DNA of 40,571 bases from Planctomycetota bacterium (lineage in GTDB: Bacteria; Planctomycetota; SZUA-567): positions 1-40,571 of the forward strand of contig JAITQC010000116.1 of the NCBI GenBank assembly GCA_031289115.1, written 5' to 3'. The position numbers and the translations under genes are program-made. The notes below the pieces were generated by a model that ran no database searches, was not told where the DNA came from, and saw nothing but the letters and a program-made list of their open reading frames with translations. Shown one piece after another: positions 1-40,571 of this stretch. Each line of letters begins with the position of its first letter. The stretch's first letter is position 1.

Positions 1-301
1 CGAGGGTGGGGATAACCTCGGCGGCGCCACAGGGGGCGATAACCAGACAGTTGACGCCACTGGTTATCTGGTCTTCAATGATCTGAATCTGTTGTTGCAC
101 ATTGATTTCGCGGTCAGGGGCCAGGACCGACAGTTCCATGTCCGGGTTTTCCTTGGCGAATTTTTCCGCCCCACCCTTGACCGTCTGCCACCATTCGCTG
201 TCCATCGCTTTGGCAATGAGGGCGACCCGGTATTTTTCGCCCGCATCAGCGGATACCGCAACCAGGGCCAAAACCAGAATAACCAACCAAAGTTTACGCA
301 T
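1..301 (-). CDS. Periplasmic sugar-binding protein of an ABC transporter (N-terminal part, cut by window edge)
   Basis: The reverse strand reads from an ATG at 301 and stays open to the window edge, giving about 100 residues. A hydrophobic signal peptide (MRKLWLVILVLALVAVSADA) is followed by EKYRVALIAKAMDSEWWQTV and a segment with DQITSGVNCLVIAP. This is the first half-domain of the RbsB-like periplasmic binding protein family 1 fold (type I sugar-binding proteins). The start is supported by GGAGAG seven bases upstream. It lies downstream of the RbsC-type permease in an inositol catabolism operon, so it probably captures myo-inositol or a related polyol in the periplasm. The substrate is inferred from context only; the C-terminal half and the ATPase gene are outside the window. 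Confidence 0.88.
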   Translation of the reverse strand, partial: MRKLWLVILVLALVAVSADAGEKYRVALIAKAMDSEWWQTVKGGAEKFAKENPDMELSVLAPDREINVQQQIQIIEDQITSGVNCLVIAPCGAAEVIPTL

Positions 302-389
302 AGCTTCTCTCCTTTAAAAAAACCGAGATTTTGGTGGCACCAGCCACCCTGACACAAGTTAAAGGCTCTTCCGCCAAGACAGACGTAGC

Positions 390-426
390 ATTCACGTTAC
401 TACCCGCCTGTCCTGGCGGCGTGAAT
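390..426 (-). other. Intercistronic hairpin between permease and binding-protein genes
   Basis: ATTCACG (390-396) is complementary to CGTGAAT (420-426), and inside it CCGCC pairs with GGCGG around a 6-nt loop, leaving a 7-nt one-sided bulge. No U-run follows on the transcribed minus strand, so it does not look like an intrinsic terminator. Such intercistronic stems often protect upstream mRNA and help the binding protein be made in excess over the permease; that role is inferred here. Confidence 0.55.
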
Positions 427-430
427 AAAA

Positions 431-1399
431 CTAGATTTTCTTTTTGGCGGCGTTGTATTCGGAGGTTCGGCGCAAAACATCCACCCAAACCGCTAGCACC
501 ACCACCATGCCGATGACCACCGTTTGCCAGAAGGGGGAGACGTTAAGGAGGTTCAAGCCGTTACGGAGAACGCCCATGATGAGTACGCCGATCATGGTTC
601 CGACCACCGTGCCTTCGCCACCGAAGAGGGAGGCTCCCCCGATAACCGCCCCGGCAATGGCGTCGAGTTCGGCACCAAGGCCAGCCAGAGGATAGCCGGA
701 ATTAACCCGGCCGGCCAGCACCACGCCAGCCACAGCGGAAAGGAAGCCGGAACTGACGAAGACGAGATTCTCCACTCTGGCGATATTAACTCCGGATAGA
801 CGGGCCGCCTCGCGGCTGCCCCCGATGGAGTAGACATAGCGGCCGAAGGGTGTGTGGTTGAGGATGACATAGTAGACAAAGCACATCAGGACCACCAGCA
901 CGGCACTGGCTGGAAAACCGGCGATGTCCCCGGAACCCAGCCAGCGCACTTCCAGCGGCAGTCCGGAAATCGGCATGCCGTTGGTTATGATTAGCGCCAT
1001 GCCCCGGGCAATGTTTAGCATCCCCAGGGTTGATATGAAGGGGTGGGGCAACTTTAACTTGGTGAGCAGGAGACCGTTGATGTAACCGATAAGCGCGCCA
1101 ACGATCAGGGTGAGGAAAATAGCCAGGAAGGAGTTGAACTTTGCTGTCACCACCATGTAGGCCATGAAGCACATGGTGAAGCCTTGTATTGACCCCACGG
1201 AAAGATCGATGCCGCCGGTAAGGATAGGCAGCAACACCCCCAGGGCCAGCAAGGCGGTGATCGAGGACTGTCGCAATACATTCATGATGTTTTTAATGGA
1301 CATGAATTTGTCGGAAGCTATGGTTAGAATCAAACACAGAAGCAATAGTCCGACCAATGAGCCAAATTTCCGTAAAAAATCTGTGACTTTAGAATTCAT
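431..1399 (-). CDS. Sugar/inositol ABC transporter permease (RbsC family)
   Basis: This 322-aa polytopic membrane protein belongs to the RbsC/BPD_transp_2 permease family. It has about 8-10 hydrophobic segments, the family signature LTGGIDLSVGSIQGF near residues 60-75, and GAVIGGASLFGGEGTVVGT near 250-270. Its length is normal for the family. The start has a good ribosome site (GAGGAG, about nine bases upstream). It follows iolA by 46 bp and is followed by the binding protein gene, with the hairpin at 390-426 between them. It forms the membrane channel through which the sugar or polyol bound by its partner enters the cell. Inositol is the likely substrate because the operon encodes inositol breakdown; this is inference from context. 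Confidence 0.9.
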   Translation of the reverse strand: MNSKVTDFLRKFGSLVGLLLLCLILTIASDKFMSIKNIMNVLRQSSITALLALGVLLPILTGGIDLSVGSIQGFTMCFMAYMVVTAKFNSFLAIFLTLIVGALIGYINGLLLTKLKLPHPFISTLGMLNIARGMALIITNGMPISGLPLEVRWLGSGDIAGFPASAVLVVLMCFVYYVILNHTPFGRYVYSIGGSREAARLSGVNIARVENLVFVSSGFLSAVAGVVLAGRVNSGYPLAGLGAELDAIAGAVIGGASLFGGEGTVVGTMIGVLIMGVLRNGLNLLNVSPFWQTVVIGMVVVLAVWVDVLRRTSEYNAAKKKI

Positions 1400-1445
1400 C
1401 GCCTAATCTCCTCGTGCTGGAGTCCCTTGAAAACCCAGATTACTT

Positions 1446-2951
1446 TCAGATGGTGCCATCCCAGGTGGAGACGCGGGTGGACTTCATTTCCTCGGCGTCA
1501 AACCAGTGGCTGGTCACGCATTTGGATTCGGTATAAAAGCGGATACCATCCTTGCCGAGGCAGTGCAGGTCGCCAAAGAACGACTGTTTGTGTCCAGCGA
1601 AGGGGAAGAAGCCGACCGGAACCGGAATGCCAACGTTGACACCAACCATGCCGCCATTGGTGTGGCGGGTGAATTCGCGGGCGTAGAAGCCGTTCTGGGT
1701 GTAAATCACCGAACCGTTGGCGAAGGGGTTGGCGTTCATGATGCGTAGGCCGTCAACAAAGGAACGGCAGCGTTTGACGCAGAGGACCGGGCCGAAAATC
1801 TCAGTCTGGCCCACCGTCATCTGTTCACCCACCTGGTCGAAAATGGTGGGTCCGAGATAGAATCCCTTTTCGTAACCAGGGACTGTTACCTGGCGTCCGT
1901 CAAGAACCAGTTTTGCCCCCTCCTGCACTCCCTTGTCAATCCAGCCCCGCACTGCCTCCCGGTGATCGGCTGAATAGACCGGCCCGAGTTGCGTCGTCTT
2001 GTCATAAGCTGGTCCGATCCGGAGTTTACTGGCGAGTTCGGTGAGTTTAGCCACCAGCTGGTCGGCGATGGAGTCCTCAGCCACCACCACCGGCAGGGCC
2101 ATGCAGCGTTCGCCAGCGCAGCCAAAGGCGGCGTTGACAATTCCGGCGGCGGTCCGGTCCAGGGCGGCGTCCTCTAGAACCAGAGCGTGGTTCTTGGCCT
2201 CGCACAGACACTGGACGCGTTTACCCGCCTTGGCGGCGGTGGAGTAAATGTGTAGACCCACCGAGGTAGAGCCGACAAAGGACACCCCGCGCACCAGTGG
2301 ATTGGTGATTAGTTCAGGAATAACCTGGCGGTCGCAAGAGACCACATTGACCACACCGGCCGGTAGTCCCGCCTCGCGGTAGAGGTCGGCAATGCGTAGA
2401 GCAGTCATGGGGGTAGCCCCTGCCACCTTGAGGACCATGGTGTTGCCACAGGCGATGCAGAGGGGAGCCATCCAGCCCATCGGGATCATGGCGGGGAAGT
2501 TGAAGGGTGAAATACCGACAAACACCCCTAGCGACTCGCGGTAAAGGATGGTGTCGTAACCGGTGGAAGTGTCAAGGAGTGATTCGCCCATGAGAAGGTT
2601 GGGAATGCTGGTGGCGTGCTGGGTGGCTTCGCGCGCTTTAAAGATGTCTCCCTGCGACTCATCCCAGTTCTTGCCGTGTTCCCGGGCGCAGAGGACGGTC
2701 AGCTCATCCATGTGCAGGTCAAGAAGAGCGCGGATCCGGAAGAGCACCTCGGCTCGTTTAATAGGGGGGGTTCGCGACCAGCCGTCGTAAGCCTGGTGGG
2801 CGGCTTCGATCGCCCCTTTCACCTCGTCCTGGGTACAGCGGGGACATCGCGCCTGGAGTTCACCCGTGGAGGGATTGTAGACATCGTAAAACTGGGTGCT
2901 CTTGGATTCGACATACTGGTTATTCACGTAGTACTTCAGTGTTTCCACCAT
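1446..2951 (-). CDS. iolA: Methylmalonate/malonate-semialdehyde dehydrogenase (acylating)
   Basis: This CoA-dependent aldehyde dehydrogenase converts malonate semialdehyde, the last iol-specific intermediate, to acetyl-CoA and CO2 with NAD+. The 501-aa protein has the family layout: SPFNFPAMIPMGWM (about 148-161), the Rossmann motif GSTSVG (227-232), CEAKNH (250-254, where most aldehyde dehydrogenases carry ELGG) and the catalytic cysteine Cys283 in CAGERCMALPV. I chose the ATG at 2951 because AAGGAG stands eight to ten bases before it; an in-frame start 13 codons earlier has no ribosome site. It lies between iolE and the transporter genes. The MMSDH assignment rather than another ALDH rests on CEAKNH, AGERCMA and the iol context. 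Confidence 0.93.
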   Translation of the reverse strand: MVETLKYYVNNQYVESKSTQFYDVYNPSTGELQARCPRCTQDEVKGAIEAAHQAYDGWSRTPPIKRAEVLFRIRALLDLHMDELTVLCAREHGKNWDESQGDIFKAREATQHATSIPNLLMGESLLDTSTGYDTILYRESLGVFVGISPFNFPAMIPMGWMAPLCIACGNTMVLKVAGATPMTALRIADLYREAGLPAGVVNVVSCDRQVIPELITNPLVRGVSFVGSTSVGLHIYSTAAKAGKRVQCLCEAKNHALVLEDAALDRTAAGIVNAAFGCAGERCMALPVVVAEDSIADQLVAKLTELASKLRIGPAYDKTTQLGPVYSADHREAVRGWIDKGVQEGAKLVLDGRQVTVPGYEKGFYLGPTIFDQVGEQMTVGQTEIFGPVLCVKRCRSFVDGLRIMNANPFANGSVIYTQNGFYAREFTRHTNGGMVGVNVGIPVPVGFFPFAGHKQSFFGDLHCLGKDGIRFYTESKCVTSHWFDAEEMKSTRVSTWDGTI

Positions 2952-3052
2952 GATACCCTTCTCCTTGAAAAATTTTAGGCTGTTCTCCAAATAACTGGCG
3001 GAGTCAGCGGGAATGTTTTTTTGACGGCAAAACTGTAAACAGTAACCCCCCT

Positions 3053-3949
3053 TTACACTCCCGCCTTTTCCCGGATGTACTGCCGGGCCTTGATGGCGTA
3101 GGCGAGGGGATTGGCCCGGACTGGGTCCTGCTCCGCCTCTACCAACATCCAGCCCCGGTATTCCGCTTCGGCGAGAACCTGGAAAATGGGGCCAAAGTCT
3201 ATGTCGCCGTCACCTGGTACAGTGAATGTCCCCAACCGCACGCCTTTGAGAAAACTCAATTTTTCCCGCTTGACCTGCTCCACCAAGGGGCGACGGATGT
3301 CTTTCAAATGGACATGGCGAACCCGCGGCAAGTGTTTTTTCAACATGGCCAGCGGATCTTCACCAGAGTACGCGAAATGCCCGGAGTCGAAAAGAAGTCC
3401 CACCAGTTCCGGATTGGTGTTGGCGAGCAGGCGATCCGTCTCCGCGGCCGTTTGCACCACTGTCCCCATGTGGTGGTGGTAGACCAGACGAAGGCCTTTA
3501 TCGCGGGCGATCTTGCCCAGGCGGTCAAGACCCTGGGTGAGTAATTGCCATTCCGCCTCGCTCATAACGTGTTTCGCCTCGAAGATCGGGGTATCCATCT
3601 GGCCCTGGATACTGAAACCCTGTTCCGACACCCCGATAAGCCCGGCGCCGACCGCTTTCAGGAAATCGCATTGACTGATAAACTCCCGCTCCGTGTCGGC
3701 ATAGGCCTGGGTGGTGAGGTGCGAGCTAAACCAAGCATTGGCGATTTCCAGGTTTCTCAACGCCAGGGCGGGAAGGAGGATGGCTGGATCGCGGGGGTAC
3801 TTGTTCCCGATTTCCGAGCCGGCGAAACCAGACAAGGCCATCTCGCTCACGCACTGCTCAAAGGTGTTTTCCCGTCCCAGGTCAGGCATGTCATCATTGG
3901 TCCAGGCAATGGGGGCTATGCCAAGTTTTACCGTTCCCGCTTTGAACAT
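3053..3949 (-). CDS. iolE: myo-Inosose-2 dehydratase
   Basis: This 298-aa TIM-barrel protein of the xylose-isomerase-like AP-endonuclease-2 superfamily matches IolE along its length. It begins with VKLGIAPIAWTNDDMPDLG, typical of IolE, and carries GLRLVYHHHMGTVVQT, LLFDSGHFAYSG, VRHVHLKDIR and VPGDGDIDF, which supply the His/Asp/Glu metal ligands. It dehydrates 2-keto-myo-inositol (inosose) to 3D-trihydroxycyclohexane-1,2-dione, the substrate of the neighbouring IolD. AAGGAG lies 11 bases before the ATG. The stop is followed by a 101-bp gap before iolA. A separate promoter in the 328-bp gap upstream (4018-4046) may add transcription from here onward. Confidence 0.95.
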   Translation of the reverse strand: MFKAGTVKLGIAPIAWTNDDMPDLGRENTFEQCVSEMALSGFAGSEIGNKYPRDPAILLPALALRNLEIANAWFSSHLTTQAYADTEREFISQCDFLKAVGAGLIGVSEQGFSIQGQMDTPIFEAKHVMSEAEWQLLTQGLDRLGKIARDKGLRLVYHHHMGTVVQTAAETDRLLANTNPELVGLLFDSGHFAYSGEDPLAMLKKHLPRVRHVHLKDIRRPLVEQVKREKLSFLKGVRLGTFTVPGDGDIDFGPIFQVLAEAEYRGWMLVEAEQDPVRANPLAYAIKARQYIREKAGV

Positions 3950-4017
3950 GGGTGGGTATCTCCTTTTTCTGGGCGGTTGCTCGCGTGTGAGTAGGTGTCT
4001 AAAAGGTTAGTATATAT

Positions 4018-4046
4018 TTTATACAAACATGGGGCATACTTAACAA
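4018..4046 (-). promoter_or_regulatory. Internal promoter before iolE
   Basis: On the minus strand TTGTTA (4041-4046) and TATAAA (4018-4023) are separated by exactly 17 bases and point at iolE. The gap from 3950 to 4277 holds no gene I can recognise. The 12-mer at 4019-4030 (ttatacaaacat on the plus strand) overlaps the -10 box and recurs at 25012-25023, in the iolG/ROK intergenic region, so it may be part of a shared operator. The promoter reading rests on box match and spacing only. Confidence 0.55.
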
Positions 4047-4277
4047 TCCGGGCGACAGGTCAAAAATAAAAAGGCGCGCCCAAATCAGGTCAGTAGGTCA
4101 GGGTGTTTAGTCGAGAGAGGGTATCGTCAGGCAATGGGTAGAGGGCTAAAAGGGGTTCGGATAGAGGATAGGGCGGTGAAAGAAGATCATTCGGGATTAT
4201 CCTGGTCACCTGGAGTAAGTAAACTCAAAACTTTCCTTCGGCACCGGTCACGGGGGGATGGGGGCCGTTTGGCGTTC

Positions 4278-6206
4278 TTAATATTGCCGCGCTTGCTTCA
4301 AATGCTCCACCTTGTCCTGGTAGGCGGCCTGACCCTTGGGGCTGTCAGTGATTTCGGCAACTCCCACGTGCCACCAGGAATCATAACCATGGGTCATGGT
4401 CTTGGGAAGAGTCTTTATGTCAATCAGGGTGGTTGTCTTGTCGGATAGGGAAGCGATAAGGGCCTGGCGGAGTTCACCGAGATTGCGGACCGAATAGGTT
4501 TTGGCGCCATAACCGGCGGCTGACTGGGCGTAGTCGATAAACATCAAGTCCCCGTCCAGCTTTCCCGAAGGGCCACGCTTACGGAACTCGGTGGCGAGTG
4601 ACCCCACCCCTTTCGACATCTGCAGGTTGTTAATACAGCCAAAACCGGCGTTGTCGAAGAGCAGGATGTTGATTTTCACCCCTTCCTGGATGGCGGTCAC
4701 CAGTTCGGTGTGGAGCATGAGGTAGCTTCCGTCCCCTACCAGGGCGTAGACCTCCTGCTTGGGATTGGCGAGCTTGGCCCCCAAGGCGGCGGCTATCTCG
4801 TAACCCATGCAGGAATAGCCATACTCCATGTGATAGGAGTAGCGGCAATCGGTCTCCCACATGCGCTGGAGGTCGCCGGGTAGACTCCCCGATGCTCCAA
4901 CCACAATGGCGTCGGTCGGGATAAGTTCTCTAATCAAGGTGAGGGCGGTTGATTCAGCGATGTCGCCTGACGCTACGCGGCGGAAATCGTCAAGGGAACG
5001 GGGGTCGCGGTCACTGACTTCGGGGGTAAACCCAGGGGCCCAGGCGATTTTTCCCAAGCGTTGCATTTCCCGACCCCAGTCGGCCTTGGCTTGGGCGGGG
5101 GCGTCACCCCAGGCGGAATGGTAGTTGCTGGACTCCAGGATTTTTCCCAGGCCCGACACTCCAATCTTGGCGTCGCCCACCACTCGCTGGGCGTCAAGTT
5201 TCATGGCGTGGAAGGATGACACATTGATAGTCACCACCTTGGAGTTGGACTTTTGAAAGAGGGACTTGGAGGCGGTGGTGAAGTCGGAGAAGCGGGTTCC
5301 GATACCGAGGATAAGGTCGGCCTCCACCGCCAGTCGGTTGGCCGCCAGGTTGCCAGTGGCCCCGATACCGCCCAGGTTAAGAGAAAAACTGGAGAGGACG
5401 GCACTTTTCCCGGCCTGAGTTTCGCCTAGCGGGATGTGGAAGCGACGGCTGAAGTTCTCCACCGTCTCCCCGGCCTCAGAGTAACGGACGCCACCGCCCA
5501 CCACTATCAGAGGTTTACGGGAATTTTTCAAAAGATCCGCCGCCGCCTGTAACTCCTCTTCCACCGGAATCGGACGGGGGATAAGGTGAACGCGTTTTTG
5601 GAAGAAATAGTCGGGAAAATCCCATGCCTCGCCCTGTACATCCTGCGGCATGGCGACGCAAACCGCCCCGGCGGTGGCGGGATCGGTAAGGACCCGCATG
5701 GCGTTTAGCACCGCGGTCATCAGCATCTCGGGCCGGCTCACCCGGTCCCAATAACGGCAAACCGCCTTGAAGGCGTCGTTGGTGGTGTAAGCCAGGCTTT
5801 CAGGAATCTCGATCTGCTGCAGGACTGGATCGGGCTGGCGGGTGGAGAAGGAGTCACTGGGGAAGAGAAGAAGCGGAATGTTGTTGACGGTGGCGGTGCC
5901 GGCGGCGGTGACCATGTTGGCAGCGCCGGGACCGATGGAGGAGCCACAGGCGATTATTTTACGGCGGTTGTTCTGCTTGGCGTAACCGGTGGCCATATGG
6001 GCCATGCCCTGTTCGTTCTTGCCCATGTAAACGGTGAGGCTGCCCGGGTTTGCGTCTAGAGCCTGGCCTATCCCCACCACAAAACCATGACCGAAGATGG
6101 TGGCGTAGCCAGTGATGAATTTCTCCACTTTGCCGTCGAAAGAGACGTATTGCTGGTCAAGAAATTTCACCAGTGCCTGTCCCGTCGTCATGCGTGTGGT
6201 TGTCAT
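4278..6206 (-). CDS. iolD: 3D-(3,5/4)-trihydroxycyclohexane-1,2-dione acylhydrolase
   Basis: This 642-aa thiamine-diphosphate enzyme opens the cyclohexanedione ring made by IolE to give 5-deoxy-glucuronate. It has the usual three-domain layout of TPP enzymes: an N-terminal pyrimidine-binding domain with IFGHGFVVGIGQALD and GKNEQGMAHMATGYA, a central domain with VVGGGVRYSEAG, and a C-terminal diphosphate-binding domain with VGDGSYLMLHTEL and the conserved asparagine in LLFDNAGFGCIN. The length is normal for IolD. GAGG lies about ten bases before the chosen ATG. It sits 19 bp downstream of iolB, so the two are co-transcribed. The gap to iolE (328 bp) is long for one operon and has its own promoter-like sequence. 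Confidence 0.96.
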   Translation of the reverse strand: MTTTRMTTGQALVKFLDQQYVSFDGKVEKFITGYATIFGHGFVVGIGQALDANPGSLTVYMGKNEQGMAHMATGYAKQNNRRKIIACGSSIGPGAANMVTAAGTATVNNIPLLLFPSDSFSTRQPDPVLQQIEIPESLAYTTNDAFKAVCRYWDRVSRPEMLMTAVLNAMRVLTDPATAGAVCVAMPQDVQGEAWDFPDYFFQKRVHLIPRPIPVEEELQAAADLLKNSRKPLIVVGGGVRYSEAGETVENFSRRFHIPLGETQAGKSAVLSSFSLNLGGIGATGNLAANRLAVEADLILGIGTRFSDFTTASKSLFQKSNSKVVTINVSSFHAMKLDAQRVVGDAKIGVSGLGKILESSNYHSAWGDAPAQAKADWGREMQRLGKIAWAPGFTPEVSDRDPRSLDDFRRVASGDIAESTALTLIRELIPTDAIVVGASGSLPGDLQRMWETDCRYSYHMEYGYSCMGYEIAAALGAKLANPKQEVYALVGDGSYLMLHTELVTAIQEGVKINILLFDNAGFGCINNLQMSKGVGSLATEFRKRGPSGKLDGDLMFIDYAQSAAGYGAKTYSVRNLGELRQALIASLSDKTTTLIDIKTLPKTMTHGYDSWWHVGVAEITDSPKGQAAYQDKVEHLKQARQY

Positions 6207-6225
6207 AGTAGCGTTTCCTCGGATT

Positions 6226-6999
6226 CTAGAATTTGGCGTCCAGAAGCCATTTGTGCTCTTCCAGGTCGATGCGGTCAGTCCAGGGGTTGCCGTCCAGGTG
6301 GCGAATCATCCAGCAAAAATAAATCCGGTAGCCGGGAGCTCCGACCTGGGGATGCATCAGGCCGCCAGGAATGGCAGCAAAACTGCCGTCGGTGATTTTA
6401 AAGACTGAGTCACCAATGAAAGAGGCGCCGAACCCCTGCGGCTTGTCGACCCGGAAATAATAGACTTCCGGTTGGGGGTGGTGGTGCGGTATATAACCGG
6501 CCCAGCGGCCTTGCCGCTGGACTACCTCGCCAATGACCAGATTGGAATAAGGGGCGTTTGTGTAGTCAATGGTGGTTATAACGTCGCGGACCGCGGTGTC
6601 TTCCCATTTTCCCGCGCAGGACACCACTGTCCGGTTGTCTTCGGGGCGGTAGAGCTTGCTGGGGAAGGAGCGGGGGTTGGTGGTGGACTGGAGGAGTATT
6701 TCACTGTCTTCAATGGCTGTCACCTGCGCCCGCTGCCCGCGAGCGACATGGAGGACCCAGGGGAGCTCGCTAAATAGGTCGGCTCGGCTGGCGGTCGCCT
6801 GTCCGCCGTCCCATTTCAATTCAACCTTGCCGGTCAACAGGAGTATTACCAATTCTTTTTCCGGAAACTCCAACTCCAGGCTAGATCCAGGGGAAAGCTT
6901 CCTGACTTCAATATCCATCAACATGTCGGAGCAGACACCCTGCATTTGGGTTAGTACTTTACAACCGTTTTGGTCATAATCTGGGTAAAGAAATGGCAT
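6226..6999 (-). CDS. iolB: 5-Deoxy-glucuronate isomerase
   Basis: This 257-aa bicupin isomerase converts 5-deoxy-D-glucuronate to 2-deoxy-5-keto-gluconate, the substrate of the IolC kinase. IolB hallmarks are visible: the C-terminal cupin with GYIPHHHPQPEVYYFRVDK, whose His and Glu bind metal, then GSFAAIPGGLMHPQVGAPGYR and the terminal WMIRHLDGNPWTDRIDLEEH. It is the first gene of the operon. The start has GGAGG four to five bases upstream. A strong promoter (7174-7201) and a hairpin-bearing leader (7052-7088) precede it. No frameshift or missing ligand is seen. Confidence 0.96.
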   Translation of the reverse strand: MPFLYPDYDQNGCKVLTQMQGVCSDMLMDIEVRKLSPGSSLELEFPEKELVILLLTGKVELKWDGGQATASRADLFSELPWVLHVARGQRAQVTAIEDSEILLQSTTNPRSFPSKLYRPEDNRTVVSCAGKWEDTAVRDVITTIDYTNAPYSNLVIGEVVQRQGRWAGYIPHHHPQPEVYYFRVDKPQGFGASFIGDSVFKITDGSFAAIPGGLMHPQVGAPGYRIYFCWMIRHLDGNPWTDRIDLEEHKWLLDAKF

Positions 7000-7051
7000 G
7001 CTGCCTCCGGTAAGTAATAAATATGTACTAACTGAAAACCCAAAATTTTTG

Positions 7052-7088
7052 CCAGGCGATCTAAGTCCAACTTAAATTAGACGCCTGG
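7052..7088 (-). promoter_or_regulatory. Nested hairpin in the iolB mRNA leader
   Basis: CCAGGCG (7052-7058) pairs perfectly with CGCCTGG (7082-7088). Between them TAAGT and ACTTA form a second stem around a 3-nt loop. It lies in the untranslated leader about 50-90 nt upstream of the iolB start and well downstream of the promoter. No U-run follows, so it is not a simple terminator. It may stabilise the mRNA or bind a regulator. Confidence 0.5.
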
Positions 7089-7164
7089 TGAGAAAGTGAA
7101 TAAAGTGGAAAAAGGAAAACAAGCAGGTTAGAAAAATCAGGTGATAAAGAAAGATTTCTTGTGT

Positions 7165-7201
7165 GTTGTACCAACTATAGCCGGTTGAACAGGGATGTCA
7201 A
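7165..7201 (-). promoter_or_regulatory. iol operon promoter with overlapping inverted repeat
   Basis: On the minus strand TTGACA (7196-7201) and TATAGT (7174-7179) stand 16 bases apart, close to the sigma-70 consensus. Transcription would start near 7167, leaving a leader of about 165 nt before iolB. An inverted repeat GTTG-N3-CAAC (7165-7175) overlaps the -10 box and start point, a good place for a repressor. The two ROK proteins in this window are candidate binders, but this is inference. Confidence 0.7.
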
Positions 7202-8018
7202 GCTTTTTTTTTGAAAATATTTTTACCCTTTATTTTTCCCCAAATCACTTTCACCCGGGTGTCGCTTTTAGTGTTGTCGGAAGGCGCGGGACAGTGAATT
7301 TTAGTCTTGCTATCAGTAGTTATTGTCGTGGCGTCGCGACTACCGCCAATATTTTGCCTGTGCCAGCGGGTCTTTTTACGGGTAGCGGCGGGGGATTTTC
7401 TTGATATCTGGCGCTGGGTGGATGCCAGTGGCTTTCCCTAAAGACTCGATCCGAATCCGGTCGTTTTCCTTGGGAAAAGCAGGGGAGGGCAGGGTTTTAT
7501 TTATTGGCGTCGGGTCAGCCAACTAGGCAGGATGATTAAGTTTGAAAAAGATGCTTCCCGGTTTAGGCCGATTATTTTTATAGAGACTGCCAGTTGGGAA
7601 AACATTAGGCCAGCCAATGCCAAATCCCAGGCCAAACTTCCCTTAGTAAAACTACCAGTATCAGTGGAGACGCTGGTCCGCAACCTGTTTTGCCCACCCG
7701 CACGACCGTTCATCCTAACCCGACTGCCCAACTTTTCCTAGTGGCTCTATGGTAAACTTTGCTAACGCACCTCTTAACCCGGCATCCCCTCCAACCCAAG
7801 CCGGCAGGGTCTTTTCGCCACGCCAAACTATTTTTTCACGAAAGACGTTAGGTCTGGGTCGGCTAAAAATCAAGCCGGGTCAATTAAAATAGAGTTGACT
7901 TTTTGGTTCTATCGCATTACTTAAGTAAGTTAACTAAGTATTAAGTGTATGGTCTGGTAAGTATTCTTCACCCGACCGGTATATTTTTGGCAATCGGTCT
8001 TAACTGGAGGAAATCGAC
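7202..8018. other. Long intergenic region between iolB and the cupin gene
   Basis: Roughly 0.8 kb without a convincing gene; the short open frames here have no ribosome site and no family I recognise. A perfect 12-bp palindrome TTACTTAAGTAA (7917-7928) lies 17 bases after a TTGACT box (7895-7900) and could be an operator in the promoter region of the cupin gene, though no good -10 box follows at the right distance. The rest shows nothing I can name. Confidence 0.4.
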
Positions 8019-8384
8019 ATGGCAGCGGACAAGGCTGGGGAAGTGGTGAAAATAAACGTGGAGGCGATGGAGTGGGAGGCGGAGTTCAACCCGCCCACTG
8101 GGAAAAATCTCTTCAAGAAATCACTTTTCAAAGACCCCGGGACCGGCGTCGGGGTGACCATTACCAAATACCCGGCCGGCTTCATCAACCCCAAACACGA
8201 TCATCCCTGCGCGCATGGCATGTATGTGCTAAAGGGCATTCTTCACACCTCGGAAGGTGATTTCCCCCCCGGCTCTTTTGTCTGGTTTCCCGAGGGGAGC
8301 GTCATGTGGCACGGGGCGACAGCCGAGCAGGATGTGGAAATTGTTTTCATAACCAATAAAAAGTTCGCCATAAACTATTTGTGA
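8019..8384 (+). CDS. Small cupin-domain protein
   Basis: This 121-aa single-domain cupin has the metal-site motif PKHDHPCAHGMYVLKG (about residues 53-68) and a second motif with PPGSFVWFPEGSVMWHGAT (about 83-101). The usual glutamate of the first motif (HxHx3-4E) is replaced: the spacing reads H-x-H-x3-H. The start is clear (CTGGAGG about nine bases before the ATG). It probably binds a metal and acts on, or senses, a small sugar-like molecule. It is followed after 72 bp by a ROK repressor and lies upstream of the iol operon in the opposite direction. No precise substrate can be assigned. Confidence 0.8.
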   Translation: MAADKAGEVVKINVEAMEWEAEFNPPTGKNLFKKSLFKDPGTGVGVTITKYPAGFINPKHDHPCAHGMYVLKGILHTSEGDFPPGSFVWFPEGSVMWHGATAEQDVEIVFITNKKFAINYL

Positions 8385-8456
8385 ACATGCCGGTATCGGG
8401 TGGGGAGGGGGGTGATTTGGCTCCCAGCGCCAGCCACAACCAGGGAGATTCCCGGC

Positions 8457-9701
8457 ATGCGCCGGAACCAAAGTCTACAGCAGGTCCTTAACCTAATCCG
8501 GAAGAAAAGTCCGATCGGTCAGGCAGAAATCAGCCGGGCGCTAGGGATATCCCTGCCCATGGTCATGCAGGGAGTGCGCCGCCTTCGGGACTACGGCTGG
8601 ATTCGCGAGGCTGGCAAAGGGCAGTCAACCGGTGGCAAACCTCCGGTCCTGCTGGAATTCGCCAGTGACGCTTATTACAGTGTCGGTGTGGAACTGGACC
8701 CGGAACGTATACTGGTGGTCCTGATGGACGGGAAGGGTGAACTTTCTCGCCAGGAGGCGGCGTGTCTGTTCACCCGCGGTCCCGTTCCCACCCTGGAACG
8801 CCTACGGCGCCTGATCACCCAGGTGCTTAACAAAGTGTCTTTTGACCCGGGCAAACTGTTGGGAATCGGAGTAGCCGCCCCGGGCTGGTTCGACCCGGTT
8901 AGTCAGCGCTTGATCCACGCGCCTCTGTTCGGGTGGCGTGACGTGGACTTTCTGACGCCACTGGGACAGTGGTTTCAGACCCACGTCTGCGTTGGCAACC
9001 ATATACGGGCTACCGCCTGCGGTGAAAAGATCTTTGGCGCGGCTCGCGAAGCGCACACTTACTTATGCGTCCACCTTGGCTGGGGTATTGGGGGGGCTCT
9101 GGTGCTGGCTGACCGGCTTTACACGGGAGAAAGCGGCTCGGCGGGTGAACTCGGACACTCTCTCGCCGTCCCTGGTGGACCGCTCTGTAACTGCGGCAAG
9201 CGGGGGTGCCTGGAGGCGGTGGCGTCGGAACAGGCTATCCTTCGTGACGCCAGGGAAAAACTGGCTGACGGTCAACCGAGTAGCCTGGGTAAACCCGGGG
9301 GTGGAACAGTGGGGGAGCTTAGTCTCAGGAAGATATTGACCGCCGCCGCCCAGGGTGATCCACTAGCCAAGGATTTATTGGAAAATGCCCAGGACCGGCT
9401 GGGGGCGGCCATTGCTGACGCTATCAACCTGCTTGATCCTGAATTGGTTATTCTGGATGGAAGCCTGGTGCGTAACCGTTTCTTCCCCGTCGGCCTACGG
9501 CAGGCGATCGACCGCCACCGCTTGCCTCTGGCCGGAACGAAAACCCGGATAACCCTGTCCCAATTGGGGGCTGACGCGCCAGCCATCGGGGCGGCCGCCA
9601 TGGTGATGAAACAGGTGCTTGAGGAGGATTTTCAAGGCTGGCAATCCGGACTCTCACTAGAGAAACAGGCTAGCCAGCCAGCGTCCCTTGCCCGCCACTA
9701 A
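8457..9701 (+). CDS. ROK-family transcriptional repressor
   Basis: This 414-aa protein has an N-terminal winged helix-turn-helix (GQAEISRALGISLPMVMQGV, about residues 20-40) and a sugar-kinase-like ROK domain. The ROK zinc motif is intact: GHSLAVPGGPLCNCGKRGCLE. It likely represses carbohydrate genes until a sugar or sugar phosphate binds. I placed the start at the ATG at 8457, preceded by AGGGAG and giving the usual NagC/XylR N-terminus; in-frame GTGs at 8400 and 8412 are less likely. It lies beside the iol operon and just after the cupin gene, so control of either is plausible but not shown. It converges with the oxidoreductase gene downstream. Confidence 0.87.
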   Translation: MRRNQSLQQVLNLIRKKSPIGQAEISRALGISLPMVMQGVRRLRDYGWIREAGKGQSTGGKPPVLLEFASDAYYSVGVELDPERILVVLMDGKGELSRQEAACLFTRGPVPTLERLRRLITQVLNKVSFDPGKLLGIGVAAPGWFDPVSQRLIHAPLFGWRDVDFLTPLGQWFQTHVCVGNHIRATACGEKIFGAAREAHTYLCVHLGWGIGGALVLADRLYTGESGSAGELGHSLAVPGGPLCNCGKRGCLEAVASEQAILRDAREKLADGQPSSLGKPGGGTVGELSLRKILTAAAQGDPLAKDLLENAQDRLGAAIADAINLLDPELVILDGSLVRNRFFPVGLRQAIDRHRLPLAGTKTRITLSQLGADAPAIGAAAMVMKQVLEEDFQGWQSGLSLEKQASQPASLARH

Positions 9702-9770
9702 CCCTTTGCCGTGGGTAATCTCCGTAACAATCCTCGCTTTTTACCCAGTCCAACCGGGACACATCGAAAG

Positions 9771-10784
9771 TTAACCCTGATTCTGACATAAAGAAGCCAG
9801 CTCTTTTTCCGCCCACCCGGAATCGTTCAGTATTGCCCTTCCGACGCCGATCAGATCAGCCGCACCTTCTTCAAGCAGCCGTTCGGCATCTTGCGCCTGC
9901 GTAATTCCGCCGGTCAGGATTACCGGAATACCAACTTTCTTCTTTATCGCGGACGAGAGCGGGGCGAAATAGCCTGGTAGGCCGTCACCTCCAGGTACGG
10001 AGGATCCGTTCATGCCTCCAGATATATCGAGAATGCTCACGCCGGAATTTTCAAATGCTTGCGCGGCTGCCTCGCTTTCCTGAATTGTAACGCCACCCTC
10101 ACGATAATCGGAAGCGCCCAAACGCACAAGAATGGGGAAATCATCTCCGGTAATCTTTCTGATAGCCGAAATGACTTCCAGATGTAGTCGTATTCGGTTT
10201 TCCCAATTGCCGCCATAATCATCTGCCCGTAAGTTAGAGAGAGGCGAGTAAAACTGATGCAGTAAAAATCCGTGCGCCGCGTGGAGTTCAACCCCGTCAA
10301 AACCGGCTTCTTTAACCCGCCGCGCCGCGTTTGCGAAGTCGGAAACAATCCCGCCTATTTCCGGTTTTGTCAATTCGTGTGGAACAGTTCCTCCCTTTTT
10401 GTTGGGATGGGAAACTGCCGATGGTGCCAGCGGTGCCAGACCCGTGATTTCCGCCGAGGAGACGCTACCCGCATGATTGATTTGCGAAACCGCAAGCGAA
10501 CCATGGCGATGAATCACGTCAGCCAATTCCTTTAGTCCTTCAACCACGCTGTCATCCGCAACCGACAACTGATTGGGTGATACTTTCCCCTGTGGATTGA
10601 CAAAGCTGTGCTCTGTTATGACGAGCCCAATCCGCCCGCCGCGTGTCTTTTCATCATAGTAATCCAAAATAGCCCGGCTCACTTTCCCGTCAGCATCAGC
10701 CTTGGAGGTAGCCATTGGCGGCATCACAAGCCGGTTTTTAAGCAAGAGGTTCCCTGCCTTTAACGGTTCGAGTAGTAATTTCAT
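9771..10784 (-). CDS. NADH:flavin oxidoreductase, old yellow enzyme family
   Basis: This 337-aa FMN-binding TIM barrel has the OYE-family landmarks: LKNRLVMPPMATSKAD near the N-terminus, the GRIGLVITEHSFVNPQG segment, AVSQINHAG, GFDGVELHAAHGFLLHQFYSP with the catalytic His-Ala-Ala-His, RADDYGG, and a C-terminal phosphate-binding part VILTGGI...LIGVGRAIL. It lacks the C-terminal Fe-S/FAD half of 2,4-dienoyl-CoA reductases. It should reduce activated C=C bonds of unknown substrates using NAD(P)H. The ATG at 10784 is preceded by AAGGAAGG; the frame stays open 35 codons upstream (to 10889), but that part lacks family resemblance. It stands alone, converging with the ROK gene. Confidence 0.9.
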   Translation of the reverse strand: MKLLLEPLKAGNLLLKNRLVMPPMATSKADADGKVSRAILDYYDEKTRGGRIGLVITEHSFVNPQGKVSPNQLSVADDSVVEGLKELADVIHRHGSLAVSQINHAGSVSSAEITGLAPLAPSAVSHPNKKGGTVPHELTKPEIGGIVSDFANAARRVKEAGFDGVELHAAHGFLLHQFYSPLSNLRADDYGGNWENRIRLHLEVISAIRKITGDDFPILVRLGASDYREGGVTIQESEAAAQAFENSGVSILDISGGMNGSSVPGGDGLPGYFAPLSSAIKKKVGIPVILTGGITQAQDAERLLEEGAADLIGVGRAILNDSGWAEKELASLCQNQG

Positions 10785-10880
10785 TCGGATACACCTTCCT
10801 TTATAAAATTTCTTGGAGGCCGGCACGGTTCCCAACATCATGTCTTGCACAAATGCCACCAACCTCGATGCGACTTCAGG

Positions 10881-10936
10881 AATTGACATCCTTCCCTCCC
10901 TAAAGGGGGGGGATTCCTATCGGAAGAGTCCTCTTA
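10881..10936. repeat. IS200/IS605-end-like hairpin repeat, copy 1
   Basis: This stretch reads ATTGACATCC, then a C-rich arm, CCTAAAG, a G-rich arm and ATTCCTATCGGA. It is closely similar over about 55 bases to 20316-20370. The ATTGACATCC, C-rich stem and CTAAAG layout resembles the ends of IS200/IS605 and IS1341 (tnpB) elements, from memory and not by search. No tnpA or tnpB is present. Confidence 0.6.
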
Positions 10937-11050
10937 CAACCAGGGTTTTGGGTTTTTTTGGGGGGGCTGTCTACTGATGCTTTGGGGGAAAGACTAGTGT
11001 ACGGGCCGGGTAGGAGTGGCGCGTGCACCGTGGTGCCTAGAGAAAAAAAA

Positions 11051-11136
11051 TTTCCTGACACCCCGGGTTTACGGAAAACACCGGAATAACACCCTTCCGG
11101 GTCGTCCAATGGCCGTCAGGCCAGGGTGTCAGGAAA
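11051..11136 (-). terminator. 13-bp inverted repeat with T-run after the chemotaxis receptor gene
   Basis: TTTCCTGACACCC (11051-11063) is perfectly complementary to GGGTGTCAGGAAA (11124-11136). Inside, CCGGAA and TTCCGG form a second stem. On the minus strand the distal arm runs straight into eight Ts, which fits a terminator for the receptor gene ending at 11156. The 86-bp span with perfect terminal repeats also resembles a small MITE-like element; I cannot tell which origin is right. Confidence 0.5.
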
Positions 11137-11155
11137 GAAAAACGCCTAAAGAGCA

Positions 11156-12991
11156 TTATGACAATATGGTATGGTCAGCCGCGTGTTTACCCTTGACCAG
11201 CCTCAGCAAACGTAGAATCACGCCTTGCATGTGGTCTGTTTCGGTAGCCAACTGCTTGGCCGATTCCGCCGAATCAGAGGACATTTTGGAAATCTCGTCA
11301 GTCGCTTCGCTCAGTTTACGCATGTCTTCGTTGATATTGGTGACCTCGCCAGCCTGTTCGTGCGTCGCTTCGGCGATATGTTTGACCAGCTGGCCAATCG
11401 ATTCCGTACCCTCGCTGATCACCGAGAAACCCTGCCGCAAATGCTCCGCTACTTCAGCGCCGCGGTGGACGCTTTCCACTGTCTCCCGGATCAACTTGTC
11501 GGTATCACGCGTTGCCGCGGCCGAACGGCCAGCCAGACTGCGAACTTCGTCTGCTACCACCGCGAAACCTTTGCCCGCTTCACCGGCTCGGGCTGCCTCC
11601 ACCGCCGCGTTTAGGGCCAACAGGTTGGTCTGGAAGGCTATTTCCTCAATTGTCTTGATAATTTGGGAAATCTTGCTGGCCTGTTCGTTGATGTGATTCA
11701 TCGCTTCGGCCATAGACTGCATGGCCGTGTTTTCCTGCTGGACCCGGATGATAATCTTATCGGTGATATCCTGCGTGTTTCGCGAATGCTCAGCGTTCAT
11801 ACTAGTATCTTTTGCCATCTCCCGGAGCAATTTTTCCGTATCCTGCAGGGTCGTCACCTGGCTTACCGTGTTCTCAGCCAGTAACTCAGACTCGTGACTC
11901 ACCACCTCACCCGATTCATCCACTTTGTTTGAAGCGGCGGTCAATTCATGGATGATGTCGGCAAATGGCTTGGTGATCGAGCGGGTAATAAAAATGGCCA
12001 GAAATACACCTACGACGAGGGCAAGTACCATCAAAATAAACGACATGCTCAGGTTTCTCTCAACCCGGTCGGTAGTTTCAGTGGCGCTGGTCGCGACACG
12101 ATCCATACCACTGTCGGACAACTTGGAGGTGGTATCCTGCAGGTTGACGTATAGGTCATGGCGAATTTGGAGGAAATTCTTCATGCCAACGGTTTCTTTG
12201 TGAATAGCGTCAACATAGTTGTTCCACTTGTTTATGTTTGCCAGAATAGCGTCGCAACGCTTGATCCACACTTCCAGCCGGGTACCAGAGCGAAAGGTGG
12301 AGATACTTTCAGAGATGGCATCCATCACGGTGCGCGACTGATCATAGAGAAGGTCCTGTTGATCAGGGTCGCGGGCGGCCTGGAATTCAAAGATTTTCCG
12401 GCGGGCAGTTGACAATTCCGACAGCAAAGTCAGGCTGGCGTCATAGCGGTCGAAACGCCGGGTCAAGGCTACCGGGTCAAGCTTTTCCGTTTCGTTGGCA
12501 GCCAGGGGCCGATACTGCTTGAAATAATCCAGGATCAAACTATCCACCACTTCGCCCGTCTCGGTCATGCCTTGGTATAGGCCAGGCAACAGGTGCGCGT
12601 GGTTATAAACCTCCTGAATCGCGTTTCGGTATTCCTTCACATGTACAGACAGGGCAAGTATTTCTTTGGCCAGGAGTGGCACCTCATCGGCAAAGGCGAT
12701 AGCGATGGCTTCGAAATCGCGGACACCGGTTTCCATCTTGGCAAGTTCCGCAAGGGTGTTTTGGTAGGACTCTTCCGAAAAATCAGTCTGGAAAAAGGAA
12801 AAATACTCATTGGAGGCGAAAACGGCCGAATTCAGCCGTACCGCAACTTGTATTTCCGGGACAAAGGCACCGGATTGCAACTCTGCCATGCGTGACGTAC
12901 GCTGGTTGTTCGTCATGTTCACAACCGCGATAATGATGGAAAAGAGAACCATGACGCTAAAACCGATTGACAATTCAAATTTGAGACCCAT
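11156..12991 (-). CDS. Methyl-accepting chemotaxis protein
   Basis: This 611-aa membrane receptor has a first transmembrane helix at about 9-26, a long all-helical periplasmic sensor (about 30-312, a size and composition suggesting the helical bimodular HBM type), a second transmembrane helix at about 316-335, a HAMP linker, and a cytoplasmic coiled-coil with the conserved tip [20 protein letters not shown] (about 449-468) followed by [20 protein letters not shown]. It senses a small molecule outside and controls CheA. AAGGAA precedes the start by seven bases. It stands as a single gene, with a promoter about 500 bp upstream and a stem-loop after the stop. No chemotaxis kinase genes are nearby. 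Confidence 0.95.
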
Positions 12992-13459
12992 GGTGATTTC
13001 CTTTGTGCTTGAGTTGCCGGCAGAGAAGGCGAATCATGTTTAACAAAAGTAGGAATGAACAGGAAAACTCTATTTTTAACGAACAAACCTAACTGAAAAT
13101 GCAAGGCTTGACAAACCGCTTGTCCATCCTATGAGGGATTGTCGCGGATTAGAAAACGAACGCAAAAAAATAACACTGCCATTCACCAAGATATATGCAT
13201 GGCGCAGGCAGGACTAACGAGAATACTGACTATTCACAATTGAAAAAAGGTTGGACACGAAAGAGGAAAAGGAAACCTCTAGTTCGTGATTAATTCACTT
13301 GTTCCATTGTCAGTCGGATGTGTTGTCGTATTATGAAGAATATGAAAATACACATTTGCCGGGTAAACAGCAAACAGACGCGGCAAAAATTCAATAGTTA
13401 CAAGCATTGGCTGATTTGCCAAGTTGTATGTGAAAGCCAAGGGTAAAAAGGCGAAGAAG

Positions 13460-13526
13460 GCGGAGTTTGACGTTTAAATACAAAAATATCAAATACAATA
13501 TTATACTCCGCATATTAGCTAGTCAA
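13460..13526 (-). promoter_or_regulatory. Promoter and inverted repeat upstream of the chemotaxis receptor
   Basis: On the minus strand TTGACT (13521-13526) precedes TATAAT (13500-13505) by 15 bases, or TAATAT (13498-13503) by 17. An inverted repeat GCGGAGT/ACTCCGC (13460-13466 and 13505-13511) straddles the start region and could be an operator or an early hairpin. The leader to the receptor gene would be about 500 nt, which makes the link uncertain. Confidence 0.45.
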
Positions 13527-14171
13527 GAGAAAACTTTTGTAAGTAAACCAGATATACCGGGGGAAAACGCAATTGTTTCCAGGGGGAAAAGCCCTGCCAT
13601 ACCCGTTTTGCCAGTCAACGCCTAGAATTGCCAAACTACCAACAAGAGTCAACCGATTGGCTGTGTTACCCAATTAGGGGAAAAACAGCCAGTAGCATCA
13701 CCCGCCGGGTTTTTTGTCCCGCCAACCGTTTTTACCGCTACCTGGTATTTTCGACCGTTACCAGGGATTTGGGGGGCTGGTTGGAGGATCTGGCTGTCGA
13801 AAAATCGCTGACTTAAGCTTTTTATACTAGCTCACTGAGGAGGAGGGCGCGTTTAGAATACACAAATCCGACCTTCGCCAACGCCTTGTTGACGTGACCC
13901 AGCGGGAGGTACAGCCACCGAAGCTTAGAGCTTAATGGCGCCTCGGGAAGCACTGCCAGTGTCCTGTTAGGTTTGATCCCTGGAACCAGCTCTTTACCCG
14001 GCAAAACAAGGCCGAAGTTTTTGCCCGCCCGGCCCGCCGCGCTCTTGTATAAGCCGATGCTTATTTCCTTTAGGGACGCCAGGGGCGAGGGGACTTGGGC
14101 CAGTTTCTTAACTAGCCTACTGACCAGGCTTTTAAACAGGGTTGGTGAAGGCTGTTTTAGTGCGAATAGCG
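13527..14171. other. Intergenic region without recognised gene
   Basis: No family-recognisable coding sequence is seen. A 118-codon minus-strand frame (13822-14178) overlaps the stop of the deaminase gene through TTGGTGA, but it has a TTG start and no recognisable domain, so I do not call it a gene. Confidence 0.35.
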
Positions 14172-15674
14172 TCACCAATTGAAATCGTATATGTAGCTCT
14201 CCATTTTCTTTTCAAACGTCAAGTATTCCTCATACACCTCACATTCTTTGATCCCTTTGGCTGACCCTGAGCTGATTGCTAAAGATTTCGCCGCTTTGAA
14301 TTCGTCCGCGGTTAGATTGAAGTTCTTGTCTTTGAAAATACCTTTACCCTTGAGAAACGACATTTCAATGCTGTTGAAGGCAAGCCATTTAATTTCACCG
14401 TATTCCAGATTGAACCACTTGGCTATTTTCGCGTATTCGTTTGTGAGGTTGGATCGAGACAACCCTTCGTCGTCAGTCGCTATCGCAACTGGAACATCGG
14501 CATTCCAGTAAAGTTTGAACGGGTGAGTGTCGCCACCGCTTACTCCGAGAATCGCTTCGCTACTCGAGGGGCATACTGTGACGCCGATTTTATCGTCGCG
14601 CATTTTCTTAAGCAGTTCATAGACTTGTTCGTTCCAAGCGATAGAAACACCATGCCCGATTATTTTGGCGTGTCCAAGATCAATAGATTTTGAAATCCGG
14701 TCAGTCAATGCCAAGTACTCGGAATAATCCAGGGTCAATTCGCCGGCGTGCAGATGGAAATTTATTCCCGTACCTTGTGTTTTAAGGTGATAGTTATACG
14801 CTTCGTCAAGCATTTTCATTTGCGCAATGAAGTTTTTTTGCGAAAGCAAATCATCCTCCGCGGAAAGAATTGTAATTCCGACGGTGTGAGTATCGGGATT
14901 GTCGTAAAGCGCTATCGCCTTATCAAGAGAGGCCTTAAACGCGGCGTTGTCAGCGTTTCGGTTAATTGTGGCGATAAAATTAACATCCAGCTTTCGGGTT
15001 GAATTAAGGCTCTTAATAACATCATCCTTGATTTTTATGACTGAATCATAATCGGCTTTTGTTTTCATATTCGTCATTAACTCAAGATACCCGATGTTTT
15101 CCTTTATTGCGCGAGTAAACAAACGGCGATAAATTTCAGGGTCAGGGATTGTAACATCTCCCGTGCGAAAGAAATACTGGAAGAAGTGATCATGTCCGCT
15201 TACGGCTCGCTGCTTGTAGTTTCGCATACTCACAGCTTCTAAAATCTCGGAAAGGACTTCCTCACGAAAACTGGTGCCTAGCGTTGAATTCGCGCTGACG
15301 GCGGATTTAAGCGTCGCGTTTGTGAAATAAATTGCCGAGTCTGACTGCTCAGCAGGTGTTTTCTTCACAAAGGTTAGCGCTTTTCGGTCAAAGTCAAAAC
15401 CCTGTTCGGCAGCGTATTCAAGTACTGCCTCTGCCTCTATCGTGGCTGACGCGTGACTGTGAAGGTCGCCACCTTTAGGCATTTCGTGAAGAAAAGCGAT
15501 CAACTCGGTGTTGTTTGCTTTCACTTTCTCGAAATAATCCGCAACTATCGGCGAAGTATTTTCCCGAACATTTCCTGCCGCAAAGGCGGGAAGCGCGATG
15601 CTTGACATTAAAACGCCGGACGCGACCAGCAGAATAATCTTTTTAACCTTGTTTCTAGTGAAAAATTTGCTCAT
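14172..15674 (-). CDS. Exported adenosine-deaminase-like metal-dependent hydrolase
   Basis: This 500-aa enzyme of the adenosine/AMP deaminase amidohydrolase family starts with a signal peptide (hydrophobic stretch about 12-33, cleavage near PAFAAG). The zinc and catalytic residues are all visible: His72 and His74 in GGDLHSHAS, His309 and Glu312 in FHLHAGEL, His341 in IIGHGVSI, and Asp401-Asp402 in IATDDEGLSR. It is longer than cytosolic deaminases (about 340 aa), like secreted ADGF-type enzymes. It probably deaminates adenosine-type nucleosides outside the cytoplasm. The ATG at 15674 has GAGGGGG before it; the 34 codons upstream are ignored. TATAAT at 15700-15705 would place transcription start about 20 nt upstream. 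The gene is AT-richer than the iol genes, which suggests transfer. Confidence 0.88.
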   Translation of the reverse strand: MSKFFTRNKVKKIILLVASGVLMSSIALPAFAAGNVRENTSPIVADYFEKVKANNTELIAFLHEMPKGGDLHSHASATIEAEAVLEYAAEQGFDFDRKALTFVKKTPAEQSDSAIYFTNATLKSAVSANSTLGTSFREEVLSEILEAVSMRNYKQRAVSGHDHFFQYFFRTGDVTIPDPEIYRRLFTRAIKENIGYLELMTNMKTKADYDSVIKIKDDVIKSLNSTRKLDVNFIATINRNADNAAFKASLDKAIALYDNPDTHTVGITILSAEDDLLSQKNFIAQMKMLDEAYNYHLKTQGTGINFHLHAGELTLDYSEYLALTDRISKSIDLGHAKIIGHGVSIAWNEQVYELLKKMRDDKIGVTVCPSSSEAILGVSGGDTHPFKLYWNADVPVAIATDDEGLSRSNLTNEYAKIAKWFNLEYGEIKWLAFNSIEMSFLKGKGIFKDKNFNLTADEFKAAKSLAISSGSAKGIKECEVYEEYLTFEKKMESYIYDFNW

Positions 15675-15699
15675 AAAATACCCCCTCGTGCAATAATAA

Positions 15700-15705
15700 A
15701 TTATA
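15700..15705 (-). promoter_or_regulatory. Candidate -10 box of the deaminase gene
   Basis: TATAAT on the minus strand, about 26 bases before the ATG, with the ribosome site between. No good -35 box is found 16-18 bases upstream; TTGACG lies further away. Confidence 0.4.
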
Positions 15706-15776
15706 TACTTTAGCGTAATCTCATAACTCCTACCACCTAAGCTCTTGATCGTCAAGTTAATTGTTAAAACAACCAC

Positions 15777-16075
15777 GGCAAAATCACTTGCTATTCAACA
15801 AACAAGATATTTTAAAGAGCAGCAATAAACACTTTGCCCTTATGAATGTTAAGGAGAAGTTAAAACAGGATAATGTTTGCAATTGTATATATTATTCTGC
15901 ACCGAACTTAAACTCCTGATTCAACACATGATTATCTTTATCCTGGTTCAGTTTTATACCAGTCTATTTCACTTTTTTGTATAAAATATATCAGTATATG
16001 CTTATAGCATTACCGACGATATATTTAATCGCTTATTCGTCAACTTCATCTTTCTTGACCCTGGTTATCTCTACC
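15777..16075. other. AT-rich intergenic region
   Basis: Very AT-rich sequence with several TATA-like words. No gene is supported; a 25-codon frame from 15843 has no recognisable product. Confidence 0.35.
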
Positions 16076-16117
16076 GCGCTGTAAAACCCCGCACTTCAGG
16101 GCAGGGTTTTACAGCGC
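16076..16117. repeat. Perfect 14-bp inverted repeat
   Basis: GCGCTGTAAAACCC (16076-16089) is matched by GGGTTTTACAGCGC (16104-16117) around a 14-nt loop. No T-run follows on either strand, so it is probably not a terminator. It lies at the border of a stretch of transposase remnants and may be a leftover insertion-sequence end or a MITE. Confidence 0.6.
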
Positions 16118-16465
16118 CTTGAAAAAGCATCACCCAGTTCAGTTGAGGACATGTGCCTGGCAGACCGGAAAGCATTGTTCCATTAATTTATCGGCAATAC
16201 CCCTGGCTTCAAAGTAGGGAAGCTTGATGAACACCCAGTCTAACCCGCATCCAGGTCAAACCCCTCTGGGAAATCCCGGCCGGCCGGGAGTAGCGGATGA
16301 TCGGGAAAATCCCTAACCCTTCACTTTGCCGGGACAGGGAAAGTGGCGCTTAGGAACCGACCAGCCGCTTCTTCGACATAACGTCCAAACAGCACCATAG
16401 TATGTTTTCACCAAGTACACTCTACCTTGAACCAACCGCTTTCCTCGTACAAACGGGATTTGGCG

Positions 16466-16648
16466 TCAGCGTTGTCGTCTGACTTCCGGCGTCCCTTGTC
16501 CTAACTTGGGATAACCCACTTGAACTACTTCCTCCAGCGTGGATTTGCTTACTCCGTAACCCGCTGTCAACTTGGTTATTTTGGCCTGGCCCGCCTCCGC
16601 CACAAATGCCACTTTCATCCTGAATGACACAGGGTAACTCTTCCGTCC
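16466..16648 (-). pseudogene. Transposase helix-turn-helix remnant (IS3 OrfA-like)
   Basis: The minus strand encodes about 60 residues, beginning GRKSYPVSFRMKVAFVAEAG and continuing with KITKLTAGYGVSKSTLEEVV. The pattern (KxY, SFRxKV, then an HTH with YGVSKST) is that of the N-terminal HTH of IS3/IS150-type transposase OrfA. There is no proper start codon context, and the frame stops at 16466. Adjacent frames (down to about 16330) carry further short open stretches that I cannot identify. It is a decayed fragment; the exact IS family is uncertain. Confidence 0.55.
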
Positions 16649-16835
16649 CTATCCTTATATTCGAGGTAAGGCTAAAATAATCGGTGAACTGTTACTTAAA
16701 CCGTTGTATTAAATTCCCAGGCCATTATACTTCATAGCAAAGTAGCATCGAAATAGCATGAACGCTTAGGCCAGCGGTTTTACGTTGGCCTAATACATCT
16801 AACTGCCTTTTAAAACCTAACCCAGCAGTAGGGAG

Positions 16836-17024
16836 CTAGGCAAAAATTCAATCAAGGCTTTCACGCCCCATCCGGACTTGATCCTAACTGGTTCCTTACC
16901 CATGGCACAGGTCAGTAGCGGGGCAGTGGAAGGCTTAAACAAGCGGCTTCGGGTTTGCATCAAGACATCCTACCCTTTAAAATTTGTTAAAACCCAAGGA
17001 TTCACCTTACAGTTCCCGAAATAG
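16836..17024 (+). pseudogene. C-terminal remnant of an ISL3-family transposase
   Basis: The plus strand encodes HPDLILTGSLPMAQVSSGAV followed by EGLNKRLRVCIKTSYP. This matches the C-terminal signature of ISL3 (IS204/IS1001/IS1165) DDE transposases, where HxDLILN, SSGAVEGLNNK and KRSYGF are conserved. The following part is degraded: the usual YHTLGKLPEPE-THRF ending appears only faintly, in another frame (LTVPEIATCVF). The N-terminal catalytic part is missing. It ends about 85 bp before the amino-acid ABC transporter operon. Confidence 0.6.
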
Positions 17025-17108
17025 CCACATGTGTTTTTGCGGAAGGCGGTCTTGCCGGAAAATGATACGCTATTCATGTAACTCAGGGCGGATTACCGGA
17101 GGAAGTGA

Positions 17109-17834
17109 ATGATTCTACTGGATCACATACACAAGTCGTTTGGCAAGACAGAAGTTCTCCATGATGTCAACCTGCGTGTCGGCGAGGGCGAAAAGGTAGT
17201 TATTCTCGGACCCTCAGGGGCCGGGAAAAGCACCGCTATTCGCTGTGTTAATGGTCTGGAAACTCCCAGTTCCGGCTCGGTGTTTCTTGACGGAATCGAA
17301 ATGACCCCGAAAAACCGGATTTCGCTGGTCCGAAAACACTGCGCCATGGTGTTTCAACAGTTTAATCTTTACCCGCATATGACCGCGATGAAAAACATTA
17401 CCCTCGCGCTGGTCAAACTTCAGAAAATGAGCCGAGCGGAAGCGGAGGAACGCGCCAACGAGTGTCTGGACATCGTCGGGCTTCGTGAAAAGGCAATGAG
17501 TCTGCCGTCACAGTTAAGTGGCGGACAGCAGCAGCGCGTGGCGATAGCGCGGGCGCTAGCCACCAACCGCAAGGTTCTTTTGTTCGATGAACCGACCTCC
17601 GCGCTTGACCCGGAAATGCAGGGGGAAGTGCTAAACGTTATGCTTAAACTTAGCCATGAGCACGGCAAAACGATGATAATTGTCACTCACGAAATGGGTT
17701 TTGCCAAACAGGCGGCGGACAGAATCGTGTTTATAGACGGCGGTCTGGTAACGGTTGACAGTACTCCGGACGCGTTTTTCAATGACCCGCCTAACGAACG
17801 GGTCAAGCAGTTTTTGTCAAAAGTGCTGTATTAG
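17109..17834 (+). CDS. Polar amino-acid ABC transporter ATP-binding protein (GlnQ type)
   Basis: This 241-aa ATPase has all ABC motifs: Walker A GPSGAGKST (about 35-43), the Q-loop MVFQQFNLYPH, signature LSGGQQQRVAIARAL (about 136-150), Walker B VLLFDEPTSALDPE and the H-loop IIVTHEMGF. FNLYPHMTA and the whole length match the GlnQ/HisP group that serves polar amino-acid uptake. It powers transport through the two permeases encoded downstream. The start is clear (CCGGAGGAAGTGA then ATG). It is the first gene of a four-gene operon, with 217 bp before the binding-protein gene. Confidence 0.95.
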   Translation: MILLDHIHKSFGKTEVLHDVNLRVGEGEKVVILGPSGAGKSTAIRCVNGLETPSSGSVFLDGIEMTPKNRISLVRKHCAMVFQQFNLYPHMTAMKNITLALVKLQKMSRAEAEERANECLDIVGLREKAMSLPSQLSGGQQQRVAIARALATNRKVLLFDEPTSALDPEMQGEVLNVMLKLSHEHGKTMIIVTHEMGFAKQAADRIVFIDGGLVTVDSTPDAFFNDPPNERVKQFLSKVLY

Positions 17835-18051
17835 CGGCGAGGTGGAGGCGTTAATACGTAAACCAGCCAAACTTCCGGGATATTTTACCGGGGAATCCGC
17901 TTTAACCAAGGAATTCATTATCGCGGTATCTATTGGCTCGGGAGGTAAAAGTTTTGCCGCTAACGAATTATTGGGTTAGTGGAACAGATAATATCGCTCT
18001 GGGTTAACAAATTGTTAGGCAAAAATACCCACTATAATAAGGAGAACACCA

Positions 18052-18831
18052 ATGACCATTAAAAAATTGCTTACCCTGGCACTGTCGGTGGCGATGCTAT
18101 TCGCGCTGGCGAGCTGTGGCTCGGAAAACGAGGGCGTTCAAGCCATTAAAGACCACGGCGTGCTTAAAATTGGCTGTAAAGAAGATGTGCCCAACTTCGG
18201 CATACTGGATCCGCAAACCGGGGAGCATTCCGGTATGGAAATTGACCTGGCTCACATGTTTGCCAAAGAAATCTTCGGTGACGAAAGCAAAGTTAGTTTT
18301 CAGGGCGTTACTGCCAAAACCCGCGGCCCGCTGCTTGATAACGGCGACGTTGATATGATTATCGCGACGTTTACTATCACTGAGGAACGCAAGTTGACCT
18401 ACAACTTTAGCGATCCTTATTACGAGGACGCGGTGGGTATGCTGGTGAGAAAAGACGACGGAATCAACAGCTTGGCAGACTGTAACGGCAAGGTAATTGG
18501 CGTCGCGCAATCCGCGACCAGCCGCGATGCCCTGCAGGCCGCCGCCACCAAGCTTGGTGTGAGCGTCACCTTTAAGGAGTTTGGAACCTATCCGGAAATC
18601 CAAGCCGCCTTACAGGCTGGTAATGTTGACGTATTCAGCGTTGACCGCTCAATATTACGCGGCTACCTGAGTAATGATCTGACCCTGACCGAGGACAAAT
18701 TTTCACCCCAGAAATATGGCGTAACAACTAAACTCAGCAACAAGACCCTTGCCACTTATGTTAATGACTTGATTAAGAAGTGGAACGGCGACGGAACAAT
18801 TGCCTTCCTCGTCGGAAAATACAACCTGTAA
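18052..18831 (+). CDS. Amino-acid-binding lipoprotein of the ABC transporter
   Basis: This 259-aa type II solute-binding protein (SBP_bac_3 family) has a lipoprotein signal with lipobox LASC, the lipidated Cys at about residue 22. Family features include KIGCKEDVPNFGILDPQTG at the N-terminus, GMEIDLAHMFAKEIFGD, a segment with ITEERKLTYNFSDPYYEDAV, and a C-terminal lobe. It captures a polar amino acid (glutamate, aspartate or glutamine are typical for this group) and delivers it to the permeases. AAGGAG precedes the ATG by seven bases. It is second in the operon. The exact ligand cannot be read from the sequence. Confidence 0.93.
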   Translation: MTIKKLLTLALSVAMLFALASCGSENEGVQAIKDHGVLKIGCKEDVPNFGILDPQTGEHSGMEIDLAHMFAKEIFGDESKVSFQGVTAKTRGPLLDNGDVDMIIATFTITEERKLTYNFSDPYYEDAVGMLVRKDDGINSLADCNGKVIGVAQSATSRDALQAAATKLGVSVTFKEFGTYPEIQAALQAGNVDVFSVDRSILRGYLSNDLTLTEDKFSPQKYGVTTKLSNKTLATYVNDLIKKWNGDGTIAFLVGKYNL

Positions 18832-18881
18832 TCTAGTGCGCCAGCGCCTCAACCAATTTTTGGGGAAGGAACAAGTTCCGA

Positions 18882-19619
18882 ATGAGCAATGGCCCGTTCG
18901 CGCTTTGGCGTTGGGAAATGCTTTGGTCTGACAAAGCCGTCATTTTCGACGGCTTTGTCACGACCTTGCTTATATCGATACTAGCTTTACTGTTTGCGCT
19001 TTTGTTGGGTGTGATTTTTGGTTTGCTTGGAACGAGCGACCGAAAAACTTTGAGAATGGTAAACCGGGTGTATGTTGAGTTCTTTCAAAACATACCCCTG
19101 CTGGTACAGGTGTTTTTCATCTACAACGCCTTCCCGTTTTTGGGGATGCGTTGGAGTTCGTTTATGATCGGCGTCTTGGGCGTTGGAATCTACCACGGGG
19201 CATATGTCGCGGAAGTAGTTCGGGCGGGAATACACAGCATACCTAAAGGGCAGTTTGAAGCGGCAAAAGCCCAGGGCTTTGACTACTTGCAGATGATGGG
19301 GTATATCGTTATCCCTCAGACCATCAAGATAATTTTGCCGCCGCTGACGAATCAAGCGGTTAATCTCATCAAGAATACCAGCGTCTTAGCGACTATTAGT
19401 GGGCTCGACCTGATGTATCAAGCCGACAGCTGGGCATCGCAAGGACGGCTGAGCTACGGACCGGCGTATGTCGTGGCGGGAGTTTTGTACTTTATTATCT
19501 GCTTTCCCCTCGCGTCCTGGGCGCGGTGGTATGAGCGCAGAATCAAGAGCCGTGAGCATATTCAGTTGTCCGACAACGCCAAGGACGAACTGATGATGAT
19601 GGCGGAAGACGTTTTATGA
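18882..19619 (+). CDS. Amino-acid ABC transporter permease 1
   Basis: This 245-aa inner-membrane permease is of the HisM/GlnP (PAAT) type. It has about five hydrophobic segments, the N-terminal FVTTLLISILALLFALLLGV, QNIPLLVQVFFIYN, YVAEVVRAGIHSIPKGQFEA and the EAA loop EAAKAQGFDYLQMMGYIVIP that contacts the ATPase. AAGGAA stands about 11 bases before the ATG, a little far. It follows the binding protein after 50 bp, and its stop overlaps the next start (ATGA at 19616-19619), so translation of both permeases is coupled. Confidence 0.94.
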   Translation: MSNGPFALWRWEMLWSDKAVIFDGFVTTLLISILALLFALLLGVIFGLLGTSDRKTLRMVNRVYVEFFQNIPLLVQVFFIYNAFPFLGMRWSSFMIGVLGVGIYHGAYVAEVVRAGIHSIPKGQFEAAKAQGFDYLQMMGYIVIPQTIKIILPPLTNQAVNLIKNTSVLATISGLDLMYQADSWASQGRLSYGPAYVVAGVLYFIICFPLASWARWYERRIKSREHIQLSDNAKDELMMMAEDVL

Positions 19620-20287
19620 TTTATGCTATACGAGACGTTTTCACGCCCCCTAATATTCGCTTCCTCCTGGTCGGACTTCTCTACACCATAACGATTTCGG
19701 TGGTGACGGTCGGCATGAGTACAGTGTTTGGAACGATTCTCGCGCTACTCCGGAATTACGAGAAACGCATACTGGGTCGAATCGCGGGAGTGTATATTGA
19801 AGTGTTCCGCAACACTCCGTTATTACTGTGGATAATGTTTTGCCTGTTTGTCTTGCAGTTCGGGTCAACCTTTTTCCGGGGAACCCTGGGGCTGACCCTC
19901 TACACATCGTCAGTGGTGGCGGAGATAATACGCGGCGGGCTAAACTCGATTGACAAGGGTCAGTTTGAAGCGGCGGAGTCGCAGGGTTTCGGAATAATCG
20001 GCACCTTCGTCTGGATAATTCTGCCGCAGACCTTTATACGCGTGGTTCCAAGCTTGATGAGCCAAATAGTCACGACTATCAAAGACACCTCGTTTTTAAG
20101 CGGATACGCGATCGCGGAAATGTTCTACCGCTCCAAAATGCTGATAAGCATGTTGCCCCGCCAAGGTATTACTATCACGGGCACGCACACGCTTACCACC
20201 TATGGAATGATTGCGCTGGTTTACTTCTTTATCAATTTCAGTCTAAGTTGCGTTGTGCGCCATATGATGCGCCGTCACCACCGTTAG
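19616..20287 (+). CDS. Amino-acid ABC transporter permease 2
   Basis: This 223-aa partner permease of the same PAAT family has GLLYTITISVVTVGMSTVFG at the N-terminus, RNTPLLLWIMFCLFVLQF, SSVVAEIIRGGLNSIDKGQF and the EAA loop EAAESQGFGIIGTFVWIILP. It forms the heterodimeric channel with permease 1. The start overlaps the previous stop. The operon ends here; the next feature is the second IS-end-like repeat, whose hairpin (CCCCTC/GAGGGG followed by ATTCTTTTC) could also stop transcription. Confidence 0.94.
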   Translation: MIYAIRDVFTPPNIRFLLVGLLYTITISVVTVGMSTVFGTILALLRNYEKRILGRIAGVYIEVFRNTPLLLWIMFCLFVLQFGSTFFRGTLGLTLYTSSVVAEIIRGGLNSIDKGQFEAAESQGFGIIGTFVWIILPQTFIRVVPSLMSQIVTTIKDTSFLSGYAIAEMFYRSKMLISMLPRQGITITGTHTLTTYGMIALVYFFINFSLSCVVRHMMRRHHR

Positions 20288-20315
20288 GGTATCTGCCTTT
20301 CGCTTCGTTTTAGGC

Positions 20316-20370
20316 ATTAACTTCCTCCCCTCCCTAAAGTGAGGGGATTCTTTTCGGACGCGTCCTTTTT
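20316..20370. repeat. IS200/IS605-end-like hairpin repeat, copy 2
   Basis: This is similar to 10881-10936 in the same orientation: ATTAACTTCC, CCCTCCCTAAAG, GGGGATTC, then TCGGA and GTCCT in matching places. The core forms a CCCCTC/GAGGGG hairpin. No transposase is adjacent. Together the copies flank the chemotaxis receptor, deaminase and amino-acid transporter genes. Confidence 0.6.
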
Positions 20371-20562
20371 GCTTATGTCCGAGTGTCGGGTCCAAAGCCA
20401 ATTTAAGGAGTTGCCCTTGATCCGGCGCTTGTAACGCCCGAACTTTGGCAAATGGCGTAAAAATACCGAGCAACAAGACGCTGGGCGACCAGAGGATGCT
20501 AAGTGAACTCGCTTACGGGGCTGGTGTACGGCGGAACCGGTGGTTCACTTTTAGGAACAGGG

Positions 20563-21237
20563 CTACGATTGGATGGTAGTAAGAAGTTCGAATTTGTTTT
20601 TCCGGAATTTAATTGCACCTTCATTCCGTAGCTTCGATAACTCCGCCGACAAAGCGCTTCGCTCAACCGACAAGAAATCCGCCAGTTCTTGGCGGTTAAA
20701 GGGTATTTCAAAAATATTACTTCCGTGCTGTTTCGCCTGTTCCACCAGGTATGACAACACTTTTTCTTGGGTTGATCTCCGCGTAATGTGGTCCAACTTA
20801 TCAACCAGCAACATATTCTTTCGACCCAAAACCCTGAGCATATTCCGTATTAAAGTCATATGGAAGACGCAAGCGGACGGGCAAGTCTTTATTATCCTAT
20901 GGTAATCGATCAGGAGCACGCTGGCGTCTTCGCTTGCCATAACCGTCACCGGCGCGGCTTCTGCTTCCGCACACACGAGACCTTCGCCAAACATGTCTCC
21001 CGCCCGCATCTCGGCAATAATATTCCGGTTTCCGAAGTAATCCACTTTAGTTATTTGGACCGCGCCCGACTGGACGATACCGACGGCAGTCGGCTTGTCG
21101 CCCTCAAACAGAATTGACTCTCCTTTGGCGAAAACCTTTTCCTTCCCGGACAAGCAGGCAAGGAGCTTAGTCAAATCATTATCAGGTATGCCTGCGAATA
21201 ACAGGCATCGCTTAAGCGCGGAAAAATTTTCGAAAAT
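20563..21237 (-). CDS. Crp/Fnr-family regulator, HcpR-like, apparent ATT start
   Basis: This regulator of about 224 aa has a cyclic-nucleotide-binding-like sensor domain (LFAGIPDNDLTKLLACL, KGESILFEGDKP, MRAGDMFGEGLVCA) and a C-terminal Crp winged helix (FNRQELADFLSVERSALSAE). Homology clearly begins upstream of the first usual start (TTG at 21174, inside the conserved IPDNDL segment). The frame is open upstream to a TAA near 21262, with no ATG, GTG or TTG. The best start is ATT at 21237, preceded by CGGAGA. Conserved FNR cysteines and a full cNMP site are not evident. It is divergent from the ferredoxin-hcp operon, the typical place for HcpR, the regulator of nitrosative-stress genes. The function is inferred from context. 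Confidence 0.85.
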   Translation of the reverse strand: MFENFSALKRCLLFAGIPDNDLTKLLACLSGKEKVFAKGESILFEGDKPTAVGIVQSGAVQITKVDYFGNRNIIAEMRAGDMFGEGLVCAEAEAAPVTVMASEDASVLLIDYHRIIKTCPSACVFHMTLIRNMLRVLGRKNMLLVDKLDHITRRSTQEKVLSYLVEQAKQHGSNIFEIPFNRQELADFLSVERSALSAELSKLRNEGAIKFRKNKFELLTTIQS

Positions 21238-21249
21238 AAGTCTCCGTTC

Positions 21250-21263
21250 GTTGGAAATCCAAC
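21250..21263. promoter_or_regulatory. FNR-type palindrome between regulator and ferredoxin-hcp operon
   Basis: GTTGGAAATCCAAC contains TTGG-N4-CCAA, the half-site spacing of Crp/Fnr operators. Relative to a TACTAT -10 box at 21283-21288 on the plus strand its centre would be near -39, close to the -41.5 position of activators. On the other side it falls in the leader of the regulator gene, where binding could autorepress. It is a strong candidate for the regulator's own site. Confidence 0.55.
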
Positions 21264-21286
21264 CGATTCGTTAGCTTAATTTTACT

Positions 21287-21315
21287 ATCATAGAGTCGTG
21301 AAGTTGAGCTGTCAA
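21287..21315 (-). promoter_or_regulatory. Promoter of the Crp/Fnr regulator gene
   Basis: On the minus strand TTGACA (21310-21315) and TATGAT (21287-21292) are 17 bases apart, a near-consensus sigma-70 promoter. The -35 box lies only about 15 bases upstream of the ferredoxin ATG on the other strand, so the two divergent promoters are interleaved. Confidence 0.7.
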
Positions 21316-21330
21316 TGAGGAGGTGAACCT

Positions 21331-22008
21331 ATGTTACGCAAAATAATCAAGATTGACGGAGAAAAATGCAACGGTTGCGGGTTGTGCGCCGAGGCTTGCC
21401 ACGAAGGAGCAATCGGTATGGTAGCTGGGAAAGCCAGTCTACTTCGAGAAGACTATTGCGACGGTCTCGGCGACTGTCTTCCAGCTTGTCCAGTTGGAGC
21501 CATAACTTTCGAGGAGCGGGAAGCGGCTGCCTACAATGAACTGGCGGTCGCGGCGTCTAAGGCGAAACAGGGTGGTCACTGTCCCGGCAGTATGGCGAAA
21601 TCATTAACACCTAAAGAGATGGCTACGCCAGGAGACGCCAATTGGGCAAGTGAACTACGCCAGTGGCCGATTCAAATCAAATTAGTGCCGGTAAACGCCC
21701 CCTATTTCAAGGATGCAAGCCTGCTGGTCGCAGCCGATTGCGCCGCTTATGCGCGGGCGTCTTTCCATAATGAGTTCATGCGTGGCAAGGTTACGCTTAT
21801 AGGTTGCCCAAAACTCGACAGCGTGGACTACAGCGAAAAACTCACGGCTATCATTAAAGAAAATGCGATCAAGTCGGTGACAGTCGTAAGGATGGAAGTG
21901 CCTTGTTGCGGCGGTATTGAACAGGCGGCGGTAACAGCTCTTAAAAACAGCGGAAAATTTATCCCGTGGCAGGTCGTCACCTTAAGGGTGGGGGGCGATA
22001 TTCAATAA
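21331..22008 (+). CDS. 4Fe-4S ferredoxin-type protein next to hcp
   Basis: This 225-aa protein begins with a dicluster ferredoxin domain: Cys13, Cys16, Cys19 and Cys23 in CNGCGLCAEAC, and Cys43, Cys49 and Cys53 in YCDGLGDCLPACPVGAI. The rest (about 60-225) has a CPGS motif (near 83) and a late CCGG motif (near 200) and no named domain that I know. Proteins of this shape are often encoded with hcp in anaerobes and probably feed electrons to Hcp. The ribosome site is excellent (AGGAGGTGA). It starts the operon and hcp follows after 35 bp. The electron-transfer role is inferred. Confidence 0.88.
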   Translation: MLRKIIKIDGEKCNGCGLCAEACHEGAIGMVAGKASLLREDYCDGLGDCLPACPVGAITFEEREAAAYNELAVAASKAKQGGHCPGSMAKSLTPKEMATPGDANWASELRQWPIQIKLVPVNAPYFKDASLLVAADCAAYARASFHNEFMRGKVTLIGCPKLDSVDYSEKLTAIIKENAIKSVTVVRMEVPCCGGIEQAAVTALKNSGKFIPWQVVTLRVGGDIQ

Positions 22009-22043
22009 TTCAGGCGTTGTGAAACGGCGAAAGGAAAAACGGC

Positions 22044-23645
22044 ATGGGAAACATGTTTTGTTATCAATGCGAAGAGACAGCGGGCGGCAAGGGTTGCGGG
22101 GTTTCTGGCGTATGCGGTAAAAAACCAGACATCGCCCGTCTTCAGGATGAACTGACAGGAGCGTTAATCGCGCTGGCTAAGGCTAGCGACGGGAGGCAAC
22201 CGACCAGCGAAATCGACACGACTCTGCTAGAGGGCCTGTTTGCCACGATAACCAACGTCAATTTTGACAGCGAGGCAATCCGGGAATTGACAGAGAAAGC
22301 GAGGGCGCTAAAAGGAAGGCTCGCGCCTCAGGGTTTACCCGGCGCTTTCGCAGCTGGACTTAGCGAAGAATTCAAGCTTTCCGAACTATGGAGTATTACC
22401 GAGGACATACGTTCGTTAAAGTCGCTACTCCTTTTCGGGGTTCGCGGTATTTCCGCCTATGCCTACCACGCGAAAGTCCTTGGGTACGACGTGGCACCTG
22501 TTGAGGCTTTTATCTATAAGGCGCTTGCCGCTATCGGCAACGCTTCGCTTGGCATGGACGACTTGCTCCCGCTGGTTATGGAGTGTGGCAAAGCCAACCT
22601 GGAGGCTATGGAAATTCTCGACAAAGCCAACACCAAGACATTCGGCACGCCGGTTCCCACCAGCGTGCCGCTCCGGGTCGAGCCGGGTCCGTTCATCGTC
22701 ATAAGCGGCCACGACTTGCATGATCTTAAACTACTTCTTGAACAGACCAACGGTAAAGGGGTAAACGTCTACACGCATGGCGAAATGCTCCCCGCCCACG
22801 GATACCCTGAATTGAAAAAGTATCCTCAGTTAAAAGGAAATTTCGGGACAGCCTGGCAGAACCAGCAAAAGGAGTTTCTTAGCCTCCCCGCGCCGGTGCT
22901 GTTCACAACCAACTGCCTCATGCCGCCAAAAGAGAGCTATGCCGACCGCGTCTTCACCACGGCGGTTATCAGATACCCTGACCTTGTCCATATCGGCGAA
23001 AGCAAGGATTTCACCCTAGTCATTGAGAAAGCCTTACAGTTGGGTGGCTATACCAAGCTTCAGGAGCTTACAGGCGTCAACGGGGGAAACACTGTCACAA
23101 CCGGATTCGCGCACGGCGCAGTTCTCGCTCAAGCTGACAAGGTAATCGAAGCGGTCAAGGCAGGGGCGATTAAGCACTTCTTCCTGGTGGGGGGTTGCGA
23201 TGGCGCTAAGCCTGGAAGAAACTATTACACCGAGTTTGTGAAACAAACGCCAAAGGACACGGTCATTCTGACGCTTGCCTGTGGGAAATACCGCTTTAAC
23301 GACCTGGATTTGGGTGAAATCGGAGGGTTACCCCGGATTATGGATATGGGGCAGTGTAACGACGCATACTCGGCAATCAAGGTGGCGCTCGCCCTTTCGG
23401 AAGCATTTGGCTCTGGGGTGAACGACCTGCCCCTGACATTGGTGTTGTCCTGGTATGAACAAAAAGCAGTTTCCATCTTGTTAACTTTGCTCTACCTCGG
23501 CATACAGAAGATTCTCCTTGGACCCAGCTTACCAGCGTTTGTTTCGCCAAACGTGCTGCAGTACCTTGTGAAAAACTTCGGCATCGCGCCTATAAGCACT
23601 CCGCAAGAGGACTTGGCGAAAATCCTCGGTAAACCGGGCGTTTAA
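22044..23645 (+). CDS. hcp: Hybrid cluster protein (hydroxylamine reductase), class I
   Basis: This 533-aa protein has the N-terminal cluster motif Cys6, Cys9, Cys18 and Cys24 (spacing C-x2-C-x8-C-x5-C), typical of class I Hcp from strict anaerobes. The hybrid-cluster ligands are in ISGHDLHDLKLLLEQT, NVYTHGEMLPAHGYP, VLFTTNCLMPP, the FLVGGCDGAKPGRNYYTEF block and TLACGKYRFNDLD. Hcp reduces nitric oxide and hydroxylamine and protects anaerobes from nitrosative stress. It is second in the operon after the ferredoxin gene, and a strong terminator follows. It is probably controlled by the divergent Crp/Fnr regulator. Confidence 0.97.
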   Translation: MGNMFCYQCEETAGGKGCGVSGVCGKKPDIARLQDELTGALIALAKASDGRQPTSEIDTTLLEGLFATITNVNFDSEAIRELTEKARALKGRLAPQGLPGAFAAGLSEEFKLSELWSITEDIRSLKSLLLFGVRGISAYAYHAKVLGYDVAPVEAFIYKALAAIGNASLGMDDLLPLVMECGKANLEAMEILDKANTKTFGTPVPTSVPLRVEPGPFIVISGHDLHDLKLLLEQTNGKGVNVYTHGEMLPAHGYPELKKYPQLKGNFGTAWQNQQKEFLSLPAPVLFTTNCLMPPKESYADRVFTTAVIRYPDLVHIGESKDFTLVIEKALQLGGYTKLQELTGVNGGNTVTTGFAHGAVLAQADKVIEAVKAGAIKHFFLVGGCDGAKPGRNYYTEFVKQTPKDTVILTLACGKYRFNDLDLGEIGGLPRIMDMGQCNDAYSAIKVALALSEAFGSGVNDLPLTLVLSWYEQKAVSILLTLLYLGIQKILLGPSLPAFVSPNVLQYLVKNFGIAPISTPQEDLAKILGKPGV

Positions 23646-23670
23646 CCCCGAATAAATACCCGGTAAAATT

Positions 23671-23720
23671 AAAAATCCCACTGGAGCAACGGCAAAAGCT
23701 CGGGTGGGATTTTTGTTTTT
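23671..23720 (+). terminator. Intrinsic terminator of the ferredoxin-hcp operon
   Basis: AAAAATCCCAC (23671-23681) and GTGGGATTTTT (23704-23714) form a perfect 11-bp stem, followed by GTTTTT. It begins 25 bp after the hcp stop. Confidence 0.85.
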
Positions 23721-23821
23721 GCGGCGTTAGGACTTACCCGCACCTTAAGGACAAAACGCTATCCCGGGTCTGGCTTCACCCTGGCTGGCCGGGGAATCAC
23801 CGGGCGGGTTTAGGGTATTCC

Positions 23822-24835
23822 TCACCCCTGGTAGAAGGCGGGGCAGGGGGGAAAGACTATGGGTACCCGCTGTTGACTTTCCCGCGCCTGGTGCGCCTGG
23901 TCGGCGGTGAGGCAGGCGAGATAACCGTCCCAGGCCGAGGGGCCGGTGGCTTTTCCCGCCCGGGTGGCGTTTATCCAGGCCTGGAGTTCGCTGTCATAGG
24001 CGGCGGGGAAACGTTCCGACCAGTCGCGGCAGATGGAGGTCAGGCGGTTGGCGTTGGCGACGATTTCCGGAGCGGGCAAAGCGGGCAGGCGCAATACCCC
24101 TTCCTCACAAACCACTTCGCACTGGATGTCATAACCGGTTTGCGAGTTCATGAACGCCTCGACATCCAGACGGATACCGCTTTTGCTGTAGAGCACCATG
24201 ATCTGGGGGTCACGTAGTTTTTCCGGTGAAAAACGGCTTTGTTTACCCAGGGCGACCTCGACGGCGACGTAGTCCTCGCCAATCAGCCAGCGCAGGATGT
24301 CGATTTCGTGGATGAGGGTGTTACTGATCACCATGGGAGTGTCGTAGTAGTCGGGGGTGGAGAAATTGCGGTGGGCGGCGTGCACCAGGAGAGGCGCGCC
24401 ATACAGGCCGGAGTCTAGGAGTTTCTTCAGTTGTCGGTAGCCGTCATCGTAGCGGCGCATGAAACCCACTTGGACCAGCCGCTTCCCAGCCGCCATCTCA
24501 GCCGCGATGACGCGTTGGCAAGCGGCGGCGGTGGGAGCGAGGGGTTTTTCGCAAAACACCGGCTTGCCTCGGGTGAGGGCGGCGGTAACCAGGGACTCGT
24601 GGTGTTCGTCGCCAGCGGTGACTATTAGGGCGTCAACCCCGCCCTGGTCAAGCAACGTCCCAATGTCGGGGAAGAACGGCAGGCCAATCGACTTGGCCGC
24701 CTCCCGGCCATAGGCTTCCCCCGGGTCGGTCACCGCCACCACCGTCGCTCCCTGGAGTTTTTGGTTTAGGCGTTCGCAGTGCTTGTGTCCTATGGCGCCT
24801 AGGCCGGCGAGCCCGACCCGAAGTTGATTTTCCAT
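23822..24835 (-). CDS. iolG: Inositol 2-dehydrogenase-like Gfo/Idh/MocA oxidoreductase
   Basis: This 337-aa NAD(P)-dependent dehydrogenase has an N-terminal Rossmann fold (GLAGLGAIGHKHCERL), the family CEKPLA motif near residue 97, the VGFMRRYDDGY segment, and NTLIHEIDILRWL, which holds the catalytic His region of IolG enzymes. It would oxidise myo-inositol to 2-keto-myo-inositol, the first step of the pathway whose later enzymes are at 1.4-7 kb. Other cyclitol or sugar substrates are possible in this family. The ATG at 24835 is preceded by AGGGGA; an in-frame TTG eight codons upstream is less likely. It is divergent from a ROK regulator, and about 17 kb of other genes separate it from the main iol operon. 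Confidence 0.85.
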   Translation of the reverse strand: MENQLRVGLAGLGAIGHKHCERLNQKLQGATVVAVTDPGEAYGREAAKSIGLPFFPDIGTLLDQGGVDALIVTAGDEHHESLVTAALTRGKPVFCEKPLAPTAAACQRVIAAEMAAGKRLVQVGFMRRYDDGYRQLKKLLDSGLYGAPLLVHAAHRNFSTPDYYDTPMVISNTLIHEIDILRWLIGEDYVAVEVALGKQSRFSPEKLRDPQIMVLYSKSGIRLDVEAFMNSQTGYDIQCEVVCEEGVLRLPALPAPEIVANANRLTSICRDWSERFPAAYDSELQAWINATRAGKATGPSAWDGYLACLTADQAHQARESQQRVPIVFPPCPAFYQG

Positions 24836-24976
24836 GATTTTATCCCCTGAAATTGGCAAGGTTGTCCCACCTGGTGGACGGTCAAAGGCTCCAGGGGGCG
24901 GTGCTTTCGGGGCAAGGTCACTGGCGGCTTAGGAGCCGGTTGTGGACATTGACCCAGGCTTAGGTTGGCAGTAAGC

Positions 24977-25006
24977 TTGACAAATTGGACGCCGCCGGGT
25001 TAGGAT
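24977..25006 (+). promoter_or_regulatory. Promoter of the second ROK gene
   Basis: TTGACA (24977-24982) and TAGGAT (25001-25006) are 18 bases apart, pointing to the ROK gene at 25096. Just downstream, the 12-mer ttatacaaacat (25012-25023) is identical to 4019-4030 at the iolE promoter and contains, on the minus strand, a TATAAT-like box that could serve iolG. Confidence 0.5.
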
Positions 25007-25031
25007 AATAATTATACAAACATCCATCCAT

Positions 25032-25048
25032 CGCCCGGAGCCCGGGCG
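25032..25048 (+). other. GC-rich hairpin in the ROK leader
   Basis: CGCCCGG and CCGGGCG pair perfectly around the 3-nt loop AGC, about 48 bases before the ROK start. No T-run follows. It may affect mRNA stability or be part of an operator. Confidence 0.45.
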
Positions 25049-25095
25049 TCAACGTCAGGTACTTTCGCCCCGCTAGAGAGTTTAGGCTGGACGCC

Positions 25096-26337
25096 ATGTC
25101 GGGTGACAAAAAAAAACACAATTCCCTAAAATCACTCAAACAGAAGAACCGTTCCGATGTTCTCGATCTTCTGCGTAACGCCGCTGAACCCCTCACCGTC
25201 GCGGAAATCGCCAGCCAGACTTCCCTAAGCAAGATGACGGTGCATAAAATCATCGAGTTCTACCAGGAAGCCGGTTTGATCTGCGCCGCTGGCAAGCGCG
25301 ACGCCGGGGAGGACGGGGGGAAACGGCCAACCCTACTCACCATCAACAAGGACCACCGTTTTATTTTCGCCCTGAAAATAGGCGAAATGGAGATTGTCGC
25401 CGCCCTCACCGACCTAAAAGCCAATATCATCCTTAGTGAAAACGTTGGCATAAACCGCGACGCCCGGCTGGCGGAGATTCTCCAACGGATTCGGGAGTTG
25501 TTCTACCGCCTGATCGGCAAGCTTAACCTGGGGGCCGAGGAATGCGCCGGAATAGTGGTTGGTTGCCACGGCATCACCAACACCACCGACGGCATCATTG
25601 TCACCTCCCCGCATTTCGCCTCCTGGGGCTCCAATATTCCCATACGCGAACGGGTGCGGGAGTTGTTCACTTTCCCCGTTTCCGTCTATGTCGACAACTG
25701 GATCCGTTATTTCGCCTACGCCGAAATGAAAAACGACTACTACCGCGACCCCAATTTCATCATCATCGGGACCGAGGTGGAGGGCATAGCCGCCGGCCTA
25801 GTCATGAATGGAAGGCTGATTTCCGGCGCCAACGGACTAGCGGGCGAGGTTGGTCACATGATAGTCGACATCCACAGCGACGCGGTGTGTGTCTGTGGCG
25901 GCTTCGGTTGCCTGGAGGTGGCTATATCCCTACGCCGGATGGAAAAGAAAGCCTGGGATAAACGGAACGACTGGCCTGAATCAAGCATCTACGGGGGTCA
26001 TTCCCATGAGCGCCGTCCGGTATTTAGCCAGGTGTTCGCGGCTGCCAACCGGGGAGACTCCTTCGCCTGCACCCTTCTTGACGAGGTGATTGATTATCTC
26101 GCCCTCGGGATAAACAACCTGACTCAGTCCTGCGACCCTGGCCTCATCATTATCCAAGGCGAATACGCCAAGGCGGGCCAGTACTTTATTGAAAACCTCC
26201 GCGTCCGTCTCCGGGGTTTGTCGCTTCTACGGATGAACAAGGGAATCCGGGTCGAGTATTCGGAGCACGGTGACGAGTGGACCCTGGTTGGCGCGGCCAA
26301 ATTCGTCATCGACCGTTATTTCGCGGCTCTGCGCTAG
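25096..26337 (+). CDS. ROK-family transcriptional regulator next to iolG
   Basis: This 413-aa protein has an N-terminal winged helix-turn-helix (LTVAEIASQTSLSKMTVHKI, about residues 33-52) and a ROK domain with the zinc motif GHMIVDIHSDAVCVCGGFGC-LE. The kinase-type ATP-binding DxGxT motif is not visible, as expected for repressors. The ribosome site is weak (GAGAG about 13 bases upstream). It is divergent from iolG across 260 bp and probably controls it, perhaps with the distant iol operon, since a 12-mer is shared with the iolE promoter. Its stop codon overlaps that of the convergent gene in the palindrome CTAG (26334-26337). Confidence 0.88.
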   Translation: MSGDKKKHNSLKSLKQKNRSDVLDLLRNAAEPLTVAEIASQTSLSKMTVHKIIEFYQEAGLICAAGKRDAGEDGGKRPTLLTINKDHRFIFALKIGEMEIVAALTDLKANIILSENVGINRDARLAEILQRIRELFYRLIGKLNLGAEECAGIVVGCHGITNTTDGIIVTSPHFASWGSNIPIRERVRELFTFPVSVYVDNWIRYFAYAEMKNDYYRDPNFIIIGTEVEGIAAGLVMNGRLISGANGLAGEVGHMIVDIHSDAVCVCGGFGCLEVAISLRRMEKKAWDKRNDWPESSIYGGHSHERRPVFSQVFAAANRGDSFACTLLDEVIDYLALGINNLTQSCDPGLIIIQGEYAKAGQYFIENLRVRLRGLSLLRMNKGIRVEYSEHGDEWTLVGAAKFVIDRYFAALR

Positions 26338-26921
26338 AATTTGGCAGGCACTGGCTCCCAGGCCACGCCGGCGTTTTCCAGACGCCGTAGACGCAGTTCC
26401 CCGTCCTCTGTCACCCCCAAAACCGCCACCAGATCCAGCCGCGAAGGCTCGAGCGTTCCCTCTGGGACAAAGAAGCGGTTTATCCCGAAATCGAAGAAGT
26501 TGTCCCGTATGACCCGCCCCTTCACCTCCACCCAGTCCCCGTTCCTGAAACCGGCGGTGGCGACACGGGCCGCCAGGCCGGCCGAACTGGCGTCGCAGGC
26601 GAGGGCCTGATACAAGTCTTTCCCGGGCTGGCGGGCCAGGGCTACCCAGACCTCCTGTCCGGCTGGTATAAGTTCAGGTCCGGAGGCGTAGGCGCGCCGG
26701 TCCTCGAAACGGAAATCGAGTTCGACATATTGTCCCCGGAGGAAATCCCGCGGGTCGTGCGTCTCCACCGCCACTTTGATTTCCCGGCCGGGTGGATTGG
26801 ACTCGACCAGGATCCAGCCGAGGAAAAAAGCCAGTTCCGCCGCCACCACCAGGGCGGCAAGGAGTATAGCCAGCTTCCCTCGCTTGCCTAGGCCGTTTTT
26901 GCCAACAGTCGCCGCCGGCAT
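26334..26921 (-). CDS. GDYXXLXY-family membrane-anchored protein
   Basis: This 195-aa protein has one N-terminal transmembrane helix (about 17-40) and an external domain carrying DPRDFLRGQYVELDFRFED, a variant of the GDYXXLXY motif that names the family. A second piece is NGDWVEVKGRVIRDNFFDFG. Proteins of this family are commonly encoded beside DUF2157 membrane proteins, as here. The role is unknown. The start at 26921 overlaps the end of the DUF2157 gene by 34 bp, so the two are translationally coupled. The stop overlaps that of the ROK gene on the other strand. Confidence 0.8.
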   Translation of the reverse strand: MPAATVGKNGLGKRGKLAILLAALVVAAELAFFLGWILVESNPPGREIKVAVETHDPRDFLRGQYVELDFRFEDRRAYASGPELIPAGQEVWVALARQPGKDLYQALACDASSAGLAARVATAGFRNGDWVEVKGRVIRDNFFDFGINRFFVPEGTLEPSRLDLVAVLGVTEDGELRLRRLENAGVAWEPVPAKF

Positions 26922-28105
26922 TTTTCCGCCCCCCAGCCAAGAACTAGCAGTAACGCCCCACCCGCCAGGAAGGAAACACCCGTTTCCTCGAGGCTACCGA
27001 TAAGGTCGAAATAGCGGGTGATAAATCCCAACGCGGTTCCATAGATCCCGAGGATTACCTGCCAGTCTTTTTCCCGCCGCACGCCAGCCCAGACCAGCCA
27101 GATGCACCAGACAAACCACAGGACGGCGGCGGCGATGTTGATGGCGAGAAAATGCCAGTCATAGGAATGGAGGGTTCCGAAGGAATAGAAAGACAGTGTC
27201 TCCCCCGGTTCGATCGTCTGGGAATAAACCGCCAGGCCGGCATAGTCGAGGAGGAGGGTGGGGATAAAGAGGAGGAGGGCCAGGCGACTGGCCCGGTCCG
27301 GCCGGGGGGAGGTAAACTCGCCAAGTACCAGTAGCAGTATCGCCAGGCTACTGAATAAAATAAGACTGGTATTGCCGCCGGGTTTGCTTTCCCGGGTGGC
27401 GTAGTTGAAATGCCGGAAAAAACCCAGGAAATACAAGAAGAGCGCCAGGAGAAAACCACCGACGGTACGGAAGAGGACTCCGGTCATGTGGCGAAAGTGT
27501 CCGGCCAGTCCTGCCAGGCCCAGGAGGCAGGCAGGCAAGAGCAGAAGGGAGGCAGCGTAAACGGTGTTACTGGTGAAATAATCGCCACCCCAGACAATGT
27601 ACCAGAGACAGGCGGAAAGGGTGGCAAGGCCGGCCAGGGGAGTGGAGCGTAACAATAGCGCCAGCGGTATGGTCGCCAGGCACCACACCCTTAAGCCGTG
27701 GGCGGGATTTGTATTGAGGTGAAATATCTGCGTCACTAAGGCCAAACCACCTAGAAACAACCCACAGCCGAGGAAGGACAGGCTTTCGGCCAGGGCGTTA
27801 CTGGCACCCCCGCGCCAGCGGAGTATTAACCCAGCGGCGTGACAGACAGCGAACAGGGTAAGGAACAGGGCGAGCTTCAGGGTTGGGCTTATCGAAAACC
27901 AGTTAGCCCCCACCAGGAGGATGAAGCCGATAACTAGGCCAGTGGCGCCTAGAAAGGTGATCTGGTGCGCCAGACGGCCAAAATGGCGGGGTTTTTCCCG
28001 GGACCTGGCGAGTTGGATAAGGCGGTCGCGGGTGGCGGAGTCGAGCATCCCTTCCGTTTCAGCCAGACCCAGGAATTCCCCCAGCTTATCGACAAAACCA
28101 GCCAT
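26888..28105 (-). CDS. DUF2157 polytopic membrane protein
   Basis: This 405-aa protein has a short N-terminal soluble part (LGEFLGLAETEGMLDSATRD) followed by about ten hydrophobic helices, the layout of DUF2157 proteins. It probably works with the GDYXXLXY protein encoded directly downstream; the biochemical role is unknown. I placed the start at the ATG at 28105, preceded by AAGGAAGT; the open frame extends 29 codons further without a ribosome site. It lies 134 bp after the phosphohexomutase gene on the same strand and may share its transcript. Confidence 0.82.
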   Translation of the reverse strand: MAGFVDKLGEFLGLAETEGMLDSATRDRLIQLARSREKPRHFGRLAHQITFLGATGLVIGFILLVGANWFSISPTLKLALFLTLFAVCHAAGLILRWRGGASNALAESLSFLGCGLFLGGLALVTQIFHLNTNPAHGLRVWCLATIPLALLLRSTPLAGLATLSACLWYIVWGGDYFTSNTVYAASLLLLPACLLGLAGLAGHFRHMTGVLFRTVGGFLLALFLYFLGFFRHFNYATRESKPGGNTSLILFSSLAILLLVLGEFTSPRPDRASRLALLLFIPTLLLDYAGLAVYSQTIEPGETLSFYSFGTLHSYDWHFLAINIAAAVLWFVWCIWLVWAGVRREKDWQVILGIYGTALGFITRYFDLIGSLEETGVSFLAGGALLLVLGWGAEKCRRRLLAKTA

Positions 28106-28239
28106 GGCTACTTCCTTGGCGGCGCGGGGGGAGTTTACCGTAGTCCTGGCGGGAAAAGGAAAAAACATCCAATCCACCGGGAAAGGGTGCATGGGAAAAA
28201 CAAGCCATCACCCCTTCCACCCGGGAACGGGGGGAGGTA

Positions 28240-29589
28240 TTAGTGCTTGCCGCTTTCCGGCTTCCCGCCAATAACCTTTTCCACCTCGATTTTCGCCCGG
28301 TCGCGGGCGGCGGCGTTGTCCGCCTCCAGGTTAAGCCGGAGCAGGGGTTCGGTGTTGGAGGCGCGGATGTTAAACCAGTAGTCGGCGAAATACATGGAAA
28401 GACCGTCCAGGTGGGCGATTTCCTTGGCTGACCCTTTGAAGGTCTTTTCAACCCGCGCCACGGCGGCATCGGTGTTGTCAACCTGGAAGTTGAGTTCACC
28501 GGTGGCGAAGTATTTTTTGAAGGGGCGGATAAGTTCCGACATCTTGCTGCCGCGTTTGGATAGGACGGCTAGGACTGCCAGCATCGCCATTTCAGCGTTG
28601 TCGGTGTAATGCAGGTCGCGGAAATAGAAGTGACCCGAGAGTTCACCGGCGAAAATGGCCTTGTCCTCTCGCATCATCGCCTTGATAAAGGAGTGGCCGA
28701 CCCGGCACATCTTGGCGATCCCTCCCCGGCGCTCAATCTCCTCTTTGCATACCTTGGAGCTACGCAGGTAATAAAAAATGGTGGCCCCGGGTTCGCGGTC
28801 CAGCATTTCGCCAGCCAGGAGGGCGGTTATGAAATCGGCCGGAATAATCTCCCCGGTTTCGTCCACATACATGCTGCGGTCGCCATCGCCGTCGAAAGCC
28901 ACTCCGAGGTCGGCGCCTGACTCCTTAACCTTGCTTACCAGGTCGCGCATGTTGTTGGGGTTGATGGGGTTGGCTTCGTGGTTGGGAAAGGAGCCATCTG
29001 GCTCGAAAAAGAGGGGAATGACTTCGCAGGGGAGTTTAGCCAGGAGCTGGGGGAGGAAGGCGCCCATCACCCCGTTGCCACAGTCGATGACCACGGTAAG
29101 GGGTTTTATGCCATCGGCGTATTTGAGGAGGTTGGCGCGGTATTCCGACTCGACACTGACTGTTTTGACGCCTCCGGACTTGCTGGGGGGAAGAAAGGTT
29201 TTGTGGCTCACCATTTTTTCCATATCAGCTAGACCACTGTCATAAGCCACTGGTATGGCGTCCTCGCGACACCATTTGCACCCGTTGTAGGCGGCGGGAT
29301 TGTGGCTGGCGGTTATCTGGACCCCCGCTCCGGCTTTCAGGAAAGCGGTGGCAAAATAAAGCATCGGGGTGGAAGCCATGCCGATATCGGTGACGTCCAC
29401 TCCGGCTTTGGTTAGGCCCCGAATCATGGCGGCAGACAGGCTTTCACCGGATTTACGCATGTCGCGGCTGACCACCACGCTTTGGCACTCAAGAACCTTG
29501 GGCGCCACCTGGCCAATCGCCTCGAAAAGCGACTCGTTGACCTGGTCTGGATAAATACCCCGCACATCATAAGCCTTGAAAATACCCAT
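28240..29589 (-). CDS. Phosphomannomutase/phosphoglucomutase
   Basis: This 449-aa alpha-D-phosphohexomutase begins with MGIFKAYDVRGIYPDQ. The active-site phosphoserine is Ser95 in TASHNP, the metal loop is FDGDGDRSMYVD, the sugar-binding loop is GELSGHFYFRD, and the phosphate-binding loop is RASNTEPLLRLN. GELSGHFYF and length match the bifunctional ManB/AlgC type rather than PgcA or GlmM. It interconverts hexose 1- and 6-phosphates for sugar-nucleotide synthesis. The ATG at 29589 has GGGAG eight bases before it; an open extension of 24 codons upstream is not needed. It sits in a group of minus-strand housekeeping genes. Confidence 0.93.
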   Translation of the reverse strand: MGIFKAYDVRGIYPDQVNESLFEAIGQVAPKVLECQSVVVSRDMRKSGESLSAAMIRGLTKAGVDVTDIGMASTPMLYFATAFLKAGAGVQITASHNPAAYNGCKWCREDAIPVAYDSGLADMEKMVSHKTFLPPSKSGGVKTVSVESEYRANLLKYADGIKPLTVVIDCGNGVMGAFLPQLLAKLPCEVIPLFFEPDGSFPNHEANPINPNNMRDLVSKVKESGADLGVAFDGDGDRSMYVDETGEIIPADFITALLAGEMLDREPGATIFYYLRSSKVCKEEIERRGGIAKMCRVGHSFIKAMMREDKAIFAGELSGHFYFRDLHYTDNAEMAMLAVLAVLSKRGSKMSELIRPFKKYFATGELNFQVDNTDAAVARVEKTFKGSAKEIAHLDGLSMYFADYWFNIRASNTEPLLRLNLEADNAAARDRAKIEVEKVIGGKPESGKH

Positions 29590-29802
29590 TTGGTTTTCTC
29601 CCATGCCCTGGTGTGACCAGGCGAACCCCATTACCGGGGAAAACGCCTGAGTTACTGGCATTAAATCGTTTGTCCCGCCAGGAATAATGGCCTATCCCCC
29701 CCCGGTGGTACAATAAACCGGCGAAAGGGTGAATCGTGCCAGCCATGGCACCTTCCAGTAGACCGAAACAGACAATTTTAACCTAGAAAAGGGGATTTAG
29801 GC

Positions 29803-29834
29803 AAGGAAAATTAAAAGCCGCCTCCGAAGGCGGC
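29803..29834 (-). terminator. Intrinsic terminator of the small 29.9-kb gene
   Basis: On the minus strand GCCGCC (29829-29834) pairs with GGCGGC (29817-29822) around a 6-nt loop and is followed by TTTTAATTTT. It lies about 45 bp after the stop of the 86-aa gene and closes the transcript. Confidence 0.8.
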
Positions 29835-29880
29835 CCAGCCGGGGTGCCCAACCCGTCTCCACCTTGGCCGGGTAATTATC

Positions 29881-30141
29881 CTAGGGGCCACTGAACACCA
29901 TGGGTTTTCCATCCATGTCTATGGTGAAGCGGTAGCTGGAAATTCCCTCGGTGGGGATGAGGGAGCGGAGTTTCTTACGTAGGTCGCCGAGGTTTACTGG
30001 TCCGGCCAGGTTCAGGGTGAAACTGAACTTGTCGTCCATTTTCAGGGACTTGGGAAACTCCTTGTAAAGGGCGGCGGTGAATTTGTTTACGGTTTGGGGT
30101 TTAGCGCCCCGGAAGTCGTAGATTACGCTTATGGAAGCCAT
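29881..30141 (-). CDS. Small protein of unknown function
   Basis: This 86-aa soluble protein starts MASISVIYDFRGAKPQTVNK and ends with YRFTIDMDGKPMVFSGP. It is rich in alternating beta-like and helix-like segments, with no cysteine and no membrane helix. I do not recognise a family. The ATG at 30141 is preceded by GGGGA; an in-frame TTG five codons upstream is possible. It follows rseP by about 105 bp and is followed by a clear terminator, which supports it as the last gene of the argH-dxr-rseP transcript. Confidence 0.6.
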   Translation of the reverse strand: MASISVIYDFRGAKPQTVNKFTAALYKEFPKSLKMDDKFSFTLNLAGPVNLGDLRKKLRSLIPTEGISSYRFTIDMDGKPMVFSGP

Positions 30142-30245
30142 AGCCTGATTCCCCAAAATGGCCAGCGCTTAGGGGCGGTGGCCAACCCGCAAGGATTGTC
30201 TACCAAGGCCCGCCAGGCGGGAATTCGCCCGTGGGTTGCCTCACC

Positions 30246-32450
30246 TCAGCCGGTGCCCCGGAAAAGGTGAAGAATATCGTAACCGGTGACGGTGAGCATC
30301 AGGGTGAGAAGGCAGGCGATGCCTATCCACTGGATAGTGTTCCTGACCGTGGCCGGGGGTGGGCGGCCCATTAGCCACTCGATTAGGAGAAACACCAGGT
30401 GGCCACCGTCCAGCACCGGGAAAGGCAGGATGTTGCAAACGCCAAGATTGACGCTTATAAGAGCAACGATATAGAGGAAATAGGCGAAACCGCGGTCATC
30501 GGCGATCTTGATGATGCGGAAAAGCTGCACTGGCCCCCCCACCGCGTCAAGAGGCAGGGTGCGGACTATCAGCCGGTGAATCACCCGGTAGACCATAAGG
30601 GAAAGGTTGACCCATTTTTTCCCCGCCGCCGCCAGAGCGGGGATGAGGGGCAGGGGATGCACCGCCTCGGCGGTCTTTAGCGACAGCGGGAGGCGGCTAC
30701 GCAAACCGTGCAGCAGGGGGTTGTCGACAATTTCCGCCGGGGTGTCGGCGAGGATGTACTCGCGTTCCCCCGTGTCACCCTGCCGGTCGTTACGGATGAA
30801 GGCGGTAGTGGTGGTGGACAGGTCCGGGGAGTAGTGGATCATAGTCAGGCGCTTACCCCGCAACCGGGCGATGCCACCCAGTTCCTGGTCAGCGAAGCTA
30901 TCTGGAACAACGGCGGTAACTGGCCCGGCCAGGAGATCAAGACCCAACATGGGGCGGGGATAGTTTTCCATGGTGCGCGGCGCCACTTCCAGAGTGATGT
31001 TGGCGTCGAGGACCTCCGGATAGGGGGAACGGGGGTCTCCCTCTTCCCGGTGGAGGTAGAATTTGACCGGAAGGCTAGCGGCAACTTCCACCATCTCCTT
31101 TAGAGACATTCCTTTTGGAAGGGTCTGGGAGTTAATCTGATTGATGAAGTCGCCAGCTTGAACCACGCCGTCAGCCGGGGAATCCGGGATGACTGTCTCA
31201 ACCCGGAAGCCTTTGTCCCCTTCCATTTGCCCCTGCACCCCTAGCAACGTGTCAGTGGCTGGAGTCACTCCGGAATGGCCGACCATCACTCGGGGTTTTA
31301 GGGTGGCGAACAGTTGCTGCCCATCCCGGAGCATACCCAGGTCAATACTCTGGAGAGCTGAATTAAGCACGACATCTTGGAAGTCCTGGATTGAGCCGAA
31401 GCGGTGTAACTCTGTTTGGGTTGGGAGGGTGTAGGCCACGGCGAGGTCGCCGGGGAGAAAACCGGCCGTGTCAGCCGGACTTCCCGGCATAACCCCGGCG
31501 ATTCTTACTCCGATCCGCAGACCCATGTCGAATTCGCCATAGGTTTCCAAAGGGAGCACGACATTCCGGAGTTCGCCACTATGGCTGTCACTGATGCTAA
31601 GCTCAACCTTTTTTCCCGGCTGGTTCTCCAGCATTTCGCCCAGGAGATGGCCCTGGTTTTCCTGGAGCGGGGTGGCGTTAACCGCCACGATGCGGTCGCC
31701 AGGGACCAGTTTACCCTCCATCGCAGCCAGGAACTCGGGGTCGTTCACCAGGCCAGCGATTACCAGGGAGCGGGCTGGCTCCACGCCGATGGTGTTAAGG
31801 TTGCCACGCATGTTGCTAGCCCGGCCCTTGACCCTGGCGCTAAGAATTTCCGAGTCGCCGGCTTCGTCGCTACGGGCGAAGTCTACCTGTATCTCACCGC
31901 CGCTCCCGGCCATGGCGATGGCTTCGGCGGCGTCTTCGAAGGACTCCACCGTCCGTCCGTCGATACGAAGCAGGCGGTCACCCGAGTGGAGACCGGAAAT
32001 AGCTGCTGGTCCATTGGGGTCCATGGCACCCAGGGTGGCGGGGATAAAGGGTATGCCATACATGTAGGCGGCAACTAGGACGATGAAGCCGAAGATGAAG
32101 TTCATTATCACCCCACCCGCGAAAACCAGCGCCTGTTGCGACAGGGTTTTGGTCTGGAGTTCATCCGGGGCGCCGGTCCGGCGTTCTTTACGGGGGTCGT
32201 CGTTTTGGCCAGCCAGGGCGCAATAGCCACCGAGCGGGAGAATGCCGATGCCATAGGTGGTTCCCCGGAACTCGCGTTTTAGCGCCAGACTGAAAATGTC
32301 GATGCCGATGAAGAAACGCTCCACCCGGACCCCCACCAGGCGGGCGGCCAGGTAATGCCCGAGTTCGTGGACAAAAATCAGGGTTGAGAAGGCGAAAATC
32401 ACCACTATGACCTGGATGACAACTGCTAAACTGGGGATGTAATCACTCAT
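30246..32450 (-). CDS. rseP: Site-2 zinc metalloprotease (M50, RseP-like) with extra PDZ domains
   Basis: This 734-aa intramembrane protease has the zinc motif HELGH at residues 28-32 in the first membrane helix and the third ligand in NILPFPVLDGGHL near the C-terminus. YGIGILPLGGYCALAGQ is also typical of the family. Between the catalytic helices lies a very long periplasmic part with about four PDZ-like segments (around LHSGDRLLRIDGR, LVPGDRIVAVNAT, MPGSPADTAGFLPGDLAVAY and PDSPADGVVQAGDFINQINS). RseP of E. coli has 450 residues and two PDZ domains. It cleaves membrane proteins, such as anti-sigma factors, after a first cut. It follows dxr by 180 bp, a pairing seen in many bacteria. Confidence 0.92.
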   Translation of the reverse strand: MSDYIPSLAVVIQVIVVIFAFSTLIFVHELGHYLAARLVGVRVERFFIGIDIFSLALKREFRGTTYGIGILPLGGYCALAGQNDDPRKERRTGAPDELQTKTLSQQALVFAGGVIMNFIFGFIVLVAAYMYGIPFIPATLGAMDPNGPAAISGLHSGDRLLRIDGRTVESFEDAAEAIAMAGSGGEIQVDFARSDEAGDSEILSARVKGRASNMRGNLNTIGVEPARSLVIAGLVNDPEFLAAMEGKLVPGDRIVAVNATPLQENQGHLLGEMLENQPGKKVELSISDSHSGELRNVVLPLETYGEFDMGLRIGVRIAGVMPGSPADTAGFLPGDLAVAYTLPTQTELHRFGSIQDFQDVVLNSALQSIDLGMLRDGQQLFATLKPRVMVGHSGVTPATDTLLGVQGQMEGDKGFRVETVIPDSPADGVVQAGDFINQINSQTLPKGMSLKEMVEVAASLPVKFYLHREEGDPRSPYPEVLDANITLEVAPRTMENYPRPMLGLDLLAGPVTAVVPDSFADQELGGIARLRGKRLTMIHYSPDLSTTTTAFIRNDRQGDTGEREYILADTPAEIVDNPLLHGLRSRLPLSLKTAEAVHPLPLIPALAAAGKKWVNLSLMVYRVIHRLIVRTLPLDAVGGPVQLFRIIKIADDRGFAYFLYIVALISVNLGVCNILPFPVLDGGHLVFLLIEWLMGRPPPATVRNTIQWIGIACLLTLMLTVTGYDILHLFRGTG

Positions 32451-32629
32451 TCGGGGTTGTGTCCTTTGTGCGTGCGGGCACCCGAAAACGTGGCGCGGGG
32501 AAGGCCGCAGGTTGCTGGGTCATGACACGTACGGGGCGGTTTATGGGTATTCCGGTATTTTAGCCAAAAGAAGGACAAAAAAAAGAAAAATGAGTCGCCC
32601 CGCTAAGCGTCTGGGAAATTCCCCCTTCT

Positions 32630-33805
32630 TCATCCCGGCCGGGGGGAGTTGGCAAGCCACTCCGCCACGGCTTGCCGCGTGTCCTGGTGGAGCGCCTCCA
32701 CCGCCGCCAGGTCCGCCAGGGGCACCTCGCCAGCATTGGGGAGTCGTTCCAGAGCGGCCGCCACCGCGACCGCGATGTCTCCGAAGGAAATTTTTTCCGC
32801 CAGAAACAACTCCACCGCCATTTCGTTGGCGGCGTTAAAGGCGGCGGCGGCGGTTTCCCCCCGCTTCCCCGCCTGGAGGCCGGTGTCAAGAAGAGGGAAA
32901 CGGGCGTAGTCGGGGGGTTCGAAGTTAAACTGGTGCTGGCTTTTCCAGTTGAGTCCAGGCGCCTTGGACAACTCGCGTTCGGGGTAAAACAGGGCGAAAG
33001 CAGCGGGAAGGGTCATGTTCGCCACCCCCAGGTGGGCCAGACACGATCCATCGACAAACTCCACCATGCCGTGCACCAGCGATTCCGGATGCACCAGTAT
33101 TTCCAGCCGCTCGTAGGGGATTTGGAAAAGATGATGCGCCTCAATGCATTCGAGCGCCTTGTTGGACAGGCTAGCTGAGTCGACGCTTATCTTCGCCCCC
33201 ATCCGCCACACTGGATGCCGGAGCGCGTCAGTAGGCGTTGCCCGGGCGATAGCCTCCCGGGTCCAGGTGCGGAAGGGACCCCCACTGGCGGTGATCCACA
33301 GCCGGGATATCTCCGCGATCGAACGGCCTTCCAGGCACTGGAAAAGGGCGGAATGCTCGGAATCCAGGGGAATAACCTCGGCGGAGTATTTTTTGGCCTC
33401 GGCTAGAAAGAGGCGGCCAGCGGAAACGAGGATTTCTTTTTCCGCCAGGAGGATGCGCATTCCCCGGCGGACGGCGGCGAAGGTCATCCTTAGACCGGCG
33501 GTACCGGAGACGGCGGCGACACAGGTGTCGGCCTCCACCGCCTCCACCAGGTGTTCTCCAGCCTGGGGGCCAGAGAAGACGGTACGATGGCTAGCGGGGA
33601 GGAGATCCTGGAAGACGGGGGCGTCCTCCGCCTGGTGGAAGGCGATGACGGCGTCGGGGAATTCTTCGGCTAGCCGGGCGAGCTCGACCCCACCCCGGCG
33701 GGCGGCTAGGCCAACCACCTGGAAGCGCCCGGGGTAGTGGCGGATAACCGTGAGGACACTTTGGCTCACTGAACCGGTGGCGCCCAGGAGTACAACCTTA
33801 CGCAT
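32630..33805 (-). CDS. dxr: 1-Deoxy-D-xylulose-5-phosphate reductoisomerase
   Basis: This 391-aa enzyme makes 2-C-methyl-D-erythritol 4-phosphate in the MEP isoprenoid pathway. It has the NADPH-binding GATGSVSQSVL, the metal- and substrate-binding LDSEHSALFQCL, ITASGGPFR, and MGAKISVDSASLSNKALECI with the Ser, Asn, Lys and Glu ligands. One motif is altered: LAEKEILVSAG stands where most DXRs have LANKESLV, so Asn and Ser are replaced while Lys-Glu are kept. Its ATG follows the argH stop directly (TGAATG), which indicates translational coupling. The product feeds isoprenoid and undecaprenyl-phosphate synthesis. Confidence 0.95.
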   Translation of the reverse strand: MRKVVLLGATGSVSQSVLTVIRHYPGRFQVVGLAARRGGVELARLAEEFPDAVIAFHQAEDAPVFQDLLPASHRTVFSGPQAGEHLVEAVEADTCVAAVSGTAGLRMTFAAVRRGMRILLAEKEILVSAGRLFLAEAKKYSAEVIPLDSEHSALFQCLEGRSIAEISRLWITASGGPFRTWTREAIARATPTDALRHPVWRMGAKISVDSASLSNKALECIEAHHLFQIPYERLEILVHPESLVHGMVEFVDGSCLAHLGVANMTLPAAFALFYPERELSKAPGLNWKSQHQFNFEPPDYARFPLLDTGLQAGKRGETAAAAFNAANEMAVELFLAEKISFGDIAVAVAAALERLPNAGEVPLADLAAVEALHQDTRQAVAEWLANSPRPG

Positions 33806-35179
33806 TCAGGACAACCTTTTTTTCCAGGCAGCCAGGGCGCGGGCAACCTGGCGGCGTCCGGAACTCCCGGCGGAACGGTAGAAGTCCGGCGCCCGAGCCG
33901 GGTCAAGACGCTCATACACCTCGCGGGTAAAGTCAGGGTGGATCGCCTGGAATTCCGTCAGAGTAAGCCCGGACAAGGGAACGTCTCGCTCCTCGGCCTG
34001 GCGCACCAGTTGCCCGGAAATATCATGGGCGGTCCGGAAGGGCATGCCTTTTTCCACCAGATACTCGGCGAGGAGGGTGGCGTCAAGGAACCCTCCACTA
34101 AGTAACTCAGTCGCCCGGTCCTGGTCGAAGGTCAGGGTGGGGAAGAATTCCGTTAAGGCGCTTAGCACCGCGTCGGTGGTTTTTACTGCGTCAAACAGGG
34201 GTTCCTTGTCTTCCTGGAGATCCTTGTCATAGGCCAGGGGTAGGCCTTTAAGGACCACCAGGAGCGCGACCAGGGAACCAATGACCCGTCCACTCTTGCC
34301 GCGGGCGAGTTCGAGAAGGTCGGGGTTGCGTTTCTGGGGCATAATGGAACTACCAGTCGACCAGGCATCATCCAGGCGGGCCAGTCGCCACTCGGAAGAG
34401 GTCCAGAGTATGGCGTCCTCGGCCAGGCGGCTGACATGGATGGCGATTAAGGACAGGGCGGCCAGGGTCTCCACCACGAAGTCGCGGTCGGAGACGGCGT
34501 CCATGGAGTTGTTGGCGATGGCGGCGAAGCCAAGTTTACGTTGCGTCGACTCCCGGTCGATAGGGAGGGTGGTGCCAGCCAGGGCGCAGGCGCCAAGAGG
34601 AAGGACATTGGTGCGGCGGCGGCAGTCAGCCAGGCGTTCGCGGTCCCGCGCAAACATCTCGACATAGGCCAGAAGGTGGTGGGCCAGTAATACCGGTTGA
34701 GCCCGCTGGAGGTGGGTGTAACCCGGAATAACCAGTTTTTTCTCGCGGTCAGCCAGTTTAACCAAGGCCAGTTCCAGTTGGGCAAGGCGCTTGTCCAGGA
34801 GGTCTTGTTTTGAACGTGTCCACAACCTTAGGTCGGTGGCCACCTGGTCGTTACGGGAGCGGGCGGTGTGGAGTCGCCGGGCGGGTTCACCAATCCGGGC
34901 GGTAAGCTCCGTTTCCACCAGCATATGAATGTCTTCGTTAGCCGGGTCGAGGGGTATGTTGCCTGCCGCGAAATCTTGGGCGATACTGGTGAGGCCGCCC
35001 TGAATGGCCTTGAAGTCGGCTTTGTCCAGTAACCCTACTTCCGAAAGCATTTTGGCATGGGCGATACTGCCTTCGATGTCCTGGCGCCAGAGCTCGTGGT
35101 CGAACCGGAGCGACTGGTTAAACTCCTCCATCAAGGGATGGGTGGAGGACTTGAACCTTCCTTTCCACAATTTACCCAC
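33806..35179 (-). CDS. argH: Argininosuccinate lyase
   Basis: This 457-aa fumarase/aspartase-superfamily enzyme splits argininosuccinate to arginine and fumarate. It starts GKLWKGRFKSSTHPLMEEFN, and has HTARSRNDQVATDLRLW, PGYTHLQRAQPVLLAHHLL and the signature GSSIMPQKRNPD (most have MPQKKNPD). DVVETLA-type and QEDKEPLFD segments are in place. The start codon is GTG at 35179, preceded by AGGAG. It is first of the argH-dxr-rseP series. No other arginine gene is in the window. Confidence 0.96.
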   Translation of the reverse strand: MGKLWKGRFKSSTHPLMEEFNQSLRFDHELWRQDIEGSIAHAKMLSEVGLLDKADFKAIQGGLTSIAQDFAAGNIPLDPANEDIHMLVETELTARIGEPARRLHTARSRNDQVATDLRLWTRSKQDLLDKRLAQLELALVKLADREKKLVIPGYTHLQRAQPVLLAHHLLAYVEMFARDRERLADCRRRTNVLPLGACALAGTTLPIDRESTQRKLGFAAIANNSMDAVSDRDFVVETLAALSLIAIHVSRLAEDAILWTSSEWRLARLDDAWSTGSSIMPQKRNPDLLELARGKSGRVIGSLVALLVVLKGLPLAYDKDLQEDKEPLFDAVKTTDAVLSALTEFFPTLTFDQDRATELLSGGFLDATLLAEYLVEKGMPFRTAHDISGQLVRQAEERDVPLSGLTLTEFQAIHPDFTREVYERLDPARAPDFYRSAGSSGRRQVARALAAWKKRLS

Positions 35180-35288
35180 AGTAGCTTCTCCTGGAGTCGC
35201 TGATTGTTAAGGGGGTCTTTGGGAATTCATATTTACCCGGAGGGACGCTATTGGCAAGGGAAAAGCCTAGTTGACATAGTGAATTCGC

Positions 35289-35316
35289 TTGACAGTGCCG
35301 GGTCCCTGATTATCAT
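35289..35316 (+). promoter_or_regulatory. Promoter of tRNA-Ala
   Basis: TTGACA (35289-35294) and TATCAT (35311-35316) are 16 bases apart, about 55 bases before the mature tRNA. This is a near-consensus sigma-70 promoter. Confidence 0.7.
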
Positions 35317-35371
35317 GATTGGCTATGTTTCGGGTGTTTTTCCCGAAAACCACCGGTTTTATCTGACAGAT

Positions 35372-35447
<76 letters not shown>

Positions 35448-35466
35448 TAATTATAAGTACCAGATT

Positions 35467-35508
35467 CCTACAATATAACCGCAGGGAAACCTGCGGTTAT
35501 ATTGTAGG
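35467..35508. repeat. Perfect 19-bp hairpin after tRNA-Ala
   Basis: CCTACAATATAACCGCAGG (35467-35485) is perfectly complementary to 35490-35508 around a GAAA tetraloop. Outside it CAGATT and AATCTG, then GTAC and GTAC, continue an imperfect stem. No T-run follows on either strand. It starts 20 bp after the tRNA end and could stop tRNA transcripts, or be a MITE or IS end. Confidence 0.7.
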
Positions 35509-35539
35509 ATGTTAAATCTGCTTGTACCAAAGGTGCGAC

Positions 35540-35820
35540 TCGTTTGGTACACTTTATTATCGGTTTTCAGAAGGAGCTTTTCCACCATCTTTTCGAAGAC
35601 GCCGGATTTTTGGTAGTACCGAAAGCGGCTATAAACACTTTTCAGAGCGGAAACTGGTTGGGTAAATCCCGCCAAGGTGCTCCTGAATGAAAAATCCATA
35701 GAATGACAGTAAACATTTCTCGGATCCAGAGTGGTCCGGAGCCACGTGGCGGAATATAGGTGATCAATTTTCAATATGCTTTAATTCACTGTCTGTAAGA
35801 GTATGGCGTTCTCCTTACAG
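35540..35820 (-). pseudogene. Broken IS5-family transposase N-terminus
   Basis: The minus strand carries the N-terminal part of an IS5/IS427-type transposase in several frames. In order it shows LTDSELKHIEN, then LWIREMFTVILWIFHSGAPW-RDLPNQFP, then LKSVYSRFRYYQKSGVFEKM-VEKLLLK. These match the family pattern (LTDEQW, AVLWILRTGAPWRDLP, WKSVYRRFRRWSKSGVWE). At least two frameshifts separate the pieces and the catalytic C-terminus is missing. It lies between the tRNA hairpin and other gene fragments. Confidence 0.75.
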
Positions 35821-35912
35821 GCCATCAACACTGACTCTAAAGAATACCTGTTACGACTATACTTGAATCCCTCGCGAAAAATTAAAAAACTTCCGACAGA
35901 ATCTAGTAGTTG

Positions 35913-36155
35913 ATGCGCCAGACACTTTGGGTGGAGAAGCTCCTACTAAACAAGGTGCCAGGCTATGAGGCTGACAACTATCTGCATATCCACATTGTTC
36001 CCGACGATAATGCGGAACCGCTTGACAAGAAGTACCAGTTTGAAATATATGTCAAATCCGCGAAAATCTATCCGGAGTTTGAATTTGTGCAACGCACCGT
36101 TGCACAAATTCCAGTAGTTGCAGGGAAGGTTATTCTAACGATTTTGAAGATATAA
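35913..36155 (+). pseudogene. Probable gene fragment of unknown family
   Basis: An 80-codon frame encodes MRQTLWVEKLLLNKVPGYEA followed by DNYLHIHIVPDDNAEPLDKK. The composition looks like real protein, but there is no ribosome site at the ATG and stops lie just upstream. A 14-bp perfect hairpin (36081-36111) interrupts the 3' part. I do not recognise the family. It is probably the remains of a larger gene. Confidence 0.35.
36081..36111. repeat. Perfect 14-bp hairpin
   Basis: GAATTTGTGCAACG (36081-36094) and CGTTGCACAAATTC (36098-36111) pair perfectly around a 3-nt loop. It lies inside the fragment above. No T-run follows. Confidence 0.65.
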
Positions 36156-36218
36156 ACATTCAGAGCAACACAGCCGGTGCATAAATGACTAGGCTACATG
36201 AGAGAATGAAGGTGGGAG

Positions 36219-36312
36219 GTGGCAGAGGGTGACAGAGAGGGTAGCAGAGGGTAGCAGAGGGGGTGGCAGAGGGTAGCAGAGGGTGACAGAGGGGGTGGCA
36301 GAGGGGGTGGCG
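36219..36312 (+). repeat. Short tandem repeat of 10- and 12-bp units (GTRRCAGAGG/GG)
   Basis: About eight units of GTGGCAGAGG type follow each other, alternating between 10 and 12 bp (10, 12, 10, 12, 10, 10, 12, 12). A 12-bp unit encodes Val-Ala/Thr-Glu-Gly, the VTEG/VTEK linker typical of some AAA-4/AlbA-type proteins. Each 10-bp unit shifts the frame. The last two units read in frame into the winged-helix domain downstream. Confidence 0.75.
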
Positions 36313-36486
36313 TTACTCGCGCAAAATGGCAAAGTGACGCAAAACGAACTGGTGAACCAGTTGGATGTAAGCAGGAAATCTGTAACCATGCGAATTAAAT
36401 CGCTTAAAAGTAAAGGTGTGATTCGCAGAATCGGCTCTGACTCAAGAGGATACTGGGAAGTGATAGAAAGAGGCGGTGGTGAGTGA
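36283..36486 (+). pseudogene. C-terminal winged-helix remnant of an AlbA_2/AAA-4-type protein
   Basis: The 67-codon frame encodes VTEGVAEGVALLAQNGKVTQ, then NELVNQLDVSRKSVTMRIKS-LKSKGVIRRIGSDSRGYWEV. This matches the C-terminal winged helix of RecG-like AlbA_2/AAA-4 proteins, where a VTEKVTEK linker leads to QKELAEKLGISRKTVIR..IRRVGPDKGGYWEV. The large N-terminal domain is missing and the repeat upstream is out of frame. The ORF ends at TGA, and a DUF3781-like fragment begins four bases later. Confidence 0.65.
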
Positions 36487-36490
36487 TAGT

Positions 36491-36607
36491 GTGGACATAA
36501 ACAAGTTACACATCACTGAACTTGGCGAGTTGCGAATTAACCGCAATCTTACTTTAGATAATATAGCTTTAGTCGACAGGCATAGCGGGAGAGTTCGTAG
36601 TCAGTGA
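36491..36607 (+). pseudogene. N-terminal fragment of a DUF3781-like protein
   Basis: From GTG at 36491 the frame reads MDINKLHITELGELRINRNL and TLDN, close to the DUF3781 N-terminus (DKLHTTELGVERIKKNL-LD). After about 36565 the similarity stops, and the remaining 14 codons are antisense to the dinD remnant. The fragment is therefore cut by a rearrangement. Confidence 0.5.
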
Positions 36608-36849
36608 CATTACGCTATGTGCCGCTGCCTATCTCGACCATTTTCCTGATGTCCGGAAAATGGGCGTCGATACTGAAACCGCTGTTTTTACAGGCAAGCA
36701 CAGCACGGTCAATAACCTTCGAGAAATTTTCCCATTTAGTGTAATCCAATATGGGCACAAGCGCACGCGGGCCAGTATTCGCTGCCGTCCGCACGGACAA
36801 TTTTCACGCCCTCGAAGTGTTTATATTCTTTCGCGGCTAGATCGCTCAT
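36570..36849 (-). pseudogene. Broken dinD-like gene (DNA-damage-inducible protein D)
   Basis: From the ATG at 36849 (preceded by GAGGGGG) the minus strand encodes MSDLAAKEYKHFEGVKIVRA-DGSEYWPA. A frameshift near 36762 follows, then RALVPILDYTKWENFSKVID-RAVLACKNSGFS, FPDIRKMVEIGSGT, an in-frame TAG (36615-36617), and RNVTDYELSRYACRL. These pieces in order match DinD (KHFEDIK, YWSARELAPLLGYTQWRNFEKVIDKA, DYxLSRYACYL). The gene ends abruptly at about 36570, where DUF3781-like sequence begins on the other strand. It is a clear pseudogene with three lesions. Confidence 0.75.
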
Positions 36850-36963
36850 ATTGTTTCCCCCTCGGCGGTTTTCGTTTTCTCGCCAGCTACCCGACTTGAC
36901 AAGTTGATAATTCAGGAGCGAAGAAACGCCGAGGTACGATTTATCGGGAAACATTAAGGGCCC

Positions 36964-37281
36964 TTATTGCGAAGTCCCTGGAAACGCGGAAACATACTTT
37001 ATTTTGAGATCCGGAAATGCTTTCACGAACTGAATTTTGAAATCCGGGAAATGGTCAACAAACTGCCATTTACCACATTCGTTAGGAAATGCCTTCACCA
37101 CCTCCACTTTCAAATCGGGGAAGGAATCAACAACCTGAACCCGCAAATCTGGGAACGAATCGACTACCTTAACCTTGCCGTATAGCTTTATCCCTTTGGC
37201 GGTACAACCTACCATATCTACGGCCGAAGCCGGAGCAGCGTACAATGCGAATAAGCACAGCGCCAAGATAAGCTTTTTCAT
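36964..37281 (-). CDS. Small secreted protein of 11-residue beta-type repeats
   Basis: This 105-aa protein has a signal peptide (MKKLILALCLFALYAAPASA) and then about six copies of an 11-residue repeat of the form VVDSFPDLKVE: VVDSFPDLRVQ, VVDSFPDLKVE, VVKAFPNECGKWQ, FVDHFPDFKIQ, FVKAFPDLKIK, YVSAFPG. The middle copy is altered and contains one of two cysteines (the other is in VGCTAKG); they may form a disulfide. The FPD turn with flanking beta strands suggests a small beta-solenoid or roll. GGAGGTGATA before the ATG is a strong ribosome site, so the gene looks intact although its neighbours are broken. Function unknown. Confidence 0.75.
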   Translation of the reverse strand: MKKLILALCLFALYAAPASAVDMVGCTAKGIKLYGKVKVVDSFPDLRVQVVDSFPDLKVEVVKAFPNECGKWQFVDHFPDFKIQFVKAFPDLKIKYVSAFPGTSQ

Positions 37282-37555
37282 TATCACCTCCCGGTTGAAT
37301 TGCCTGTCAACAAGCGCAAACAGTCTGTGGTGGTCTGCCTTTTTCGGACACGGTTATCTGATAAACGCAGAGGGCAATCTGGCTCGATGTTTGGCAACCC
37401 CTTACAAATTGAAAGGGGTAGTCCATACGTAAGATTAATTCAGCCTAATTCACGTGGAGAGTCGGGTTCACGGTAGCAAAAGCCAAGAGACCTAAATGCT
37501 TTGGCCTCGAAAAAAGCGATTAGTCACCTTGGTCAGCCGATGGAAGCGGACGCTA

Positions 37556-38980
37556 CTAAAACTGTCCCGCCAGTGGCAGCAGTAGCGTTTCCAACAGGCG
37601 TTGCCGCCAGCCCCGCGCTTTCCAGTCCTCCTGGGTAAATGGTCGCGCCAGGGCGAGGTCGCTGGCGAACTGGCTGTGCGCTGTTTCCGCCAGTGTCGGG
37701 TCCTGCACGGCGAAAACCGCCTCGTAATTGAGAAAGAAGGAGCGGCTGTCCATATTGGCGCTACCGACCACGAGCCAACGGCCATCTACCGCCATGGTTT
37801 TGGCGTGCAAAATCGGATAGGGCCATTCGTATATTTCCACCCCCGCCTCGAGAAGTTCATTGTAGCTACGCATGCCGATTTCGCGTACCGCCATGATATC
37901 GGTCAAACCGGGAAGAAGCAGCCGCACCTTTACGCCCCGCTTGGCCGCCTCCACCAGGGCTTGGCGCATCGCCTGGGTGGGAACAAAATAGGCAAAGGCG
38001 GCGTCAAGGCGTTCCCGGGCGCCCAGGATACTTTGGAGATACAGGTCGTAAGTGGCGCTACTCCCGGCGTCTGGTGATGAACCAATCGCCCGGGCGGTTG
38101 CCGAAAGCGAGGTATAGAAGTCGGGCGGGAAGAAATCAGAGCCTGTTGGTGTGACATAGTCTGGCGGCGTAAACAGAGTCTGGCCGGTTAGGACCTGGCG
38201 CAGGCGTAGCAGAGGCGTGTCGATGGTTTTCTTTACCGGATTAAGGATGGTGACGGGGAGGTTTTTTCCCAGCCAACCCCGGCCAGCCTGTTCCCAGGTC
38301 TCAGCGAATATCTTTTCCGCGTCGCTGGCGACCGGCCCGGTCGCCAGTAGCGCCGTGTCCCGCCAGCCAGAGACGCCGTCTCCCTGCTGGGTGGCGGAAA
38401 GATTGATTCCGCCAAGGATGGCGTAATGGCCGTCAACCACGAGGATTTTCCGGTGATCCCGGTTGTTGCCGCGAATAACAGTCCATGACATGAGGAAGGG
38501 GTTGAAAACCCTGGCCTGGAGGTTCGGGCTCTTCATTTCACTCATATCAGCGATGACTCCCCGGTCATAACCGGCGGCGTCGACCAGTAGCCTTACCTCG
38601 ACCCCGCGCTGCGCCGCGTCCCGGAGAGCCTGGAAGATTTGGTCGGTGATTTGGTCTTTCCCGACGATATAGGTTTCCAGGGAAATACGCCGCTGGGCCG
38701 CGGCAATAAGCTCGAGCATGACGGGATAGGTTTCGTCGCCGTTTTGCAGCAGTTTAACCGGGGTGTCCGGGTGGGCGGTGACTCCAAGCGAAGCGTCGAG
38801 AGCCAGGGTAAACCCGGGACTTTCGACTGGTGGCCCGGCGGGGGAGTTTGCCTTTAACGCCCGCCAAACCTGGTGTCCCCGGATTGGAAAGGTGGTGCAC
38901 CCCAATGGCGCCAGAGCCAGGCAGGCGAAAAGCAAAGCGCTGATGAAACGGCGTCCATTCCATGTGGCGTAATGATGCAT
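37556..38980 (-). CDS. Phospholipase-D-family lipoprotein, cardiolipin synthase-like
   Basis: This 474-aa protein carries two HKD motifs of the PLD superfamily: HRKILVVDGHYAILGG at about residue 176 and HAKTMAVDGRWLVVGSANMD at about 392. The layout is that of cardiolipin synthases ClsB/ClsC. The N-terminus is a lipoprotein signal (hydrophobic stretch then APLGC, Cys28), not the two transmembrane helices of ClsA. It probably joins phosphatidyl groups to form cardiolipin or acts as a phospholipase at the envelope. The ATG at 38980 gives this signal; the ribosome site (GGGAAA) is weak. An open extension of 23 codons upstream is ignored. Confidence 0.87.
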   Translation of the reverse strand: MHHYATWNGRRFISALLFACLALAPLGCTTFPIRGHQVWRALKANSPAGPPVESPGFTLALDASLGVTAHPDTPVKLLQNGDETYPVMLELIAAAQRRISLETYIVGKDQITDQIFQALRDAAQRGVEVRLLVDAAGYDRGVIADMSEMKSPNLQARVFNPFLMSWTVIRGNNRDHRKILVVDGHYAILGGINLSATQQGDGVSGWRDTALLATGPVASDAEKIFAETWEQAGRGWLGKNLPVTILNPVKKTIDTPLLRLRQVLTGQTLFTPPDYVTPTGSDFFPPDFYTSLSATARAIGSSPDAGSSATYDLYLQSILGARERLDAAFAYFVPTQAMRQALVEAAKRGVKVRLLLPGLTDIMAVREIGMRSYNELLEAGVEIYEWPYPILHAKTMAVDGRWLVVGSANMDSRSFFLNYEAVFAVQDPTLAETAHSQFASDLALARPFTQEDWKARGWRQRLLETLLLPLAGQF

Positions 38981-39528
38981 GGGTGTTTCCCAATTTGACA
39001 GGATAATTACACCAGGCCAGCCACGCTGGTTGTCAGTATCTATGGCCAAGGAGTCGGGCTAGTGTGGTTTACCGTATATTCTGGTGCGCCTGGCAGTTAA
39101 AAGCAATAAAATGCCGGGATTGACCGCCTTGGACAACCGGGTTAACCGACACTCCGTGCGTTAAGGTGTTTTTAGGAACTTTACGAAGAGGCCGCTGGCG
39201 GGTTTTCCTGTCCTCGGGTTCGTCCTCCGGGACAACCTGAACTGGGGGGCGGCGAAAGCTGGCGCTAGTCAAGTTTAGCCGGTGGCGGGTTAGGGGGCCA
39301 AGGGCTGGAAAAGCGGTTGTTCCCGGTTATAATGGCAAATTCCTGACTTTCATAATTTACTAGTCACCGCATTAATTTGATAGTCACTCCGCTGGAGAGT
39401 TACACGCTAGTAAGCGTAACTAGCCAAGGAAAACCTTAACTGCCGCTGTTTTAGCCAGTAGTATTGACCTGTATGCGGAGCGTGGGGTCAGTCACCCGCT
39501 TGTAGCTTGGAAAAGTGGAGTCCAGCCA
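38981..39528. other. Intergenic region with a candidate promoter for the aminotransferase gene
   Basis: No gene is supported here. TATAAT at 39328-39333 (plus strand) with a weak CTGGAA -35 box 17 bases upstream may start the aminotransferase transcript. A small hairpin ACGCT-AGTA-AGCGT, extended by AGTT/AACT past a bulge (about 39400-39421), lies in the leader. Confidence 0.4.
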
Positions 39529-40571
39529 ATGCCTAAACTCGCCAACCGTACCGCCTCGTTCACTGACTCGGTGATCCGACGGATGACCCGGGTGTCTATG
39601 GAGTATCAGGCGATAAACCTGGCCCAGGGGTTTCCCGATTTCAGTCCACCCGAGGCGATAACCCGGCGCTTGCAGGAAATCGCCACGGCTGGCCCGCACC
39701 AGTATTCCATAACCTGGGGGGCGGAAAATTTCCGGGTGGCCCTGGCGGAAAAACAGTCGCGGCTTATGGGTCGCCAACTCGATCCAGCCACGGAAATTGT
39801 CGTCACCTGTGGCAGCACCGAGGCGATGCTCGCCGCCATGCTTAGTGTCACCAACCCTGGCGACCGGGTGGTTGTCTTTTCCCCCTTTTACGAAAACTAC
39901 GGGGCAGACGCCATCCTGGCTGGGGCGGAGCCAGTTTACGTTCCCCTGCGGCTGCCGGATTTCTCGCTTGATCAAACCGCCCTGGTGGCGGCGGTGGAGC
40001 AAGGTGTCAAGGCCCTTATCCTCTGCAACCCCGCCAATCCCAGCGGCCGGGTGTTTACCCGGGAGGAACTCCAGGTTATAGCCGACCTGGCGCAAAAGCA
40101 CGATTTTTACGTGATCACCGACGAGGTTTATGAACATATTGTCTACCATCCCTGGCAGCATGTCTATTTCGCCAGCCTACCGGGAATGTACGAGCGCACC
40201 CTGTCCTGCGGCTCCCTGTCCAAAACCTATTCCATCACCGGTTGGCGCCTGGGTTATATTATCGCCCCTCCGGAAATAACCGACGCCGCCCGTAAAGTGC
40301 ATGACTTCCTGACCGTGGGGGCGGCGGCGCCCCTGCAGGAGGCGGCGGTGGTGGGACTGCGGTTTGGACCAGAGTACTATCAGGAGCTCCTAGCCGCCTA
40401 CACGGAAAGACGCGAGCTGTTCCTGCAGGGGCTTGACGCCATCGGCCTGACGCATAACGAGCCGCAGGGCGCCTATTATGTCCTGGTGGATGTGGCGGAG
40501 TTCAATTACTCGAACGACCTCGAGTTCTGCCTTGATCTGGCGCAAAAGGTGGGGGTGGGTGCGGTGCCGGG
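39529..40571 (+). CDS. PLP-dependent class I/II aminotransferase (3' end outside window)
   Basis: From the ATG at 39529 (GTGGAG eight bases upstream) 347 codons are open to the window edge. It is a fold-type I aminotransferase: INLAQGFPDFSPPEAI, the substrate loop QYSITWGAENFRVALAEK, GSTEAMLAAMLSVTNPGDRV, CNPANPSGRVFTREEL, ITDEVYEHIVY and the PLP lysine in SLSKTYSITGWRLGYI. LAQGFPDF, QYS and SLSKT-ITGWR are typical of the KAT/methionine-aminotransferase (YbdL-like) branch. It transfers an amino group between an amino acid and a 2-oxo acid; the precise substrate is not clear. A 236-codon frame on the opposite strand is its shadow. Confidence 0.93.
   Translation, partial: MPKLANRTASFTDSVIRRMTRVSMEYQAINLAQGFPDFSPPEAITRRLQEIATAGPHQYSITWGAENFRVALAEKQSRLMGRQLDPATEIVVTCGSTEAMLAAMLSVTNPGDRVVVFSPFYENYGADAILAGAEPVYVPLRLPDFSLDQTALVAAVEQGVKALILCNPANPSGRVFTREELQVIADLAQKHDFYVITDEVYEHIVYHPWQHVYFASLPGMYERTLSCGSLSKTYSITGWRLGYIIAPPEITDAARKVHDFLTVGAAAPLQEAAVVGLRFGPEYYQELLAAYTERRELFLQGLDAIGLTHNEPQGAYYVLVDVAEFNYSNDLEFCLDLAQKVGVGAVP

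Follow-up and report, generated by a model that had tools for sequence, protein, structure and literature searches.

A predicted AUU start codon beside the operator of a divergent hcpR gene, and the recurrence of weak start codons among its relatives

Introduction

Where does translation of a regulator gene begin when its homology extends upstream of every ATG, GTG and TTG in its reading frame? The question is raised by hcpR on the minus strand of the window (the whole stretch of DNA analysed here, 40,571 nucleotides), which comes from a draft assembly of 221 contigs and from the sole member of its genus in our comparison. A sequence-only reading had proposed that this gene starts at an ATT at position 21237. 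AUU is one of the rarest start signals in protein synthesis; infC and pcnB of E. coli begin with it. We put at roughly 0.7 the probability that the gene belongs, as an orthologue of hcpR, to an hcpR <> frdX-hcp divergon and that its translation begins at AUU (21237). The coordinates are collected in Table 1.

Results

The hcpR frame and its product

The hcpR frame (21270-20563) has 235 open codons downstream of a TAA at 21273-21271, and its earliest ATG, GTG or TTG is the TTG at 21174, exactly as the sequence-only reading had described. An in-frame ATG upstream of the TAA is shut off by that stop. Homology of the frame reaches about 20 residues upstream of TTG 21174, where it encodes ENFSALKRCLLFAGIPDND. 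In tblastn, residues 2-221 of the window's HcpR aligned with a 68% identical gene (L038), so the coding homology is not due to chance. The product carries the Pfam domains cNMP_binding and HTH_Crp_2 (a Crp-type helix-turn-helix), as a Crp/Fnr-type regulator does, and 9DAY was the top match among 41 matched PDB sequences (E 3.6e-15, query residues 7-219). This entry is HcpR of Porphyromonas gingivalis (PMC12750200). Given that frdX and hcp adjoin the gene, the earlier assignment to an HcpR-like regulator, with Crp/Fnr homology well upstream of the first TTG, is borne out. The span that had been assigned to it (20563-21263, 701 nt) needs correction at the 5′ end, which is out of frame; what ends at 21263 is a palindrome rather than the gene.

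Table 1. Features of the hcpR region, in coordinates of the window
Feature	Position	Strand	Basis or remark
hcpR CDS as proposed	20563..21237	-	224 codons from ATT, then TAG; Pfam domains, PDB match
TTG, first canonical start	21172..21174	-	would cut 21 residues; poor Shine-Dalgarno
TTC, counterpart of the TTG start of L038	21232..21234	-	rival start if base wrong or newly mutated
ATT, proposed start codon	21235..21237	-	12 nt past the palindrome; most relatives carry ATG at the aligned codon
GGAG, Shine-Dalgarno-like	21242..21245	-	4 nt before ATT; anti-Shine-Dalgarno duplex -6.6, or -8.7 kcal/mol with a longer tail
Predicted HcpR operator GTTGGATTTCCAAC	21250..21263	none	perfect inverted repeat GTTGGA-TT-TCCAAC, 0 mismatches
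TAA ending the frame upstream of hcpR	21271..21273	-	frame reading
Predicted frdX -10, TATCAT	21286..21291	+	puts operator centre at -41.5; same offset conserved in 116 loci
hcpR promoter TTGACA-17-TATGAT	21287..21315	-	11/12 consensus matches
frdX, 4Fe-4S ferredoxin-like protein	21331..22008	+	ATG start; divergent from hcpR
hcp, hybrid cluster protein (Prismane)	22044..23645	+	E 8.4e-159

Candidate start codons

Between 5 and 25 nt past the window's palindrome, no near-cognate codon other than ATT 21237 occurs. This ATT occupies 21237-21235, just behind CGGAGA (21246-21241), as had been noted. Calculated anti-Shine-Dalgarno duplexes (with a tail sequence not taken from this genome) gave -6.6 kcal/mol for ATT 21237, in comparison with -2.5 for TTG 21174, -1.1 for CTG 21204, -2.9 for ATT 21258 and +0.4 for ATC 21267. 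Shine-Dalgarno sequences appear to be used in this genome, judging by the strong example ahead of the divergent frdX (-13.6 kcal/mol). The GGAG of hcpR is short and its 4-nt spacer to ATT 21237 is such that the spacing fits the following codon, TTC 21234, better; the two codons share this GGAG, and duplex energy gives no separation between them. In the predicted RNA fold, which is ordinary (z -0.13), part of the GGAGA region is paired.

The analogy with infC that had been drawn for this start extends no further than the codon. This genome's own infC begins with ATG, and so gives no hint that AUU is used here in general. In the same draft genome, another stretch resembling infC (L064; G000:C221:2671-2955) carries an in-frame TAG and is either a remnant or foreign sequence.

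The divergent locus and its operator

A palindromic site lies between hcpR and frdX/hcp, the gene linkage being that expected for HcpR, and a palindrome of the same type was found upstream of 116 of 161 hcpR homologues. Aligning these 116 loci on the palindrome revealed, on the frdX strand, a -10 element at a constant position (T 0.95, A 0.96, T 0.74, A 0.76, A/C, T 0.93). On the hcpR strand the loci share the consensus TTGAyT-17-TATAAT, slightly closer to the operator than the promoter of the window, and the operator falls within the hcpR leader. An operator centred at -41.5 occupies the class II activator position for Crp/Fnr proteins. In the window, transcription is predicted to begin around 21298 for frdX and around 21280 for hcpR. 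One operator probably serves both to activate frdX-hcp and to hinder hcpR, a dual role suggested by the promoter geometry, with the centre at -41.5 for frdX and the site within the leader for hcpR. The back-to-back, overlapping hcpR and frdX promoters sharing one operator (21250-21315 in the window, and the 116 related loci) are conserved across several phyla.

An exact copy of the operator at G000:C118:10861 was considered as a second site and rejected. It falls within the 3′ end of a gene that, by eye, resembles metF. With one mismatch allowed, moreover, occurrences of the operator pattern in the genome do not outnumber those of a reversed control (15 versus 25); we therefore take the copy as chance. 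No second copy of the hcpR region was found among viral contigs. On the other side of hcpR, 18052-20287 holds a gene for a periplasmic amino-acid-binding-like protein together with two permease-like ones, by eye probably a polar amino acid ABC transporter.

The start codon in close relatives

At the set threshold hcpR was present in 3 of the 16 genomes of the window's family in the comparison set, namely the window's own genome and two others (L042 and L046; 50-52% identical). The codon aligned with the ATT of the window is ATG in L046 and TTG in L042, and the ATT aligns gap-free with the ATG of L046/L003, L039, L040, L041 and many others. The closest relative, L038, has GTT at the aligned codon, followed directly by a TTG, its likely start; the counterpart of this TTG in the window is TTC. 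Comparison at this codon had been proposed as a check on the ATT start, and its outcome is mixed: several relatives have ATG there and near-cognate starts recur in other clades, whereas L038 has GTT followed by TTG. AUU itself is thus not common to the window and its closest relative.

The hcpR of the window (20563-21237) is nearer to L038, a gene of a Clostridiales Family XIII metagenome-assembled genome, than to those of its Planctomycetota family mates. This closeness suggests either gene transfer or a misbinned contig.

Start codons across hcpR homologues

In a first survey of 148 distinct homologues, three had no ATG, GTG or TTG anywhere in frame ahead of the conserved LF motif, namely those of the window, of L116 (genome G170) and of L124 (genome G094). 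Five others (L048, L076, L094, L132 and L164) lacked a start in the tested interval, had an ATG just outside it and were not counted. The second survey covered 161 distinct homologues. Starts were counted in those with a palindrome in range (116, or 115 after removal of L164, whose palindrome looks like chance and whose ATG behind a Shine-Dalgarno sequence lies elsewhere), and not in the remaining 45. The sample includes 20 + 80 loci taken from one longer list of matches, not all of that list. Left out were L062 (22% identical), L134 and L168 (no tblastn hit), the duplicates L110 and L148, and L065-L068, which are the same genes as L038, L039, L041 and L058.

Among the 115 genes, the window included, the start 8-25 nt past the palindrome was ATG in 89, TTG in 19, GTG in 1 and AUU, AUC or AUA in 6. 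The distance from palindrome to start was 13-16 nt in 96 of the 109 canonical cases (range 10-25 nt). The six near-cognate starts are those of the window and of genomes G170, G094, G835, G867 and G878. G170 and G094, the only two genomes of their genus in the comparison set, have ATT-ATT and ATT-ATC, respectively, behind AAGGAGG and AAGGGGG, and no canonical start either; their starts are read as ATT (G170) and ATC (G094). In G835, G867 and G878 the codon is ATA, 14 nt past the palindrome and behind an extended Shine-Dalgarno sequence (-12.2 kcal/mol). An ATA start in these three is probable rather than certain, because an in-frame ATG lies inside the operator, though with a poor Shine-Dalgarno sequence (-2.9 kcal/mol). 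A search of 71 genomes of this group's family found no hcpR beyond those already in the survey. In eight close genomes (L209, L210, L212, L213, L215-L217 and L219), hcpR has a TTG start beside a GTTGCATATGCAAC operator, which also holds an in-frame ATG.

The divergent frdX genes of the same loci served as a control. They start with ATG in 96 of 97 cases and with GTG in one, and ATG is used in all six genomes whose hcpR start is near-cognate. Non-ATG starts were thus found in 26/115 hcpR versus 1/97 frdX genes (Fisher p 4.8e-7), and AUU, AUC or AUA in 6/115 versus 0/97 (p 0.03), p values that are too small since related species were counted separately. Eight of the hcpR TTG cases belong to one tight clade. 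The test of 115 versus 97 supersedes provisional Fisher comparisons (hcpR 28/143 versus frdX 2/87, and survey counts versus 2/87), for which an earlier frdX subset (85 ATG and 2 GTG of 87) had been used with ATG not preferred among candidates.

On a tree of 93 proteins, whose bootstrap is not fully settled, the six near-cognate cases fall in three clades with support of 100/99 each: the window with L038 (TTG), L129 with L130, and the three ATA rows, which have as sister a clade with TTG throughout. (The label 'none' on this tree mostly marks genes with no palindrome in range, not an absent start.) The TTG start requires seven changes on the same tree. Weak start signals seem to have evolved more than once among related hcpR genes.

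Alternative starts

The nearest relative, L038, uses TTG one codon downstream, so the ATT start of the window is not proven. The true start may be TTG 21234 (or ATG 21237), the assembled base being wrong or the strain having just lost its start codon. The main argument for this is that a single base separates the window from a normal start of the L038 type: TTC differs from TTG, and ATT from ATG, by one base each, and the assembly is a draft. L038 has its TTG exactly where the window has TTC 21234, at a suitable Shine-Dalgarno spacing. The distance from the palindrome does not decide between ATT and TTC, as 12 nt and 15 nt are both inside the range seen. However, five further genomes, from two other clades, have near-cognate starts at the same place, and two of the five offer no canonical alternative; this recurrence makes a lone sequencing error less likely. 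In addition, the remainder of the hcpR gene is intact. We regard a base error or recent loss as unlikely, though it accounts for most of the doubt about the AUU start. The sequence-only reading had called ATT the only plausible start. It is the best candidate by position, Shine-Dalgarno sequence and recurrence in relatives, and 'only' is slightly too strong, because codon 21234 (TTC/TTG) is a rival.

Initiation further downstream, at the earliest canonical in-frame codon (TTG 21174), would give a 203-residue protein without its first helix. A parallel exists in L129 and L130, whose first in-frame ATG likewise lies about 24 codons downstream. Against this start, its Shine-Dalgarno sequence is poor, as are those of the downstream ATGs of L129 and L130 (-2.1 and -1.7 kcal/mol), and the segment that would be skipped aligns in relatives and in P. 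gingivalis HcpR. Moreover, nonsynonymous change in this segment is below synonymous change, both between the window and L038 (0.33 versus 0.82) and between L129 and L130 (0.09 versus 0.23, with eight changes only). These small samples support translation of the segment upstream of TTG 21174, and we consider a start at that codon very unlikely. CTG 21204, ATT 21258 and ATC 21267 also occur in frame, and the operator itself contains a TTG (21262) from which a frameshift could be imagined. The three codons have the feeble duplex energies given above, while the frame of the operator TTG, which is out of frame in the window, L042 and L046 and is not kept in relatives, hits a TAA before the conserved region. 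Starts of this kind are the least probable of those considered.

Discussion

The missing canonical start, a palindrome at nearly constant distance from the start, the conserved promoter geometry and the repeated weak starts in relatives are read directly from the compared sequences. Taken with an AUU start at 21237, they fit the following scheme. HcpR, a dimeric Crp/Fnr-type protein that would be signalled by nitric oxide as known HcpRs are, would bind the palindrome at 21250-21263 and from there activate frdX-hcp as a class II activator. Because the same operator sits in the 5′ leader of hcpR, its occupation by HcpR should hamper transcription of hcpR as well, giving autorepression. The hcpR promoter is near-consensus, and the weak AUU with its short Shine-Dalgarno sequence beside the operator would cut translation, presumably to a low efficiency, so that little HcpR is made. 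That the AUU start keeps HcpR scarce is a reasonable reading, which fits the effects of AUU and AUA measured in Staphylococcus aureus.

More tentatively, the hcpR family may be under repeated selection for weak starts. AUU, AUC or AUA would have arisen on three or more occasions and UUG on several, in every case beside the leader operator, and start-codon discrimination (for example by IF3) might form a standing second brake besides autorepression, as with sigR in Streptomyces. We hold this to be possible, with the balance leaning against it.

A single AUU case would be a curiosity; repeated weak starts beside an operator in relatives would be of more interest. Should these starts be real, hcpR would provide a natural series of codons (ATG, TTG, ATT, ATC and ATA) at nearly one place by a fixed operator, with which to ask if selection on the strength of the start codon adjusts the dose of an autoregulated stress regulator. 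In practice, gene callers limited to ATG, GTG and TTG will cut such regulators short or put their starts in the wrong place.

The AUU start proposed for hcpR of the window has counterparts in infC, pcnB, Borrelia pncA and Yersinia pestis rcsD-Hpt, genes of different families. For pncA and rcsD-Hpt it is described in PMC13398362 and PMC10191623, respectively, with no mention of an adjoining operator in the text consulted.

The locus resembles those of known HcpRs in having a Crp/Fnr protein adjoining frdX and hcp, with a palindromic site between (PMC1274295, PMC12915319, PMC12750200). In C. difficile, hcpR is required for induction of hcp and frdX by nitric oxide (PMC12915319). The operator of the window differs from the published HcpR2 consensus, GTAACnnnnGTTAC. 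Since other motifs are noted for some HcpR2 proteins, including that of C. difficile (PMC1274295), this consensus does not define the HcpR family as a whole.

The closest precedents for the start itself are ccpN (AUA) and cvfC1 (AUU) of S. aureus, conserved starts that lower output to about 10% of that from AUG in poor medium; ccpN, moreover, encodes a transcription repressor (PMC13009471). Both have an extended Shine-Dalgarno sequence, as do G170, G094 and the ATA group, whereas that of the window is short. The S. aureus starts were established by ribosome profiling and reporters (PMC13009471), in contrast to that of the window, which is predicted from sequence. Streptomyces sigR, a GTC-initiated gene repressed by IF3, similarly encodes a stress regulator that a rare start codon keeps in check; it differs in its codon, in having an anti-sigma partner and in that IF3 dependence has been shown for it (PMC5472188). 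A link between hcpR and a non-canonical start was not found in open-licence PubMed Central text. Weak starts on regulators are already known from ccpN and sigR, and their recurrence in hcpR seems to be new.
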